This document shows, piece by piece, positions 1-64,000 of a stretch of DNA of 64,000 bases. Numbering within the stretch: the first letter of the stretch is position 1; each line of letters starts with the position of its first letter. This DNA is from Pseudanabaena sp. Chao 1811. GTDB lineage: Bacteria; Cyanobacteriota; Cyanobacteriia; Pseudanabaenales; Pseudanabaenaceae. The position numbers and the translations under genes are program-made. The DNA lies in NCBI RefSeq assembly GCF_027942295.1, contig NZ_CP101416.1:4016501-4080500 (forward strand), read 5' to 3'. The notes beneath the pieces were generated by a model. It was not told the DNA's origin. It saw nothing but the letters and a program-made list of their open reading frames with translations, and searched no databases.

Positions 1-1
1 T

Positions 2-988
2 TATGCCGATCCCCTTGGTAGTTCTAGTAATGTTCGGTTGGGATTTGAGAATCAATTCCTCAACTTCAATCCTTCTAACTCCAATACTTCAGCCGCTAAC
101 TCGGTTAACCTTTACAAGCTACTTTATATTTTCCCTGTAGCTGATAAGTTGACGATGTTCGCAGGTTCTAATGCGGAAGTTTCTGATGCTTTCCCAGCGA
201 TCAGTCCTTTTGCTAGTGAAGGTCAAGGCTCTATCTCCCGTTTTGGTCAAGGGTTAAATGCTGCTACCCGTGTATCTGGAGGTACATCTGGTACGGGTCT
301 AGCTGCGGCTGTTGGTTTCATCTGGACTCCCTCCGATAAGGTTGATTTTCGAGCTTTATACGGCAGTGTTAACTCGGCGATCCCTGCTAACAATCCCAAT
401 ACTTTGCTTGGTGCAGGTTTCTTTGGTGGTAGTACCGTTGCTGCTGCTCAGTTAACCCTCAAACCTACTTCCAATCTAGATATTGGACTCAACTATGCCA
501 ATAGCTATCACCAGATCAATATCTTGGGAACTGGCCTAGCTTCCGCAGACATTGGGGCAATTAATGGAGGCGTACTAGCTGACCCTATCAAAATGAATTC
601 TATCGGTTCAACTTTGACATGGCGAATTACTCCCAAGATTGCCTTTAATCTATCTGGCGCATGGATCTTTTCCAATCTTACTAATAAGGATGCTTCCACA
701 ACCTTTACTAGTTGGATGACTGGATTCCATTTTAGTGATGTCTTTAAGGAAGGCAACACGGCTGGTATTCTCTTTGGTCAGCCTCTAGCACGTAATGCAG
801 TTGGTGGTATTGCTACAATTCCAGCTGGCGCTACTGCAACTCCATACCATTTAGAAGGTTATTTCAATTTTAAGTTGTCTAACAATATCAGTATTACCCC
901 AGGTGTATTCTTTGTGTTTAATCCAGAGGGTATCAATAATGCACCTACAGCAACAGTTGGTGTAGTTCGGACAACATTTACGTTCTAA
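2..988 (+). CDS. C-terminal part of an outer-membrane porin (cyanobacterial SomA/OprB-type), cut by left edge
   Basis: The frame is open from the left edge, so the start and any signal peptide and SLH domain lie outside the window. The visible part alternates short polar and hydrophobic stretches typical of beta-barrel strands (for example GLNYANSYHQINIL and ITPGVFFVFNPEGI) and ends in TFTF, with the C-terminal aromatic residue usual for outer-membrane beta-barrels. Cyanobacterial porins of this class carry solutes or inorganic ions across the outer membrane. It lies 115 bp upstream of an ABC importer permease on the same strand. A porin inside the transporter operon is known from the Synechocystis cmp bicarbonate cluster. 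The porin class is supported; the substrate is inferred from context. Confidence 0.8.
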   Translation, partial: YADPLGSSSNVRLGFENQFLNFNPSNSNTSAANSVNLYKLLYIFPVADKLTMFAGSNAEVSDAFPAISPFASEGQGSISRFGQGLNAATRVSGGTSGTGLAAAVGFIWTPSDKVDFRALYGSVNSAIPANNPNTLLGAGFFGGSTVAAAQLTLKPTSNLDIGLNYANSYHQINILGTGLASADIGAINGGVLADPIKMNSIGSTLTWRITPKIAFNLSGAWIFSNLTNKDASTTFTSWMTGFHFSDVFKEGNTAGILFGQPLARNAVGGIATIPAGATATPYHLEGYFNFKLSNNISITPGVFFVFNPEGINNAPTATVGVVRTTFTF

Positions 989-1102
989 GACTTTTTATCT
1001 TTGACGGTTTATAAGCTATTCAAGATAGCTTATAAACCGTGGTTACGAAGAATAACTTTAATTAATCATCAACATACAGTAAAGAGCAGGAGCAGCAAGT
1101 TT

Positions 1103-1945
1103 ATGGCAGCAAGTATTGGTAATCGTAACGGTAGCTTTGGGCGATCGCTATCAAAATTTTGGGAAAAGAATGCTCAGAATTGGGCGCTCCCAATTGTTGG
1201 AATTCTTGGATTTCTCATTGTTTGGCAACTGCTTACTTGGACTGGTTTACTCAAGTTGCCCGGTCCTTGGGATATCATGGCTGAAAAGTCCACTCGTAAC
1301 CTATTGCTTTATCCATTCTTTGATCGCGGTGGTACTGATAAAGGACTATTCTGGCAGACTCTCGCTAGCTTTGAGCGTGTTGCAAAGGGCTACTCAATCG
1401 CAGCGATCGTGGGTATTAGTGTAGGGATTTTAGTTGGCACTAATGCGGTTATTGATAAAGCGCTCGATCCATTGTTCCAATTTTTGCGAACAGTACCTCC
1501 TCTTGCGTGGGTTCCGATCGCACTTGCTGCTCTCCGTCAAAACGAACCTGCCGCATTATTCGTTATCTTCATCACTGCTGTTTGGCCGATCCTGTTAAAT
1601 ACTGCTGTTGGCGTTAAGCAAATTCCCCAAGACTATCGCAACGTTTCGCGAGTACTGCAACTTTCTAAGCAAAAGTACTTCTTCAAGATTTTGATTCCTT
1701 CGGCATTGCCCTATATCTTCACTGGTTTACGTATTTCCATCGGTCTCGCATGGCTGGCAATTATTGCTGCGGAAATCATCATGTCAGGTATTGTTGGTAT
1801 CGGCTTCTTCATCTGGAACTCCTACACCAATGACAAGGTGGGTGAAGTTATCTTGGCTCTGGTATACATCGGTGCTGTTGGCTTGATTCTTGATCGCGCC
1901 GTTGCATGGCTCCAAAATGTAATTTTGCCTGAAGAACAGAAGTAG
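1103..1945 (+). CDS. ABC importer permease, CmpB/NrtB family (bicarbonate or nitrate)
   Basis: This is an inner-membrane permease of about 280 residues. The frame is open back to 1001, but ATG 1103 is preferred because AGGAG lies at 1088-1092, ten bases upstream, and the protein then begins MAASIGNRNG. Hydrophobic segments follow, with the EAA-type cytoplasmic loop that contacts the ATPase around YRNVSRVLQLSKQKYFFKIL and the conserved GLRISIGLAWLAIIAAE segment. It is followed by a CmpC/NrtC-type and a CmpD/NrtD-type ATPase, so it is the permease of that importer. Nitrate and bicarbonate versions are close paralogues. The porin neighbour favours bicarbonate, but the sequence alone does not settle it. 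The binding protein (CmpA/NrtA) is not in the window. Confidence 0.9.
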   Translation: MAASIGNRNGSFGRSLSKFWEKNAQNWALPIVGILGFLIVWQLLTWTGLLKLPGPWDIMAEKSTRNLLLYPFFDRGGTDKGLFWQTLASFERVAKGYSIAAIVGISVGILVGTNAVIDKALDPLFQFLRTVPPLAWVPIALAALRQNEPAALFVIFITAVWPILLNTAVGVKQIPQDYRNVSRVLQLSKQKYFFKILIPSALPYIFTGLRISIGLAWLAIIAAEIIMSGIVGIGFFIWNSYTNDKVGEVILALVYIGAVGLILDRAVAWLQNVILPEEQK

Positions 1946-2028
1946 TACCCCCCTTAGTCCCCCCTTGAAAGGGGGGAGAAAAGAAATCTTATTCCCTCCC
2001 CTTTCAAGGTGAGGGTTAGGGAGGGGTT
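1946..2028. repeat. C/G-rich double-hairpin repeat between importer genes
   Basis: Two short inverted repeats lie in tandem: CCCCCCTT/AAGGGGGG, then CCCTCCCCTTTC and its G-rich partner, ending in GGGAGGGGTT. A related element lies at 42727-42801 with the same order of arms. It sits directly after the permease stop and may attenuate or stabilise the operon mRNA; that role is inferred. Confidence 0.7.
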
Positions 2029-2063
2029 AAAAAAGTTTTATAAAACGAATGGAGAATTTTAAA

Positions 2064-4061
2064 ATGCAGGATTTTGTTTTAGTCGATCAGGTAGAGAGAA
2101 CATTTCCCTTAGGCGGTGGAAAAGAATATATTGCCCTCAAAGGAATTGACCTCCAAATAAGAAAAGGTGAATTTATCTCTCTCATCGGTCACTCTGGTTG
2201 TGGCAAGTCCACCTTGCTAAACATGATTGCAGGTTTGGACTTACCCAGTGGCGGCGTGGTCATGCTCGAAGATGAGCGCGTAACTCGTCCCGGTCCCGAT
2301 CGCATGGTGGTATTTCAAAACTATTCGCTCTTGCCTTGGCTATCGGTGCGCGAAAATGTGGCTCTTGCCGTTGACGAAGTGCTTTCCCATTTGCCCAAGG
2401 GTGAGCGTCATGATTTAGTTGAGCGCTATGTCAACATGGTGGGACTTGCCCATGCGATCGATAAGCCGCCCACCCAGCTATCAGGTGGGATGCGCCAGCG
2501 GGTAGCGATCGCTCGTGCTTTAGCTGTTCGTCCGAAATTGCTACTCCTTGATGAACCCTTTGGAGCGTTGGATGCGCTGACTCGCGGTAACTTGCAAGAG
2601 AAGTTGATGCAGATCTGTAATGAAGACCAGATCACCGCCGTAATGGTTACCCACGATGTCGATGAAGCTGTATTACTTAGCGATCGCATTGTGATGTTGA
2701 CCAATGGACCTGCCTCGAAAATTGGCAATATCCTCGAAGTGGATATTCCCCGTCCCCGTCAACGCATGGAAGCGGTCAATCATCCTAGTTACTACAGCCT
2801 TCGTAGTGAAATCATTTACTTCTTGAACCAACAAAAGCGTGTCAAGAAGTTGAATGCTCGCAAGGTTACCACTGTAGCAAAACATGGTTTGGAAAAAGTC
2901 AACCTCGAAATCGGCTTTGTTCCCTTAACTGCCTGTGCGCCGATCGCTGTCGCTAAGGAAAAAGGCTTCTTTGAAAAGCATGGTCTGGATGAAGTTTCCC
3001 TCGTTCGTGAAACCAGTTGGCGCGGCATTGTTGATGGTATTTCTGGCGGCTATCTTGATGCGGCGCAAATGCCTTCAGGTTTACCAATGTGGCTCACCCT
3101 CGGTGGTGCTGGCGCTTGCAAGCCCATCGTCACGGCTCTAACCATGACCCGCAACGGTAACGCCATTACCCTCGATAAGCATTTCTACGATCGCGGCATT
3201 CATACCCTCGCCGATTTCAAAGCGATGTTGCAAAGTACTCGCGATCGTCAACACCGCATGGGTGTAGTCCATCCCTCATCAATGCACAATCTCCTGCTCC
3301 GTTATTGGCTTGCCGCAGGTGGCATCGACCCCGATCTCGATGTGGAACTCAAAACCATTCCTCCTGCCCAAATGGTTGTTGACCTCAAAGCAGGTAGTAT
3401 CGATGGATTCTGCGTTGGCGAACCTTGGAACTTCCGAGCCGCCATGGAAAATATCGGCTTCACCGTGGCAACTGACCTCGAAATCTGGAATGGTCACCCC
3501 GGGAAAGTTCTTGGTGTTCGAGAAGACTGGGCAAATGCCTATCCCAACACCCATATCGCTCTCGTTAAGGCATTGCTAGAAGCTTGCATGTACTGTGCTG
3601 ATCCCAATAATGCTGAAGAGATCCGCCAGATTCTTTCCCGTCGCGCCTATGTCAGCACCAATGTTAATTACATCCATTTGGGCAACCCTGATGATGTCAC
3701 CTGTGCGCTTGACACCCCCATGCGCGAACCTGCTCACCACCAGTTCTATGGTGCTGGTGTTAACCGCCCGAGCCGTTCGGAGCATCTCTGGCACATTACC
3801 CAGATGGCGCGTTGGGGCGATGTTCCCTTCCCTCGTAACTGGGTAGAAGTATTAGAGAAAACCTGTCGCGTCGGCGTATTTAGTACCGCCGCCCGTGAGT
3901 TGGGTCTAACAGACATCACCTACAGCCGCAATGCAATTCAACTCTTTGATGATATTCCCTTTAATGCTGAAGATCCCATTGGCTATCTCAACCATCTAGA
4001 CATTAAGCGCAATATCACGATGGCAGAAATTGCGATGGAATCAGTACGAATGGTTGCTTAG
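2064..4061 (+). CDS. ABC ATPase fused to a solute-binding-like domain, CmpC/NrtC family
   Basis: The two-domain protein has about 665 residues. Residues 1-260 are an ABC ATPase: Walker A GHSGCGKST at 42-50, signature LSGGMRQRVAIARAL, Walker B LLLLDEPFGALD and the H-loop MVTHDVDEA. From about 280 to the end is a domain resembling the periplasmic binding protein (LEIGFVPLTACAPIAVAKEKGFF, then GFCVGEPWN and WNGHPGKVLGVREDW). In this family it stays in the cytoplasm and acts as a regulatory substrate sensor. ATG 2064 is chosen over ATG 2049 because GGAG at 2051-2054 is correctly spaced only for 2064. The fusion is diagnostic of CmpC or NrtC and excludes cyanate and sulfonate systems, which lack it. 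Confidence 0.93.
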   Translation: MQDFVLVDQVERTFPLGGGKEYIALKGIDLQIRKGEFISLIGHSGCGKSTLLNMIAGLDLPSGGVVMLEDERVTRPGPDRMVVFQNYSLLPWLSVRENVALAVDEVLSHLPKGERHDLVERYVNMVGLAHAIDKPPTQLSGGMRQRVAIARALAVRPKLLLLDEPFGALDALTRGNLQEKLMQICNEDQITAVMVTHDVDEAVLLSDRIVMLTNGPASKIGNILEVDIPRPRQRMEAVNHPSYYSLRSEIIYFLNQQKRVKKLNARKVTTVAKHGLEKVNLEIGFVPLTACAPIAVAKEKGFFEKHGLDEVSLVRETSWRGIVDGISGGYLDAAQMPSGLPMWLTLGGAGACKPIVTALTMTRNGNAITLDKHFYDRGIHTLADFKAMLQSTRDRQHRMGVVHPSSMHNLLLRYWLAAGGIDPDLDVELKTIPPAQMVVDLKAGSIDGFCVGEPWNFRAAMENIGFTVATDLEIWNGHPGKVLGVREDWANAYPNTHIALVKALLEACMYCADPNNAEEIRQILSRRAYVSTNVNYIHLGNPDDVTCALDTPMREPAHHQFYGAGVNRPSRSEHLWHITQMARWGDVPFPRNWVEVLEKTCRVGVFSTAARELGLTDITYSRNAIQLFDDIPFNAEDPIGYLNHLDIKRNITMAEIAMESVRMVA

Positions 4062-4168
4062 TTCCTTTCAACTAGACCAAAATGATGGGTTACGCGATCG
4101 CTAACCCATCCTACGTTTAACAACCTACTTACTTTCACAACCAATTTTTCAAAGAGAGCAAAAAGAAC

Positions 4169-5005
4169 ATGACCCAAACCATTCTCGAACATACAAACCA
4201 AATCGCCCAAATCCCCCCTCAAGAATCTTTCCTTCGCATTGAAAATGTTTCCAAGATTTATCCTACGCCCAAGGGTGAATATGTTGTTCTTAAGGATGTC
4301 AATCTGCATATCCAAGAAGGCGAATTTATTTGTTTGATTGGTCACTCTGGCTGCGGCAAATCAACGCTCTTGAACATGGTGGGTGGCTTCTCCAAACCAT
4401 CCATTGGCGAAGTAACAGTTAATGGCAAACTAATTACCAAACCAGGTCCCGATCGCATGGTGGTGTTTCAAGGCTACGCGCTATTACCTTGGCTAACGGT
4501 TTACGAAAATGTCATGCTTGCCGTTGACTCCGTTAACCCCAATCTCTCTAAGAGCGAAAAAAATGATATCGTGCGTCATCACCTCGCTATGGTGGGCTTG
4601 AGTGAAGCTGCGGAGAAAAAGCCAACCCAAATTTCAGGGGGGATGAAGCAACGGGTATCGATCGCTAGAGCCTTGGCAATCCGTCCTGAAGTTCTCATCC
4701 TTGATGAACCCTTTGGCGCATTAGACGCAATTACCAAAGAGGAACTGCAAGAGGAACTATTACAAATTTGGACAGAGCATCGCTGCACAGTATTGATGAT
4801 TACTCACGATATTGATGAAGCGCTCTTCCTAGCCGATCGCCTAGTGATGATGACCAACGGGCCTGCGGCGAATATTGGTGAAATCATGCGGATTCCTTTC
4901 CCTCGTCCTCGCGATCGCGCCCAAATCATGGAAGATCCTTTATATTATGATCTCAGAAATACGGCTCTAGACTTTCTATACAACCGTTTTGCCCATGATG
5001 AGTAA
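4169..5005 (+). CDS. ABC ATPase subunit, CmpD/NrtD family
   Basis: This 278-residue ABC ATPase has Walker A GHSGCGKST at 58-66, signature ISGGMKQRVSIARAL, Walker B VLILDEPFGALDA and H-loop MITHDIDEA. It lacks the C-terminal binding domain of the preceding gene, as expected for the second, shorter ATPase of the heterodimeric pair in Cmp and Nrt importers. A GAGAGC stretch lies about ten bases upstream of the ATG. The 107 bp gap after the first ATPase gene holds a small GCGATCGC-centred hairpin. Its 3' end overlaps the next frame. The role as an importer motor is secure; bicarbonate versus nitrate is open. Confidence 0.93.
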   Translation: MTQTILEHTNQIAQIPPQESFLRIENVSKIYPTPKGEYVVLKDVNLHIQEGEFICLIGHSGCGKSTLLNMVGGFSKPSIGEVTVNGKLITKPGPDRMVVFQGYALLPWLTVYENVMLAVDSVNPNLSKSEKNDIVRHHLAMVGLSEAAEKKPTQISGGMKQRVSIARALAIRPEVLILDEPFGALDAITKEELQEELLQIWTEHRCTVLMITHDIDEALFLADRLVMMTNGPAANIGEIMRIPFPRPRDRAQIMEDPLYYDLRNTALDFLYNRFAHDE

Positions 5006-5900
5006 TGCTCTCACTCCTAGCCCCTCTCCGAATAAGAGAGGGGAACAAGACCATCGGATCGAGTTTGCGGATCGCCTTGCGGTAATTGCAACAATGCACC
5101 GTAAAGAATTAGCGATCGCCCCAATTCTCCAAACATCATTAGGAGTTAAAGTTACCGTACCGCAGAATTTTGACAGCGATCGCTTTGGTACATTTACCCG
5201 CGATATTGAGCGTCCTGCCAATCAAATTGAAACTGCAAAAATTAAGGCTGAGAAAGCTTTAGAGATAATTGATGCAAATATAGCGATCGCCAGTGAAGGT
5301 AGTTTCTTTCCCCATCCCATCTTAGGACTTCCCTACAATCGTGAAATAGTTTTACTACTAGATAAAAAACATGATTTCACCGTTTATGGAGAAGCAATCT
5401 CCACCGATACAAACTTTCGTTATCAAGAAATTTCTAGCTATGATCAAGCCTACGAATTTGCTCTCAAAATAGGCTTTCCCGATCATGCAGTTGTATTGAT
5501 GCCCGATGCTCAAACTTCTGCCAAGGAAACTATTTTTAAAGGCATTAATTCGGAAAATTTGTTGAGGAATACAGTTAGGGAACTGCTAAATATATCATCA
5601 ACAATTCACATTGAAACTGATATGCGAGCGCTCTATAATCCCACGCGCATGAAAAATATTGCGAAGGCAACTGAAGATCTGGTTCGGAAGCTAGGGCAAC
5701 TTTGCCCCAATTGCAATTTTGTGAATTTCGATGTAGTAGAAAAACTAAAGGGCTTACCCTGTCAGTTTTGTAATTTACCAACTCAATCTACTCGCGCTCA
5801 TTTGTATCAATGCTCTCGTTGTAAATTTCAGCGAGAGCAAATATTCCCTGAGGGAAAACAATTCGCCGATCCGATGCATTGCTCCTATTGCAATCCTTGA
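4995..5900 (+). CDS. DUF6671-like protein with C-terminal zinc-ribbon cysteines
   Basis: The conserved part begins around ADRLAVIATMHRKELAIAP and continues with GVKVTVPQNFDSDRFGTFTRDIERP and ASEGSFFPHP, a pattern I associate with the DUF6671 family of unknown function. The C-terminus carries CxxC pairs (CPNC, CQFC, CSRC, CSYC) that form two probable zinc ribbons. ATG 4995 overlaps the end of the preceding ATPase gene by about 11 bases, which suggests translational coupling. The first roughly 17 codons read through a C-rich inverted repeat (LTPSPSPNKRGEQ), so the native start may have been lost. A real link to importer function is only inferred from position. Confidence 0.7.
   Translation: MMSNALTPSPSPNKRGEQDHRIEFADRLAVIATMHRKELAIAPILQTSLGVKVTVPQNFDSDRFGTFTRDIERPANQIETAKIKAEKALEIIDANIAIASEGSFFPHPILGLPYNREIVLLLDKKHDFTVYGEAISTDTNFRYQEISSYDQAYEFALKIGFPDHAVVLMPDAQTSAKETIFKGINSENLLRNTVRELLNISSTIHIETDMRALYNPTRMKNIAKATEDLVRKLGQLCPNCNFVNFDVVEKLKGLPCQFCNLPTQSTRAHLYQCSRCKFQREQIFPEGKQFADPMHCSYCNP
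5008..5046. repeat. C-rich inverted repeat inside the start region of the DUF6671 gene
   Basis: The arms CCCCTCTC and GAGAGGGG enclose CGAATAA. Read in frame it gives TPSPSPNKRGE, a peptide typical of such repeats captured inside cyanobacterial reading frames. It resembles the C/G-rich repeats at 1946-2028 and 42727-42801 in composition but is shorter. Confidence 0.65.
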
Positions 5901-5904
5901 AACT

Positions 5905-5939
5905 AATCAACAAGAAGTGTCAAGCACTTCTTGTTGATT
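5905..5939. terminator. Bidirectional hairpin terminator
   Basis: A 15-base perfect stem (AATCAACAAGAAGTG) with a five-base loop ends in a T-rich tract on the plus strand. It lies exactly between the convergent genes ending at 5900 and 5940, so it probably serves both. Confidence 0.75.
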
Positions 5940-6368
5940 TTAACTATCTCCATAACTGATTGCTCCTGTGTAGAGATATCCATAGAAAGCCGCAACAGCG
6001 ATCGCTATACTCACTCCTACTAGCCAAGGTCGGATATTTTTTGGCGCTTTCCCCACAATTTGTTCTCCCATAATCCATCCCAAATATCCACCAAATAAAG
6101 CGCCGTAGAGAGGCATATGGATAAAGTTATTGTACCAACCATATTTAGCATTTGCACCTTGGCTCAAGTTCCATACAGTGCCTAAAATGCCTGTAGCCAC
6201 AACAGTTCCCCATAATGCACCTAGACAATTCCATTTTGTTTTGTAAAACTTTAATGAGCGATAAACGACAAAGTTAATCACAAAAATCAAGCAGGAAAGA
6301 AGTACTAAACCTACTGATAAATTAATCAAAACAGAGAAAATTGCAAAACCAAACATAGCTGTTTCCAA
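5940..6368 (-). CDS. Small four-helix membrane protein of unknown function
   Basis: I do not recognise this 142-residue protein. It has about four hydrophobic segments: VLINLSVGLVLLSCLIF near the start, a second at LWGTVVATGILGTVW, a third at MPLYGALFGGYLGWIMG and a fourth at VGVSIAIAVAAFYGYLY. Most of the protein is therefore in a membrane. The first ATG (6368) is used; a second ATG four codons on is possible. It converges with the DUF6671 gene across a shared terminator and has a long repeat-filled upstream region. No catalytic motif is visible. Confidence 0.6.
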   Translation of the reverse strand: METAMFGFAIFSVLINLSVGLVLLSCLIFVINFVVYRSLKFYKTKWNCLGALWGTVVATGILGTVWNLSQGANAKYGWYNNFIHMPLYGALFGGYLGWIMGEQIVGKAPKNIRPWLVGVSIAIAVAAFYGYLYTGAISYGDS

Positions 6369-6509
6369 TCGTCAGGTACATTTTGAGCAGAAAACAAATC
6401 GATCGCATTGAGCTAATTATTGTTAAGCATCCAGTCTAGTTCTGAGATTTCGAGATTGCCATAAGTATCTGGTTGCAAATTAGCAACTTTCAACATTTGC
6501 CTCCTAATT

Positions 6510-6626
6510 TTAACGTGAGCTCGATAACGCCATTTGCGCGGCGCTTTGCGCCGCACAAATGGCGAAAAATGGTAAAAATCGCTTAGCGATTTTTACCATT
6601 TTTCGCCTTCGTCGAACTGACGTTAA
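6510..6626. repeat. 117-bp MITE-like element with terminal inverted repeats, copy 1
   Basis: The ends are TTAACGTGAGCTCGA and, read from the other side, TTAACGTCAGTTCGA. Two palindromes sit inside: one with core GCGGCGCTTTGCGCCGC flanked by CGCCATTTG, the other AATGGTAAAAATCGC and its complement. A nearly identical 117-bp copy lies in the opposite orientation at 38640-38756, and a relative with other cores at 22999-23149. It encodes nothing. It occupies the 458-bp gap between the membrane protein gene and ddl. Confidence 0.85.
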
Positions 6627-6672
6627 TTTTATTGCTATAGCAAGCGCAAGGTTACTTAGAACATAAAATAAC

Positions 6673-6701
6673 AAATGCAAGTAGCGGCGCTACTTGCATT
6701 T
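6673..6701. repeat. Perfect hairpin upstream of ddl
   Basis: AAATGCAAGTAGC is followed by its exact reverse complement after a three-base loop. Apart from this and the two MITE-like sequences I see nothing else in 6369-6826. Confidence 0.6.
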
Positions 6702-6797
6702 GGGGTTATCTATCTCTTTCGTTGCTATATTACCTAAAATCATCACCTAAAAAACTAATGTCATGACTTTGAGGTAAAGTATTCAATACTTAAGTTT

Positions 6798-6820
6798 TAA
6801 CGTCAGCTTGACGAGGGTGT
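6798..6820 (+). repeat. Solo end of the TTAACGTCAG element, upstream of ddl
   Basis: TTAACGTCAGCTTGACGAGG closely matches the terminal sequence of the elements at 6510-6626 and 38640-38756. The GAGG within it (6813-6816) is the probable ribosome binding site of ddl, so a repeat end may supply the translation signal. Confidence 0.5.
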
Positions 6821-6826
6821 TTACTG

Positions 6827-7891
6827 ATGACGGGTGTGATAGATTTAAAGGCAAAATCTCCTCTTTATGTCGGTTTGCTATTTGGTGGACAGTCAGGTGA
6901 ACATGATGTCTCCATCACATCGGCAAAAGCGATCGCCTCCGCCCTCAGTCAAAACTCACGTTATCAATTACAGCCATTTTATATTCAACGCGATGGCACA
7001 TGGCGCAGTCCTGATATATCCCAGCAGGTTTTAGAATCTGGCAAAGCCTTACAGGATTCAGAATTATTAACCAATGCTGCTTTTTTCTTGCCGACGGAAG
7101 TACAGCAAGTCGATCTCTGGTTTCCAGTCCTACATGGACCAAATGGCGAGGATGGTACGGTACAGGGACTATTACAATTGATGCACAAGCCCTACGTGGG
7201 TAATGGGGTGCTTGCCTCATCAGTGGGAATGGATAAGATCGCAATGAAGGCAATTTTTGCAAATGCGGGTTTACCGCAGGTCAAGTATGTAGCGCTAAAT
7301 CGTTGGCAATGGCAACAGGATGAGCTAGCTTGGAGTGAGCATATTGAAGCCACGCTCGGTTATCCCTGCTTTGTGAAGCCTTCTAATCTTGGCTCGTCGG
7401 TGGGGATTTCTAAGGTGCGCGATCGCCAACAGCTAAAAGATGCGATCGCTAGTGCCACTAGCTATGATCCACGCATCATCATTGAGCAAGGCGTAACAGC
7501 TCGTGAGATCGAATGTGCTGTCCTTGGTAATGAGCAACCCCAAGCTTCAGCGATCGGTGAGATTACTTTCACTAGCGATTTCTACGATTACGAAACTAAG
7601 TACACCGCAGGTAAGGCGGATCTAATTATCCCTAGCAAGTTGCCTGATAACGTAACTCAAGCAGTCCAGTCAATGGCAGTAAAAGCTTTTCAAACGGTAG
7701 CAGGTTCAGGTCTAGCCAGAGTTGATTTCTTCTATGTGGAAGCGACGGGAACTGTATTAATCAATGAGATTAATACTTTCCCAGGGTTTACTGCGCTGAG
7801 TATGTATCCCAAATTGTGGGAGTACTCTGGTATTCCTTTTACAGAATTATGCGATCGGCTTGTAGAGTTGGCACTAGAGAAACATGCTTAA
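6827..7891 (+). CDS. ddl: D-alanine--D-alanine ligase
   Basis: Ddl joins two D-alanines with ATP in the cytoplasm to make the dipeptide used in peptidoglycan precursors. The 354 residues match the usual family length. The N-terminal motif GGQSGEHDVSI (around 20-30) and the ATP-grasp core are visible: GYPCFVKPSNLGSSVGISKV, the grasp loop GKADLIIPSKL, and the metal-binding EINTFPGFTALSMYPKLW near the end. ATG 6827 is preceded by GAGG at 6813-6816. The last eight bases overlap the next gene, an unusual partner for a cell-wall enzyme. Confidence 0.96.
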   Translation: MTGVIDLKAKSPLYVGLLFGGQSGEHDVSITSAKAIASALSQNSRYQLQPFYIQRDGTWRSPDISQQVLESGKALQDSELLTNAAFFLPTEVQQVDLWFPVLHGPNGEDGTVQGLLQLMHKPYVGNGVLASSVGMDKIAMKAIFANAGLPQVKYVALNRWQWQQDELAWSEHIEATLGYPCFVKPSNLGSSVGISKVRDRQQLKDAIASATSYDPRIIIEQGVTAREIECAVLGNEQPQASAIGEITFTSDFYDYETKYTAGKADLIIPSKLPDNVTQAVQSMAVKAFQTVAGSGLARVDFFYVEATGTVLINEINTFPGFTALSMYPKLWEYSGIPFTELCDRLVELALEKHA

Positions 7892-8264
7892 GGAAGGATC
7901 TCTATTAGCAGACATTCAACCCATTACCATTGAAGAAGAAAATGATTGCTCTTTAAGCATAGTTGAAAGTCTGCTAGCTGAAGAGAATCTATCGCCAGAG
8001 CAAGAACAGATATTGCGACTTTTGGTGACATTGATTGAAAAATTTGAAGAAGAACATTATCAGTTAGCAGTTTCAACACCTCATTCTATCTTGTTACATC
8101 TAATGGAAGAGAGAGGATTGAGACAGGCTGATCTTGTAGGGATAATTGGCTCTCGTGGGGTAGTTTCTGAAGTTGTTAATGGCAAAAGACCTATCAGCAA
8201 AAGCCAAGCTAAGTCACTTGGAGATTTCTTCCATGTCGATCCAAGCTTGTTTATTAATTTTTAG
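7884..8264 (+). CDS. HigA-like antitoxin / XRE-type HTH protein, no toxin adjacent
   Basis: The 126-residue protein resembles HigA-family antitoxins. The N-terminal part (LADIQPITIEEENDCSLSIVESL, then LSPEQEQILRLLVTLIEKFEEEHY) is the dimerisation or toxin-binding region. The C-terminal HTH runs through LLHLMEERGLRQADLVGIIG, then GVVSEVVNGKRPISKSQAKSLGDFF. HigA usually binds its own promoter and neutralises a HigB nuclease. Here the upstream neighbour is ddl, which overlaps by eight bases, and no HigB-like frame lies on either side, so it appears to be an orphan. Downstream DNA contains repeated inverted motifs that could be its operators. Confidence 0.8.
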   Translation: MLKEGSLLADIQPITIEEENDCSLSIVESLLAEENLSPEQEQILRLLVTLIEKFEEEHYQLAVSTPHSILLHLMEERGLRQADLVGIIGSRGVVSEVVNGKRPISKSQAKSLGDFFHVDPSLFINF

Positions 8265-8273
8265 CACATTACT

Positions 8274-8411
8274 CAAAATCAAACATTTGGTTTTAAAATC
8301 AATCATTTTCCGTTAACGTTATACATTTATATTGCCAGATGTTTGATTTGCTCAAAATGTTTGATTTTGTTGTAAATATATACATTGAGGCTATTGGCTT
8401 TTGGCTACAAT
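8274..8411 (+). promoter_or_regulatory. Putative operator array and promoter before the HTH/acetate-kinase-like gene
   Basis: CAAAATCAAACATTTGG at 8274-8290 is matched by an inverted copy, CAAAATGTTTGATTTTG, at 8353-8369. Two weaker copies lie at about 8296-8310 and 8338-8350. A possible -10 box TACAAT is at 8406-8411, preceded by TTGAGG at 8385-8390 with a short 15-base spacer. The same core AATCAAACATTTTG recurs twice at 19409-19442 upstream of potA. The arrangement suggests a repressor site; which protein binds it is unknown. Confidence 0.45.
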
Positions 8412-8453
8412 TAATATGTATTACTAAAAATTAAAGAATAGGAGATTTCTACC

Positions 8454-9419
8454 ATCTCTAAGCGATCATTAAAAGCATCAGCAGCAGGTATCAAGCAAGC
8501 TAAAAAGCGGTTTGCTCAAAAAGGTTGGACTCAAGATTATCTTGCAGAGGAAGTGGGTGTCAAAACACGACAACCAATTTGGCGGTTTTTTGCAGGAAAG
8601 CCCGTTGATCGATACACATTTTTTGAAATTTGTGCAAGGCTAGACTTGAATTGGGAAGAGATTGTTGTCAAGGTGCTTTTAGAAGAAGAGGAACCTACTG
8701 ATGACAAACTTGAAATCAATTCTCATGCTACTGATCTGGCTAGCATCTCTACAGTCTCTAGTATTCCTGTAGAAGTTGATAAACGACATTATGGACTGAA
8801 TGAAAGTATCCACTATTATTGCGCTCAGCGATCTGCTGAAGTCTTAAAGAGAGATATTAAAGACTTGCGCTTGATTACTTGTAATTTAGACAGTGGGTGT
8901 TCTCTTGCTGCCATTCACAATGGTCAGATCATTGATACTGCTACTGGATTTACCCCTTTAGAAGGCTTGATGATTGACTATAGCTCTGGCTCAATTGATG
9001 CTAATGTCTTAAATGAGATGATGCGACAGGACAATGACACTAGTGAGCCATCAAAGCAAGAAGCAGACAAAGAATCAAGTTTAGTTACTACTTCTCCGAA
9101 ATCTGATCATCCAAAATCCGTGGGATCTGCGATTGATACAGATAATTCTAGAGCAAAACAAGCCTTGGATATTTACCTTCATCGCTTACGATCTTGCCTT
9201 GGTTCTATGCTTATGAGTTTAGGTGGTATGGATGCGATCGTATTTACATCGGAATTAAGTGAGAACTCAGAGATCGTTCGCGAACTTATTTGTCAATCCT
9301 TGGGATTTCTGGGGTTAAAACTTGATTTAAAACAAAATCAAAACGATCCTGTAGATTTAGACATTGCCACAACTAATTCCAAAGTGCGCGTGTTGGTGAT
9401 AAATCCCCAAGAGGTTTAA
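8454..9419 (+). CDS. Chimeric protein: N-terminal HTH-like domain fused to a degenerate acetate-kinase C-terminal domain
   Basis: The frame is open from 8442 and has no ATG upstream. AGGAG at 8440-8444 lies nine bases before ATC 8454, which would start the conserved N-terminus (M)SKRSLKASAAGIKQAKK; GTG 8553 is the first conventional start. Residues 1-72 (numbered from ATC) resemble a cyanobacterial HTH-like domain (GWTQDYLAEEVGV, then RQPIWRFFAGKPVDRYTFFE). Residues 105-320 align by eye with the second half of acetate kinase: LITCNLDSGCSLAAIHNG, GFTPLEGLM, then RLRSCLGSMLMSLGGMDAIVF. The N-terminal ATPase half is absent. FHGTSH is LNESIH, HLGNG is NLDSG and MGTRSG is IDYSSG, so key catalytic residues are gone. 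A low-complexity linker replaces part of the fold. It is probably a regulator or scaffold rather than an enzyme. Confidence 0.75.
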   Translation: MSKRSLKASAAGIKQAKKRFAQKGWTQDYLAEEVGVKTRQPIWRFFAGKPVDRYTFFEICARLDLNWEEIVVKVLLEEEEPTDDKLEINSHATDLASISTVSSIPVEVDKRHYGLNESIHYYCAQRSAEVLKRDIKDLRLITCNLDSGCSLAAIHNGQIIDTATGFTPLEGLMIDYSSGSIDANVLNEMMRQDNDTSEPSKQEADKESSLVTTSPKSDHPKSVGSAIDTDNSRAKQALDIYLHRLRSCLGSMLMSLGGMDAIVFTSELSENSEIVRELICQSLGFLGLKLDLKQNQNDPVDLDIATTNSKVRVLVINPQEV

Positions 9420-9492
9420 GAGGGGTTTAAGGGATTGCAAATTCAGTTAAAATCGTTATAGCAAACCTCAGTAGTCTGATTCAAAAGAATCT

Positions 9493-10158
9493 ATGCCTTC
9501 TAAAGCCGTACAAACCATTGCCAAAGATCAATACAACGACAATTTTATAGATCGTCTGTTTATTGGGCTATTTTCTAGCAAGATGGCGAAAGCTCTAGGA
9601 AAAGGAACTAAAATCGAAGGCTATGCTGGTTTTGTTGATTTGTCAAAGCAAATTATGCAGGGACGGAATGCTCAAGAGCAGCAAATAATTGTCGCAAAAG
9701 TGTTGCAGTCTCTAGTTCCATCACCAGCACTCTGGGCAATTCGCACATTTTTCTCTCCCACAAAGTTGGTGTGCGTTCTTAATGCATGGTTTGCAGCACA
9801 AATGTTTGAGTGGTTGGTGGGACCTTGTGAAGTTGCTGAAGCGGAGATTGATTTGGCAGATGGAACTGTGCGATCGCAACCTTCGGCTGTCCATATCAAA
9901 AAATGTCGTTATCTCGTCGATAGTGGTTGCGTTGGCATGTGTGTCAATATGTGTAAAGTTCCTACTCAAACATTTTTTACAGAGGAATTTGGTATTCCCC
10001 TCACCATGACTCCTAACTTTGAGGATCTCAGTTGCAAAATGATTTTTGGTCAACTTCCTCCCGATCCTGAAGTAGATCCAGCCTATGAGCAATCATGTTT
10101 AGAGCATCAATGTCCAACAGCTAGTCTCGCCACAACTGCTTGTCCTAAACTAAGTTGA
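9493..10158 (+). CDS. DUF4033 / D27-like beta-carotene isomerase family protein
   Basis: The 221-residue protein has the D27 (DUF4033) hallmark in its C-terminal half: CRYLVDSGCVGMCVNMCKVP followed by TQTFFTEEFGIPLTMTPNFEDLSCKMIFGQ, and a final cysteine-containing DPAYEQSCLEHQC. In plants D27 isomerises all-trans to 9-cis beta-carotene at the start of strigolactone synthesis. Cyanobacterial homologues are widespread but their substrates are poorly known. Conserved cysteines and histidine could bind iron. The start at ATG 9493 has no strong ribosome binding site. Family membership is firm; the reaction is inferred. Confidence 0.85.
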   Translation: MPSKAVQTIAKDQYNDNFIDRLFIGLFSSKMAKALGKGTKIEGYAGFVDLSKQIMQGRNAQEQQIIVAKVLQSLVPSPALWAIRTFFSPTKLVCVLNAWFAAQMFEWLVGPCEVAEAEIDLADGTVRSQPSAVHIKKCRYLVDSGCVGMCVNMCKVPTQTFFTEEFGIPLTMTPNFEDLSCKMIFGQLPPDPEVDPAYEQSCLEHQCPTASLATTACPKLS

Positions 10159-10176
10159 TGATGATTTTGCTAACTT

Positions 10177-10740
10177 TTATCTTGGGGCTTTACTCCATCC
10201 ACTCGCGATCGCCTCAGATTCTGTACAAAACCATTTCTCTCCCTTGCTTACATCAATGTTGGTTGTAGCATAATCTTCCATATTAGGTAGGTGATATAAC
10301 TTGCTCCCTGTATTCACTGAAATATTGCCTTTAATATTGCAACCACGCACAAAGTTGGTTACCGAAGCAATTGAGCTAATTCCTAAACCAATCAAAAATA
10401 TAATCGGTATTATCTTTTGCATAGCTGGATTATTTCCATTTATTCGTTTACCCATAGATTGCTGATTAGATACTTGACTAGAATTGCGCGATCTTTGATT
10501 TGATACTGTAGGTTGATTGATAACCCCTTTAATTGAGGCTTTAGAAGCGCGTATTTTTCCATTTGCTTCAGTAGTTTTTTCGTAAAAGATAGTATCTCCA
10601 ATGATGGGACGACGACTTGCCCCTTTTAATACACTGATATGCAGGAAAACTTCTTTACTGCCATCATCAGGTTTAATAAATCCAAACCCTCTGTCGTCCT
10701 TCCAAGTTTTTAACTGCCCCTTATATGGAAAAGATTGCAT
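10177..10740 (-). CDS. Cold-shock-domain protein with a transmembrane anchor and a C-terminal SH3-like tail
   Basis: Residues 5-70 are a cold-shock domain with RNP1-like WKDDRGFGFIKP and RNP2-like EVFLHIS motifs, so they probably bind single-stranded nucleic acid. A polar low-complexity stretch (QRSRNSSQVSNQQS) follows, then a hydrophobic helix around 108-128 (IIPIIFLIGLGISSIASV). The tail CNIKGNISVNTGSKLYHLP, then GEKWFCTESEAIASGWSKA, resembles small domains common at bacterial exported or nuclease protein ends. The orientation predicts the RNA-binding part in the cytoplasm and the tail outside. It lies downstream of ftsH, separated by a terminator. Confidence 0.75.
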   Translation of the reverse strand: MQSFPYKGQLKTWKDDRGFGFIKPDDGSKEVFLHISVLKGASRRPIIGDTIFYEKTTEANGKIRASKASIKGVINQPTVSNQRSRNSSQVSNQQSMGKRINGNNPAMQKIIPIIFLIGLGISSIASVTNFVRGCNIKGNISVNTGSKLYHLPNMEDYATTNIDVSKGEKWFCTESEAIASGWSKAPR

Positions 10741-10810
10741 AAAATATCGTTATTTGGTCTTTTTTTAGATTAGCCCAAAATGACAACTTAGATTTTAAAG
10801 AAAAAATATA

Positions 10811-10846
10811 AAAAAGCAGCCCTTACTTTAGTAAGGGCTGCTTTTT
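10811..10846 (-). terminator. Rho-independent terminator after ftsH
   Basis: AAAAAGCAGCCCTTAC and its reverse complement surround a four-base loop. The strand of ftsH ends the hairpin in a T run. The flanking A and T tracts make it usable in both directions. Confidence 0.8.
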
Positions 10847-10870
10847 GTGGAAATAAGGTAGATCTATAAA

Positions 10871-12787
10871 TTAAAGGGCAGCAGCCAACTTCAATTCGTT
10901 TGTTTCTAAAATTTGTTGAAGTTCTTCTGCATCAACGGTTTCACGCTCAACGAGATCCTTCGCAATCTTATCGAGAACGTGACGGTTATCAACGAGCAGT
11001 TGCTTAGCACGGCGATAAGCATCAGCTACGAGAATGCCAACTTCCTCATCAATAGTTGCCGCAGTTTCTTCAGAGAAGTCACGCTCAGCAGCAATGTCGC
11101 GACCGAGGAACATGTTGCCATTGGAACGACCAAGGGCAACGGGTCCAAGCTTCTCACTCATCCCAAAACGCATCACCATTTGACGAGCGATCGCAGCAAC
11201 TTGTTGTAAATCACTGGATGCACCTGTGGTAACTTCTTCTTCACCGAAGACAATTTCTTCAGCGATGCGTCCACCAAGGGCAACTGCCATTTGGTTTTGC
11301 AAGTAGGCACGGCTTTGCATTCTTTCTTCCGTAGGCAAGAACCATGTCAAACCACCAGCACGACCGCGAGGAATGATTGTTACCTTTTGAATGGCATCAT
11401 AGTCGGGCATCAAAGCTCCAACGAGGGCATGACCTGCTTCATGGTAAGCAACTAATTCTTTGCGCTTTTCGCTCATGACGCGATCTTTCTTTTCGGGACC
11501 CACCAAGACGCGATCGACAGCATCATTGATTTCGTCCATGGAGATTTCGGTCAAGTTGCGACGTGCTGCGAGAATAGCGGCTTCGTTCAACAGGTTAGAC
11601 AGATCCGCACCTGTAAATCCGGGGGTACGACGGGCAATCTTTTCCAGATCAACGTCCTTAGATAGAGTCTTGCCGCGTGCATGGACTCCGAGAATTTCGA
11701 GGCGGCCTGCGAAGTCAGGACGATCAACAACAACTTGGCGATCAAAACGACCGGGACGTAGTAATGCTGCATCCAATACATCAGGACGGTTGGTTGCGGC
11801 AACGATGATGATGCCTGTGTTACCTTCAAAGCCATCCATTTCGGTGAGCAATTGGTTCAAGGTTTGTTCGCGTTCATCGTTACCACCACCGAGACCAGCG
11901 CCACGCTGACGGCCGACGGCATCAATTTCATCGATGAAGACGATACAAGGAGCATTGGCTTTAGCTTGCTCGAACAAGTCGCGTACACGGGATGCACCGA
12001 CACCAACGAACATTTCTACGAATTCTGAACCAGAGATGCTGAAGAAAGGTACGCCAGCTTCACCAGCAACGGCACGGGCTAGTAGGGTTTTACCTGTTCC
12101 GGGAGGCCCAACGAGGAGTACTCCCTTGGGGATTTTTGCGCCGACAGCCGTAAAGCGATCGGGATTTTTGAGGAAGTCTACGACTTCGGTAAGTTCAAAT
12201 TTGGCTTGCTCAATACCTGCAACATCGGTGAAGGTGACTTGGGTTTGAGGCTCCATCTGGACGCGGGCGCGGGACTTACCAAAGTTCATTGCTTGGTTGC
12301 CAGGACCTGCTTGGGCGCGACGTAGTAGGAAAAATAAGCCGACTAAAAGCAAAATTGGCAAAATCAAGCTGCTCAAGGTTTGAATCAATGCGCCATCGGT
12401 ACGACGGGGAGCGACATCTAATTCAACATTGTTTTCTCTGAGGGTTTTGATGAATTCAGGGTCGTTAGGCAAGTTGACGCGAACTTTGCGCTTACCTTCA
12501 GGACCTCCTGGTACGGTTGCTTCGGCAAAGGTGCGATCGGGACTGAGGGTAACTCTAGAAACACCTGCGGGTTTCTTTCTAACTTCTTCGATCAGTTTGC
12601 TATAACGCCATTCCCCTTGAGTGGCGGGCTGACTATCGAGCAGCGTTGTCCCTAAGGTAATGACGACAATGCCAAGCAGTGCGTATAAACCAAAATTTTT
12701 CCACTTTTTATTATTATTGTCGTTTTTATTATTGCTTTTCACTACTACTGCTCCATCAATAGAGATGTTCTTAGTTGATTTTGCCAA
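10871..12787 (-). CDS. ftsH: ATP-dependent zinc metalloprotease FtsH
   Basis: FtsH is a membrane-anchored hexameric AAA+ protease; in cyanobacteria it removes damaged photosystem II subunits and controls regulators. The 638 residues are full length. There is an N-terminal membrane helix at about 31-50, a periplasmic or lumenal domain, and a second helix at about 139-155. The AAA module has Walker A GPPGTGKT (227-234) and Walker B FIDEID (284-289). The second region of homology lies near [20 protein letters not shown], and the zinc site is HEAGH (449-453). Cyanobacteria carry several FtsH paralogues; the motif context [15 protein letters not shown] fits the photosynthetic type, but I do not assign a number. 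Confidence 0.97.
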
Positions 12788-12957
12788 GAACGAATGATTT
12801 TATTAACTAATCTTAACGCAAGCAGTCTAGAATCTGTCTAACTGACCTCAGAATCCCTCTTTAGATCGATCGCATTGTCTACTGATAGGGCTAGCGATCG
12901 CGCTAAATGAGCATCATTAAAACATCGTTAATTTTTGAACTTGTGAACTGAAAAACC

Positions 12958-13716
12958 ATGAATGCAAATCAATGGCAATGGCGAGACGGCGTATTAACTT
13001 GTGAATTATTGTCTGACTGGCAACATGGTTTTTTTACGCGATCACACGCTCCTAAATTACCTAACGATCTCCATAATCATCTTGCTGAATCAGGTAAAGC
13101 CTATCGGGCTAAGCAAGTACATGGTAATCGCTTGATTCACGCTAATGAAATTGAAACTATTCCCGATTCCGTCTTGCCTGAGGCCGATGGCGTATGGGCA
13201 ACCCCCGATCGCCACAATACTAATAGCAATCGCTCGGTATGGGTATGTACAGCTGATTGCGTACCTGTGTTAATCGGCGATCGCAAATTAGGCTCGGTCG
13301 CTGCCGTTCATGCAGGTTGGCGCGGCACGGCTTCGGGGATTGTGACCAAAGCGATCGCAACATTATGCGAACAAGGCAGCGAATTAAAGGATTTACGAGT
13401 TGCCCTTGGTCCCGCGATTTCTGGGCAGGTTTATCAGGTGTCACAGGAAGTTGCCCAGCAGGTGACAGCGACAATTAATCAATCAGTGGGTGTCCATCCC
13501 GATGAACATCCCGAACGAGTGAAGCTAGATTTGCGCCAAGTGCAAGTACAACAGCTTAAAGAATTGGGAATGCCCTCAGAAAATGTGGCGATCGCACCTT
13601 ACTGCACATTGCAGCATGAGGAAATTTTCTTTTCCTATCGCCGATATTTTCTGAATAATCCTAATCCCCAACCAAGAGCGCCACAGGTGCAATGGTCAGG
13701 GATTGCGATCGCCTAA
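12958..13716 (+). CDS. pgeF: PgeF-type multicopper-like / peptidoglycan editing factor (YfiH, DUF152)
   Basis: The 252-residue protein has the family's zinc-binding signatures in order: KQVHGN (52-57), the CTADCVPVLI segment (97-106) and AVHAGWRG (117-123), followed by LGPAISG. Members were named laccase-domain or polyphenol oxidases. They are now linked to removing misincorporated residues from peptidoglycan precursors and to purine nucleoside activities. ATG 12958 follows a 170-bp divergent gap with ftsH. It converges with the acidic membrane protein gene, ending only 17 bp away with no clear terminator. Confidence 0.9.
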   Translation: MNANQWQWRDGVLTCELLSDWQHGFFTRSHAPKLPNDLHNHLAESGKAYRAKQVHGNRLIHANEIETIPDSVLPEADGVWATPDRHNTNSNRSVWVCTADCVPVLIGDRKLGSVAAVHAGWRGTASGIVTKAIATLCEQGSELKDLRVALGPAISGQVYQVSQEVAQQVTATINQSVGVHPDEHPERVKLDLRQVQVQQLKELGMPSENVAIAPYCTLQHEEIFFSYRRYFLNNPNPQPRAPQVQWSGIAIA

Positions 13717-13732
13717 TACCGAAGATCTCCCT

Positions 13733-16700
13733 CTATTCAGGATTATCAGATAATGGCTTTCTATTGAGAAGTGCTTCAAGATCAGCAAACTCATCTAGTA
13801 CAGGATTAGACGCATTATCAGAATTACTCTCAAAGGTGATTTCTGGAGTTGATTCAGTATTAGTCTTGTTTACCTTGTCAGCATTATTTAGTTCTTCGAG
13901 CTTAGCTAAAAACTTATCCACAAGAAACTCTTGTACTAGATACTTAGGATCTTTATGTTCTGGGTTGTTTTCTGGTGTGGTTTCCTGCGAATCTTCCGCG
14001 ATCGCTTCTGTTGTCTCAAGTGTTGCTGGAGATTCAATCGATTCAGGAATAGCTGTTTCCAAAATCTCCTCAGCGATTAAGACTTCTTCGGCGATCTCGG
14101 TTGCTTGCTCTGATACTGAGGAGATTTCAATAATATCCTCAACTTCTTGAATTTCATTATCAGCGTCTTCACTAGAGTCGCCTAGATATTCTTGCAGGAT
14201 ATTCTCTACATAGACATTGAAGGCAATTAGCTCATCCAATTCCTCATCAAAATCCGAGGATGCATTCTCTGGAATTTCTACTTGCTCAATTGTTAGCTCC
14301 GCTTGCACATCTGTTTCAGTTTCTAGAACTAGTGCATTAGTTGGTTCTTCTACAATCTCTTCTAGTTCTAGATTAGTATCAGCAATATCAAATCTAGACT
14401 CCACAGATTCTTCAGCAACAATGTCAGTGACTTCTAACTCATCATCTTCCACACTAGCTTCTACCTGCTCAGTATCAGTTTCGTTGGTAGTAATGGTCTT
14501 TGCTGATTTACCAAACCCATAATTTTTCTGTGAGAAACCCTTTTTTCGAGACTTTCTAAATAGGTCTATAGACTTTTTTGATTTTTGAGATTTTGCCTCC
14601 GTAGCTAAATCAGTCTCAGCAGAATCATTGATTTCGTTCTCTGTAATCGCATCATCAACTATCTCAAGCGCATCAATCTGTCCCTCATCAGATTCACCAA
14701 TTTCGTCAAGCTCTGAATTTACAGGATCATCAGCAAAATCTATAATCTCCTCGCTTTCAGATTCTTGACTAGGCTCATTAAGCTCTAGATCATTAGTTTC
14801 TTCAGAAATCTGATCTCCTATGCTTTGTGTATCTAGCAGATTAGCGTTAATTTCTAGGTTTGTCCCAATTGCACTTTCGGTAGAAACATCGTCAGACAAT
14901 TCAGGAAGAAAATCTCTAATCTCATTGATTGCCAACTCTTCAGTATTTTCAACTGAGCCATCTGTAGCAAAATCAACAGGCTCGAAATCTATTGCATGAT
15001 CAGATTCCTCAGTAATCTCATTGATAGATGATTCTTCAACAATTTCCGAGGTTTCTGCATTAGGTTCATCAGTAAAGGCGATCGCCTCAATCTCAGGCTC
15101 CACAATTTCTAATTCTGAATCTAAAGAATCAGTGATCTCTTCATGGGTATCTTCATCAAAATTATCAGATGCTAATTCTTTAGTGATATCTGCGAATGGG
15201 TTATCCAGATTTACATCAATTTCTGCATCTGTGGAATCTGATGATTCATCAATTTCTAGTTCAGCAGCAGTATTAGTATCAGGTAAATTTAAAATATCTT
15301 CAGTAAAATCGTTAGCAGTTTCTTGAGTGTCTAACTTTATATCAGAGATATCAGAGCTAGTATCAAAAGTATCTTCTACAACCTCATGAGATTCAAAATT
15401 TTGGACATCTTCAGTAATGTCTAGAATTGACTCAGCTTCAGGTTCGTTAAACTCTTCTTGTCCAACCTCTGCGGCAGAAGACTCTATAAAATCATCACTG
15501 TCCGCATCTTCAGATGTTTCTAATTCAGACTCGGTAACTACTTCATTAATATCTGAAGTTTCAATAGTATCTAAAGTATCTTCATTAATCTCTAATTCTT
15601 CAGATGCTTCTGTAAGCTCCTCAACGAGGTTATTGGCAACTTCTTGAGATGCAAAAGTTTCTGGTAATTCCTCTAAACTTAAATCAGCATCATTATCAAT
15701 AACTTCTGAAATTACCTCGCTCTCATCTACAGATTCGTTAGCAGATTCATTAAATTCTGAGGTTGCCTCCAATTGATCTATAGATTCATCGTTTACTAAT
15801 TCTTCTGGCGCTTCATCAACAATTACTTCGGCTACTTCTTCTTCAGGGTCATCATGAAAATCTGCAACTACTTCAGAGTCAACTTGTACAGGTTCTTCAA
15901 TCGTTACAGCAAGATTTACTTCAGCCTCTGTGGTTACTTCTACAAGAGCATCGACTTCAAATTCTGCGATATTTGATTCTTCCTGAACTGCGATCGCATC
16001 ATCTTCAGCTAGCAATTCCTCAGAGATTTCTAAGCTTGACTCAGAGATGGAGTCCTCTTGAATCTCTTCTTCTGGGGTAATCTCAACTTCTTCAGAAACT
16101 ATTTCTCCAGTTACTTCTTCCGTGAAGTTATTAACCTCAAAACCTTCTTCCACAGATTCAACAACTTCTGGGCTTGGTTCAGTTACAGATTCTTCAGCAG
16201 CATCACTAATTTCTGCATCTTGAGATTCCTCTATGACATCTTGAGTTTGTTTAGATTCTGATTCTTGAGGCGCATCTTTTTCCTCAATAGTTTCAGAAAT
16301 TGGTGCTTCTTCAAAAAACTTTAATAGCTGAGGTACTTGCCAGCCGATATTAGTAAAGTTATTTTTGATTTTCTCAACTGCAAAGGGTTGCAAACTAGTT
16401 ATTTCTGACTCTGCCGTGAGCTTAATTCGTAGAGCCGAAACCCCTGATTGCAATAAAACGTTACTTAATAAAAAGAAAATCTCAGCCCAGATAATCCCAA
16501 ATAAACGCAGTCCCGCAGGAAATGGCGCGATCGCTTGAGCTAGTGGTGCAGCTATGTAGAGCTTACAAAAAATCGCACTCATCACAAAGGCAACTGCGAT
16601 CGCCAGCCAGCCTGTAACATACCAACCATTGCGTTGTTGCTTAACTAGAGTCAGTATACGGCGTTCATCTTCGCTCAAGCTCTCGGATGGCTTCACTAAA

Positions 16701-16945
16701 ACCCAGAGGCTAAAAGGTGAAAAAGGTTGTTGCCACTGTAGCCACACAACTGCGGCGATCGCAGGAAATCCCAGCAAAGATATCTCTAACCATGTGGGAA
16801 ATACAGGATCGCCCACTGCTAAACCTGCCATGCTTAGCGCCAATAACCACGGCACACCCGCAAGAAAAGCGATATTTCCCCAAATAAATGGATGGTTACT
16901 GATGGAGGTATTGCCACTTAAGGCACTGGGATTTGGTGATGTCAT
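13733..16945 (-). CDS. Low-complexity-tail membrane protein, 1070 residues
   Basis: The first about 200 residues are membrane-embedded, with four hydrophobic segments (for example WGNIAFLAGVPWLLALSMAG and WLAIAVAFVMSAIF). The pattern matches what I know as the cyanobacterial low-complexity-tail membrane protein family. The remaining about 850 residues are strongly acidic and made of E, D, S, V, I, T and N with almost no basic residues, apart from one short basic island around SKKSIDLFRKSRKKGFSQK. The tail has no exact repeats but a uniform composition, so it is probably disordered and may bind partners or divalent ions. Tail length varies greatly in such families. The function is unknown. Confidence 0.85.
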   Translation of the reverse strand: MTSPNPSALSGNTSISNHPFIWGNIAFLAGVPWLLALSMAGLAVGDPVFPTWLEISLLGFPAIAAVVWLQWQQPFSPFSLWVLVKPSESLSEDERRILTLVKQQRNGWYVTGWLAIAVAFVMSAIFCKLYIAAPLAQAIAPFPAGLRLFGIIWAEIFFLLSNVLLQSGVSALRIKLTAESEITSLQPFAVEKIKNNFTNIGWQVPQLLKFFEEAPISETIEEKDAPQESESKQTQDVIEESQDAEISDAAEESVTEPSPEVVESVEEGFEVNNFTEEVTGEIVSEEVEITPEEEIQEDSISESSLEISEELLAEDDAIAVQEESNIAEFEVDALVEVTTEAEVNLAVTIEEPVQVDSEVVADFHDDPEEEVAEVIVDEAPEELVNDESIDQLEATSEFNESANESVDESEVISEVIDNDADLSLEELPETFASQEVANNLVEELTEASEELEINEDTLDTIETSDINEVVTESELETSEDADSDDFIESSAAEVGQEEFNEPEAESILDITEDVQNFESHEVVEDTFDTSSDISDIKLDTQETANDFTEDILNLPDTNTAAELEIDESSDSTDAEIDVNLDNPFADITKELASDNFDEDTHEEITDSLDSELEIVEPEIEAIAFTDEPNAETSEIVEESSINEITEESDHAIDFEPVDFATDGSVENTEELAINEIRDFLPELSDDVSTESAIGTNLEINANLLDTQSIGDQISEETNDLELNEPSQESESEEIIDFADDPVNSELDEIGESDEGQIDALEIVDDAITENEINDSAETDLATEAKSQKSKKSIDLFRKSRKKGFSQKNYGFGKSAKTITTNETDTEQVEASVEDDELEVTDIVAEESVESRFDIADTNLELEEIVEEPTNALVLETETDVQAELTIEQVEIPENASSDFDEELDELIAFNVYVENILQEYLGDSSEDADNEIQEVEDIIEISSVSEQATEIAEEVLIAEEILETAIPESIESPATLETTEAIAEDSQETTPENNPEHKDPKYLVQEFLVDKFLAKLEELNNADKVNKTNTESTPEITFESNSDNASNPVLDEFADLEALLNRKPLSDNPE

Positions 16946-17008
16946 AGGGCATTCAGAAATAATTTATATTTTTTAAACTTTTGAGATGCGTCTCCTGTAC
17001 CTAGTTTT

Positions 17009-18157
17009 TTATCCTAAACCAGTAGTTAAACGAGTCCAAAAACCTTCATAAATCTGCAACACTTCAGGATCAAGTTTGGTAATGCGATCGCTTCTGGCAA
17101 TCATACTTTCTGTCGGTTCTAAAGCTTTAATTGCCTTAAGATCATCAGGAATCATTGATTTTGCATACTTATTAGTTGTTCCAAAACTATTAGCATCACT
17201 GATTTTTGCGGCAATTTCGGGCTTCATTACATAATTGAGCCAAGCATGAGCACCTTCGATATTGGATGCACCTCTAGGAATTGCCATCGTATCTGTCCAA
17301 ATTGATGTCCCACTACTTGGCAAAATATACTTAATATTCGGATCTTGTCTTGCTAAGCCAATAGCGTCACCCGAAAATGCCATGCACATCATCAAATCCC
17401 CTGAAGCTAAGGGATCTCTCCAAGCATCGGTAGTGAAATTGGCGATCGCAGGCATTAGCTCCCGTAATTTCTGAAAAGCTTGCTCAATACTTTCTTTTTC
17501 TTTGGTGTTGTAAGAGTTACCCAGAGTATGTAACGCCATTCCTAGAACTTCACGATAATCATTAACTAAGCTAATTCGCAGCTTACTTTTGTGTTCCCAT
17601 AGGTAACTCCAATCGGTTGGTTCTTCTCCAATGATCGAGTTAACCGCCTTGACATTATAGGCAAGCCCTGTCGTCCCTAAACTGACGGGAATGCTAAACA
17701 CTGCGCCGCGATCATGGGGCAATTCCAGATATTTACTAGCAATATTACTGATATTGGGTAATAACTTTTTGTTGAGGGGGGCAAGCAGCTTGAGATCCCG
17801 CATTTGTGTCACCATATAATCACTAGGATAAATGACGCTATAGCCCGATCTCCCACCCGATGCTTCTAGCTTGGCTAACATCACCTCATTGGAGTCATAG
17901 GCATCACCCACAACTTTAATGCCAGTCTCTTTGGTAAACCCCTCTAAAACTTCTTGGTTATTAATATAAGTAGACCAACCATAAATATATAAAGTTTGTT
18001 TGTCTTGGGTAACTGGACGTACTACCTCTTCTTTATCAGATTCTGTCCCCTGTGGCTTTTGAATAAAAATGTTGCAGGCAGAGAGGGTTGATGCTCCAGC
18101 AAGAGCCGATGTGACATAGGCAGTTTGTCTAAGAAATTTACGCCGAGAGATACTCAT
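17009..18157 (-). CDS. potD: Spermidine/putrescine ABC transporter substrate-binding lipoprotein
   Basis: The 382-residue protein begins SISRRKFLRQTAY, a twin-arginine signal, followed by a lipobox at LSAC, so it is probably exported folded and lipid-anchored. The mature part has the PotD-type fold signatures YIYGWSTYINNQEVLEGFTKETGIKV and the conserved VIYPSDYMVTQM, then DAWRDPLASGDLMMCMAFSGDA, and MAIPRGASNIEGAHAWLNYVM. It captures polyamines for import by PotABC. It lies 67 bp downstream of potA on the same strand, so the two probably form one operon. Permease genes are not next to them. Confidence 0.9.
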   Translation of the reverse strand: MSISRRKFLRQTAYVTSALAGASTLSACNIFIQKPQGTESDKEEVVRPVTQDKQTLYIYGWSTYINNQEVLEGFTKETGIKVVGDAYDSNEVMLAKLEASGGRSGYSVIYPSDYMVTQMRDLKLLAPLNKKLLPNISNIASKYLELPHDRGAVFSIPVSLGTTGLAYNVKAVNSIIGEEPTDWSYLWEHKSKLRISLVNDYREVLGMALHTLGNSYNTKEKESIEQAFQKLRELMPAIANFTTDAWRDPLASGDLMMCMAFSGDAIGLARQDPNIKYILPSSGTSIWTDTMAIPRGASNIEGAHAWLNYVMKPEIAAKISDANSFGTTNKYAKSMIPDDLKAIKALEPTESMIARSDRITKLDPEVLQIYEGFWTRLTTGLG

Positions 18158-18224
18158 ATATTCTTAATAATTGTTAAATTGCTCATTTTGAATGTTGCTT
18201 TGAATACGCAGCATTTTCCAAAAT

Positions 18225-19379
18225 TTAGGTTGCAACAGTAGTCTTGGGAAGAGCAACACAATCTTCAGGCATCCATGAGACATAGACTTGACTGTTAAAG
18301 GGAGGAGTCTTTTCCCCTTGGTGGTTAGAGCGTACGAGCATTACTCTAACTGGCGGTACATTTTCGCTTGCATGGAGATCAACTACAAATTGGGAATGAT
18401 CGCCCAAATAAAGCACATTGTTGAGAATGCCGCGATAGGTGTTGTAGGGCTGGTTGGGATATTCGGTAGATAGCTTAATTTTTTCAGGGCGGACACTTAC
18501 AACAGCTTCAGGTATGGGCAGCCAGTTTCTAGGCTTAGCAGCAACAATCGCTAAACCAGTGGACGATCGCAACTCCACAAAAGCCCCATCCTGTTCGATT
18601 ACCCGACATTCAAATAAATTGGTTTCGCCGACAAAATCAGCAACAAAGGCTGAGGATGGGCGATCATAAACCTCCGCAGGTGTGCCGATCTGCTCGATCC
18701 TGCCTTGATTCATCACCGCAATTCTAGAAGAAATTGCAAGGGCTTCACCTTGGTCGTGAGTCACCATGATGAAGGAAATACCTAAGTCATACTGCAAGTT
18801 TGATAATTCCACCTGCATTTCCTTACGCAGCTTAAAGTCTAGGGCTGCCAAGGGTTCATCTAGCAAAATTACCTTGGGGCGATTAACTAAGGCTCTTGCC
18901 AGTGCCACCCGTTGTTGTTGACCGCCTGAGATTTGACTAGGATAGCGATCGCTTAAATGATCAAGGCGCACTTGCTTGAGCGCATCCTTTACCCTCTGCT
19001 GTATTTCCGACTTTGCCACCCGTTTGACTGATAAGCCAAAGGCAACATTATCAAAAATAGTCATATGCCCAAATAGAGCATAGCTTTGAAATACCGTATT
19101 TACAGGCCGTTGATAGGCAGGAATATAGGTCATTGGATTGCCTTGAATCAGCACTTCCCCTGCTGATGGCTCCTCAAACCCTGCAACTAACCTGAGTAAC
19201 GTTGTCTTACCACAACCTGATGGACCGAGAATACTAAAAAGTTCGCCTCTCTGAACTTGCAGATCGACACCTTGGACAACGGTATTTGTACCGAACATTT
19301 TAAAAACTCGTTGGAGTTCAACATCGGGAACTGTACCTGTGGAAGTGGCGAACTGTTTAGCAGTGGTTGACTGTGCCAT
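18225..19379 (-). CDS. potA: Spermidine/putrescine ABC transporter ATP-binding protein
   Basis: This 384-residue ATPase has Walker A GPSGCGKT (52-59), Q-loop NTVFQSYALFGHMT, signature ISGGQQQRVALARAL, Walker B VILLDEPLAALD and H-loop MVTHDQGEALA. A C-terminal TOBE-type regulatory domain runs from about 270. The type fits polyamine or iron importers; the downstream binding-protein gene of PotD type decides for polyamines. A tandem 17-bp repeat with core AATCAAACATTTTG lies 30-63 bp upstream of the ATG and may be an operator. Confidence 0.9.
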   Translation of the reverse strand: MAQSTTAKQFATSTGTVPDVELQRVFKMFGTNTVVQGVDLQVQRGELFSILGPSGCGKTTLLRLVAGFEEPSAGEVLIQGNPMTYIPAYQRPVNTVFQSYALFGHMTIFDNVAFGLSVKRVAKSEIQQRVKDALKQVRLDHLSDRYPSQISGGQQQRVALARALVNRPKVILLDEPLAALDFKLRKEMQVELSNLQYDLGISFIMVTHDQGEALAISSRIAVMNQGRIEQIGTPAEVYDRPSSAFVADFVGETNLFECRVIEQDGAFVELRSSTGLAIVAAKPRNWLPIPEAVVSVRPEKIKLSTEYPNQPYNTYRGILNNVLYLGDHSQFVVDLHASENVPPVRVMLVRSNHQGEKTPPFNSQVYVSWMPEDCVALPKTTVAT

Positions 19380-19408
19380 GTTGTAATGCTCAAACGTCTA
19401 CTAATCTG

Positions 19409-19442
19409 TAATCAAACATTTTGTGTAATCAAACATTTTGTT
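19409..19442. repeat. Tandem 17-bp repeat upstream of potA
   Basis: TAATCAAACATTTTGTG occurs twice in direct tandem, identical except for the final base. The core matches the inverted motif array at 8274-8369 upstream of another gene. It is a candidate operator. Confidence 0.6.
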
Positions 19443-19478
19443 TTCATTACACCTGCAATAAAAACAAAACTCAAGTCA

Positions 19479-21077
19479 CTAAGTCTCTCGCATTTTAGCG
19501 CGTTGTAGCTGATAAATGAGTTGTAATGCCAAGGCAATTATTACGAAAATTTGTCCTCCGAAGGCAAGAATGATATCAGAAAGTTTGATATTTGCGACCA
19601 CAAACCAAGGGAATCCAAAAAACAACCAGACTCCTGCATGGCGTTCAGGGGTGATCGACAGACTGAGCATGATCAAAACTGGGAGAAAAATTAATGCGGA
19701 AACAGTACCTGTAGCCCATGCTGAAGGGTTACGATTTTTGAGAAATAAAATTAATTGGGTAACTAGGGAAAGCAACAGGATAGAGAGCGCAAAGGATGCG
19801 ATCACAATCAATGCTTTGCCACGAATATCTCCACTATTCCATGAATTTACCCAAATCAAAATTGGTAATTGGGTAATTAAGAGATTAATAGCGATCGCGA
19901 TCGGGGCAGGGCTTTTATCTGACCAAATAAGATCCCGCAAAATATAGCCAAATCCTGATGGATGCTCCTCGGTAGTAGATAATGCCCCAAATCTGACCCA
20001 GTCTAGTAAAGCCTGTCTTTGAGGTGTGAGAGCTGTAATCGCCGCTAGAAACACTAAGAAATTAGCAATATAAATAAATAGCATCAGCAAAAATAGGAAT
20101 TCTCCATACAATCCCTTGTCTGTAAATCCCGACTGTACGCAAAAGCCCAACATTAAGATTTCTAGATATAGGGTTACTAGATAGCTTTGTCCTTTGCTGA
20201 TGATGGTTGCCGTGGGGTTGTGAAAGCGTCTTTCTAAAATGCGCCAGATCGCCAAGCTCAAGATGCCTAAATTCACAACTGTAAAAATATGTGAAGTCCA
20301 AATATTAGAAGTAATTGGTAAGTACCACCATTCGGCTTGGATTGCATTGATGCGTCCACCTACTAAAACCTTGCTAAAGTTGCTCCATGCAGTGAAGATA
20401 TTCCACCACATAAATGCAGGCACAATCCAGACGAAAGTAACAAACGAAAAAACTAAGGCTCCTGCGGTTACTTGTCCACCAAATTTGGCTTGCCAACCAC
20501 TCAGTAAAGCTAGCAAAATTGCCCCACTAAACAAGAGAAAGGCAGTGGCTATGAGTAATATGTAAAAACTTAATAAAAAGATGATCGGGACATTGCCGCC
20601 GATCGCTGCTGCCATGTGATACGGAATAATTAAACCAATGCCAATATAGGCAAGCAATGGTACACCCATGATTTTGCCCATGAGAATACTGATACTTGAT
20701 CGCGGACTAATCCGAATAAAGTTGAGAGTGCCTTTATAGTCTTCAAGGGAAAGATCGGAGACGAGACTATAGACTCCCGCTAAAAATAAAATGAATGGTT
20801 CGGTCCAAGTAATAAGTCGAAATTGCTCTAACCACCAGTCTTGCCAAGAGGTTGCACAGCCAAATCCACGTATCTGCACATAGCAATCTTCGCTAGGTAT
20901 CCGTTGGCTATAGAACAAAATTAACAGGAGTTGAAATAGCAGAGATAGCCCGATCGCTACCATGAGATTGCGTAACTTGAGCTTGCCACGAATCTCCCGC
21001 AATAGTTGCGGATTCCAATTACCGATACGATCAAGCCAAGCTCCTGATTCTGGCGCGTTCATTGGAGAATTGTTCAT
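19479..21077 (-). CDS. Large polytopic membrane protein, ABC-2-type permease-like
   Basis: The 532-residue protein has roughly twelve hydrophobic segments and begins with a soluble stretch NPQLLREIRGKLKLRNLMVAI, an amphipathic start common in ABC-2 permeases. Motifs such as SLEDYKGTLNFIRISPRSSISILMGKI fit that class, in which the permease exports or inserts a substrate with a separate ATPase. No cognate ATPase lies next to it; potA downstream is of importer type. It is on the same strand as potA with a 99-bp gap. The substrate is unknown. Confidence 0.7.
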   Translation of the reverse strand: MNNSPMNAPESGAWLDRIGNWNPQLLREIRGKLKLRNLMVAIGLSLLFQLLLILFYSQRIPSEDCYVQIRGFGCATSWQDWWLEQFRLITWTEPFILFLAGVYSLVSDLSLEDYKGTLNFIRISPRSSISILMGKIMGVPLLAYIGIGLIIPYHMAAAIGGNVPIIFLLSFYILLIATAFLLFSGAILLALLSGWQAKFGGQVTAGALVFSFVTFVWIVPAFMWWNIFTAWSNFSKVLVGGRINAIQAEWWYLPITSNIWTSHIFTVVNLGILSLAIWRILERRFHNPTATIISKGQSYLVTLYLEILMLGFCVQSGFTDKGLYGEFLFLLMLFIYIANFLVFLAAITALTPQRQALLDWVRFGALSTTEEHPSGFGYILRDLIWSDKSPAPIAIAINLLITQLPILIWVNSWNSGDIRGKALIVIASFALSILLLSLVTQLILFLKNRNPSAWATGTVSALIFLPVLIMLSLSITPERHAGVWLFFGFPWFVVANIKLSDIILAFGGQIFVIIALALQLIYQLQRAKMRET

Positions 21078-21175
21078 AGGTTATTTTAGGCGATCGCCCA
21101 TCGATCGGGCACGATTAGATTTTATGATATAGCTACAAAATAGTGATAAAAGTCCAAATAATTAAAAGAATTAAT

Positions 21176-21976
21176 ATGGAAAATGAAGGGGAGCAATCAG
21201 CCTCAAAAATAGATCCAACAGAACAGTCAGCCGATCAAATAGATATAGCTAGTCTCGATCAAGTTAAACCAAGCAATGATCTATCAAGTGATTTTTCCAA
21301 GCCCAAGTACCAAAGACTTCGCTTTGGGTTACTTGCGGTTTTAGTGACTGGGAGCCTGTTAATTTTTGTGCGCTCAGTTCTTGACAGTGGACTTGGGAAG
21401 CCAACACCTCTAATTTTTCCTGAAAATATCGAACTAGCACAGGCAAAAACGACGAACTCAGAGGCAATTATCGATACTAAAAACTTTCCTTTTAAACCCA
21501 AATATTTATCGGGACAAAGTTATCGTTTCTTAGTAGATAATCAGCCAATTGATATCGCTTTGAGATATGCAGCAGGTACAGAAGGGGATATTCCTCTCTT
21601 TCTCAAAGAATTAATCAATATAGAGTTTAAAGATGATGAGTTCAGACAAAAAATAGTGCGCCGCGATCCCATTGGTTATTATGCAGCGTTTACCTATCAA
21701 GATCGGGCATATTTAACTGCTTGCATTAATCCAAGAGGTATTTCTACTGTTACTAAAGAACAATTTGATGATAATGCGAGTAACCATGTGATGGATCGTG
21801 ATGTCCTCATTGGTTGGTTGCTAGGACAAAGAGATCTCCGCGATCGGCGTTGTCTATGGACATTAATTTCCACACCATTAACATCTGACCGTGATCGCGA
21901 GGCAGTCACCCAAAAATTAGAGAAAATTTGGATTTCGTGGTATGAATGGTGGAAACCAAAGTTCCCTCAGCCTTAA
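21176..21976 (+). CDS. Cyanoexosortase A system-associated protein
   Basis: ATG 21176 is preferred over the longer frame from 21143. After an acidic N-terminus, one membrane helix (RFGLLAVLVTGSLLIFVRSVL) anchors an outside domain of about 200 residues. The segments LSGQSYRF, then IGYYAAFTYQDRAYLTACINPRG, then LIGWLLGQRDLRDRRCLW, and the end ISWYEWWKPKFPQP, match my memory of the protein family that accompanies exosortase A in cyanobacteria. Such genes normally lie beside the exosortase (crtA), which is not here. The next gene is an HpsJ-like partner of the same system. The molecular role is unknown. Confidence 0.75.
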   Translation: MENEGEQSASKIDPTEQSADQIDIASLDQVKPSNDLSSDFSKPKYQRLRFGLLAVLVTGSLLIFVRSVLDSGLGKPTPLIFPENIELAQAKTTNSEAIIDTKNFPFKPKYLSGQSYRFLVDNQPIDIALRYAAGTEGDIPLFLKELINIEFKDDEFRQKIVRRDPIGYYAAFTYQDRAYLTACINPRGISTVTKEQFDDNASNHVMDRDVLIGWLLGQRDLRDRRCLWTLISTPLTSDRDREAVTQKLEKIWISWYEWWKPKFPQP

Positions 21977-22031
21977 AATATCTTTTTTAATTTATGTATT
22001 ATAGCTGTCTTCACTGGCATTAAGACAAATC

Positions 22032-22085
22032 AAAACCTAAGAAGCGAGTGGCGACGTTTCGCGTCGCTACTCGTCTTCTAGTTTT
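22032..22085. repeat. Imperfect palindrome sharing a core with 33781-33850
   Basis: The core GAAGCGAGTGGCGACG pairs with its near complement around TTTCG. The same core, with GCGGCG instead, occurs in the palindrome at 33781-33850. It may also terminate the upstream gene. Confidence 0.6.
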
Positions 22086-22177
22086 GTGTCCTAACAAGAC
22101 TAATGAAACATAGAATGCCCCAACAGTTCTGCTAATTGATCCGCTTGAGATAAATTTATAACTCCTACTTTGAAAAA

Positions 22178-22972
22178 ATGAGTAACCCTAATTCAAATTC
22201 TACTGAGGTAATTACCGCTAACCTACTCCGTTTCGCAGGTTATGGACTTTTATTGCTAGCACTTTCTAACTTTGCTGATGCACTAATTCCACCTAGATTT
22301 GGTCAAGATGCTGGATGGGAATTCAGCACATTAGGTAAGCTAGTTGGCACTTCTCCCGTTCCAATTATTGGTTTGATTTTGGTATTTTATGGTGAAGCTA
22401 CTGCCCGTTCACCTCTTGGCAAGACCATCTTAAAAATTCTGTCGTGGCTGTCTTTAGTATTGAGTATTTTATTTATAGTAATGCTACTAATAGGTATTAG
22501 TGCTGCAATTCGTATTAATGGAGATAATAACACTCAAGCTAGTGCAGTTTTATCTCAACAGCTTTCGCAATTCAATACCATTAAGGAAAATCTCAAAAAT
22601 ACCAATGATGCTAATTTACGTAAAGCTGCCGAGTTTATTGAGAAGCGATCGCCAAGTATTAAATTGAATAAGGATAATCCTGCTGAGCTTAGGAAACAGT
22701 TAGAAACAGAGATTGTTAAAAATGAAAATGCAATCAAGCAAAATATTCAAGAAGGACAAACTAAAGCAGGTCGTCAACTAATTAAGCAAGCATGTAAATG
22801 GTACTTTGAAGCTATTGTTTCAGCCTTTGTCTTATTTGGCATTTGGAATCAAACCAAATGGACAAGAACGAATTCACGACGCAAGAAAAAAGGTGGTAAA
22901 ACACCAACTAGCTTGGCTGATGTTGCTAGTGCGCCAACATTTGAGAATGAAACATCTGATTCTGAAAATTAA
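22178..22972 (+). CDS. HpsJ-like membrane protein
   Basis: This 264-residue protein begins with the HpsJ-type block: helix LLRFAGYGLLLLALSNFADAL, then PPRFGQDAGWEFSTLGKLVGTSPVP, then helix IIGLILVFYGE and a third helix. A coiled-coil-prone region (about 120-200, for example LSQQLSQFNTIKENLKNTN) is followed by a last hydrophobic stretch and a basic then acidic tail. HpsJ was found in hormogonium polysaccharide secretion; a relative accompanies exosortase A. Its position after a cyanoexosortase-associated gene supports that variant. The function in this organism is unproven. Confidence 0.75.
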   Translation: MSNPNSNSTEVITANLLRFAGYGLLLLALSNFADALIPPRFGQDAGWEFSTLGKLVGTSPVPIIGLILVFYGEATARSPLGKTILKILSWLSLVLSILFIVMLLIGISAAIRINGDNNTQASAVLSQQLSQFNTIKENLKNTNDANLRKAAEFIEKRSPSIKLNKDNPAELRKQLETEIVKNENAIKQNIQEGQTKAGRQLIKQACKWYFEAIVSAFVLFGIWNQTKWTRTNSRRKKKGGKTPTSLADVASAPTFENETSDSEN

Positions 22973-22998
22973 GAAATGTCATTTCTCTCTAGGTCTAT

Positions 22999-23149
22999 TT
23001 AACGCGAGTTCGGAATAATTTGAAATGGAATTTTAGAGAGGGTTTGCTACGCAGACCCTCTCTAAAATTCCAAAAGTAAAAGCCTTGCTTAGCAAGGCTT
23101 TTACTTTTGGAATTTTAAAATTTGCCAACTTAAACCGAACTGACATTAT
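22999..23149. repeat. MITE-like element with TTAACG..GTTCGG ends and two palindromes, copy 2
   Basis: The left end TTAACGCGAGTTCGGA and the right end CCGAACTGACATTATT resemble the ends of the 6510-6626 element. The inside has the same layout of two palindromes but other sequences: one built on GGAATTTTAGAGAGGG and one on AGTAAAAGCCTTGC. It lies 27 bp after the HpsJ-like gene. Confidence 0.7.
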
Positions 23150-23155
23150 TTAAAG

Positions 23156-23182
23156 AATAGGCGGCGCAAAACGCCGCCTATT
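23156..23182 (-). terminator. Hairpin directly after the NDH-2-like gene
   Basis: AATAGGCGGCG and its reverse complement enclose CAAAA. It abuts the stop codon of the minus-strand gene. No T run follows on that strand, so it may only be an mRNA 3' stem. Confidence 0.5.
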
Positions 23183-24370
23183 CTATACAGACTTTCTAAA
23201 TATTTCAATTAAGGGTTTAGTTAGCCAGTGCGTGCCAATCTTCCATTGATGTTGGAAGGTTGGCATTCTTAGTAAATAGGCTAGCCTTCTTATGGCATGG
23301 GCTGGTAATCCATCAATGCTAAATTTGCCAAAAATGGAAGCAGTTGCCCCATCAATTCCTAAACTGATAAACTCGCCTAGAGGAATATAGCTAAAGTTCA
23401 CTAAGGATTTGTTGTTAATGCTAGCCCAGATATTCCAAGCACAATATTGCGATTGCTGAAAGGCAACCTGCGCTGTAGCTGGTAAAGACTGTCCATTGGT
23501 CTCTAGTCCTGCTAAATCACCGATCGCAAATACATGGGGATAGCCTTGGACTTGTAAAGTTGGATCTGTGGCGATCGCGCCAAGGCGATTATGGGCAATG
23601 GGTAAATTTTGAATCACCTTCGAGAAAGTGCTACCCACTGTCCAAAGCACGATATCTACGGGTAATGTATCGCTGCCATCGGCATAGTCAAGGGTAACTT
23701 CGTCCTCCGTTACTTGAGAAACTCTGGTATTGAGATCTGTCCAGACACCACGTTGAGAGAGGGCAAGCTCAGCGATCGCCCGATTAGCATCAGTAGAGTT
23801 AGATAAAATTTTGGCATTGCGATCAACAAGGCGCACCCGACCCCGCTCTTTGAGGCGATCGGCAATTTTACACGCAAGCTCAACACCACTACTACCACCA
23901 CCTGCAATACATACACGGATCTTGTCACGGTTGGAGGCTTCTAACAATTCCAGCTTGCTATTGAGTCGATAAAAGTCATTTAGATTCCGAAATGGAATTG
24001 CATATTCTGAAGCTCCCGCCACAAAGTGCATTGGAGTTTCGCCACCGATCGCTAAAACGAGGTAGTCATATTCAACCAGACTACGCTGACCGATATTAAC
24101 TTCTACTTGCTGCGCCTCAAAATTAATATTGGTTACGATTCCCTGCATAAACTGGATACCTGTATCTGCAAGTATTTCCGTAAATGTGGGTGCAATTTCC
24201 CATTCCTGCATTTCATCAGTGATCAACTCGTAGAGAAATGGCGTAAATAAAAAGCGATCGCTTTTATCAATCAGGATAATTTCAGGCATGACCGCCCAAG
24301 GCAGACGGGATAGATTTAGAGCAGTATACAAACCGCCAAAACCACCACCAAGAATACAAATTCGTGTCAT
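23183..24370 (-). CDS. Type II NAD(P)H dehydrogenase-like FAD oxidoreductase (NDH-2)
   Basis: ATG 24370 gives MTRICILGGGFGGLY, a dinucleotide-binding start; the frame reaches TTG 24382 but that is less likely. A second dinucleotide fold begins at CIAGGGSSGVELA (about 160), and the FAD-contacting HVFAIGDLAGLE is near 285. NDH-2 enzymes are single-subunit, peripheral membrane proteins that pass electrons from NAD(P)H to quinone without pumping protons; several occur in cyanobacteria, some with redox-sensing roles. The length of about 395 residues fits. It is divergent from a histidine kinase gene with a long palindrome between them. Confidence 0.85.
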   Translation of the reverse strand: MTRICILGGGFGGLYTALNLSRLPWAVMPEIILIDKSDRFLFTPFLYELITDEMQEWEIAPTFTEILADTGIQFMQGIVTNINFEAQQVEVNIGQRSLVEYDYLVLAIGGETPMHFVAGASEYAIPFRNLNDFYRLNSKLELLEASNRDKIRVCIAGGGSSGVELACKIADRLKERGRVRLVDRNAKILSNSTDANRAIAELALSQRGVWTDLNTRVSQVTEDEVTLDYADGSDTLPVDIVLWTVGSTFSKVIQNLPIAHNRLGAIATDPTLQVQGYPHVFAIGDLAGLETNGQSLPATAQVAFQQSQYCAWNIWASINNKSLVNFSYIPLGEFISLGIDGATASIFGKFSIDGLPAHAIRRLAYLLRMPTFQHQWKIGTHWLTKPLIEIFRKSV

Positions 24371-24417
24371 GAAAAAATCCAATTCGATTTTTTCATTTTA
24401 TACGATCACTGGATAGT

Positions 24418-24472
24418 CCCAAGGAAGCGATGATGTTCTGTGCTACGCACAGAACATCATCGCTTCCTTGGG
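24418..24472. repeat. Perfect 26-bp-arm palindrome between divergent genes
   Basis: CCCAAGGAAGCGATGATG begins the left arm. The 26-base arms pair exactly around a three-base loop TAC. It lies upstream of both the NDH-2-like and the kinase gene, so it would lie in the 5' region of at least one transcript. Confidence 0.75.
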
Positions 24473-24541
24473 AAGTGTACACTTCCTGAAAATTAACTTT
24501 TGGTTAAGTTTAGGTTATCTGTTTTCACTTGTATCTAAATA

Positions 24542-26575
24542 TTGTCAGAGCTTACTATAAAAACAAGAATTTTTTTAGTTGGGGAAATCGTGGCTAAATC
24601 TGTCTTGCTGGCTCAATTGTCAGAAGAGCAATCAATGATGTGGCATAAAGCCTTATCATCACATCAGCTAGAAGTTTGGGCAGCTCCTGAATCACAAGAT
24701 CTGTTAAAGCTGCTTGCCCAAAAACTTCAAGCTCAACAGCCTTTGCCGGAATTAATTATTTCTGATATTGGTGTGCGATATGGGGGAGGGACATCCTTAC
24801 TGGCAACTGAACTCTGTAAATGGTGTGCAGAGTATGTACCCCATGTAAAAGTTCTGCTTGTAAATCCTCGGCAAACTCAAATTAAGGAAGTAGAAAAGCG
24901 TTGGGCAACTCGTAGGGGAGCGATCAATCTATTACCGAAGATTTCTATAGATAATCTTAGCTATGCTTTTAGCATTGCTGCCCAAGCCTTAGGAATAGAG
25001 GTGAAATCAGAGTCCCTGCAAACTGTGATTACCAATCTCAAATATCAAAAGACTCAACCAGATCGAGGTGCAGTTCATGGTAAAAGCATCAGGCAAACTG
25101 CAACCGAAGAGTTAGCCCGCAAAATGGCAATGATTCCGTTAATGGTAATGGCAAGTGAGCCTGCAACGGCATCAAATCAGCATTCATCGCCAAAGCAGAA
25201 ACGTCAATTAGCTCTAGATGCGACTATTTCAGAATTAAAGTTATATGATGTGCAAATTGATTTGGAGCAGGTAGGGGCGATCGCTCGACAGCTCTTTCAA
25301 GACAATCCCCTCTTGCCAGCACTTGTAGTTTACGATCAAGGCAACTATGTAGGCATGTTATCTCGTCGCAGGTTTCTAGAATGTTTGAGCAAACCTTATG
25401 CGATCGAATTATTTACTAAACGACCATTAAGAGTTCTCTATGAGCAATCTCAATCAAAAATTCTGCAATTACATGGTAATACCTCCATTGTCGTTGCAGC
25501 TCAATTAGCCCTCAGTCGCTTAAATGATGAGATTTATGAACCTGTGATCGTCCATCTTGAGGGAGATATTCATTCTGTATTGGATATTCATGATCTATTA
25601 CAGGCGCAATCTCATATCCATGAACTAGCTACTAAGCTTTTGCGCGAACAGACCCAAACGACGATGTTTCAAACGGAGAAAATGGCAAGTTTGGGACAAA
25701 TTGTCGCTGAGGTCTCCCATGACATTCGCAATCCTGTATCCGCAATTTATGGCAATACTGAGAGTCTCTTAACTTACATTGAAGGTGTAATGCAAATTTT
25801 GAGAGCTTATGAAAAGGAATATGGAACTTCAGCACCAGCTATTAGCGAAACATTAGAACAAGTTGATTGGGATTTTGTGCGCTCAGATTTGCCACAGGTT
25901 GTACGCAGCATTCAATCTGGCTCAAAGTATCTACGTCGCTTAGTGGATACTTTACAGAGTCTATCGCATATGAAAGATAATGCGATGCCAGAACCAGTTG
26001 ATTTAATAGAATGTGTCGATAGTAGTTTAATGATCCTCAGTAGCCGTATTAGGAATATACAGATTGTAAAAAATTATATTAATCTTCCCAAAATCAATGG
26101 ATATAGCGATCGCTTAATTCAGGTGTTTATGAACTTGATCGGTAATGCGCTAGATGCTTTGATAGATTTGCGATCGCAACCTGATTTGATCAGACAACGG
26201 CATCAAATTCTACATAAAGAAGTAGATGAAATTCATAGTTCAGGGAATATTCAGACAATATCGGATATTACATGGCAGCCATTAGTAATGATTTCTGCCA
26301 CAATTTCCAAAATTGATGATCGCAACTGGGTATCGATCAAGATTGCCGACAATGGTATGGGAATTCCCCATGAGATTCAGGATCGAATTTTTGATAGTTT
26401 TTTTACTACCAAAGGGAATACCAAAGGTACGGGCTTAGGGTTAGCAATTTGCCATCAGATTATCACGCAGCAGCATAATGGCAAAATCGTATTGCGATCG
26501 CCCTATCTCAATGACAGAGGTGATGTCACGATTGGAACTGAATTTGAAGTGCTTTTGCCAACTGTATTACTATAG
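24542..26575 (+). CDS. Sensor histidine kinase with receiver-like and CBS-like N-terminal domains
   Basis: The 677-residue soluble protein starts at TTG 24542. Residues 8-150 look like a degenerate receiver domain (IFLVGE, then LIISDIGV, then KVLLVNPRQ). Around 230-375 is a region with two CBS-like halves (LLPALVVYDQGNYVGMLSRR, then EPVIVHLEGDIHSVLDIHD). A short helix leads to the phosphoacceptor motif EVSHDIRNP (about 395), then the ATPase lobes: N box MNLIGNALDAL, G1 IADNGMGIP, G2 KGTGLGLAI. It therefore autophosphorylates on histidine. No partner regulator lies nearby. A CBS pair suggests sensing of adenine nucleotides, which is inference. Confidence 0.85.
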   Translation: MSELTIKTRIFLVGEIVAKSVLLAQLSEEQSMMWHKALSSHQLEVWAAPESQDLLKLLAQKLQAQQPLPELIISDIGVRYGGGTSLLATELCKWCAEYVPHVKVLLVNPRQTQIKEVEKRWATRRGAINLLPKISIDNLSYAFSIAAQALGIEVKSESLQTVITNLKYQKTQPDRGAVHGKSIRQTATEELARKMAMIPLMVMASEPATASNQHSSPKQKRQLALDATISELKLYDVQIDLEQVGAIARQLFQDNPLLPALVVYDQGNYVGMLSRRRFLECLSKPYAIELFTKRPLRVLYEQSQSKILQLHGNTSIVVAAQLALSRLNDEIYEPVIVHLEGDIHSVLDIHDLLQAQSHIHELATKLLREQTQTTMFQTEKMASLGQIVAEVSHDIRNPVSAIYGNTESLLTYIEGVMQILRAYEKEYGTSAPAISETLEQVDWDFVRSDLPQVVRSIQSGSKYLRRLVDTLQSLSHMKDNAMPEPVDLIECVDSSLMILSSRIRNIQIVKNYINLPKINGYSDRLIQVFMNLIGNALDALIDLRSQPDLIRQRHQILHKEVDEIHSSGNIQTISDITWQPLVMISATISKIDDRNWVSIKIADNGMGIPHEIQDRIFDSFFTTKGNTKGTGLGLAICHQIITQQHNGKIVLRSPYLNDRGDVTIGTEFEVLLPTVLL

Positions 26576-26613
26576 GAATTTCCAATTTGCCATAGGCAAA
26601 TTGGAAATTCCTA
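26573..26613 (+). terminator. Palindrome overlapping the kinase stop codon
   Basis: TAGGAATTTCCAATTTGCC pairs perfectly with its complement, and the first three bases of the stem are the kinase stop codon. A separate short palindrome (TTTTCCAATG) follows at 26637-26666. Neither has a long T run. Confidence 0.6.
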
Positions 26614-26636
26614 AACTTGCCTGAACTTGTTTGTTG

Positions 26637-26666
26637 TTTTCCAATGGGCATATGCTCATTGGAAAA
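26637..26666. repeat. Short palindrome between convergent genes
   Basis: TTTTCCAATG and CATTGGAAAA pair around an interior with one mismatch. It may terminate the MacB-like ATPase gene on the minus strand. Confidence 0.5.
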
Positions 26667-26676
26667 CGTCTATGAT

Positions 26677-27432
26677 TCAAATCACATGATTGAGATCGGA
26701 AGGAGATAGGTGATCATTCATGATTTGACCATCGCGGAACCAGATAATCCGTTGAGTATTTCTTGCAACATCTGCTTCATGGGTCACCATCACCACAGTA
26801 ATGCCACTGTCATTCAGTTCACCAAATAGTTCGATGACTTCAGCAGTAGTATGGGAATCGAGCGCTCCAGTCGGCTCATCGGCAAGTAACATTACGGGAT
26901 TATTGACGATCGCTCTGGCGATCGCGACTCTCTGCTGTTGACCACCAGACATCTGATTAGGGCGATTATTGAGGCGATGTCCCATGGCTACCCGTTCTAG
27001 CGCCGCCGTCGCTCTTTCCTTTTGTTCCTTGGGACGAACATTGGCATAAGCCATTGGTAACATCACATTCTCTAAAGCTGAGAGTTGTGGTAGTAGGTGA
27101 TATTGCTGGAACACAAAGCCAATTTTGAGATTACGAACCTTAGCCAGATCCTTCTCTTCCATACCTGAGACATCTTCTTCATCTAGGAAGTAGTGACCAG
27201 AGGTAGTACTATCGAGGCAGCCGATGATATTCATGCAGGTGGATTTGCCCGAACCTGAAGCCCCCATGATTGCGCAATATTCCCCTTGCTTAATCACAAA
27301 GCTGACATTATCTAAGGCTTTTACTAAGGTGTCATCTTGACCATAGTATTTACAAACTTCATTAAGTCGCACAATCTCGCGTCTTGATTCAGATATTTCA
27401 GGAATAGGAGTTATGAGGTCGTTAGTTAGCAT
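26677..27432 (-). CDS. MacB/LolD-type ABC ATPase
   Basis: The 251-residue ATPase has Walker A GASGSGKST (57-65), Q-loop FVFQQYHLLPQLSALENV, signature MSGGQQQRVAIARAI, Walker B MLLADEPTGALDSHT and H-loop MVTHEADVA. The DEPTGALD pattern marks the MacB/LolD/FtsE class, which drives mechanical export or lipoprotein handling rather than import. It is 103 bp downstream of a MacB-like permease gene on the same strand. A membrane fusion partner is not adjacent. Confidence 0.9.
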   Translation of the reverse strand: MLTNDLITPIPEISESRREIVRLNEVCKYYGQDDTLVKALDNVSFVIKQGEYCAIMGASGSGKSTCMNIIGCLDSTTSGHYFLDEEDVSGMEEKDLAKVRNLKIGFVFQQYHLLPQLSALENVMLPMAYANVRPKEQKERATAALERVAMGHRLNNRPNQMSGGQQQRVAIARAIVNNPVMLLADEPTGALDSHTTAEVIELFGELNDSGITVVMVTHEADVARNTQRIIWFRDGQIMNDHLSPSDLNHVI

Positions 27433-27470
27433 GTTTTTTGGGCTTTTGGCGGTTAGCGGTTAGCTTTTGA

Positions 27471-27503
27471 TAATTCGTAATTCGTAATTCGTAATTCGTA
27501 ATT
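27471..27503. repeat. Heptanucleotide tandem repeat
   Basis: TAATTCG is repeated four times and followed by TAATT. It lies between the ATPase and permease genes of a probable operon. Heptamer tandem repeats are common between genes in filamentous cyanobacteria. Confidence 0.85.
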
Positions 27504-27535
27504 GGTGATTTTGGGAATTCCCCCTTTTTCCTTGC

Positions 27536-28762
27536 TTAAATACTTCTCAGAGCCACAATTGGATCGAGTCTGGCAGCTTGACGGGCGGGAAAAATACCGA
27601 AAAATAGACCGATGCCCCCAGATACACCAACGGCTAGGCAAATTGCACCGATGGATACACCTGCTTGGAGTGGGGAAACTGCGGCGATTAAAAGGATGCC
27701 CCCAATCCCGATCCCTGTGCCGATCACACCTCCGAGTAATGACAAAATCACAGCTTCGATGGTGAATTGAGTAAGAATATCACTAGGAGATGCGCCGATC
27801 GCTTTACGCAGTCCGATTTCGCTGGTGCGTTCGGTAACTGAGACAAGCATGATATTCATAATGCCGATACCGCCGACTAGGAGCGAAATTCCTGCGATCG
27901 CGGCAAGCATGATCGTTAGTGCGCCCGTGATGTTACCCACAATTTCTAGAGCATCCTGTTGGGTACGAATGGTGAACGTGTCATCGGCATTGACATCGGA
28001 AGTACGGTGACGCAATCGCAAGAGGTTCGCTATTTGGAACTGGGCAGCGCTGACATTATCGTTACTGGTCGCAGATACGTTAATTACAGCAACGGCAACG
28101 CCATAGGGAGAGGTTTTACCTGTGAGGCGACTCGTCATTGTCGTAATCGGCAGAAAGATTGTGTCATCTTGGTTAGTCCCCAAAAATGCACCTTTCTCGG
28201 ACATGATACCGATTACTTCATAGCTAGTACCACGTATTCTGACTGTCTGTCCGAGGGCGTTACCCTGTGGGAATAAATCTCTGGCGATCGCTGATCCTAA
28301 AGTCACAACCCTTGAATTGCGCTTAATATCTTCTGCATTAAAAAAGCGTCCTGACCCAACCTCCGCAGTTCTTACTTTTACATAATTATCGGTTGTGCCA
28401 ATCAGGGTAGCGCGTTTGGTGTTATTACCTGCGATCGCTAGTTCTGAGCCATTGATCTGGGGGGCGACACTGCGGACAGTTGGTACTTGAGTAGCGATCG
28501 CTTCAGCATCGGCAAGGACAAGACGATTGGGCGGTGCGATCACATTACGACGGGCATTATCAGTCCCCGTAATTACAAAGATTACATCCGTACCTAATGC
28601 CTGAAACTGCTGCGAAGCATATTTCTGAGCACCTTGACCAACACCCACCATCAAAATTACTGAGGCATTGCCAATGATGATACCTAGCATCGTTAATGTG
28701 CTACGCAACCGATTAGCCGCAAGGGTTTTCCCTGCCATGCGTAAGCTTTCCCAAGTATCCAT
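27536..28762 (-). CDS. MacB-like ABC permease (FtsX family)
   Basis: The 408-residue protein has the MacB plan. One N-terminal membrane helix (STLTMLGIIIGNASVILMVG, around 25) is followed by a large outside domain of about 240 residues. Three C-terminal helices follow, starting at MLAAIAGISLLVGGIGIMNIMLVSV. The segment ERTSEIGLRKAIGASPSDIL between helices is the hallmark coupling loop. With the ATPase downstream it would form a tripartite-type exporter or mechanotransmission complex. The substrate is unknown. Confidence 0.9.
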   Translation of the reverse strand: MDTWESLRMAGKTLAANRLRSTLTMLGIIIGNASVILMVGVGQGAQKYASQQFQALGTDVIFVITGTDNARRNVIAPPNRLVLADAEAIATQVPTVRSVAPQINGSELAIAGNNTKRATLIGTTDNYVKVRTAEVGSGRFFNAEDIKRNSRVVTLGSAIARDLFPQGNALGQTVRIRGTSYEVIGIMSEKGAFLGTNQDDTIFLPITTMTSRLTGKTSPYGVAVAVINVSATSNDNVSAAQFQIANLLRLRHRTSDVNADDTFTIRTQQDALEIVGNITGALTIMLAAIAGISLLVGGIGIMNIMLVSVTERTSEIGLRKAIGASPSDILTQFTIEAVILSLLGGVIGTGIGIGGILLIAAVSPLQAGVSIGAICLAVGVSGGIGLFFGIFPARQAARLDPIVALRSI

Positions 28763-28965
28763 CCTGAAATTTCCTGATTTATTTTTTTAGATATTGCCAA
28801 GGCGCAAAGCGTCATGGAGGTATTCATTGGAACTTACCATTACACCTTGGATTTAGCATCATCTCATAGAGCGAAATTAAAATAAGTATAGGCGGCGCAA
28901 AGCGCTGTATCAGGTTTTGCGTTAGCATAAGTTTTAGTTGAACCTGACTCAATTCATAATTTTCT

Positions 28966-29208
28966 ATGCCTAAGCTATCCAAGCCGCCAGATCCTAACGA
29001 TCCTGAATACCAAAATCTTGAACGTAGAGTTAACTTTTATCTGCACCTTGCCATCTATTCCGCTTGCAGTACCTGCATGTGGTTTATCCAATCTATCACC
29101 GAAAAAGTATGGATCTGGTCAGTATGGGTCGCAGTAATTTGGGGAATATCGATCCTCGGACATGGCATCTGGGTATTGACTAAGGAAAGGCAAACACAAA
29201 AAGCCTAG
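28966..29208 (+). CDS. 2TM-domain small membrane protein
   Basis: The 80-residue protein has an N-terminal polar stretch (DPNDPEYQNLERRVNFYLHL), then two hydrophobic segments (AIYSACSTCMWFIQSI and WIWSVWVAVIWGISILGHGIWVL). That is the 2TM-domain layout found at the ends of some sensor proteins and as free small proteins. The start is ATG 28966. Its function is unknown. Confidence 0.65.
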   Translation: MPKLSKPPDPNDPEYQNLERRVNFYLHLAIYSACSTCMWFIQSITEKVWIWSVWVAVIWGISILGHGIWVLTKERQTQKA

Positions 29209-29213
29209 GCTTG

Positions 29214-29263
29214 ATTACCCATAGGGGAGGTTACGCGATCGCGTAACCTCCCCTATGGGTAAT
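29214..29263. repeat. Perfect 50-bp palindrome centred on a HIP1 site
   Basis: The 25-base arms, starting ATTACCCATAGGGGAGG, are exact complements with no loop. The centre is GCGATCGC (29235-29242), the HIP1 octamer. It sits directly after the 2TM gene. Confidence 0.85.
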
Positions 29264-29318
29264 TCTTATAAAATATTTGGTTGCCCACATTCCTAATCTA
29301 CTGAATAAAGGTAAAGGT

Positions 29319-29768
29319 ATGGAAACTAACTTGTATGAAACTGATTTTTACAGTTGGACAGTGGAACAATCTCAGTTTCTGCAATCGGGAAAGTTTGAGC
29401 ATCTAGACTTGATCAATTTAGCAGAGGAGATTGCTTCTTTGGGTAGACAAGAAAGACGAGAGCTAGAGAATCGTCTAGGCGTTTTGATTGGGCATTTATT
29501 AAAATGGCAATACCAACCCGAAAAGCGGAGTAGAAGTTGGCAAGTAACCATTAACGCGCAAAGGCGAGAAATTCAGAAACTTTTAGCTAACAACCCTAGT
29601 TTAAAATCTCATCTAGATGTAGCGATCGCTGAAGGTTTTATCCAAGGATTAGATTTAGCATTTACAGAAACTCCTTTAAAGAAAAAAGATTTACCCTCTG
29701 AACTTCCCTATAGTCAAGATCAAATTTTTGATAGTAGCTTTCCTGAGGATATTGATTTTGAATTTTAA
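29319..29768 (+). CDS. DUF29 family protein
   Basis: ATG 29319 is preferred over the longer TTG frame, because METNLYETDFYSWTVEQSQF is the usual DUF29 start and AAAGG lies just upstream. The 149 residues contain the DUF29 core: HLDLINLAEEIASLGRQERRELENRL, then HLLKWQYQPEKRSRSWQVTI, ending SYSQDQIF-type residues and an acidic tail. DUF29 proteins are abundant and multi-copy in cyanobacteria; the function is unknown. A decayed copy follows at 29844-29955. Confidence 0.9.
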   Translation: METNLYETDFYSWTVEQSQFLQSGKFEHLDLINLAEEIASLGRQERRELENRLGVLIGHLLKWQYQPEKRSRSWQVTINAQRREIQKLLANNPSLKSHLDVAIAEGFIQGLDLAFTETPLKKKDLPSELPYSQDQIFDSSFPEDIDFEF

Positions 29769-29843
29769 AAGGTTAGGATGGGTGGCGCTTCTAAATCACT
29801 ACGTTGAATTTTAGAAATAGAGTAAAAGTAGAGGTCAGTCAAA

Positions 29844-29955
29844 ATGTCAGCAAGTTTATATGAAACAGATTTTTATAACTGGACAGTAGAAATTTTGTCC
29901 TTATACATCTATGCAGATTTTGGATGTCAATTTTCCTGAAGGCATGGAGGTTTAA
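29844..29955 (+). pseudogene. Internally deleted DUF29 copy
   Basis: It begins MSASLYETDFYNWTVE, a normal DUF29 start, and then jumps in another frame to PYTSMQILDVNFPEGMEV with a stop, which is a normal DUF29 end. About 100 internal codons are missing and the two parts are in different frames, so it makes no DUF29 protein. Confidence 0.8.
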
Positions 29956-29999
29956 TTTATGGCGATCGCATTAGAATCAAGTTAAAGACTTAAGATGTA

Positions 30000-30024
30000 T
30001 GGTGGGGTGCAAAGCACCCCACCA
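30000..30024 (+). terminator. Short GC-rich hairpin
   Basis: TGGTGGGGTGC and its complement enclose AAA. No strong T run follows. It lies 28 bp before the DUF3181 gene. Confidence 0.45.
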
Positions 30025-30051
30025 ATCACATAGTAATTATCAGTTATCAAA

Positions 30052-30342
30052 ATGAGTACTACAGAACGCATTGAACAGTTAGCTGCGGCGATCGCAGAAG
30101 ATGTCTACATCGACATCGCGAAGTGGCATTTATATTTGAATGATGCCCATTTGCATCGCCCCCTTGCCGAGAAGTTTTATCCAATGATCGTGGCGGGGAT
30201 TAAGGCTTCGGATGTGAGCCAAGTCCTAGAAGAAACTAAGATTGCTATAGGTGGCGGTAAACGCGAGATTCCTCTGAGTGATTTAATTCCCAGTTCTTGC
30301 CAAAACCGATTGTTAACTATTTTAGAAGAGTTTGACTACTAA
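30052..30342 (+). CDS. DUF3181 family protein
   Basis: The 96-residue soluble protein (RIEQLAAAIAEDVYIDIAKW, LYLNDAHLHRPLAEKFYP, IAIGGGKREIPLSDLIP) fits the cyanobacterial DUF3181 family of unknown function. The start is ATG 30052. It overlaps the following kinase gene by 11 bases, so the two are probably co-translated. Confidence 0.85.
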   Translation: MSTTERIEQLAAAIAEDVYIDIAKWHLYLNDAHLHRPLAEKFYPMIVAGIKASDVSQVLEETKIAIGGGKREIPLSDLIPSSCQNRLLTILEEFDY

Positions 30343-31666
30343 TCCTGCGCCCAAACCTGCCACCAATCCAGTATTTCAAGCCATGCGCCGCCGCTTAGCT
30401 CTGTGGTATGCGATCGTCACAGCGATTTTGCTGATTGTCTTTGCGACGGGATTCTATCTCTATGTGCAATCTACCTTGATCGATCGCATTGATGACACGA
30501 TCGATCATGTTGCCGAAGTCATCGAGCGATCGCTAATTCGTTCTAATCTAATTGATTTAGAATCAGATTTCAGTCATAATTTTTCGGCAAATGCTCAAGA
30601 AATTGATGCCGATCATATTGATATTGATTGGTTTAGTCCCAGTGGAGAGATTCTCTGGACGACTAATGGCAATTCTGATTCTTTGCAACAAAGAGAACGC
30701 GGAATTTTGCAGCCAGTTTATCGCACGGTGCATTTGTCGGAAGCGGAACCTTTGCGCCAGATGACCGAACCGATTGTGATTAATGGCAAATTGCTGGGAT
30801 ATTTGCGGATTAGTCATCCTTGGTTTGAAGTCACTAAGCCCGTGAAGCAGCTATTTCTCGATCTCGCGGTAGGGACAACGCTCATGGTAGGTGTAGTTTT
30901 GCTATGCGGTTGGTGGTTAGCAGGAATTGCAATGGAACCTGTGCGTGAATCTTACCAACGCTTAAAACAATTTACTGCCGATGCTTCCCATGAATTGCGG
31001 AACCCGATCGCTGTGATTCAAACCAATGTCCAAGTAGCGCTCTCCGATCCTAATCCTGATCTAGAGTTTCAGAAATCTCAACTAGAAACCATTGAAAGGA
31101 TTACGCGCCGTTTAGGAAGATTGATTGAAGATTTACTCTTTTTGGCGCGTCATGATGGCGGGATTACAAATCAGAAGCGTGAGACTTGTAATTTGTCGCA
31201 AATCCTCTATGAGGTAGGCGAAGAACAGCAGGCGATCGCCCAGCAAAAACAAATTACGCTCCAATTACCTAGCGAAGATACAAATCTCTTGATATCTGGC
31301 GATCGCGATCGCTTAGGACGCTTGTTTACAAATCTAGTTAGCAATGCGATCGCCTATACGCCCAAGGGTGGCAAAGTGAAAATTATTACCCAACCACTCC
31401 ATTCTACAAATCAAGTACAGGTTCAGGTCAGGGATACTGGGATAGGTATTCCTGAAGCAGAGCTATCCCAAATTTTTGAAAGATTCTATCGCTATCAACC
31501 ACAAAAGAGTAGCAAGTCTAGTTCTAAATCGGGAAATTCGGCTACGAGTGAATCAGGGCTAGGTTTAGCTATTGCTAAAGCGATCGCCGAAAGTCATCAG
31601 GGACAAATCAAAGTCGAAAGCAAAGTCGGACAAGGAACTACTTTCACGGTAAATTTGCCAATTTAA
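30332..31666 (+). CDS. Membrane-bound sensor histidine kinase
   Basis: The protein has 444 residues from TTG 30332, which overlaps the end of the DUF3181 gene; ATG 30383 is the alternative. A first helix (WYAIVTAILLIVFATGFYLYV, about 25-45) and a second (AVGTTLMVGVVLLCGWWLAG, about 183-202) bracket a periplasmic sensor of about 135 residues. The HisKA motif DASHELRNPIAVIQTN is near 220. The ATPase lobe follows, with N box LVSNAIAYT, G1 VRDTGIGIPE, and G2 SGLGLAIAKAI after a serine-rich insert (SSKSSSKSGNS). No response regulator gene is next to it, so the partner must lie elsewhere. Confidence 0.92.
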   Translation: MTTNPAPKPATNPVFQAMRRRLALWYAIVTAILLIVFATGFYLYVQSTLIDRIDDTIDHVAEVIERSLIRSNLIDLESDFSHNFSANAQEIDADHIDIDWFSPSGEILWTTNGNSDSLQQRERGILQPVYRTVHLSEAEPLRQMTEPIVINGKLLGYLRISHPWFEVTKPVKQLFLDLAVGTTLMVGVVLLCGWWLAGIAMEPVRESYQRLKQFTADASHELRNPIAVIQTNVQVALSDPNPDLEFQKSQLETIERITRRLGRLIEDLLFLARHDGGITNQKRETCNLSQILYEVGEEQQAIAQQKQITLQLPSEDTNLLISGDRDRLGRLFTNLVSNAIAYTPKGGKVKIITQPLHSTNQVQVQVRDTGIGIPEAELSQIFERFYRYQPQKSSKSSSKSGNSATSESGLGLAIAKAIAESHQGQIKVESKVGQGTTFTVNLPI

Positions 31667-31702
31667 TAACGACTGGTGTATGCTTCACGCCCACCATTTG
31701 TT

Positions 31703-32353
31703 CTACTTTTTAGTAAATTTTGAGTAGATCAAAACAGCGATCGCGCCCACCACAAAACCACTGACATGAGCCAAATAAGCTACCCCTGGTAAATTTGGAT
31801 TTGCCATTGCCGCATAGATAGTTTGCCCAGCAATCCATAAGCCGAGAAATACGACTGCGGGAATAGGAATGGGAATAAAAGAAAATCCAATCCATAATAA
31901 GGTCACAATTCTAGCGCGAGGAAATCTGACTAAATATGCACCCATCACTCCTGATATTGCACCACTTGCCCCTAGCATTGGTAGCCCTGACATTGGTGCA
32001 GTGATGACCTGTGCTAAGCCTGAACAGACTCCACAGAGTAGATAGAAAAACAAAAATTTCCAGTGACCAAGCTTATATTCAATATTGTTGCCAAATAGAT
32101 AGAGAAACCACATATTCCCAACTAAATGGAGAATATTGCCATGAAGAAATTGTGATGATATTAAAGTAATTGATTCTCTTATGGGATTAGCAACAAATCC
32201 CTTGGGGATTAAAGCCCAATTCCCTATCCATTGCGCAAATTGAAAGTCTAGCAAACTCAACTGATATCCGAAGATCAGGACATTCACCACAATTAAGCTA
32301 TAGACAACAATGGAAGTATCTTGGGTCGGATTGTCATCATATAAAGGAAACAT
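31703..32353 (-). CDS. Rhomboid family intramembrane serine protease
   Basis: The protein has about 216 residues, starting at ATG 32353 (the frame extends to TTG 32359). It has six or so hydrophobic helices. The catalytic serine lies in GASGAISGVMGAY, the L1-type HGNILHLVGNMWFLYLFG loop with histidines and asparagine precedes it, and the catalytic histidine lies in LAHVSGFVVGA. Rhomboids cut membrane proteins within or next to the lipid bilayer. It ends 37 bp from the convergent kinase gene. The substrate is unknown. Confidence 0.92.
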   Translation of the reverse strand: MFPLYDDNPTQDTSIVVYSLIVVNVLIFGYQLSLLDFQFAQWIGNWALIPKGFVANPIRESITLISSQFLHGNILHLVGNMWFLYLFGNNIEYKLGHWKFLFFYLLCGVCSGLAQVITAPMSGLPMLGASGAISGVMGAYLVRFPRARIVTLLWIGFSFIPIPIPAVVFLGLWIAGQTIYAAMANPNLPGVAYLAHVSGFVVGAIAVLIYSKFTKK

Positions 32354-32409
32354 TACCAATCAACCGCTACGGCTTTATTAATATATCTTGGTTTTAGAGT
32401 CCAAAGTGT

Positions 32410-32454
32410 AATCCTGTGGAAGTAACATCCAAAGGGTGTTACTTCCACAGGATT
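32410..32454. repeat. Palindrome upstream of rhomboid gene
   Basis: AATCCTGTGGAAGTAACA and its complement enclose nine bases. A second, AT-rich palindrome follows at 32469-32512. Both lie between the peptide permease gene and the rhomboid gene. Confidence 0.65.
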
Positions 32455-32468
32455 GCTATAGGAATTCA

Positions 32469-32512
32469 TATTTTTGTTAAAAGTATTGTAAATCAACACT
32501 TTTAACAAAAAT
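32469..32512 (-). terminator. AT-rich hairpin after the peptide permease gene
   Basis: ATTTTTGTTAAAAGT pairs with ACTTTTAACAAAAAT. On the minus strand it lies just downstream of the permease stop and could terminate it. Confidence 0.5.
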
Positions 32513-32524
32513 ACCGCGATACGT

Positions 32525-33553
32525 TTATTCCATATCATCGAGCTTAATACGCGGATCGACAGCCTTAAGTAGTAAATCACCAATCAAATTTCCTACCACT
32601 AACATCAGAGTGCCGAGCATCAGTCCTGCCATGACTAAATTTGTATCCTTTTCTTGAGTTGCTTGTAATAGCAATTTTCCTAGCCCCGGCCAACTGAAAA
32701 AGAACTCGGTGATAAATGCTCCCCCCAGTAATCCGCCAAACTCAAAGCCTAAGAGAGTAATTAAAGGGTTGATTGCATTACGCAAGGCATGGACATAAAT
32801 GACTTTATTTTCAGGTAAACCCTTGGCGCGGGCGGTTTTGATATAGTCTTGACGCAATACATCGAGCAAGCTACCGCGCATGATCCTCTGCAACCCTGCA
32901 AAGCTAACAATGGTAAGTGTCAAAGTTGGCAAGACCATATGATGGGCAATGTCTAAGAACTTACCTAAGGGTGAAAGATCAGCAAAATTGATACTGGTCA
33001 TACCACCCACAGGAAACCAGCCTGTATTTTGCGCCAGCATCAGTAATAAAATTGCTAAGACAAAGCTGGGAAATCCCTGTGTGGCATAACTGATGATTTG
33101 GATTAGGCGATCGCTCCATGTATTTTGCTTAACAGCGCTATAGATACCAAGAGGGATTGCTAAGAGCCATGTGGTAAACAATGAAGCAAGAGACATTAGT
33201 AACGTATTACCTGCCCGTTCGATGATTAGGGGTGTGACGGGTGCTAGACCTTGGCAACGCACGCCTAGATCTCCATTTAAGGTATTCCTCAGCCAGAGCA
33301 AGTACTGCATTGCTTCAGGCTTATCGTAATTGAGTTGCTTTTCTAACTGCTCAATTGTCTTTTTAGGGGTGCTAGGGTTATTTCGCAATTCCGAGAAGCA
33401 ATTTCCGGGGGATTTGGTAATGGCAAAAAAACTCAGGATGGATACGCCCAAAATGACGACAACTGCTTGCCCCAGACGTTTGACCACAAAGCTAGTCGTA
33501 TCGTTGAGAATAAAACGCCAGAAAGATCGATTTCCTCTATTTGCAGTTGTCAT
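32525..33553 (-). CDS. Dipeptide/oligopeptide ABC transporter permease (DppB/OppB type)
   Basis: The 342-residue protein has the DppB layout. A first helix (FVVKRLGQAVVVILGVSILSF) is followed by a periplasmic loop with KTIEQLEKQLNYDKP, then five C-terminal helices. The EAA loop YIKTARAKGLPENKVIYVHALRNA contacts the ATPase. The end VDPRIKL is typical of this family. It would import peptides or nickel-like substrates with a partner permease, ATPases and a binding protein, none of which is adjacent; scattered subunit genes are usual in cyanobacteria. Confidence 0.9.
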   Translation of the reverse strand: MTTANRGNRSFWRFILNDTTSFVVKRLGQAVVVILGVSILSFFAITKSPGNCFSELRNNPSTPKKTIEQLEKQLNYDKPEAMQYLLWLRNTLNGDLGVRCQGLAPVTPLIIERAGNTLLMSLASLFTTWLLAIPLGIYSAVKQNTWSDRLIQIISYATQGFPSFVLAILLLMLAQNTGWFPVGGMTSINFADLSPLGKFLDIAHHMVLPTLTLTIVSFAGLQRIMRGSLLDVLRQDYIKTARAKGLPENKVIYVHALRNAINPLITLLGFEFGGLLGGAFITEFFFSWPGLGKLLLQATQEKDTNLVMAGLMLGTLMLVVGNLIGDLLLKAVDPRIKLDDME

Positions 33554-33614
33554 AGCTTGAAATGGCTAACTAATCAATTTTGTTCGTATATAGCGTATAT
33601 CAATCTAGTGAAGT

Positions 33615-33654
33615 ATAGAGTTGTGTCCCCACCTTCGGCGGGGACACAACTCTA
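33615..33654. repeat. Palindrome upstream of the NACHT gene
   Basis: ATAGAGTTGTGTCCCC pairs exactly with its complement around a short loop. With the palindrome at 33781-33850 it fills most of the 340-bp gap. Confidence 0.7.
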
Positions 33655-33780
33655 TTTGCTTGCTAAAAAAGCGCTATATCCAGTCATATTAATCCAAAAA
33701 GTGTTTTCTTTTAAAACTCAGACAAGTTGGTAGAATGTTCACATAAATTTAGGGACTACAATTTTTAGATAGCTGTAACC

Positions 33781-33850
33781 AGTCTTATTAAAAGCCCAAG
33801 AAGCGAGTGGCGGCGCTTCGCGCCGCCACTCGCTATCCTAAATTAAGACT
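33781..33850. repeat. Palindrome with AGTCTTA ends, related to 22032-22085
   Basis: The outer ends AGTCTTA and TAAGACT are inverted. The inner arms carry GCGAGTGGCGGCG and its complement around CTTCG. The inner core recurs at 22032-22085. Confidence 0.7.
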
Positions 33851-33893
33851 GGCTGACTGCAAGTCCTGAATCATATCCTTGGAGTTTGAGGCG

Positions 33894-36845
33894 ATGATTG
33901 ATTGGTTGGTAGTTTGGGGTGTGACACAGGCGGCGGGTGTCGTTGTTTATCCAATTTTGGAGACTTTGGCTCAGGATGCGGCAAAGGATTATGGCAAGGA
34001 CTTTTTTAAGGATTGCTTGAAAAAGGTGATTCACTTGCCTGAAAAGGATGTGCAGAAAGAAGCCTATGGCAAAGCGCTGAGGGTATTCTTAGAACTGATT
34101 CAGGATGAACTGCTAGAAGCTGGCTATCAGGAGACATTGCTCAAAAAGTATTACATTCCTGCTCTGAAAAAGTTTATTGATCGCGAAGAAGTCGCATCAA
34201 CTTTGGGGATGGCGTTTAATGTGGAATGTAAGGCGATCGATACAGCTTTGTTGGTGAGAGTTTGGACAGAGTTAAATTCGCCACTTTTGCCAGAGGATAT
34301 GAATTGGGACTTTTTGAGTAAGTCCTACATCCGAGCCGTGAAGAAGATTGTCCAGAATTCGGATAAGTTGCGTCCGATTTTTGAGGTGCAGACTTTAGAT
34401 AAAATCGCCGATGCTGTGCAGGAAGTGGCGGGAATTGCGCCAGCATTTGATTTAGGAAAGTATGCGGAAGGGTTGCGGGAGCAGTATGGCAACTTGAAGC
34501 TGGAATCTCTGGATACGACTGGGGTTTATTACAACGAATTGAAATTGTGGAAGATCTTTATTCCTCAGAATTTGCGGGAATGTCAGGAGTTTATTCCGCA
34601 GGTGTATGAGTTACCGAAGGATCGATCGCGGCTGTTGCAGGAAAGTGGACAGTTGGATGTGTTGGAACTTCCCGAGGCGGAGTTAGAGAATCATCGCAAG
34701 CGCTATGTGGAGCAGCCAGTTCGGGGAGTGTTTGAGGTTTTGGGTGATCCGAATGAGTTGGCGAAGGATGGGGTTGCTAAATATGCGGTGATCTTGGGCG
34801 ACCCCGGCTCAGGAAAATCGACGCTGTTGCAATATCTGGCGCTGATTTGGGCGGAGCGACCTGTGCGAGATTTGCCTTTGTACCCGTTGCCGCTTTTGTT
34901 GGAGTTGCGTACCTATGCCCGTGATAAGCAAGCGGGAAAATGCAAGGATATTGTTTCGTTTATTCATGGCGGGAATATTACCTGTCGCCTGAATCAGCAG
35001 GATTTGCATGAGAAGCTGAAGAATGGGGATGTCATTGCCCTTTTTGATGGGATTGATGAGGTGTTCGATCCTGCGTTGCGCGATGAGGTGGTGACGGATA
35101 TCCATCGCTTTACGAATGAGTATCCTGCGGTGAGATCAGTGGCTACGTCGCGAATATTTGGGTATAGTCAGCACAAACTGAGAGGTGCAGGGTTTCAACA
35201 TTTTATGTTGCAGGATCTAGATGATGAGCAAATGCAGGAATTTGTGGTGCGTTGGCATGATCTGAATTTTACGGAAGGTGCGGATAAGGATCGTAAACGG
35301 GAGCGTTTGCAGAAGGCGATTAGGGAGTCGCGATCGATTAAGGAGTTGGCGGGAAATCCTTTGTTATTAACGATGATGGCGATTCTCAATCGTAATCAGG
35401 AGTTACCGAGGGATCGTCCTGAACTGTATAGCCAAGCCTCTAAGGTGTTGTTGCATCAGTGGGATTTAGAAAATAAATTGTTGGAAGATCCCAAGCTGAA
35501 AGACTGGAAGATTACGATTGAACTTGAAGATAAGCAAGCAATGTTGCGGAAAGTTGCTTACTATATGCAATCAAGTAAGAGGGGCTTATCTGGCAATTTA
35601 ATTGCTGCTATTGATTTAGAAAATATTTTGACTGAGCATTTAAGAACTGTTCTTGAAAAAGGAGAGCCTAGAATGGTTGCAAGATTAATAATCAAGCAGC
35701 TTCGCACGCGCAATTTCATCCTCTGCGATCTGGGTGGAAATTCCTATGGTTTTGTGCATCGAACTTTTTTGGAATATTTTTGTGCGTGGGAGTTTGTTTG
35801 GCAGTTTAAGGAGTCGCAAACGCTGACGATTGAGCAGTTAATCCATGATGTGTTTGGGAACCATTGGCAGGATGAGTCATGGCATGAGGTTTTGCGATTA
35901 ATTTCGGGGATGATCGAGCCAATATTTGTTGCAGAGATTATTGATTTTCTTTTGGAACACAAAGTTGATAAGAGTGCATTTTTAGATGAGTTTGGCAGAC
36001 TAAAAAAAGAAGGAGTATCCAATCTCTTACTAGCAGTAGATTGTTTCGTTGAGGTGAGAAACAGAAGCTTGATTGCTCATATATCAAGTAAATTGCTAAA
36101 AATTTTGCAGTGTGAGGTGGATCAGGAATATCCTTACACGTTTAATTCTGAAACGGCGGTTAAACTTATAAGCACCATTTCGACAACTTGGCAAGATCGC
36201 GCTGAGATATTGGATTGGTTAAAAAAATGTCTTAAATTTAACTCACATTCCTTCATCCCTGACTCAGCAATACAAGAGATTGCCAAAGGCTGGAAAGATG
36301 ACTCTGATACCCTTCCTTTGCTCCAAGACCGCGCCCTTAATGATCAGAATGAATATGTGAGAATGGCGGCAGTGCAAGAGATTGCCAAAGGCTGGAAAGA
36401 TGACTCTGGCAGTCTTCCTTTGCTCCAAGACCGCGCCCTTAATGATCAGAATGAATATATACGAAGTGCGGCGGTACAAGAGATTGCCAAAGGCTGGGAA
36501 GATAACTCTGATACCCTTCCTTTGCTAATAGACTGCGCTCTTAACGATCAGCATGAATATGTGCGAAGTGCGGCGGTAAAGGAGATAGCCAAAGGCTGGA
36601 AAGATGACCTACAAACATTTAATTTTTTATGTGATCGCGCTATCCAAGATCCATTTAAACGTAAAGTAGATTGGCAAATTAATCCCCGTCAAACTGCACT
36701 AGAAGCGATTCTCAAACATTACAGCGATAAACCTCAAATATTGGAATTGTTGAAGACAGTCTCTAACAACGATCCTGATGAACAGTTAAAGGAATTTGCC
36801 AAGGAGGAATTAGCAAAATTGAGTGAGAATCCCGTAGGGGCATAG
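33894..36845 (+). CDS. NACHT-domain NTPase with C-terminal HEAT-like repeats
   Basis: ATG 33894 is chosen because GGAG at 33881-33884 is well spaced. The 983 residues have three parts. Residues 1-270 are helical, of unknown fold, without an obvious nuclease or TIR motif. A NACHT NTPase follows, with Walker A GDPGSGKST (302-310) and Walker B ALFDGIDE (382-389), then SVATSRIFGY and NPLLLTMMAIL. The C-terminal part contains three nearly identical 34-residue units (VQEIAKGWKDD, then LPLLQDRALNDQNEY) and a fourth divergent one. Bacterial NACHT proteins of this plan can act as NLR-like anti-phage sensors; other cyanobacterial ones are of unknown role. The last codons come from a dispersed repeat. 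Confidence 0.9.
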   Translation: MIDWLVVWGVTQAAGVVVYPILETLAQDAAKDYGKDFFKDCLKKVIHLPEKDVQKEAYGKALRVFLELIQDELLEAGYQETLLKKYYIPALKKFIDREEVASTLGMAFNVECKAIDTALLVRVWTELNSPLLPEDMNWDFLSKSYIRAVKKIVQNSDKLRPIFEVQTLDKIADAVQEVAGIAPAFDLGKYAEGLREQYGNLKLESLDTTGVYYNELKLWKIFIPQNLRECQEFIPQVYELPKDRSRLLQESGQLDVLELPEAELENHRKRYVEQPVRGVFEVLGDPNELAKDGVAKYAVILGDPGSGKSTLLQYLALIWAERPVRDLPLYPLPLLLELRTYARDKQAGKCKDIVSFIHGGNITCRLNQQDLHEKLKNGDVIALFDGIDEVFDPALRDEVVTDIHRFTNEYPAVRSVATSRIFGYSQHKLRGAGFQHFMLQDLDDEQMQEFVVRWHDLNFTEGADKDRKRERLQKAIRESRSIKELAGNPLLLTMMAILNRNQELPRDRPELYSQASKVLLHQWDLENKLLEDPKLKDWKITIELEDKQAMLRKVAYYMQSSKRGLSGNLIAAIDLENILTEHLRTVLEKGEPRMVARLIIKQLRTRNFILCDLGGNSYGFVHRTFLEYFCAWEFVWQFKESQTLTIEQLIHDVFGNHWQDESWHEVLRLISGMIEPIFVAEIIDFLLEHKVDKSAFLDEFGRLKKEGVSNLLLAVDCFVEVRNRSLIAHISSKLLKILQCEVDQEYPYTFNSETAVKLISTISTTWQDRAEILDWLKKCLKFNSHSFIPDSAIQEIAKGWKDDSDTLPLLQDRALNDQNEYVRMAAVQEIAKGWKDDSGSLPLLQDRALNDQNEYIRSAAVQEIAKGWEDNSDTLPLLIDCALNDQHEYVRSAAVKEIAKGWKDDLQTFNFLCDRAIQDPFKRKVDWQINPRQTALEAILKHYSDKPQILELLKTVSNNDPDEQLKEFAKEELAKLSENPVGA
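36273..36610 (+). repeat. Near-identical 102-bp in-frame tandem repeats in the NACHT gene
   Basis: Three full 102-bp units and one degenerating fourth encode the HEAT-like part. Units one and two differ at only about a dozen positions. The exact 102-bp spacing shows as GAGATTGCCAAAGGCTGG returning at 36277, 36379 and 36481. Confidence 0.9.
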
Positions 36846-36922
36846 CATTTGCGCCACAATTTTTAAAACCCACAACAATATCGATCTGCAAATGCTTTGC
36901 CCTCTATGCTTTCACAGATAAA

Positions 36923-37257
36923 TTGTCCCTGCGTTGTGAGGTATTGGGCATAGCATTCCCAAATTATGGCGACCTGAAAATTTATAAATTTCTGTGGGAA
37001 TGCTATGCCCCTACATTTCCTACAATTCTATAAATCCTATGCGCTTTGTGATTTCAGCGATCGCTTGTCCCTGCGTTGTAAGGTTTTGGGCAAAGAAAAA
37101 GAAACCTGCAAAAGTCCAGATCTCCGACTTTTTCTATGCAAGCAAAGACAATTTGTAAATTCACAAAAAAAGTCGGAGATCTAAATCTGTGCCTTCAGCG
37201 ATCGCTTGTCCCTGCGTTGTAAGGTTAGGGCAAAGCATTCCCAAATTAAGGCGATCG
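36923..37257 (+). repeat. Three dispersed direct repeats plus inverted repeats downstream of the NACHT gene
   Basis: TGTCCCTGCGTTGT followed by AAGG or GAGG occurs at 36924, 37066 and 37208. The last two copies share about 33 bp, including TTCAGCGATCGC. GGGCATAGCATTCCC (36946-36960) is inverted at 36994-37008. AGATCTCCGACTTTTT (37114-37129) is inverted at 37167-37182. Apart from these I see no gene in 36846-37301. Confidence 0.75.
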
Positions 37258-37301
37258 CAAAATTTATAGATTTTGCAAAAACGTTATACTAGGCATCGAT
37301 C

Positions 37302-38522
37302 ATGATATGCGTTGCTATGAATATTGCTCCCCTAAGTTGGACAGAACTAGAAACCCTTACCGATTTCCAAATAGATTATGTCAATGGACTGACTAACGCA
37401 CAATCAAAATTGCGCCTATTTGGACATCCCGAAACAGATGTGCGCGTCACCCTATATCGCGACAACCATGCTTGGTGTCCCTACTGTCAAAAAATCTGGC
37501 TATGGCTCGAAGAGAAGCAAATTCCCTATCGCATCGAAAAAGTAACCATGTTTTGCTATGGCGAGAAAGAAAGCTGGTACAAACGGAAAGTACCATCGGG
37601 AATGCTACCTGCGATCGAATTGGATGGGCGCTTAATTACCGAAAGCGATGATATTTTGATTGCCCTAGAGCAGGTATTTGGCTCGCTGAGTCGCAGCATG
37701 AGCGATCCTCAAGTACTACCAATCCGAAGACTAGAACGCATCCTATTTAGAGCTTGGTGCGAATGGCTCTGTCGCCCGATCGTATCCGCCAAACAAGAAC
37801 AGCGTCATCGAGAACAATTTATCGAAGTCATGCAAAAAGTAGAAGAGGTTTTAGGAAGTACGCCTAGTCCATACTTTTTAGATGAGTTCGGCACTGCGGA
37901 TGTCATCTTTACTCCCTATGTCGAGCGGATGAATGCCAGCCTCTATTATTACAAGGGCTATTCTATGCGCGAAGAAAATCCTCGCATGGCGGAATGGTTT
38001 AATGCGATGGAAAGTCGCTCCACCTATCGCGGCACGCAGAGTGATTTCCATACCCATGCCCATGATTTGCCACCACAGATGGGAGGCTGTTGGGAAAATG
38101 GCGAACCACAGATGCTCATTAATAAATCAAAGGTAGATAATGGCTCTTGGTTTGGTTTACCCGATGTCATGTATCCTGAGCCAGAAAACTCGCGTACCGA
38201 AGCTCTCTACCGAGTCATCAAACATCGCCAAAATATCATTCGTGTTAATCCTGCGGACGATCGTTTATTTGATGAAGCCCTACGCTGTGCTTTAACCAAC
38301 ATGATCAAGTATGAAGCAGGTTGTGTCCCCCCAGATGGTGCTGATGCGGCACTACGGTATTTACGCGATCGTATTAGTGTACCCCGTGACATGTCGATTT
38401 ATGCAGCCAAACGCTTGCGTGAAGCTTTAGAAAAAACGGCGGCACTTGTAGGCGATCGGCAAGGTGTCCCCATTCCCTTCAAACATCGTCGCGATCAAGA
38501 TCCTATCAATTTTAAAAACTAA
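37302..38522 (+). CDS. Glutathione S-transferase-like protein with thioredoxin-fold CPYC motif
   Basis: The 406-residue protein has a thioredoxin-like GST N-terminal domain starting near residue 49 ([20 protein letters not shown]; cysteines at 59 and 62). It continues with [22 protein letters not shown], the typical substrate-side SNAIL/ESDDI-like glutathione-binding motif. A helical C-terminal domain and an extra tail to 406 follow, longer than ordinary GSTs of about 220 residues. It may be a glutathionyl or omega-type reductase. The start is ATG 37302 or ATG 37317. Confidence 0.85.
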
Positions 38523-38639
38523 GGATCGTAAATTATAGTATGGGCGGGTTTAGTCGAAGATTTGACTATATGACGTAAGGTTATCAGCAAAACCCGCCCA
38601 TACAGAAGATGATGATTTTATTAAATTCCCAATCCTAAG

Positions 38640-38756
38640 TAAACGTCAGTTCGACGAAGGCGAAAAATGGTAAAAATCGCTTAGCGATTTTTACCATTTT
38701 TCGCCATTTGCGCGGCGCGAAGCGCCGCGCAAATGGCGTTATCGAACTTACGTTAA
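38640..38756. repeat. 117-bp MITE-like element, inverted copy of 6510-6626
   Basis: Read on the minus strand it begins TTAACGTAAGTTCGATAACG and matches the first copy almost base for base, including both internal palindromes. The few differences partly keep the stems paired. It lies in the 245-bp gap between convergent genes. Confidence 0.88.
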
Positions 38757-38767
38757 GTAATTTGCTT

Positions 38768-40420
38768 TTAATCAAAACTACTTTCATTGATTAACATTTG
38801 GCGTGGCAGGACTCGTAAAGACTCCTCTAAGGTCGTAACTCCTATGGAAACTTTCTGACGCACACTATCAGCAAAGGATTCATAGTTCTGAGATGCTAAA
38901 TAAGCAGCAAGTTGAGATTGATCTTCTGCGTTAATGATTTTTCGTAGTTTTGGAGTGATATTCAAAACTTCAAATATTGCCTCACGCCCTAGATAGCCAG
39001 AACCAAAACAATGTTCACATCCCTTGCCACGCCGCCAATCTTGATACTGAACCTCTTGGATAGGGATATTAAGTAAGGTGAGTTCCGATTTTGTTGGTAC
39101 ATAAGCCTCAGCACAAAAAGAACAGATCTTGCGTACCAACCTTTGAGCAACTATACCCAATAGAGATTCCATGATTAAATTGGTATTCATTCCCAAATCC
39201 TTTAATCGAGCGATCGTACTAATGGCATCATTAGTGTGCATCGTTGATAGCACTAGATGTCCTGTCAAGGCGGCTCTAACTGTAATTTCTGCGGTTTCTA
39301 AATCCCGAATTTCTCCCACCATGATAATGTCTGGATCTTGACGCAAAATCGACTTTAACCCAGACGCAAAAGTAAGTCCTCCGACATCCTGCACTTGACC
39401 TTGAGTGATATTTGACAAATTATATTCAATCGGATCTTCCATCGTAATGACATTGACTTGATCCGTTGCTAGCAATTGCAAAGTGGCATAGAGAGTACTA
39501 GTTTTGCCTGACCCTGTGGGACCAGTCACAATAATTAAGCCTTGAGGTTGAGATAGCCAATTGCGATAGATATTTAGCGATCGCTCATTAAAGCCAATAT
39601 CTTCCAGTCTCGTCATCATCATTTTGTTACGGGGCAATAGACGAATTACCGCCTTTTCGCCACCAACACAAGGAAAGGTACTCACCCGCATATCTAGATC
39701 AAAGTCAAGATTATCGGCAGTAACGTAGTGCTGGCTAATGCGTCCATCTTGAGGACGACGACTTTCGCCAATGTTCATGTTGCTCATAACCTTAAGCGCT
39801 ACGATTGTCTTACGACTGACTTCGGGTGGTAAGATCCGCGTTGTTCTTAAGATGCCATCAATGCGATAACGTACTCTCAGTCCTAAGTCTGTAGGTTCTA
39901 AGTGAATATCACTAGCTCGATGTTGCAGCGCCACGGAAATCAAGGCATTAATCCGATGGGTTTGATCGAGTGCTTGGGAGAGATATATTTCCGAGATCTC
40001 ATTGAGATGCGCTTCTTCATTGTCGCCTGTAAGGGGATTGACAATTGGAGAAGCAATATTATTTGGTTCGGGCAAATTTTGTCTAAGAAACCATAGCAAA
40101 TAGCTTTCAGAAGAGACGGTTATATTCTTGATACCTGTCAATGTCCGATTGCTGATTAGTTCAATTTCTTCATTACTCAATGGACGTGGTGAACCTAGAT
40201 AAAAGTAGCCATGCCATAGGAGCAGAGGAATTACAGGTGGTAAGGATTTGCGATCTTCAAAACAGTGAAAAAATCGGTAATTAATATCCTCATCAAGGAG
40301 GTCAATGCGTAAAGCGCCTCTTTTATCGACTATTATCTCGATGGCTTCTTCGCAAGTAATTTCTTGTCTGCGGAGACGCTTCCATACAGATACAGGAGAA
40401 TTCACAAGTACGTCAGTCAT
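38768..40420 (-). CDS. GspE/PilB-type secretion ATPase
   Basis: The 550-residue protein has the traffic-ATPase core: ASDIHLEPTDLGLRVRYRIDG, Walker A GPTGSGKTS (about 296-304), Asp box ITMEDPIEY, Walker B DPDIIMVGEIRDLETAEI, His box LSTMHTNDA. A zinc site is formed by cysteines in CSFCAEAY and CEHCFGSG. It powers assembly of type IV pili or a related secretion system at the inner membrane. The N-terminal part (1-150) is divergent and shorter than main PilB proteins, so this may be a secondary paralogue. No pil genes are adjacent. Confidence 0.9.
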   Translation of the reverse strand: MTDVLVNSPVSVWKRLRRQEITCEEAIEIIVDKRGALRIDLLDEDINYRFFHCFEDRKSLPPVIPLLLWHGYFYLGSPRPLSNEEIELISNRTLTGIKNITVSSESYLLWFLRQNLPEPNNIASPIVNPLTGDNEEAHLNEISEIYLSQALDQTHRINALISVALQHRASDIHLEPTDLGLRVRYRIDGILRTTRILPPEVSRKTIVALKVMSNMNIGESRRPQDGRISQHYVTADNLDFDLDMRVSTFPCVGGEKAVIRLLPRNKMMMTRLEDIGFNERSLNIYRNWLSQPQGLIIVTGPTGSGKTSTLYATLQLLATDQVNVITMEDPIEYNLSNITQGQVQDVGGLTFASGLKSILRQDPDIIMVGEIRDLETAEITVRAALTGHLVLSTMHTNDAISTIARLKDLGMNTNLIMESLLGIVAQRLVRKICSFCAEAYVPTKSELTLLNIPIQEVQYQDWRRGKGCEHCFGSGYLGREAIFEVLNITPKLRKIINAEDQSQLAAYLASQNYESFADSVRQKVSIGVTTLEESLRVLPRQMLINESSFD

Positions 40421-40529
40421 ACTATTTTCTTGTAATTTATTCTCTTACTCGTAATCGCGATCATCACTACCCAACTATAACAACAGCTATCTTACATTTA
40501 CGTTCAACGTCTCCCCTCTCCATTTGATG

Positions 40530-40646
40530 GTTAATGAAAAAATTTTGGTAGTCCTAAAAAGGAAAGGATTTATTGTGGTAGGGATAGGCGGCGCGAAGCG
40601 CCGCCTATCCCTACCTATTTAGCACTACCAAAAATTTTTCACTAAC
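40530..40646. repeat. 117-bp element with 28-bp terminal inverted repeats
   Basis: The left end GTTAATGAAAAAATTTTGG and the right end, read inverted, GTTAGTGAAAAATTTTTGG pair over roughly 28 bases. Inside is a perfect palindrome GGTAGGGATAGGCGGCGCG. It fills the middle of the 332-bp gap 40421-40752; nothing else is seen there. Confidence 0.75.
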
Positions 40647-40752
40647 ACAGTTAGGAAAATCTCTAAAAAATTAGATTTGACTGGTTATTTGGCAATTTCC
40701 TAAAGCTGTTCTAAAATTGCTAAACCCAACGTCCAATCTGGAAAAGTAAAGT

Positions 40753-41598
40753 ATGGAAACTGAAAATTATCCCCAAGTTCCCACGGAACCACTTTTCTTG
40801 ACTAAAGTTGAGAATCTAGAACAAGAAATAAAGGAGTTAAAAGCTCAAAACCAAAACCTCAAAGAGCAGTTAAACAACAAAATTATTCATGAGCAGCAAC
40901 TTGCCTTAGTTAATTATTCCCTCCAAACTGAAATAATCGATCGCCAACAGACTGAGGCGGCTCTACGCTTGCTTGTAGAGAAACTTGCTGGAGAAAAAAA
41001 TGATTTAGAACTGATTTTAGATACGACTACTGCCCATAGTGACACGATTGAGGCATTGCTCTATGATAAAGCCCTATCACTTGCCCGTGAAGTAACGATT
41101 GATGGCTTGACTCAGATTGCAAATCGTCGCGCCTTTGATCAACGCTTAGCTACGGAATGGCAACGTTTAGCTAGGGAATGTTCACCACTTTCCTTACTAT
41201 TATGCGATGTTGATTTTTTTAAACGCTTTAATGATCGCTATGGACATCCTGCGGGGGATGAATGTTTAAAGTCGGTAGCAAAGGCGATCGAATCTTGTAT
41301 CCGTCGTCCCGCTGATCTCGCCGCACGTTATGGCGGCGAAGAATTTGCGGTGATTTTGCCAAGTACCCAAAAGGATGGAGCAATCTACATTGCGGAACAA
41401 ATTGGTCAAGCCATCAATGCGCTAAAGATTCCTCACGAAGCTTCCTATGTAAGAAGTTATGTGTCAGTGAGCATTGGAGTATCTACGATATTTCCTGAGC
41501 GAAACATAGATCCCAAGGTTCTAGTTGAGGCGACAGATAGAGGTTTATATTTAGCGAAAGATCAAGGACGCGATCGCGCAGTATTTAACATTGCTTAG
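40753..41598 (+). CDS. Diguanylate cyclase (GGDEF domain)
   Basis: The 281-residue soluble protein has an N-terminal coiled coil (about 10-120, for example LEQEIKELKAQNQNLKEQL). The GGDEF domain begins at VTIDGLTQIANRRAFDQRLA. The active-site loop is ARYGGEEFAVIL, and RPAD lies five residues before it, the spacing of the inhibitory c-di-GMP site. It probably makes c-di-GMP and is product-inhibited. The coiled coil would mediate dimerisation. GGAAAAG lies nine bases before ATG 40753. Confidence 0.93.
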   Translation: METENYPQVPTEPLFLTKVENLEQEIKELKAQNQNLKEQLNNKIIHEQQLALVNYSLQTEIIDRQQTEAALRLLVEKLAGEKNDLELILDTTTAHSDTIEALLYDKALSLAREVTIDGLTQIANRRAFDQRLATEWQRLARECSPLSLLLCDVDFFKRFNDRYGHPAGDECLKSVAKAIESCIRRPADLAARYGGEEFAVILPSTQKDGAIYIAEQIGQAINALKIPHEASYVRSYVSVSIGVSTIFPERNIDPKVLVEATDRGLYLAKDQGRDRAVFNIA

Positions 41599-41608
41599 CA
41601 TTCTTCAG

Positions 41609-42619
41609 TTACTTAGCGATCGCGTTATCTATCTTGACCTCATTGGTACAGGTTCCACTTTCTCCAAATTCGGTAATATTTGCGAGGGTTGTCTCGGCGA
41701 TATTAGCAAGGGCTTGACTGGTGAAAAAAGCTTGATGTCCTGTGACAATCACATTAGGGAAAGTGAGTAAGCGCTGAAATATATCGTCCTGAATGACTTC
41801 ATTAGATAAATCTTCAAAAAATAAATCTGCTTCCTGTTCATATACATCAATGCCAAGATAGCCGATTGATCCAGATTTCAATCCATCGATCGCTGCTTGC
41901 GTATCAATCAATCCTCCTCGACTGGTGTTAATTAGCATTGTGCCAGTCTTAAGCTTAGCGATCGCTTCTGTATTAATCAAATGATGAGTATCAGGAGTTA
42001 ATGGACAATGGAGGGAAATAATATCGGAATGTGATAATAATTCTGCCATAGAGACATATTTCATGCCTAGTTCTACACAGAGTGGATTGTGATAGGCATC
42101 ATAACCTAATAATTTGCAGCCAAATCCACGCATGATCTGGGCGAAAATTGCGCCGATTTTTCCTGTTCCCACAACACCAACCGTTGCTCCATACAAATCA
42201 AAACCGAGTAATCCCTCAATGGAAAAATTGCCTTCTCTGACACGGTTATAAGCTCGATGAATCTTCCGATTTAAAGACAAAATCAAAGCGACGGCATGTT
42301 CGGCTACTGCATAGGGCGAATAGGCAGGAACACGCACGATCGCCATCCCCAAATTGCTTGCAGCAGTCAAGTCTACATGGTTAAACCCTGCCGATCTTAG
42401 CGCGATTAACTTTGTGCCACCCTTCGCAAGGATTTGCAGCATTTCGGCATTGAGATAGTCATTAATAAAAATGCAGATGGCGGGAAATCCTGCGGCGAGA
42501 GAAATTGTCTCAAGGCTTAGGTGTGACTCAAAAAAGATGATTTCATGGCAATGCTTCTCATTTGCCGCTCCAAAAAATTGGCGATCGTAGGGCTTGGTAT
42601 TGAAAAAAGCGACTTTCAT
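41609..42619 (-). CDS. D-2-hydroxyacid dehydrogenase (D-lactate dehydrogenase type)
   Basis: ATG 42619 ([13 protein letters not shown]) is chosen; the frame extends to 42688 but those codons fall in an intergenic hairpin. The 336 residues have NAD-binding GTGKIGAIF, and the catalytic segments [17 protein letters not shown] with arginine, [13 protein letters not shown], and [14 protein letters not shown] with the catalytic histidine. Such enzymes interconvert pyruvate and D-lactate with NADH in fermentation. It neighbours glgP, consistent with dark glycogen catabolism, although they are separated by a long repeat. Confidence 0.92.
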
Positions 42620-42681
42620 AATTAGTTGGATATTGTACATCACATAATAAAGGCTCGCTAAGCGAGCCTTTATCGAGTTTA

Positions 42682-42822
42682 AGAGCATGTTTGAGAAGTA
42701 TCCTATTTAGCATCAATTTATGCTTTTACCCCCCTTAATCCCCCCTTACAAAGGGGGGAAATCAAATCCTCCCCCTTTGTAAGGGGGAGTTAGAGGGGGT
42801 AAAAACTTCTCAAACACGCTCT
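42682..42822. repeat. 141-bp nested palindrome with AGAGCATGTTTGAGAAGT ends
   Basis: AGAGCATGTTTGAGAAGT at 42682-42699 is inverted, with one mismatch, at 42805-42822. Inside lies a C/G-rich double hairpin (42727-42801) related to the one at 1946-2028. A separate short hairpin AAAGGCTCGC lies just to the left at 42650-42672. The whole fills the gap between two minus-strand genes. Confidence 0.8.
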
Positions 42823-42827
42823 AAGAA

Positions 42828-45362
42828 TTAACCACCAACTTTTAGGGTAGCTTTGGCTGGATCATAGGGTTCTAGTTCTACCTTAACAGGTTTGACTTTC
42901 CAGATCTCATCGCAATATTCTTTAATGGTGCGATCGGAAGAGAACTTCCCAGAACGGGCAACGTTGAGAATACTCATAGTTGTCCAATGTTCGACATCCT
43001 TATAGGCTTCACTCACCTTTGCCTGACAATCAGCATAGGCTTGATAATCTGCCAACAGCATATAGTCGTCACGATGTAGTAATGCATCGACTAGAGGCTT
43101 AAACAAGTCTTTTTCTCCAGGGGAGAAATATCCCATGCTTAGGCGATCGAGAACATGACGTAGTTCTTCATTTTTCTCGTAGAAGGAATAGGGATTATAG
43201 CCTTCAGACTTCATCTGTTCTACTTCCGCAGCCGTGAGACCAAATAGGAAGAAGTTCTCTTCACCAACTTCCTCGCGAATTTCGATGTTAGCCCCATCCA
43301 ATGTACCAATGGTCAAGGCTCCATTCATCGTGAATTTCATGTTGCCAGTACCAGAAGCTTCCTTACCTGCGGTAGAGATTTGTTCTGATAGATCCGCCGC
43401 AGGATAAATCAACTGTCCTAACGAAGCGCTGAAGTTAGCTAAGAAGACAACTTTTAGTCTGCCATGTACATCAGGATCGCGATTGACAACATCGGCTACG
43501 GCATTGATTGCTTTGATAATCAACTTTGCCATGAAATATCCGGGGGCTGCCTTACCACCAAAGATGAAGGTGCGAGGAGTCATCTGGATACTAGGATTTT
43601 GCTTGATGCGCAGGTAAAGGGCAATGATATGTAACAGGTCAAGATGTTGACGCTTGTATTCATGAATCCGCTTGACTTGAATATCAAAGATAGAATTGAC
43701 ATCCACTTCCACACAATTGTGAGCCATGATGTAGTCAGCAAGTTTTTGCTTATTAGCTTGCTTAATCTGTCTCCAGCGATCGCGAAAATCTTTGTCATCC
43801 ACAAAAGCTTCGAGTTTACGCAATTCGTCAAGATGCTTGAGCCAAGTATCACCGATTTTTTCGGTAATCAATCCTGACAAGGCAGGGTTAGCTAGCAACA
43901 CCCAACGACGAGGTGTGACCCCATTAGTTTTATTGTTAAACTTCTGTGGCCAAAGTTTGTAGAAGTCCTTCAAAACATCTTGCTTAAGTAGCTCAGTATG
44001 CAATGCCGCAACACCATTAACTGCGTGACTACCGACGGTTGCAAGGTTTGCCATGCGTACCTGTTTGCCACCACTTTCTTCAATGATCGAGAGGCGAGAC
44101 AATAATTCTTCATCATCAGGATACCAAGTCTGCACATCCTGCAAGAAGCGATGATTAATCTCGTAAATGATTTCCAAATGCCGAGGTAATAGACTCTCAA
44201 ACAGAGGTACTCCCCACTTCTCGAGGGCCTCAGGCATGAGTGTGTGATTTGTGTAAGCAAAGGTATTTTGGGTGATCCGCCATGCTTCATCCCAGAAAAG
44301 TTCATGCTCATCTACTAACAGACGCATCATTTCCGCAATACTGATCGCAGGGTGTGTATCATTTAGCTGGATCGCAGCATGTTCAGGAAGGTTGTCGAGA
44401 CGATTGTATTTTTTGAGATGACGACGAATGATATCTTGCAGTGAGCAGGACACAAAGAAGAATTGCTGCTCTAGACGCAACTGACGACCTTGAGGGGTAT
44501 TGTCGTTGGGATAGAGAACCTTGGAAATGGTTTCTGATTTGATCTTGGTGGCTACCGCACCGTCATAGTCGCCCGAGTTAAAGGCTTGGAAGTTAAAGTC
44601 TTCACCTGCTTCGGCTTTCCATAGACGCAAAGTATTTACGGTGTTGGTTTGATAACCGGGGACTGGGGTATCGTGGGGAATGCCTTCGACGGTGAAGCTA
44701 GGAATCCAACGGGTATGGGGACGACCGCGATCGTCGTTATAGATTTCCGTATGTCCACCAAATTTGACTTGGACGGTGGACTCATAGCGGACGACTTCCC
44801 AAGGATTGCCACAACGTAGCCATTTGTCGGGGATCTCCACCTGCCAGCCATGCTGAATGGATTGGTTGAAAATACCAAATTCATAGCGGATGCCATAGCC
44901 CATCGCAGGGACTTCCAAAGTAGCTAGAGAATCGAGGAAACAAGCAGCTAAACGCCCCAAGCCACCGTTACCTAAGCCGGGATCGGGTTCCTGCTCTAAT
45001 ACTTCGGTAAGGTCTAGTCCCGACTCTCGGACAGCTTGCTCGATCGATTCGTAGAGGTCAAGGTTAATCAAGCTATTACCGAGATGTCGCCCCATCAAAA
45101 ATTCGGCAGACAGGTAATAAACAGTCTTGATGTCTTGCTCATGGTAGACCTTGAGGGTTTGAAGCCAACGTTGCAACAGGCGATCGCGTGTGGTGTACGA
45201 CAACGCCATGTAGTAGTCGGTGAAGTTTGCCAGAAGTGCCAGTTTGCCTTGTATGTAGAAAAGGTTATCGGCAAATGCTCGCTTGAGGGTTTCAATACTT
45301 AAACCTGTGCGATCGTCTTCTACCGTAATATTGCTGGTTTGATTAGCAACATTTGTTTGCAT
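42828..45362 (-). CDS. glgP: Glycogen/alpha-glucan phosphorylase
   Basis: The enzyme removes glucose-1-phosphate from glycogen ends with phosphate, using pyridoxal phosphate. The 844 residues match full length. Visible marks are YYLSAEFLMGRHLGNSL near the N-terminus, EPDPGLGNGGLGRLAACFLDS, QLNDTHPAISIAEMMR, and the PLP-lysine region EASGTGNMKFTMNGALTIGTLDGANIEI near 660. The stop is only five bases from a long palindromic repeat. The gap upstream to the next gene (45363-45825) shows no repeat or RNA that I can recognise. Confidence 0.97.
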   Translation of the reverse strand: MQTNVANQTSNITVEDDRTGLSIETLKRAFADNLFYIQGKLALLANFTDYYMALSYTTRDRLLQRWLQTLKVYHEQDIKTVYYLSAEFLMGRHLGNSLINLDLYESIEQAVRESGLDLTEVLEQEPDPGLGNGGLGRLAACFLDSLATLEVPAMGYGIRYEFGIFNQSIQHGWQVEIPDKWLRCGNPWEVVRYESTVQVKFGGHTEIYNDDRGRPHTRWIPSFTVEGIPHDTPVPGYQTNTVNTLRLWKAEAGEDFNFQAFNSGDYDGAVATKIKSETISKVLYPNDNTPQGRQLRLEQQFFFVSCSLQDIIRRHLKKYNRLDNLPEHAAIQLNDTHPAISIAEMMRLLVDEHELFWDEAWRITQNTFAYTNHTLMPEALEKWGVPLFESLLPRHLEIIYEINHRFLQDVQTWYPDDEELLSRLSIIEESGGKQVRMANLATVGSHAVNGVAALHTELLKQDVLKDFYKLWPQKFNNKTNGVTPRRWVLLANPALSGLITEKIGDTWLKHLDELRKLEAFVDDKDFRDRWRQIKQANKQKLADYIMAHNCVEVDVNSIFDIQVKRIHEYKRQHLDLLHIIALYLRIKQNPSIQMTPRTFIFGGKAAPGYFMAKLIIKAINAVADVVNRDPDVHGRLKVVFLANFSASLGQLIYPAADLSEQISTAGKEASGTGNMKFTMNGALTIGTLDGANIEIREEVGEENFFLFGLTAAEVEQMKSEGYNPYSFYEKNEELRHVLDRLSMGYFSPGEKDLFKPLVDALLHRDDYMLLADYQAYADCQAKVSEAYKDVEHWTTMSILNVARSGKFSSDRTIKEYCDEIWKVKPVKVELEPYDPAKATLKVGG

Positions 45363-45825
45363 AGAATTATTCCTGAATGATTACTTGTCTTATTGCCGTT
45401 CTGCTGACCCTAAGGCGGAGGGCAAGGCTACACTCCTATCCAACCATAAACTTTGAGATGTTGGGTATTTATTAACTGATAATTTATGTTTGGAGAGCGC
45501 AATATTTACGGTTTCCTGACATTAGCTTAAATTCTTGTGAAAAAAAGCTTGTTTAGCTCAATCCGTAAATGCAAAAGTAGACACTTACAATACTTGCAGC
45601 GATGTGTACTCTCTGAAAGGAACTACAAAGGAGCAACATTCTTATTGGAATTGTTAATCCTCTAGGCATCATTAAAAACTACAGCCAAAGCCTGCAATAC
45701 ATACTGTAGCTGTATCACAGGTTCTAAGATTTTGTATTTAATTGCACCTAGCTACCTATGAAATAGTACTTTCAATAACAACAAAAATTTTGAAAAATTT
45801 TGCCAACATTGCCACTCACGTCTTT
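45363..45825. other. 463-bp gap between divergent glgP and phosphatase genes
   Basis: I see no palindrome, RNA gene or convincing reading frame here. The in-frame extension of the phosphatase gene back to TTG 45742 is judged non-coding. Promoters for both flanking genes must lie here, but I cannot place them. Confidence 0.5.
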
Positions 45826-47655
45826 ATGAAGCCCAACAAAATAATCAATGCAATCAATACTTCTTGGTGGATTGATAACGCAATTATTGCTGTACTTTAC
45901 TTTGTTTTTGGTGCATTGGTTCTGAAGCTACCCCAATCCCCCCTTGGTTCACCATTTTGGCCATCGGCGGGGATCGCTGTTGGGGCTTTACTCGCAAGAG
46001 GGCGATCGCGCTGGTTTGGCATATTTTTTGGGGCAGCTTTAAATAGTTTTTTGAACTCTAAAGTGCCTTTCATCTTCGCAATAATGGCAGGGCTTGCACC
46101 TGCGATCGGTGCTTTAGTAGCAACTACGCTGGTATTGCATTTTAATAAGACCAATTATTTCTTGGGCTACGTTAAGCATTTTGTAGTCTTTGCGCTGGCA
46201 GCCACCTTTAGCGGCACAATCTTGCAAGCATTATTTGGAGCGGCGATCGTAATTTGGGCAGGATTAATCCCTTGGGATATCTATTGGACTGTTACCTTGG
46301 GATGGTGGGTTGGCGATGTGGTAGGCATTTTAGTATTTGCCCCCTTAATCTTGGCATGGTGGAATAAGGAAACAAAAATAAAACCAAATAAAATCAAGCA
46401 AAAACTTGAGATTCTTGACAACCAATTTGATCTCAAAGAACTATTTTTTGCAGTAACGCTCTTAATCGCTATTTCTTATTTAGCACTTATCGAAAGTCAA
46501 CCAATTGAGTATTTACTGCTACCATCTTTGCTGTGGTCTGCCTTCCGATTTGGTTCTAAAATTACGACTTTACTCGTAACAACTACGGCTATGGTAGCTT
46601 CCATTAGCACAGCCTATGGAATTGGGATTTTCTATAAAGTATCGCAAGAGAGTAATTCTCTCCTATTGTTGCAACTCTTTATGGGAGTAATCTCCATAAC
46701 TGCGATCGTAGTCTTATCCCTAGTTTCCGAAAATAATCGAGCCTCTATCAAACTCCAAGAGCAGGTATTTCTCAAAGATCAAGCATATATTCAGTTAGAC
46801 CAAGTCAACAAAAATCTCGAAGATATCATTGCAGAACGAACTAGTGAATTGGTTGATGCTAATCGAGAAATTAGCTTCCTTAATCAGCAATTAACAACTG
46901 AAAACATCCGCATGAGTTCCGAACTAGCAGTTACTCGACGTTTGCAGGAAATGATCTTACCAAAGGTAAAAGAGTTAAACAGTATTGCAGAGCTAGATAT
47001 TGTGGGATTTATGGAACCTGCTGATGAGGTGGGGGGAGATTATTATGATGTTCTGCAACAAAATGGCAAGATTAAAATTGGCATTGGTGATGTGACGGGA
47101 CATGGATTAGAAAGTGGCGTAATCATGATTATGGTGCAAACAGCTATCCGTGCTTTACTAATTAATGGTGAGACCAATCCTGTGAGATTTTTATCAACTG
47201 TCAATCACACCATCTATGAAAATATTCAGCGCATGAATTCTGATAAGAATTTAAGTTTAATGCTTATGGATTATCACAAAAATGTGTTGCATTTAAGTGG
47301 GCAACATGAGAGTGTGATTGTGCTTAGAGCCAGTGGTGAGGTGGAAATTATTGATACAGATTCATTAGGATTTCCTATTGGTTTAACGGATGATATTAGT
47401 GATTTTATCTTTGAAGTAAATATCAATTTAGAACTGGATGATGTAGTGGTGCTTTATACAGATGGTATTACTGAGGCGGAGAACACAAATAAACAGTTCT
47501 ATGGGCTTCCACGTTTAATTGAAGTAATCAAACTAAACTATCAAAATTCTGTTGATCAAATTAGAGAAATGATCATTGCTGATGTCCGTGATTTTATCGG
47601 TTTTGGCAAAGTTTATGATGACATCACTCTTGTGGTGATGAAGCGCAAAATTTGA
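45826..47655 (+). CDS. MASE1-domain membrane protein with SpoIIE/PP2C phosphatase
   Basis: ATG 45826 is chosen. The first 300 residues form an eight-helix MASE1-type sensor (WIDNAIIAVLYFVFGALVL, then SPFWPSAGIAVGALLARG). A coiled linker (about 325-390, for example NREISFLNQQLTTENIR) leads to a SpoIIE-type PP2C phosphatase. Its metal-binding motifs are MEPADEVGGDYYDV, IGIGDVTGHGLESG, VVLYTDGITEAEN and the final YDDITLVVMK. Such proteins dephosphorylate anti-sigma-factor antagonists in response to a membrane signal. No anti-sigma gene is adjacent. Confidence 0.9.
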   Translation: MKPNKIINAINTSWWIDNAIIAVLYFVFGALVLKLPQSPLGSPFWPSAGIAVGALLARGRSRWFGIFFGAALNSFLNSKVPFIFAIMAGLAPAIGALVATTLVLHFNKTNYFLGYVKHFVVFALAATFSGTILQALFGAAIVIWAGLIPWDIYWTVTLGWWVGDVVGILVFAPLILAWWNKETKIKPNKIKQKLEILDNQFDLKELFFAVTLLIAISYLALIESQPIEYLLLPSLLWSAFRFGSKITTLLVTTTAMVASISTAYGIGIFYKVSQESNSLLLLQLFMGVISITAIVVLSLVSENNRASIKLQEQVFLKDQAYIQLDQVNKNLEDIIAERTSELVDANREISFLNQQLTTENIRMSSELAVTRRLQEMILPKVKELNSIAELDIVGFMEPADEVGGDYYDVLQQNGKIKIGIGDVTGHGLESGVIMIMVQTAIRALLINGETNPVRFLSTVNHTIYENIQRMNSDKNLSLMLMDYHKNVLHLSGQHESVIVLRASGEVEIIDTDSLGFPIGLTDDISDFIFEVNINLELDDVVVLYTDGITEAENTNKQFYGLPRLIEVIKLNYQNSVDQIREMIIADVRDFIGFGKVYDDITLVVMKRKI

Positions 47656-47710
47656 GGGTTTCTGATTCCCTCGCTAGCGAATCATTACTGATATTACAGC
47701 GCAAAGCACT

Positions 47711-47761
47711 GACTTAAATTTTGAAAAGCGTGGCTTTGCCACGCTTTTCAAAATTTAAGTC
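47711..47761 (+). terminator. Perfect 24-bp-arm hairpin
   Basis: GACTTAAATTTTGAAAAGCG starts the arm, and the loop is TTT. The inner GAAAAGCGTGGC core resembles that at 56399-56449. It may end the phosphatase transcript. Confidence 0.6.
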
Positions 47762-47896
47762 TCAACAGGATGTAGTTGGTAAATGTATTGATGACGACAA
47801 GTATTTGTGAACCAAAAGATCTATTGTGGGAACTTCACACAAAAACAAGTAGTATCACTTAGAATAACCTTAGGAAACACTTGCCATCTTCAGTCT

Positions 47897-49222
47897 ATGA
47901 AAGCTTTTTGGATATTAGCCACGATCGCTAGCTTGTCAGGTGTAACTGCGAGTTGCACGCAAAACAATAAGGATGCCTCCCAAGCTCAAGTACAGAACCA
48001 AAAACCTGCTGTAGCCGTAGATGTGGCGATCGCAAGTTTAGAGCTACTTGAAGAAGAAAATCAATACACAGGAACGACTGCACCTATTAGAGAGGTGTCA
48101 GTGCGATCGCGTTTGGAAGGGCGTTTACTAGATTTGAATGTGGATGTTGGCGATCGCGTCGAAGCGGGGCAAGCAATCGCCCAATTGGATGATGCAGTTC
48201 TATCTGCAACTGTGCTACAAGCCGAAGCGGAAGTTGCGGCAAGGGAATCGGAAGTATCACAAGCAACCGCCGCAGTGGGTAATGCTCGCGCCCAAGTGGA
48301 GAGAGCGAGAGTACAGTACCAACAGGCACAAGCAAATGCTCGGCGCTTCACCCAATTGGCTAAGGAAGGAGCAGTTTCTCCGCAAACCGCCGAGAATGCT
48401 GTTACTGAAGCCAAAGCTGCGGAACAGTCATTGCGATCGGCTGAACAGCAAGTTAGCCTCCAACAGCAAACTGTGAGTGCCAGTTCCCAAAGAGTTTTAG
48501 CCCAAGAAGCAATCAAGCTTAGAGAACAAGAGCGCCAAGCCTACACCACCATTACATCTCCTATTAATGGTGTTGTTCTAGAGCGCGTGAGTGAAATTGG
48601 TAATCTGCTATTTGCAGGTAATGAAGTTGTCAAGTTAGGAGATTTTAGTCAAGTTAAGGTGATTGTGCTGATTTCAGAATTAGAGATTGGCAAAATTCGC
48701 TTAAATCAATCCGTTGATGTCCGTTTTGATACTTTCCCCAATCAAAAGTTTACGGGAACAGTAAGACGTATTTCGCCAGTAGCCGATCCAGTGGCGCGAT
48801 TGATTCCTGTGGAAGTAATAGTTCCTAATCGAGATGGGAAACTGGGTAGCGGTCAATTAGCGAGAGTCCAGTTTTCAGGCAAACAGGAACGTCAAATCGC
48901 GATCGCCGAGACTGCTCTAGAGGTAGCAGGACGACCGACTCAAGCACCTAAAGATGCAAATACTCAAGCGAAATCGAAAACCGATACCAAGTCTAGTCCT
49001 AATGTGAGTGACAAAGGCAAGCCCAAAACTGGCACAGTTTTTGTGATTACGGGCGATCAGAAAGAGCCAAAAGTGTTGGCACGTAAGGTTACCCTTGGCG
49101 ATCGCCGTGACGGTAAAGTTGTGATTCTTTCTGGTTTGAAAGAAGGCGATCGCATTGTCGTTAGGAGTGGTGGTAAGTTGCAGGATGGTGATTCTGTAAA
49201 GCTAAGCGTGTTATCCCGATAA
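47897..49222 (+). CDS. RND efflux periplasmic adaptor (membrane fusion) lipoprotein
   Basis: ATG 47897 gives a lipoprotein signal (AFWILATIASLSGVTASC), with the lipobox cysteine at about residue 19. Then come the adaptor's barrel and lipoyl parts (VRSRLEGRLLDLNVDVGDRVEAGQ), a long alpha-hairpin rich in A, Q and E (about 85-215), and the second lipoyl half TITSPINGVVLERVSEIGN. A membrane-proximal domain (KVTLGDRRDGKVVILSGLKEGDRIVV) closes the protein. It links the RND pump encoded next to an outer-membrane channel. A polar insert precedes the last domain. Confidence 0.93.
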   Translation: MKAFWILATIASLSGVTASCTQNNKDASQAQVQNQKPAVAVDVAIASLELLEEENQYTGTTAPIREVSVRSRLEGRLLDLNVDVGDRVEAGQAIAQLDDAVLSATVLQAEAEVAARESEVSQATAAVGNARAQVERARVQYQQAQANARRFTQLAKEGAVSPQTAENAVTEAKAAEQSLRSAEQQVSLQQQTVSASSQRVLAQEAIKLREQERQAYTTITSPINGVVLERVSEIGNLLFAGNEVVKLGDFSQVKVIVLISELEIGKIRLNQSVDVRFDTFPNQKFTGTVRRISPVADPVARLIPVEVIVPNRDGKLGSGQLARVQFSGKQERQIAIAETALEVAGRPTQAPKDANTQAKSKTDTKSSPNVSDKGKPKTGTVFVITGDQKEPKVLARKVTLGDRRDGKVVILSGLKEGDRIVVRSGGKLQDGDSVKLSVLSR

Positions 49223-49287
49223 GTAATGAGGTAAGGCTATTCGTGCTTTGCATCATTACCTTTTTTTTAATTATTTAAGAAGTAACT

Positions 49288-52200
49288 ATGAGCGACCAGA
49301 AATCATCTAATCCCAAGCCGACAGGATTTAGTATTAGCGCGATCGCGATTCGTCGCCATATTGGCACATTGATGCTGACCCTCGCGATTTTTGTGATGGG
49401 GGCTTTTTATATTAGCCGCTTGCAGGTGGATTTGCTGCCATCCATCGTTTATCCACGCATTGGCGTACAGGTGAATATTCCGGGGATTAGTCCAGAAGTT
49501 GCAATTACGGAAGTCACCAAACCGCTCGAAGAAGCTCTAGCCTTGACGGAGGGTGTGAATCAGCTTTTTTCGCGTACCCGTGAAGGGCAAGTACGAGTGG
49601 ACTTGTTTTTTGAGGCGGGTAGTAATGTCGAGCAGGCGCTTAACAATACCGTGGCAAGCTTTAACCGAGGTCGCAGTCAATTGCCAGACGATATCGAAGA
49701 TGCAAGGATTTTTAAATTTGACCCATCTCAATTTCCCATCTACGAGTTTGCGCTCACATCGCCTTCCCTCTCACTGACAGAGTTACGTCTATTTGCCGAT
49801 GAGGAATTAGGGCGCGAGTTAGCGATTGTGCCGGGGGTAGCAGGAATCGACGTGGTTGGCGGCGTGAAGGAAGAGATACAGGTCAATCTCGATCTTAAGC
49901 GTCTGCAAGCTGTCGGCGTGAATATTGATGATGTCTTAAAGGCTTTGCGCGATCGCAATGTCGATATTTCAGGCGGACGCTTGCGAGATGGCACTGTCGA
50001 ACCGCTTACCCGTGCGATCGGCAAATTTCGCAATGCTAAGGAACTAGAAAACCTATCTTTTACGGTGCGTGGAAGTGCCACAGCCCAACCCCGACAGGTC
50101 TATTTGCGCGACTTTGCTGAAATAGTTGATGGGACTGAGGAGCAACGGGTATTTACTTCCCTCAATGGACAGGCTGCCGTTAGATTGCTAGTGACCAAAC
50201 AACCCGATGCCAATACGATTGAGGTTGTTGATCGCGTAACAGAAAAGATCGCAGGACTGCAAGTAAGCGGGGCAATTCCCAGTGATGCCATTATTACCGC
50301 CACCTTAGATGAATCCAAGTTAATTCGCGCTTCCGTTGCCAACGTTGCCTCTTCAGGAATCTTGGGGGCAATTTTAGCAGGGACAGCCGTGTTGCTATTT
50401 CTGGGTTCGATCCGTCAAACTCTGATCATTACCCTTGCTATTCCCCTCGCTACTCTTGCCTCCATTATTGCGATGGGTATTTTTGGCTTTTCGATGAACC
50501 TGTTTAGCTTAGGTGGTTTAGCTTTAGGTGTGGGTGGTGTTGTAGACTGCTCCATCGTCATGTTAGACAACATCATCAATGGGCTCAAACGCAATCGCCA
50601 AAATTACGGTGTGCAAGATACGATCGCCCAAGCCCAGATTAGCAGTTCGGAAATTGAATCCGCATTGGTTGCCTCTACGAGTACTAACCTTGTGGTTATT
50701 TTTCCATTTTTATTACTCGGTGGATTTCTCTCGCTGCTATTCAATCAACTGATTCTCACCATTAGTTTTGGGAATATTGCCGCGATTGCGATCGCTATTA
50801 CCGTCGTTCCGATGATTGCCTCACGCCTGTTAGGTATTCCTTGGTCGAGTCGGTTGAGCGAAACTTGGTTTATGCGTGGATTTCAGCAAAGATTTGCCGC
50901 CGCCACATTGGGCTATGCAGGATTTCTCGCTAGAATCGTCCATTATCGGTTGTGGGTGGTGATTGCCGTATTTGCGATCCTTGGTGGTGGTGGCTTCTTG
51001 ATGGGAAGACAACTTCCCCAAGAGATCATTCCCCAAGTGAAAACGGGTGATGTGAGCTTAAACGCTCAATTTCCCGCAGGTACTACCCTTGCGGCTAACC
51101 GCAAAGTCATGGAAATTGTGGATGATATTCTCGTTAAGCAGCCTGAAACTGCCTATGCCTTTACAACCATCGGTGGTGGTTCCTTTGGTAATAATGTAAC
51201 TGCAAATCCATTACGCAGTGGTAGCACTATTACTCTCAAACCAAATGCAGATCTGACTGGCTTTATCAGTCGCGTCAATCGCGAAATCAGCAAATTAAAT
51301 CTGGCAGGTGTGAGAATCAGGGTTAACCCCGGACAAGTACGCGGCATTATCGTTAATAATTCCCCTGTACCACGCACGGATATTGATGTAATTTTGCAGG
51401 GTACTAATCCTGAAGCCCTAGCCCAAACAGGTATAGAGGTTCTCAGTGCCTTAGAAAAAAGTGTTAAAGGCGCAAACTTCCGTCCTGATAGCGATGCCCG
51501 TCAACCCGAAGTGCAAATTTTTCCTGACTGGGAACGTTTACAAGCTTTGGGACTATCTACGCAATCCATCGGCTCTACTCTGCAAACCGCAATTACAGGC
51601 TCTGTGCCGACCCAGTTACAAAGAGGCGATCGCCTAGTCGATGTGCGCGTCCAACTCGATCCCGAATCACGCAAAAATGCCTCGCAACTACAGCAAGTTC
51701 CGCTCTTTGTCAGCAATAATCGTCCTGTCCGCCTTGCGGATGTTTCCACTATCCGCGAAGGTCGCGCCCCCGGAGAAATTCAACGTATTAACCAGCGTCA
51801 AGTGTTCTTGATTCTCGGTAGTTTAGAACGTGGCACAAGTCTCAGTGATGCGCTCAAACAGACAGAAGATGTGATTGCCGCGATCGATCTGCCCGATGGG
51901 GTCGTGGCTTTACCTAGTACCGCCAAACAAGCAAATGATAATCTCTCCAAAGCCTTTGGTGTATTAGGTTTACTCGCTTCTTTCTTAGTATTTGTGGTGA
52001 TGGCAGTTCAGTACAACTCGTTGATCGATCCTTTGGTGATTATGCTGACAATTCCCCTTGCTTTAGCGGGCGGTATTGTCGGTCTATATGTCACCAATAG
52101 CTCGATTAACGTGATGGTAGTGATCGGTGTGATCTTGCTGGTGGGGATTGTGGTTAACAATGCGATCGTCATGGTCGAGTTCGCTAACCAATTGCGTGAG

Positions 52201-52476
52201 GAGCAGAAATGCAGCCGCATTCAAGCAATCCTCCAAGCTGCTCCGATACGTTTACGCCCCATCCTAATGACCACAATTACAACTGTAGTTGGCGCTTTTC
52301 CTCTTGCCCTAGGCGGTGGTGAAGGCGGCGAGTTCTTGCAACCATTGGGAATTGTTACTTTCTCTGGTTTAGCCCTTGCCACAATTCTGACTCTATTCCT
52401 AATCCCTTGCTCCTATGTCCTTTTGCATGAGTTTAGTTGGACAAAGGTAAAGAAGCTAGGGCGTGTCATCAATTAA
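49288..52476 (+). CDS. RND efflux pump permease (AcrB/MdtB family)
   Basis: The 1062-residue inner-membrane pump has twelve helices with two large periplasmic loops. The start SISAIAIRRHIGTLMLTLAIFVMG, then LPSIVYPRIGVQVNIPGISPEVAITEVTKPLE, is typical of the hydrophobe/amphiphile RND class. Helix 4 carries GGLALGVGGVVDCSIVMLDN, in which the usual proton-relay position reads VVD. The second half repeats the plan with VIGVILLVGIVVNNAIVMVEF. It exports drugs or lipophilic compounds with the adaptor encoded 65 bp upstream. A hairpin follows the stop. Confidence 0.95.
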   Translation: MSDQKSSNPKPTGFSISAIAIRRHIGTLMLTLAIFVMGAFYISRLQVDLLPSIVYPRIGVQVNIPGISPEVAITEVTKPLEEALALTEGVNQLFSRTREGQVRVDLFFEAGSNVEQALNNTVASFNRGRSQLPDDIEDARIFKFDPSQFPIYEFALTSPSLSLTELRLFADEELGRELAIVPGVAGIDVVGGVKEEIQVNLDLKRLQAVGVNIDDVLKALRDRNVDISGGRLRDGTVEPLTRAIGKFRNAKELENLSFTVRGSATAQPRQVYLRDFAEIVDGTEEQRVFTSLNGQAAVRLLVTKQPDANTIEVVDRVTEKIAGLQVSGAIPSDAIITATLDESKLIRASVANVASSGILGAILAGTAVLLFLGSIRQTLIITLAIPLATLASIIAMGIFGFSMNLFSLGGLALGVGGVVDCSIVMLDNIINGLKRNRQNYGVQDTIAQAQISSSEIESALVASTSTNLVVIFPFLLLGGFLSLLFNQLILTISFGNIAAIAIAITVVPMIASRLLGIPWSSRLSETWFMRGFQQRFAAATLGYAGFLARIVHYRLWVVIAVFAILGGGGFLMGRQLPQEIIPQVKTGDVSLNAQFPAGTTLAANRKVMEIVDDILVKQPETAYAFTTIGGGSFGNNVTANPLRSGSTITLKPNADLTGFISRVNREISKLNLAGVRIRVNPGQVRGIIVNNSPVPRTDIDVILQGTNPEALAQTGIEVLSALEKSVKGANFRPDSDARQPEVQIFPDWERLQALGLSTQSIGSTLQTAITGSVPTQLQRGDRLVDVRVQLDPESRKNASQLQQVPLFVSNNRPVRLADVSTIREGRAPGEIQRINQRQVFLILGSLERGTSLSDALKQTEDVIAAIDLPDGVVALPSTAKQANDNLSKAFGVLGLLASFLVFVVMAVQYNSLIDPLVIMLTIPLALAGGIVGLYVTNSSINVMVVIGVILLVGIVVNNAIVMVEFANQLREEQKCSRIQAILQAAPIRLRPILMTTITTVVGAFPLALGGGEGGEFLQPLGIVTFSGLALATILTLFLIPCSYVLLHEFSWTKVKKLGRVIN

Positions 52477-52533
52477 GCCAGATAACGGAAGTAGTGAGAT
52501 AAATAGTGCCCGTTCGTTAGGCTGGTTAACATG

Positions 52534-52595
52534 AGCTATTCATTGTTAGTGCTGGTGTCCAATAACCGCAACTTATACGATGAATAGCTTTTTTT
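52534..52595 (+). terminator. Terminator after the RND operon
   Basis: GAGCTATTCATTG pairs with CGATGAATAGCTT across a loop of about 35 bases and is followed by a run of seven T. It ends the adaptor/pump operon. Confidence 0.7.
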
Positions 52596-52620
52596 CTTTA
52601 TTTACTAATTCTGTCTGCAG

Positions 52621-52941
52621 TTATTGATAATGGGATAAAGATTTAATCGGATATTGAGAGCGTAAAATCCTTTCCCTTTCAACCTTGGTAAGCATTGAAG
52701 CTAAGAGACACACATTTCGTAAACAAGATACGTTTTGGTTGGGATAGGGATAGCAAACAGACACATTGTTATTATTTTGACCATTCGTACTAAAGTCCAA
52801 ACTCAACACTATCATTTCTCTTCGGCTCTCAAGCAAGGGCATATACTCATAATTAAGTTCAATTGAGCCAGCTTGAATGGGCGGGTAGCGGTGTAAACCT
52901 TGTTTATTGTTTATATAAATGAACTTTGTAACAGTACCCAA
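52621..52941 (-). CDS. Doubtful short reading frame
   Basis: A 106-codon frame without a recognisable family. It is fairly basic at the C-terminal end (ERERILRSQYPIKSL) and begins only eight bases from a divergent gene, leaving no room for two promoters. It may be a real hypothetical protein, the remnant of one, or chance. I give it low weight. Confidence 0.25.
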   Translation of the reverse strand: MGTVTKFIYINNKQGLHRYPPIQAGSIELNYEYMPLLESRREMIVLSLDFSTNGQNNNNVSVCYPYPNQNVSCLRNVCLLASMLTKVERERILRSQYPIKSLSHYQ

Positions 52942-52949
52942 TTCAAACT

Positions 52950-53867
52950 ATGAACATTCTAGTAACTTTAATCATTTCAGGTGGACAAACTGGTGCAGAC
53001 TGGGGTGGATTACTCGCGGCGGCGGATGTGGGCATTGCCACGGGTGGTCTAGCGCCTAAAGGCTATCTTACTGAATTAGGAACAAACCCAGATCTTGCCA
53101 AGTTTGGTTTGGTGGAATCAGATAGCGGCGACTACGAGATTCGTACCATACACAATGTCCTAACTGCTGATGCAACAGTTATTTTTGCTGACTATATAAA
53201 TAGCGACGGCACAAAGTTAACTATCGAATCCTGCATCAAATATCAGAAACCCTATCTCATCAATCCTGATTCTATCTCCTTGAACGATTGGCTAATTGAG
53301 CAACAAGTCAAAGTATTGAATGTAGCTGGGAATAGAGAATCCATAGCTCAGGGCATAGGCGATCGCACAAGGCAAGTTGTAAGAGACGCGCTAAGTCTAT
53401 GTACTATAACTGGCAAACTGATTCAAGGTCATCGTGTTGCATCAGGACTTGCAGAGGACAGTCCTTATTCTGAAGGTACAATCTCTATGCAGATTCCCTT
53501 CTTCCAAAATCTAGGGCTAGACCTGTCAAGCTATTTTCGAGGAACTTTAAATATTGATATCTCACCTTACACTTACAAAATCCAAAAGCCCCAATACACC
53601 TTTCGTCAAGTAAATTGGACAACTGAACATCCACCCGAAGATTTTTCTTTTATTTCCTGCCAAGTTCGTCGTAAAGGTACTCTCTATGATGGTTGGGTGT
53701 ACTATCCACATCCCGAAACTAAGATCCGTCATTTCCACAATCCATCGTTGCTAGAGGTGATCGCTTTGCCTATTAACGATCTTGTCTATGGAGACTCTTT
53801 GCAATTACTGATTAACTCACGGGAAATTAAAGTGCTTTGCGCTCAAAACCCAAAAATTAAAGCCTGA
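52950..53867 (+). CDS. Molybdenum-carrier-like protein fused to a DUF120-like barrel
   Basis: Residues 1-145 match the putative molybdenum carrier family (a Rossmann-like nucleotide-binding fold): LIISGGQTGADWGGLLAAAD, GGLAPKGYLTELGTNPDL, then ADATVIFADY. Residues 150-305 look like the CTP-dependent riboflavin kinase-like barrel (GKLIQGHRVASGLAEDSPYS, EGTISMQIPFFQNLGLDLS, YFRGTLNIDISPY). The joint suggests metal or cofactor handling, but no activity has been shown that I know of. The start is ATG 52950. Confidence 0.7.
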   Translation: MNILVTLIISGGQTGADWGGLLAAADVGIATGGLAPKGYLTELGTNPDLAKFGLVESDSGDYEIRTIHNVLTADATVIFADYINSDGTKLTIESCIKYQKPYLINPDSISLNDWLIEQQVKVLNVAGNRESIAQGIGDRTRQVVRDALSLCTITGKLIQGHRVASGLAEDSPYSEGTISMQIPFFQNLGLDLSSYFRGTLNIDISPYTYKIQKPQYTFRQVNWTTEHPPEDFSFISCQVRRKGTLYDGWVYYPHPETKIRHFHNPSLLEVIALPINDLVYGDSLQLLINSREIKVLCAQNPKIKA

Positions 53868-53910
53868 CAAGTTTGACCTGTTAGGCTCTAATTTTATTGG
53901 ACTTAAGGAA

Positions 53911-53984
53911 CAGGCTAGGATGGACTCTAACCATCGACCGATCGCTTAGAAGGCGATTGCTCTATACAACTGAGCTACTAGCCC
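53911..53984 (-). tRNA. tRNA-Arg(UCU)
   Basis: On the minus strand a 74-base cloverleaf folds completely. The acceptor is GGGCTAG with CTAGCCT (first pair G-U), discriminator G, and the D-arm GCTC..GAGC. The anticodon stem ATCGC..GCGAT carries CTTCTAA, anticodon TCT. The variable loop is CGGTC, and the T-arm is GATGG..CCATC. CCA is not encoded. The T-loop is TTAGAGT, with A at position 56, and the D-loop AGTTGTATA has T where G19 is normal, so the tertiary pair 19-56 becomes U-A. Confidence 0.92.
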
Positions 53985-54106
53985 AAACAATTTCACGGGT
54001 TACTATCTTACACTGAAAGGCAAATTTTTAGCAATCGGTTGAAAAAATCTCATCGTCTAAAAATTTGTTATCTCGTATTACCTCTGCATATTTTTAGACA
54101 TAGCGC

Positions 54107-54220
54107 TTATTTTTTAGCCTTGGGCATTTGTGACTGCTTTACCGCAAGCTTTTGGAGTTTTTGGATTTGTTTGAGAGTCAGTCCTATAAACTCAGCAATC
54201 AAATCTATAAGTAGCTGGGT
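54107..54220 (-). pseudogene. Fragment of a nuclease/transposase-like C-terminus
   Basis: The minus strand reads LIDLIAEFIGLTLKQIQKLQ followed by KLAVKQSQMPKAKK and a stop, which resembles the C-terminal end of Rpn/PD-(D/E)XK-type nuclease-transposase families. No upstream part of the gene is present. The plus-strand frame over the same place is not taken as a gene. Confidence 0.35.
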
Positions 54221-54237
54221 GCAATTAAATATAAACG

Positions 54238-54280
54238 CCAAAACCTGTAGCGCATGCTGCGCGTGCGCTACAGGTTTTGG
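54238..54280 (+). terminator. Strong hairpin with T run
   Basis: CCAAAACCTGTAGCGCA pairs with TGCGCTACAGGTTTTGG, and GTCTGTTTTT follows. No gene lies directly upstream on the plus strand, so it may be a dispersed palindrome. Confidence 0.55.
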
Positions 54281-54542
54281 GTCTGTTTTTTAATTATGCC
54301 AAGCTACTGAGCCATGTTAGAACGCAAAATTTTGAGGGTAATTTGATTTTTTATTCAGCCTTAACCTTGGCTAAACGTTAGGTAGATCACAACTGGGGGG
54401 ACATCCTTATGCCGTAATTTGCGATAAAGCCTCATTCGAGCAGACGTTATCGATCATCTTTGTTAAAAATTACTTTTTAAAGCGTCTCAAGAAATTGCTA
54501 GAGTGCAATGATAGACAAAATCTGTTAGGAACCTGCATTAAA

Positions 54543-54606
54543 ATAAAGAACCAATTTTTTGTCGTACGGTAAAGCCATGCCACAAAAAATCGGGTTCTTT
54601 ATTAAA
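54543..54606. repeat. Long hairpin of unknown role upstream of the Ycf37-like gene
   Basis: AATAAAGAACC with ATTTTTTGT pairs with ACAAAAAAT, CG and GGTTCTTTATT across a loop of about 20 bases. It lies 51-115 bp before the ATG. It could be a leader structure, a small RNA or a mobile palindrome. I see no other element in 54294-54657. Confidence 0.5.
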
Positions 54607-54657
54607 TCGTAGAACTATTAGTTAATTAAATTTAATTCGATCTAAAACATAAAAATT

Positions 54658-55176
54658 ATGGATAGTACATTAGGGATCGCATACCTTGGGGCGTTAGTCC
54701 TACTCTTAGCAGGGGTTAGCTGGTTAGTTATCCGCCAGATTTTAAAAGCCCGTAGTTTAGAAAATGTTATTTCTGAATTGCAACCTAAGCTCCAAAAAGA
54801 AAAAGGGACACCTGAAGACTATTACCAGCTTGGTAGCGTGTATTTACGCAAAAAGCTCTATTCTCAAGCCATTGCTCTGTTTAATAAGGCAATCAAAGAA
54901 GGTGGCGAAAATCTTCCTGAAGTCTACAATGCGTTAGGATTTTCCTATTTTTCTCAAGATCAGTACGATCTAGCAATCAAAAATTACAAAGAGGCGATCG
55001 CTTTACAGACTGGCTATATCACGGCGATCAATAATCTTGGTCATGCCTATGAAAAGAAAAAATTATTGCCTCAGGCGATCGAGATGTATGAGCAAGTGTT
55101 GATATTGGATGAAAAAAATGAAACGGCGAAGCGTCGCTTGACTTCTTTAAGAAAACAAGTAGTCCCAACAGCTTAA
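54658..55176 (+). CDS. Ycf37-like TPR protein
   Basis: The 172-residue protein has an N-terminal membrane helix (IAYLGALVLLLAGVSWLVI, 7-25). Three TPR units follow: PEDYYQLGSVYLRKKLYSQAIALFNKAI, then PEVYNALGFSYFSQDQYDLAI, then ITAINNLGHAYEKKKLLPQAIEMYEQV. This is the layout of Ycf37, a photosystem I assembly or stability factor in cyanobacteria and algae. Because TPR proteins are common, the assignment rests on the short length and the anchored N-terminus. It converges with mnmA. Confidence 0.75.
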   Translation: MDSTLGIAYLGALVLLLAGVSWLVIRQILKARSLENVISELQPKLQKEKGTPEDYYQLGSVYLRKKLYSQAIALFNKAIKEGGENLPEVYNALGFSYFSQDQYDLAIKNYKEAIALQTGYITAINNLGHAYEKKKLLPQAIEMYEQVLILDEKNETAKRRLTSLRKQVVPTA

Positions 55177-55180
55177 ATAT

Positions 55181-55209
55181 AAAAAAAGGAGGCTTTGCCT
55201 CCTTTTTTT
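55181..55209. terminator. Bidirectional terminator
   Basis: AAAAAAAGGAGGC pairs with GCCTCCTTTTTTT around TTT. It separates the convergent Ycf37-like gene and mnmA and reaches the mnmA stop codon. Confidence 0.9.
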
Positions 55210-56314
55210 ATATCTTGGATTCGATCAGTCCACCACCAAGTAGTAAGTCATCCCGATAAAACACAGCAGCTTGTCCGGGGGTAATGCTAAATTGTGGCTC
55301 GTCAAAGACGATTCTGGCGCGATCGCCTGATAGCGGAATTACCGTTGCCCCCGCAGGAACGGTGCGATAACGAACTTGCACATCCGCATGGAAGGGGACA
55401 TCGGTAGGAGCCATTGACACCCAGTTCACTTGATTAATTGTGCATTCCTTATCATGGGCTTCTGAGCGATCGCCAACAATCACTTCATTTTTAATTGGAT
55501 CAAGGGCAATCACGTAGAGAGGGTTGGCTGCTGCTACGCCTAAACCTTTGCGTTGACCAATGGTGTAGTGATATGTGCCATCATGCTCACCCAACACATT
55601 GCCATTTGTATCGACAATCTTGCCTTGGACAGGTGTGAGATATTTATCGAGAAAGGCTCTCATGGAGCCATTGGCTTCTACAAGGCAGAGATCCATACTT
55701 TCGGGCTTTTCGGCAGTGGCTAAGCCAAACTCCGCAGCAATTTTACGAGTTTCAACTTTAGTGGTTTCACCTAGAGGAAAAATACAGCAGCTTAATTCCT
55801 CCTGTCCGACTTCATAGAGAAAATAGGATTGATCCTTAGTGTCGTCAACTGCACGTCGCAATTCATAGCGTCCCGAATCATCATTAAAACTCAGCTTGGC
55901 ATAATGCCCCGTGGCAATTTTATTGATGCCTAATTTTTCGCGAGCATAGGTCATCATTGGTGTAAATTTCACAGCTTTGTTGCAGCGTGAGCAGGGTAGA
56001 GGTGTAGCTCCCGCCGCATAGCCAGTAACTAGATAATTAATAATGCTTTGTTCAAAGACATCACGGCTATCAACAATTTCATGATGAATGCCTAATTCTT
56101 CGCATAGACGTGCGGCATCGACCATCCCCTCAGAACAACATTGTCCTTTACCGCGCATTAACCACAACGTCAATCCTGTGACATCGTATCCTGCACGATG
56201 CAATAAGGCGGCGGCAACAGAGCTATCGACTCCGCCCGATAAGCCGACAACGACCTTTTCTTTAACTTGCTCTATAGTTGAGGTTATGTTTGACATTTGC
56301 TGCGATCGAACCAT
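55208..56314 (-). CDS. mnmA: tRNA-specific 2-thiouridylase MnmA
   Basis: MnmA adds sulfur to uridine 34 of Lys, Glu and Gln tRNAs with ATP. The 368 residues show the PP-loop SGGVDSS (26-32), the catalytic-cysteine regions [16 protein letters not shown] and the GHYAKL motif. [12 protein letters not shown] and QVRYR follow in the C-terminal barrel. ATG 56314 is the first start; ATG 56296 is an alternative. It belongs to core translation genes. Confidence 0.96.
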
Positions 56315-56398
56315 TCAAACTTAATTGTAACTGTTCTCATCCTAGTCATGGCAATTTAATTGGTAATCAACTACAGCCTATTGAGGCTTAAAGTAGTA

Positions 56399-56449
56399 CA
56401 GAGAAATTTTTGAAAGCGTGGCTTCGCCACGCTTTCAAAAATTTCTCTG
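56399..56449. repeat. Perfect 24-bp-arm palindrome
   Basis: CAGAGAAATTTTTGAAAGCG begins the arm, with loop TTC. It shares its inner GAAAGCGTGGC core with 47711-47761 and sits between divergent genes. Confidence 0.75.
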
Positions 56450-56557
56450 GTTTTCAAGTCATCGGAAAACTCTGTATTGATGGTGTTTAAATAAGTAGGC
56501 TAGCGTAAATGTCGCGCAAATTGCTACAAGCTTAGGAAGATAGAAGGGCTATATCCC

Positions 56558-59542
56558 ATGATTGATTTAGGAAATTGTTTAAATCAAGTTATTGATCAAC
56601 TAAAGTCGCGATCGCGTTTATCGATTCTTGGCAATTGGCAACGACAGGACGAGCATGGGGAATGGAAGATATTGCCAACGGTAAATTCTAAGCAGAATAA
56701 GCCAATTTTATCTTTCTTGCCAAGGGAAGAGAATATTCAGATCAAGCAAGTTTGGCAAGTTCCCGAAATATATGCAGGTTTAACGACTCTGGGCGCAACC
56801 ATTCGCCTCAATTTAATTTGGTGGGCAGATATTTGTGAAGTTTGGGTTAATGGAGAGAAAGTTCAAGAAGGGGATTTATTCGATCAAAAATGTCGCTTGC
56901 TCTTGACTCAAGAAGCTGAAGTAAATCAAGAATTTAGTTTAGAAATTAAATTAAATAGTACTAAGCATGACATTGGGGCGTTGCAGCTTGCAGAAATAGT
57001 TTTTGAGTATTCCCATCAATCCTGCGATCCTGATAGATTTGCAACTGAGCTAGAGATTCTCCAGACTTACATTCCGATTTTTACTAAACATCAAATTGAT
57101 TTACTTCCTTTAGAAACTGCTACAAATAGTTTAATCTTGCTTTTCTCTGAAGCTGAATCTATTACCAGTGCCAAGTTTTTTGCTCAACTCGCAGAAATTC
57201 GTGAACCATTGCTGCAATATGGTGACTTTCTCAAACAACGGCAAATTTATATACTCGGCAATTCTCATATTGATGTGGCGTGGTTATGGGCGATCGCCGA
57301 AACTAAAAATGCGATGCAGCGCACCTTTACCTCAGCGTTAAATTTACAAAAAATTTATCCAGAATTAATCTTCAATCAAAGCACGGCGGTTTCCTATCAA
57401 TGGATGGAGCAAGAATATCCTGAGTTATTTGCACGGATTCAGTCAGCCGTGGCGGATGGAAAATGGGAACTTATCGGTGGGATGTGGGTAGAGCCAGATG
57501 GGAACTTACCAAGCGGCGAAGCTTTAATTAGACAAATTCTCTATGGTCAGGAATATTTTCGGGCGAAATTTAATCGCGAAGTGAAAATTGCATGGCTACC
57601 CGACACCTTTGGCTTTCATTGGCAAATGCCGCAAATCCTATTAAAAAGTGGGTTTGAAGCCTTTGTGACTCAGAAATTACTATGGAACGATCGCAATAAA
57701 TTTCCTCATCAAATCTTTTGGTGGGAAGGGGTGGATGGAAGTCAAATTTTTACTTACTTTAGTAATGAGCTTGGTCAAGGATTGGAACCTGTGGCGATCG
57801 CCAAATATCTCGCCACCCAAGAAGAAAAGCATCATATCCCTGAAACAGCATGGCTCTATGGTGTAGGCGATCACGGTGGAGGACCAACTGCCGATATGCT
57901 AGATCTGGGGCGTGAGTGGACGGATTCACCCCTGTTCTTTCAAATGAAACCTAGCACCTTAGAAAATTTCCTTTTAAATTTGAAAGGAAAACTGCCCGAC
58001 GATTTACCCGTTTGGCAAGATGAGCTTTATTTAGAGTTTCATCGCGGTACATTTACCTCGAAGGCTGATCAGAAGCGGCAAAATCGTCAAATGGAAGTAC
58101 TTTTAGGTAATGCCGAAAAATTTAGCGCGATCGCCTATTTAACTAGTCAGATTCCCTATCCGCAAGCCGATTTAGAAACCGCATGGCAAGGATTACTTCT
58201 TAATCAATTTCACGATATTCTACCAGGAACTTCGATCCCTGAAGTGTTTACCGATGCCGATCGCACATGGGCTGAGGCGCGAGAAATCTGCGATCGCATT
58301 TTAGAACCTGTTGATGCAAAACACCAACAAACAGCCCATTTACAAGCTTGGAATTTTTTAAACTGGCAGCGATCGCAATTAGTTAGACTTGACGACAAAT
58401 CCTTGTGTTGGTTAGAGAATATTCCTAGTTTTGGTTTTGCAGAATTAGAAGCTGTAGCAATTAGAGATACTACTCAACCTTTAAGCATTACTTCTGAAAA
58501 TAATAAATTTTATCTAGAAAATATTTATCTACGGGTTGAGATTGACGCTAAAACTGGGGTGATCGCGCAAATATTTGATAAGCGCTCGCAAAAAGACATA
58601 TTACAATCTCCTAGCGAATTACAGTTTTTTGAAGATAAAGGACAATACTGGGATGCTTGGAATATTGATCCTAATTATGAAAGTAAAAAGCTAGAATCTG
58701 CAACCCTAGAATCGATTACAATTTCAGAAAATTGTAGCTTATTAGCATCAATTCGTATTGTTCAAAGATTTCGTAATTCTACTTTTATCCAAGAAGTTCA
58801 ACTAACAGCTTTTGAGCCATTTATTAGTGTAAATAATTCAGTAGATTGGCAAGAGGAATATACTTTAGCTAAAGTTAGTTTCCCTGTAAATTGGCAAGCA
58901 TCCTATGCTACTTACGAGATTCCGATGGGAACAATTCAGCGTAGCACTTTAGGTAAAACCCCTGAAGCTCAAGCTAAATGGGAAGTTCCCGCCCAATATT
59001 GGGCGGATATATCTTCAGAGGATGACGCTCTAGGTTTAGCGATTCTCAATGATAGTAAGTATGGCTATGATGCTAAGCCCGATTGCTTACGCTTAACTTT
59101 GCTACGCAGTCCTAACTGGCCCAGCCCAAATAGCGATCGCGGACATCATCAATTTACCTATCGCTTAGTTACCCATCAAGGTGATTGGCGTGAGGCAAAT
59201 ATTGTCAAATTAGCCCAAGAATTGAATAATCCTATTGTTTTAAAAACCTCACCAATTCAAGAAACTTCGCAAAGTTTTCTAAGTGTCTCTGCACCGAATA
59301 TTATTCTTTCCGCATTTAAGCGATCGCAAGATCAATCAGGTTGGATTATTCGTTTATATGAGACACATGGTAAGTCAATAGAAACAGATATCGAAATTTC
59401 GTCGCATTTACTGCAATTAGAAAATATATGGGAATGTGATCTCATGGAACATAAAAATGATTTGATCTCATTAGTTAAGAATGCCGACAACTCTTTTAAA
59501 GTTATATTTAAACCCTATGAAATCAAAACATTCTTGATCTGA
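56558..59542 (+). CDS. Alpha-mannosidase, GH38 family
   Basis: The enzyme hydrolyses alpha-linked mannose. The 994 residues follow the GH38 plan: an N-terminal beta domain (WQVPEIYAG, then WWADICEVWVNGE). The catalytic domain starts at LGNSHIDVAWLW (about 233-244), with the zinc-binding H and D. GGMWVEPDGNLPSGEAL follows, and the nucleophile lies in WLPDTFGF (about 347). HGVGDHGGGP-like and FHDILPGTSI blocks are also present, and C-terminal beta sandwiches close the protein. No signal peptide is visible, so it is probably cytoplasmic and acts on internal glycans. Stand-alone transcription is likely. Confidence 0.95.
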   Translation: MIDLGNCLNQVIDQLKSRSRLSILGNWQRQDEHGEWKILPTVNSKQNKPILSFLPREENIQIKQVWQVPEIYAGLTTLGATIRLNLIWWADICEVWVNGEKVQEGDLFDQKCRLLLTQEAEVNQEFSLEIKLNSTKHDIGALQLAEIVFEYSHQSCDPDRFATELEILQTYIPIFTKHQIDLLPLETATNSLILLFSEAESITSAKFFAQLAEIREPLLQYGDFLKQRQIYILGNSHIDVAWLWAIAETKNAMQRTFTSALNLQKIYPELIFNQSTAVSYQWMEQEYPELFARIQSAVADGKWELIGGMWVEPDGNLPSGEALIRQILYGQEYFRAKFNREVKIAWLPDTFGFHWQMPQILLKSGFEAFVTQKLLWNDRNKFPHQIFWWEGVDGSQIFTYFSNELGQGLEPVAIAKYLATQEEKHHIPETAWLYGVGDHGGGPTADMLDLGREWTDSPLFFQMKPSTLENFLLNLKGKLPDDLPVWQDELYLEFHRGTFTSKADQKRQNRQMEVLLGNAEKFSAIAYLTSQIPYPQADLETAWQGLLLNQFHDILPGTSIPEVFTDADRTWAEAREICDRILEPVDAKHQQTAHLQAWNFLNWQRSQLVRLDDKSLCWLENIPSFGFAELEAVAIRDTTQPLSITSENNKFYLENIYLRVEIDAKTGVIAQIFDKRSQKDILQSPSELQFFEDKGQYWDAWNIDPNYESKKLESATLESITISENCSLLASIRIVQRFRNSTFIQEVQLTAFEPFISVNNSVDWQEEYTLAKVSFPVNWQASYATYEIPMGTIQRSTLGKTPEAQAKWEVPAQYWADISSEDDALGLAILNDSKYGYDAKPDCLRLTLLRSPNWPSPNSDRGHHQFTYRLVTHQGDWREANIVKLAQELNNPIVLKTSPIQETSQSFLSVSAPNIILSAFKRSQDQSGWIIRLYETHGKSIETDIEISSHLLQLENIWECDLMEHKNDLISLVKNADNSFKVIFKPYEIKTFLI

Positions 59543-59553
59543 AGATGTAAATA

Positions 59554-60504
59554 TCAATCTAGCCACGTAGCAATAATTTTTTTGATTGTCGTAATACCAA
59601 GTTTGTCAACTCTTGCAACTACATCATCAATTGATGTAAATAACTGTTGCGATCGCTGTTCATGAATTGGGCGTGCAAACTTAATATTCGCTTTAGCAGA
59701 CTGTTTTAACTTATTTTCTAGATCCGCAATATTTAGGGTGTTAAAGTCATTAAGAACCTGTGTGGTTTTGGGATCATTATTGTCAATATCTTTATTCTTC
59801 GCAGCAGTTTTTGTACTCTCAGTCTTGGGCTTAGTTGAAGGTTTAGAGGTAGATTTAGTAGTTGTTTTCGATTTAGTAGCTTTATTGGTTTTGGAAATTG
59901 TTTCAGGCTCAAACTCTGCAACTGCTTGTATAGTTTGAGGTTTTGTATCAATTACTTGATGAACAGGGACAAGGGATAAAGATTGACGAAAATCGGTTAA
60001 ATGAGCATCTAGTTGTTTAGTAACTTGTCCCATAATTACTTGTAAACTAGCACTGATACGGTCTTCAATGGTTTTCTCGATCGCCGCAGTTAGTTTTTGT
60101 TCTAATCGATTGACGATCGCTTCTTCGATATTGGCTAAATCTGGAGGAGTTTCATGATTCACTTGTGGAGGATTGGGAATAGGTGTTGGCGCAGAATGCG
60201 ATCGCAAAAATTGATACTGCTCAAGAATTGTGGATTCTAAATCAGGTGGCACAACGTAAGCTCGGATTGCTGTGAATTGCTCATCAATTTCCTGAGCTTT
60301 AATTGCTGCGTAATATTCAAAATGACCTTCTAAAACTTCAAAAGCGATCGGTGAGATTTTGCGTACAAGGATGGGGCTAACGGTATCACCTGCTTTTAAA
60401 AATAAATTAGCAAGGTTCTCAACTTGATGGGCTGGAAATTGAGAATTAGATATTGCTGGCGGCGTGATTGTATCTAGATCGATAGAAGAAGTTAATAGAC
60501 TCAT
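59554..60504 (-). CDS. ParB-like protein, partner of the ParA-like ATPase
   Basis: Residues 15-100 resemble a ParB N-terminal domain (QVENLANLFLKAGDTVSPILV, then FEVLEGHFEYYAAIKA). Next comes a helical part (about 120-185) and a lysine/threonine/serine-rich linker (SKTTTKSTSKPSTKPKTESTK). The C-terminal LNIADLENKLKQSAKANIKFA is of unknown fold. ParB N-domains bind CTP and load onto DNA, though this one lacks an obvious HTH. It starts 10 bp after the ParA-like gene, so the two are co-translated. It may be a chromosome-borne partition or defence module. Confidence 0.7.
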   Translation of the reverse strand: MSLLTSSIDLDTITPPAISNSQFPAHQVENLANLFLKAGDTVSPILVRKISPIAFEVLEGHFEYYAAIKAQEIDEQFTAIRAYVVPPDLESTILEQYQFLRSHSAPTPIPNPPQVNHETPPDLANIEEAIVNRLEQKLTAAIEKTIEDRISASLQVIMGQVTKQLDAHLTDFRQSLSLVPVHQVIDTKPQTIQAVAEFEPETISKTNKATKSKTTTKSTSKPSTKPKTESTKTAAKNKDIDNNDPKTTQVLNDFNTLNIADLENKLKQSAKANIKFARPIHEQRSQQLFTSIDDVVARVDKLGITTIKKIIATWLD

Positions 60505-60514
60505 GCACTTAATC

Positions 60515-61924
60515 CTATAATCCTAATTTCTCAAGAACTTCATTGGCTAATTCCTCAAACTCGGCAGCAGATATGGAATCTGGCTTAAAATCAAAAATAG
60601 ACTTAGGATCAGGAATTTGGCGATCGCCTTCAAATATAAAATTATCAATTGCCCTTGATAAGTCTTCGCGTTGGAAGATTCTGGTTTCCAACACAGGAAA
60701 TCCATAGCGCTCTTCGACAACTTTTTCTTGTTTAGGCAAAGTTGACTTAATGTAATTGGCATTAGTCAAGATTTTGGAAGGTAATACACCTAAAACCTCG
60801 ATCGCAGGTTTATTGATAAAAGTCCGAAACTCATCAATTTCTTCAATAAAGTTTTTGACATTGCGTAAACCTTCATTGGCAAAGGGTTTGAGGTCGGAGG
60901 GGATAATTAAATAATCACAGGCAATTAGTGCAATTTTGGCATAGAGATTCAGAGATGGTGGCGTATCGATCAACACCACATCATAGTCATCTTTTACCAG
61001 TTCTAATTTCTTGACTAGATGTGTTTTAGAGCTATCTTTATCAACCAATCTTGCTTCTTGCCAAATCAAATTAATATGCGCGGGAATAACATCAACTGGG
61101 GGATAAGTAAAGGTACTCTTGAGTGCAATTTCAGGAATATAGTTAGATTTGGGATAGAAGACAACATTGTAAATATTGCTATCTTTGAGCGTATCTTCTT
61201 CTTCAGTATCGAACTTCATTAAACCTGCGGCATAGGTAGTATTCGCCTGACTATCGAGATCAATAATGAGAACTTTTAAACCCTTACGACTAATGGCAGC
61301 AGCAAGATTAATGGTAGTCGTGGTTTTGCCTACACCACCTTTGTTGTGATAGATCGCGATCGTTTTCATAGTTCTTACTTTTGGGTTGGGAATAACAATT
61401 GAAGTTTGTAAAGATTGTGGAGGCGTAATAGCAAATACTTGATTAAGTGGGGGGCTAGATTTATCTACAGAATCAGCAATTTTCGGTTTAATCCCAGCTA
61501 ATTTGTCTCTGCCAATAATATCCTTGATTTTTTCGATATTGTCGGTAATTTCTGCACCTTGACATTGAAAATTTAGCTTGACCTGATCGCCCACAAGCTC
61601 ATAAATCCGAAAATCTTTACCATTGGTTAACACCCCATACACAACATGTAAGCGCATTAAATAACGACTCAACCGACGCACATGGGAATCAAGATTGTGC
61701 TTTGGGTGCTTCGCTTCCATCACCACACAAACCTTGGGTGCAGCATCAGTAATGCTCGGAAATACTTGAGAAGTCAGGGCTAAAAAATCTAAGCGAATAC
61801 TCCCTAATGCAACTTCCTGATGCCATTTACTCGCGTCATAACCAAGTGTAGGCAAAAGATACTGGACAATTAATTTACTTTCAACTTCGCTCTCATTACG
61901 ACAAAGCTTTGGATTGAAACTCAC
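60515..61924 (-). CDS. ParA-family ATPase fused to an N-terminal PD-(D/E)XK / HsdR-N-like domain
   Basis: Residues 10-140 look like the N-terminal nuclease domain of type I restriction R subunits: EVESKLIVQYLLPTLGYD, IRLDFLAL (D46), VVMEAKHPKHNL (E70, K72), then YGVLTNGKDFRIYEL. D46-E70-K72 forms the PD-(D/E)XK pattern. Residues 185-469 are a ParA/MinD-type ATPase with deviant Walker A KGGVGKTT (195-202), then IIDLDSQANTT and VLIDTPPSL. ParA normally moves cargo on DNA by ATP-driven dimerisation. The combination with a nuclease-like domain is unusual. It overlaps coaX by 29 bp and precedes a ParB-like gene. Confidence 0.85.
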   Translation of the reverse strand: MSFNPKLCRNESEVESKLIVQYLLPTLGYDASKWHQEVALGSIRLDFLALTSQVFPSITDAAPKVCVVMEAKHPKHNLDSHVRRLSRYLMRLHVVYGVLTNGKDFRIYELVGDQVKLNFQCQGAEITDNIEKIKDIIGRDKLAGIKPKIADSVDKSSPPLNQVFAITPPQSLQTSIVIPNPKVRTMKTIAIYHNKGGVGKTTTTINLAAAISRKGLKVLIIDLDSQANTTYAAGLMKFDTEEEDTLKDSNIYNVVFYPKSNYIPEIALKSTFTYPPVDVIPAHINLIWQEARLVDKDSSKTHLVKKLELVKDDYDVVLIDTPPSLNLYAKIALIACDYLIIPSDLKPFANEGLRNVKNFIEEIDEFRTFINKPAIEVLGVLPSKILTNANYIKSTLPKQEKVVEERYGFPVLETRIFQREDLSRAIDNFIFEGDRQIPDPKSIFDFKPDSISAAEFEELANEVLEKLGL

Positions 61925-62615
61925 GACAATACCATAATCCCCAAAAAATTAGATTCTTATCAATTATATCTACTTGCAGTCCCCATTTCACTAAATGTTC
62001 TCCATCTCCTCCAGTAATTATCACCTTGCTATCGGGAAATTGCGATCGCCAATCATCGAGATAAGCTTGCAAACCCGCTAAAAATATGTGAGCAATTCCC
62101 GTTTGAATTGAGCTAGGCGTATCCATGCCCCAACGATTTGGTAAGGATTCAGGAATATGCACATCGGGCAAAGCTGACGTATTTTCATACAAACTTAAAA
62201 ACTGCGATCTCAAACCTGCCACAATTGCCCCACCAACCAAAGCACGATCCGCATCAATTCCCGTTAAAGTAATCGCTGTCCCCGCATCAATTACTAAGAC
62301 AGGATAGCCATAGACTTCCCCTGCGCCATACGCCGCCAAAGCGCGATCGCATCCCATCGTTGTGTACAAATCTCGCAAAGGCACATCGCTAGTTCTCAGA
62401 ATTTTGGTTTGCGGTAGATGATGCCAACTGGTGAGCAATTCAGGAACTACCGAGGCGATCGCAATGTTTGCAAAATCTCGATCAGTAAGCTTTGCTTCTA
62501 AAATTGGTAATTGGTCATGGGTAAAGGCATATTCCTCAAGAATTTGGCGATCACTACCAAAAATAACTGCCTTAATTCTGGTGTTGCCAATGGCGATCGC
62601 AAGATACTTATTCAT
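61896..62615 (-). CDS. coaX: Type III pantothenate kinase
   Basis: CoaX phosphorylates pantothenate, the first step to coenzyme A. The 239 residues show an N-terminal ATP-binding GNTRIKAVIFG. The conserved Asp before it is Ala here (AIAIGNT), as in some cyanobacterial members where it is also replaced. The second motif is DAGTAITLTGID, then GGAIVAGLRSQFLSL and the C-terminal VIITGGDGEHL. The start is ATG 62615. Its 3' end overlaps the nuclease-ParA gene by 29 bp, so both lie in one operon. Confidence 0.88.
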   Translation of the reverse strand: MNKYLAIAIGNTRIKAVIFGSDRQILEEYAFTHDQLPILEAKLTDRDFANIAIASVVPELLTSWHHLPQTKILRTSDVPLRDLYTTMGCDRALAAYGAGEVYGYPVLVIDAGTAITLTGIDADRALVGGAIVAGLRSQFLSLYENTSALPDVHIPESLPNRWGMDTPSSIQTGIAHIFLAGLQAYLDDWRSQFPDSKVIITGGDGEHLVKWGLQVDIIDKNLIFWGLWYCREFQSKALS

Positions 62616-62684
62616 ATCGATCTATGTTCAAAATGAGACGAATTGTCCGTTGTTGTTTTGTCTGCATTATTTTAGTTTTATTTC

Positions 62685-62813
62685 ATGGATGATGACGCAA
62701 AGCTAGCACTACAGCTTCTAGCAGAACAAATTAAAAAAAGACGGAAAATCCTTGGACTATCTCAGGAAAAGTTAGCTGAAAAGTGTGGCTTTGATAGGGC
62801 ACTGGTCAGTTAA
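62685..62813 (+). pseudogene. HTH (XRE) regulator cut off by an insertion
   Basis: ATG 62685 begins a normal XRE start: ALQLLAEQIKKRRKILGLSQ, then EKLAEKCGFDR. Then it runs into the broken insertion sequence and stops (ALVS*). The rest of the HTH is missing, so the gene is disrupted. It faces away from coaX. Confidence 0.75.
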
Positions 62814-62943
62814 GGCGTGAGGGAAGTAAAGCCTCGTAATGAGAGCAACTCCAACATGGAAAGCGGACGATGATATAGCCCCATCGCCATAACTGGAGTC
62901 TTGTTCTTGCCTAAGCCCCCATGAGGTCTTACCCAGTTGTGGA
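62797..62943 (-). mobile_element. Fragment of a DDE transposase end
   Basis: The minus strand reads HNWVRPHGGLGKNKTPVMAM, then GLYHRPLSMLELLSLRGFTS and a stop at 62810-62812. That is the clean C-terminal end of an IS transposase of unidentified family. The left boundary lies where the HTH gene is interrupted. The rest of this IS is gone; an IS256-type element begins directly after it. Confidence 0.65.
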
Positions 62944-63706
62944 GAGTGTAAAGTGAAGTGTGTAAAGTCTGGGATATATACAGAGAGATGATCTAGACAC
63001 ACAATTACCAACACTAAAACTGATGAATATACGCAAAGAATTGCTCGACGAATTGCTGCAAGAATGTAAAACACCACCTGACCTATTCGGAGAAGGAGGA
63101 ATCCTGAAGCAACTGACGATCGCATTAGTGGAGCGAGCATTGGAAGCATAACTATCCATGCATCTGGGCTACGGAAAACATGAACCAAGACCAGAAGGAC
63201 AAACTAACAGTCGCAACGGTTATAGCCAGAAAAAAGTCCAAGGGGACTTTGGCGTAGCAGAAATTGCAGTACCGCGAGATCGCAGTGGTGAGTTTGAACC
63301 ACATCTGGTGAAGAAAGGACAAAGCCGCTTGCCAGGACTAGATGAAAAGATCATCGCTCTGTATGCGCGAGGGATGAGCGTCAGGGATATCCAAGCGCAG
63401 TTGCAAGAAATGACCAACCCTCATTTCCAATGTCACTGATGAGGTAATTGATGAAGTAAAGCAATCGCAAAATCGTCCCCTCAATGCGGTCTACCCGATC
63501 GTATTTCTGGACTGTCTGGTGATCAAAGTTCGAGACAATGACCGAATGAACAATAAATCACTGTACTTTGCCTTGGCAGTGAATATGGACGGGTACAAGG
63601 AATTATTGGGTATGTGGATTTCCCCGAATGAGGGTGCAAAGTTCTGGCTATCGGTACTCACCGAAATTCACAACCGTGGAGTCAAAGATATTTTGATTGG
63701 GTGTGA
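62944..63706 (+). mobile_element. Truncated IS256-family element
   Basis: A transposase frame starts at ATG 63023 (MNIRKELLDELLQECKTPP). It has a TAA at 63149 after ALVERALEA, resumes in frame ([22 protein letters not shown]), shifts frame near 63415 and continues with [13 protein letters not shown], then [19 protein letters not shown] and [18 protein letters not shown]. It breaks off at GVKDILIG. The pattern is the IS256 (mutator) transposase. The stop, the frameshift and the missing 3' half show it is dead. Confidence 0.85.
63023..63706 (+). pseudogene. IS256-family transposase, nonsense, frameshift and truncation
   Basis: The conserved EAEL.HHLGY junction of the family reads EA*LSMHLGY, so a single codon change created the stop. 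Around 63412-63425 about seven codons are lost with a change of frame. The 3' end is replaced by another element at about 63706. Confidence 0.85.
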
Positions 63707-64000
63707 CCAAAATTTGATGTAGCAATTAGAGAGAGAAACCATAACGATTGATTTTAGACCAGAATTGCTGCCAACGCCCCTTGGTATAAGACAAAGATCT
63801 AAGGCTCAAAACTACAGAAGCACCCCAATCTTTCCATTTCATGCCAGAACAGCCCAGTCGAGCCTTGATAATAACTTTGCAAGCAGTTTCGGTGATCCCC
63901 GAGCCGATGGGTAGATTGGAGGAAATGGCTTCAATATAGAGCATCTGGTGATGATGATTGCGAAAATAAGTAATAGCATCTTGAAGCCCTTGAAGAATCG
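63707..64000 (-). mobile_element. End of an ISKra4-like element, cut by right edge
   Basis: A terminal GGGTGTGACCAAAATTTGAT begins just inside the IS256 remnant. The minus-strand frame that follows belongs to an ISKra4-like transposase. The other end lies outside the window. Confidence 0.7.
63726..64000 (-). CDS. C-terminal part of an ISKra4-like transposase, cut by right edge
   Basis: The frame stays open to the right edge: ILQGLQDAITYFRNHHHQM, then LYIEAISSNLPIGSGITETACKV, then GCSGMKWKDWGASVVLSLRSL and the end RWQQFWSKINRYGF. The LPIGSG..TE..CK block is characteristic of ISKra4-type transposases. The visible part has no stop or shift, so the element may be intact. The start lies outside the window. 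Confidence 0.75.
   Translation of the reverse strand, partial: ILQGLQDAITYFRNHHHQMLYIEAISSNLPIGSGITETACKVIIKARLGCSGMKWKDWGASVVLSLRSLSYTKGRWQQFWSKINRYGFSL

Follow-up and report, generated by a model that had tools for sequence, protein, structure and literature searches.

A half acetate kinase joined to an XRE-type helix-turn-helix in Pseudanabaena: a probable DNA-binding protein with a conserved ATH first codon

Introduction

A gene in Pseudanabaena sp. Chao 1811 appears to join a helix-turn-helix (HTH) module to the second half of an acetate kinase (AckA), which raises the question of what role a protein of this make-up could have. The gene lies in a 64,000-nucleotide stretch of the genome, referred to below as the window. 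The original prediction, made from the letters of this stretch, regarded the enzyme half as catalytically dead and recruited as a sensor or scaffold. Here the domains, distribution, first codon and upstream region of the gene were analyzed; the features found are listed in Table 1.

Table 1. Features of the fusion gene and its upstream region (positions in the window)
Feature	Position	Strand	Basis or remark
Inverted TGTTTGA copy	8279-8285		Exact match
Extra TGTTTGA copy	8340..8346	+	Exact match; in tandem with the copy inside the element, 18 bp apart
Upstream element of 31 bp AATGTTTGATTTTGTTGTAAATATATACATT, conserved; possibly regulatory	8356..8386	+	Phylogenetic footprint
Shine-Dalgarno-like AGGAG	8440..8444	+	9 nt ahead of the ATC codon
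ATC, inferred near-cognate start codon	8454..8456	+	ATH at the aligned first residue in 16/16 orthologues
HTH-AckA domain II fusion gene	8454..9419	+	321 aa
XRE-type HTH, residues 2-72, common to HTH-NACHT proteins	8457..8669	+	Pooled dN/dS 0.095
Variable linker, residues 73-107	8670..8774	+	dN/dS 0.37; pLDDT <50 at residues 75-115
Catalytically dead acetate kinase domain II, residues 108-318	8775..9407	+	dN/dS 0.06 in both conserved blocks
Variable loop, residues 192-228	9027..9137	+	Alignment; dN/dS 0.58

Domain composition and predicted structure

The acetate kinase match was upheld by profile search. PF00871 matched residues 102-320 (profile positions 160-386 of 392) with an E value of 6.6e-52 and 176.9 bits against a cut-off of 22, and TIGR00016 matched with 7.3e-53 and 179.7 bits, below its cut-off of 293.4. 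Solved acetate and propionate kinases were aligned by phmmer to about residues 107-320, the best four with E values of 3e-40 to 2e-34. AckA domain I was absent: profile positions 1-159 were missing, the alignment began at residue 174 of the Methanosarcina thermophila enzyme (Mt), and the PHOSPHATE1 motif of domain I was gone. The fusion also ended ahead of the AckA C-terminal tail, and the variable loop replaced the LNxESGLLGISG...D.R region of AckA, taking the place of Mt R285 and LOOP4.

The N-terminal part was matched by Pfam HTH_3 with an E value of 0.055, below cut-off, and at E<=1 the fusion matched PF00871, HTH_3 and HTH_31 only, with neither a NACHT nor a ROK (PF00480) match. It aligned at 54% identity over 70 aa (E 2e-26) with the HTH of XssQ, the cyanobacterial STAND transcription factor that we found described, for which DNA binding in EMSA and activation of transcription are reported (PMC8205485). 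PADLOC gave no match to the fusion protein, leaving a link to defence unsupported.

An AlphaFold model built from 43 sequences, a set enlarged by HTH relatives and two pieces of AckA, had a mean pLDDT of 62.5 and a pTM of 0.47; an earlier model from 12 sequences was poor (mean pLDDT 49). Its N-terminus had the five-helix fold of XRE/lambda-repressor-like HTHs, with helices at residues 10-23, 27-34, 40-46, 53-62 and 67-70 and pLDDT of 83-92 over residues 11-70. The AckA core blocks, residues 121-160 and 241-290, were modelled with pLDDT of 70-88, and values below 50 were found at residues 75-115, 168-229 and 297-308. Structural neighbours of the first 75 residues were EDF1 (7o81_AU; Z 9.0, rmsd 1.6, 62 aligned) and the P22 c2 repressor (2r1j; Z 8.4, rmsd 2.8, 64 aligned), and those of residues 114-320 were acetate kinases (2iir; Z 10.3, rmsd 3.9, 147 aligned). 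Structure prediction thus agreed with an HTH and an acetate kinase part, and the predicted joining of the two proved real, the enzyme half by its profile match and the HTH by its fold and its identity to XssQ and related HTH-NACHT proteins. Given its overall mean pLDDT and pTM, the model was read for its single domains only.

Distribution and selective constraint

The full fusion was found in 16 of the 58 genomes searched, including its own, with 66-96% identity to the copy in the window. These were 15 of the 26 Pseudanabaena genomes and one of nine other members of the family, against none of 23 others of the class. Ten of the 26 genus members had no copy; completeness was only 76-82% in two of the ten. 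When 388 genomes of the class were surveyed at E<=1e-64, with at most five candidates scored per genome, the 25 matches consisted of the same 16 fusions, one remnant and eight AckA-only proteins. The remnant, in G022 (L042:4685-5056), is C-terminal, corresponds to residues 197-320 at 93% identity and stands beside the same D27-like gene as the fusion in the window; its HTH part is missing and was apparently lost recently.

No stop codon interrupted the frame in any of the 16 fusions. The pooled dN/dS of ten pairs was 0.147 for the whole gene and 0.062 and 0.064 for the two AckA blocks, with the values of the HTH, linker and loop given in Table 1. A gene found only here and under relaxed selection, the case that the original prediction had named against itself, was therefore not what these genomes contained; the gene is conserved in relatives under purifying selection. 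As judged from these comparisons, the protein is being maintained, with constraint on both of its domains. It is nevertheless dispensable, since ten of the 26 genus members lack it and one holds a remnant. Taken with its domains, it is probably a lineage-specific DNA-binding protein, and probably a regulatory one.

Loss of the catalytic residues

Residues were numbered against 1tuu, the AckA of M. thermophila, in an alignment free of gaps (offset 64), and checked over the 16 orthologues. Mt H180, R241 and G331 corresponded to N116, S177 and E267 of the fusion, Mt G239 to D175 (A in one of the 16) and Mt N211 to residue 147, which varied among S, N, G and K. The altered motifs quoted in the original prediction were all found (YGLNESIH, NLDSG and IDYSSG), with the glutamate of SENS retained, and the changed residues proved conserved, N116, D146, S177 and E267 being identical in all 16 fusions. 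The glycine of the ADENOSINE loop, Mt G331, is thus a glutamate throughout. Changes at N211, G239 and G331 of the Mt enzyme lower its activity 6- to 200-fold (PMC4390882), and the Salmonella typhimurium (St) equivalents of H180 and R241 are counted among the nucleotide and acetate residues (PMC3475010).

The fusion therefore falls outside the acetate kinases both by the catalytic and nucleotide residues H180, N211, G239, R241 and G331 and by the build of two ASKHA domains with PHOSPHATE1. The predicted loss of catalysis holds, as domain I is missing and key residues are replaced and fixed. Domain II supplies the dimer interface in S. typhimurium AckA (PMC3475010), and residues 233-258 of the fusion were nearly invariant across the 16 orthologues. 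Having lost domain I and changed its catalytic residues, the fusion is not an acetate kinase, though its dimerising part is kept. The suggestion that acetyl-phosphate is sensed at the old site did not stand up, as the phosphate-contacting loops carry D146, D175, S177 and E267 in place of G, G, R and G. Sensing of ATP or acetyl-phosphate at the former active site appears unlikely, because other residues, now fixed, occupy the catalytic positions (H180N, R241S, G331E).

Origin of the two halves

The best 80 of 137 loci contained the 69 HTH relatives used here. The HTHs of close Pseudanabaenaceae HTH-NACHT proteins were 62-74% identical to that of the fusion, and those of more distant paralogues, such as the nearest HTH-NACHT protein of its own genome, were about 43-45% identical. 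The NACHT profile PF05729 was found in ten of ten HTH relatives tested, XssQ included; the test covered eight of the 69, all positive, and L048 is the gene of L067. Over the first 766 residues of the HTH-NACHT protein of L048, identity was 35% with a protein of the Synechocystis plasmid pSYSM, which was taken for XssQ because a glycosyltransferase gene and two response-regulator genes adjoin it. In the HTH tree, which left out the more distant HTH-NACHT gene of the own genome, the fusion HTHs grouped together (support 0.71) within a clade of support 0.93 that also included two sequences from Microcoleus MAGs and the HTHs of the 15 Pseudanabaena HTH-NACHT proteins in the tree.

The AckA half had a different history. 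It grouped with the second AckA of G009 (UFBoot 100), both falling in a clade (99) made up mainly of AckAs of other families, and the resident Pseudanabaena AckAs were set apart (100); the root of this tree is uncertain, because it was placed on a very long branch (G009c). The stem of the fusions was long (0.486, bootstrap 73). The enzyme part is therefore an AckA domain, as predicted, but not a duplicate of the resident gene, since it belongs with a second AckA lineage. The AckA half probably derives from a second, acquired AckA, and a scenario of acquisition, rapid change and then constraint would fit its placement and long stem. So far as can be judged from the trees, the union of an XssQ/HTH-NACHT-type HTH with domain II took place once in Pseudanabaenaceae.

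The second AckA of G009 (C22, L041:4092-5477) was the closest full-length relative found of the AckA half (58%). It has an insert in domain I, EF-hand-like by eye, and its gene lies directly 3' of a transaldolase-like gene (L041:2905-4080) whose product has a C-terminal stretch very similar to this insert. The insert looks to have been copied from the transaldolase-like neighbour.

The first codon

The aligned first codon was ATC in ten, ATT in five and ATA in one of the 16 fusions, a conserved ATH that is new here, whereas ATG was the first codon in all 69 HTH relatives drawn from the best 80 of 137 loci. The first in-frame ATG, GTG or TTG of the window's copy was the GTG at 8553, in the middle of the HTH. 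From the upstream stop to the ATH codon, 13 of the 16 orthologues had no in-frame ATG, GTG, TTG or CTG, and four had no ATG, GTG or TTG across codons 2-60; a possible upstream start was seen in L010, L014 and L015, and a TTG at codon 6 in L011 and L013. The ribosome-binding site comprised at least AGGAG in 11 orthologues, matched over four bases in four others and consisted of AGG alone in L006. Residues 2-33 appear to be translated, since they are under constraint (dN/dS 0.197). Counted by eye on the AckA tree, there were about four switches among ATC, ATT and ATA and none to ATG, a number that is not significant alone. Because ATH stands in 16 of 16 fusions as against ATG in 69 of 69 HTH relatives, translation is probably initiated at AUH (AUC, AUU or AUA).

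Starts of this kind belong to the codon class discriminated against by IF3. AUU start codons occur in infC and pcnB of Escherichia coli, where they are tied to limited or self-regulated translation (PMC9410913); they resemble the putative AUH start of the fusion, but the proteins are unrelated to it and the fusion also shows AUC and AUA. Autoregulation by IF3 was considered as a common theme and rejected, as infC starts with ATG in all 17 genus genomes read.

The upstream element

A position weight matrix (PWM) was made from 12 fusion sites, leaving out L012, L013 and L018, with L006 identical to L001. Scanned over the 16 fusion loci, it found the element in 14, more weakly in L018 (26.3), and recognized none upstream of the fusion in L012 and L013. 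In the own genome, the element was unique at up to three mismatches (reversed control, 0).

The same matrix was applied to the upstream regions of 68 of the 69 HTH relatives, that of the remaining one being too short. Three carried the element, with 24.9, 31.6 and 35.2 bits, as compared with a maximum of 14.5 in the 1024 control windows. These sites lie 111-150 bp ahead of three HTH-NACHT genes in the fusion-bearing genomes G011, G013 and G004, and the NACHT domain was confirmed in all three products. Over the 904,468 bases of L055-L134, matches of at least 24.9 were found only before nine fusions and these three genes; the next were 22.8 (L065, not ahead of a fusion) and 20.1 (L117). With an unrelated match at 22.8, the site scoring 24.9 is borderline, whereas those at 31.6 and 35.2 stand out clearly. 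A pattern search at three mismatches over the 26 genomes gave 15 matches, ten before the fusion, three before HTH-NACHT genes and two elsewhere, with none in the reversed control. This pattern was written after the HTH-NACHT sites were known, so that independent evidence comes from the matrix, built solely on fusion sites. The recurrence of the element before the fusion gene and three HTH-NACHT genes is new here. The element may be bound by the HTH of the fusion or may be a promoter inherited with the HTH, and both may hold; it apparently came to the fusion along with the HTH.

Other candidate operators were rejected. A palindrome drawn by eye, AATGT-N5-TTTGT-T-ACAAA-N5-ACATT, paired no better than column-shuffled controls (0.484 at the best centre against a shuffled mean of 0.518; 75.5% of the shuffles reached it). 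TGTTTGA-N11-TGTTTGA occurred once in the own genome (control, 0), and across the 26 genomes it had 12 matches, six of them ahead of the fusion, against eight in the control; no further targets of the tandem are therefore claimed, and it was dropped as a genome-wide operator. The XssQ consensus AAGTTnnAC had no consistent place in the fusion upstream regions, being exact in L014 and L016 with one-mismatch matches scattered.

Comparison with known systems

No described system of this make-up was found in searches of open-access literature, in line with the original prediction; ROK repressors offer a parallel, though the profile matches place the fusion outside the ROK family. ROK proteins retain both kinase lobes, whereas the fusion has only one, and its kinase family and HTH differ from theirs, with a separate origin. 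In Mlc and NagC, an HTH is joined to an ASKHA kinase-fold domain (PMC4856308), a make-up paralleled by the fusion, which may work in a like manner.

The XssQ/HTH-NACHT (STAND) regulators share the N-terminal HTH type of the fusion, and three of them share its upstream element. In contrast, the fusion lacks the NACHT and C-terminal helical domains and has half an acetate kinase instead, and its first codon is ATH where theirs is ATG. To AckA (PF00871) it is similar in domain II sequence, predicted fold and dimer helix, but it lacks domain I, PHOSPHATE1, the catalytic His and Arg, the ADENOSINE glycine (replaced by Glu) and the tail, and an HTH is added.

Proposed mechanism and alternatives

The reading that we favour, and to which we give an even chance on the sequence comparisons, is that of a permanently dimeric, autoregulating DNA-binding protein, limited in dose by its AUH start and possibly competing with HTH-NACHT regulators. 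The sequences show that an XssQ/HTH-NACHT-type HTH, apparently bringing its upstream element, was fused to domain II taken from a second acetate kinase, that domain I, the AckA tail and the catalytic residues were lost, and that strong purifying selection has since acted on the product. Domain II would act as a permanent dimerisation module pairing two HTHs without the ATP-gated NACHT switch, and the dimer would bind the element ahead of its own gene, giving autoregulation. In some genomes, the fusion might also bind the element ahead of HTH-NACHT genes, as a switchless repressor or competitor; such competition is excluded in its own genome, because no close HTH-NACHT gene is present there. 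Initiation at AUC, AUU or AUA would keep the dose low, with good Shine-Dalgarno sequences as an offset in most orthologues. The wider proposal of a new transcription-factor family, in which the NACHT switch of an XssQ-type activator was swapped for the dimer half of an enzyme, so that a permanent dimer would occupy the same sites and an obligatory, genus-conserved AUH start would set its dose, is offered more tentatively.

The enzyme half might instead bind a small molecule, in a remodelled cleft or in a pocket at the dimer interface, and so control DNA binding in the manner of a ROK-like metabolite-sensing regulator. In its favour, the residues that took over the pocket (N116, D146, S177 and E267) do not vary among the 16 fusions, as if the site were still selected. 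The dimer-interface pocket of S. typhimurium AckA binds citrate (PMC3475010), D161/T162 of the fusion are invariant and correspond to D227/T228 of that enzyme by motif, not by alignment to that chain, and Mlc, a repressor with an HTH and a kinase fold, was among the weak structural matches (Foldseek E 0.014). With domain I, half of the cleft, missing, LOOP4 swapped for a variable loop, and G331E and R241S placing changed side chains at the phosphate and acetate sites, we nevertheless regard such a sensor as rather unlikely. Mixed dimers with the resident AckA, another suggestion of the original prediction, would couple transcription to acetate metabolism or titrate the enzyme. The dimer-forming domain is retained, and all 16 genomes with the fusion also have another AckA match, read as 402-406 aa; however, the AckA half is of the other lineage and 47% identical to the resident enzyme, the element was seen in just one of 36 AckA loci as a weak match (L033, 12.1), and ackA lies near the fusion only in G017 among the loci read, which makes such pairing decidedly improbable.

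It is likewise improbable, if a shade less so, that the HTH serves for interaction and not for DNA binding, the fusion contacting NACHT proteins directly as a dominant-negative partner. The two share the HTH, and 14 of the 16 fusion-bearing genomes have another gene with a 56-73% identical HTH, but XssQ, whose HTH is of this type, has been proven to bind DNA (PMC8205485), and the own genome and G014 have no such partner. Decay into a functionless remnant could be suspected from G022, the only remnant, and from the genus members without a copy, of which two genomes are incomplete as noted above; it is hardly credible in the face of dN/dS values of 0.06-0.10 in the domains, frames free of stops in 16 of 16, and the conserved element and ribosome-binding site.

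On the favoured reading of a permanently dimeric DNA-binding protein, the locus would offer a traceable case of half a metabolic enzyme turned into the dimerisation module of a regulator, and its evolutionary steps are testable because relatives of both parent lineages persist in the genus. In addition, many genomes would share natural, conserved AUC/AUU/AUA initiation in this one gene, which would help in asking why a poor start codon is kept. In case of competition with HTH-NACHT regulators, the fusion would represent a natural counterpart of STAND transcription factors that lacks the switch.

Neighbouring genes and minor observations

Shared gene order was dropped as a theme: the D27-like neighbour is kept only in the close relatives G021, G004, G011 and G014 and beside the G022 remnant, ddl lies upstream of the fusion in G021, G013 and G011, and the other loci have different gene orders. 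In the window, the beta-carotene isomerase D27-like gene (PF13225; 9493-10158) lies on the same strand, 73 bp 3' of the fusion. No viral copy was found in IMG/VR in scans with an AckA and with the fusion alignment. One IMG/VR contig has an ORF (L204:3826-5571) that combines an AckA N-terminal half with a phage terminase-like stretch (by eye) and is perhaps an assembly chimera.

Upstream in the window, a 126-aa HTH protein (7884-8264) overlaps the end of ddl and matched PADLOC PD-Lambda-2_B (E 2e-20). It looks like an orphan antitoxin, because here it and ddl leave no room for an ORF between them, whereas G013 has a 100-aa ORF at that place, HigB-like by eye. Farther upstream, a DUF6671 protein (PF20376, E 2.3e-69) is encoded at 4989-5900, after a gene that by eye is for an ABC transporter ATPase.
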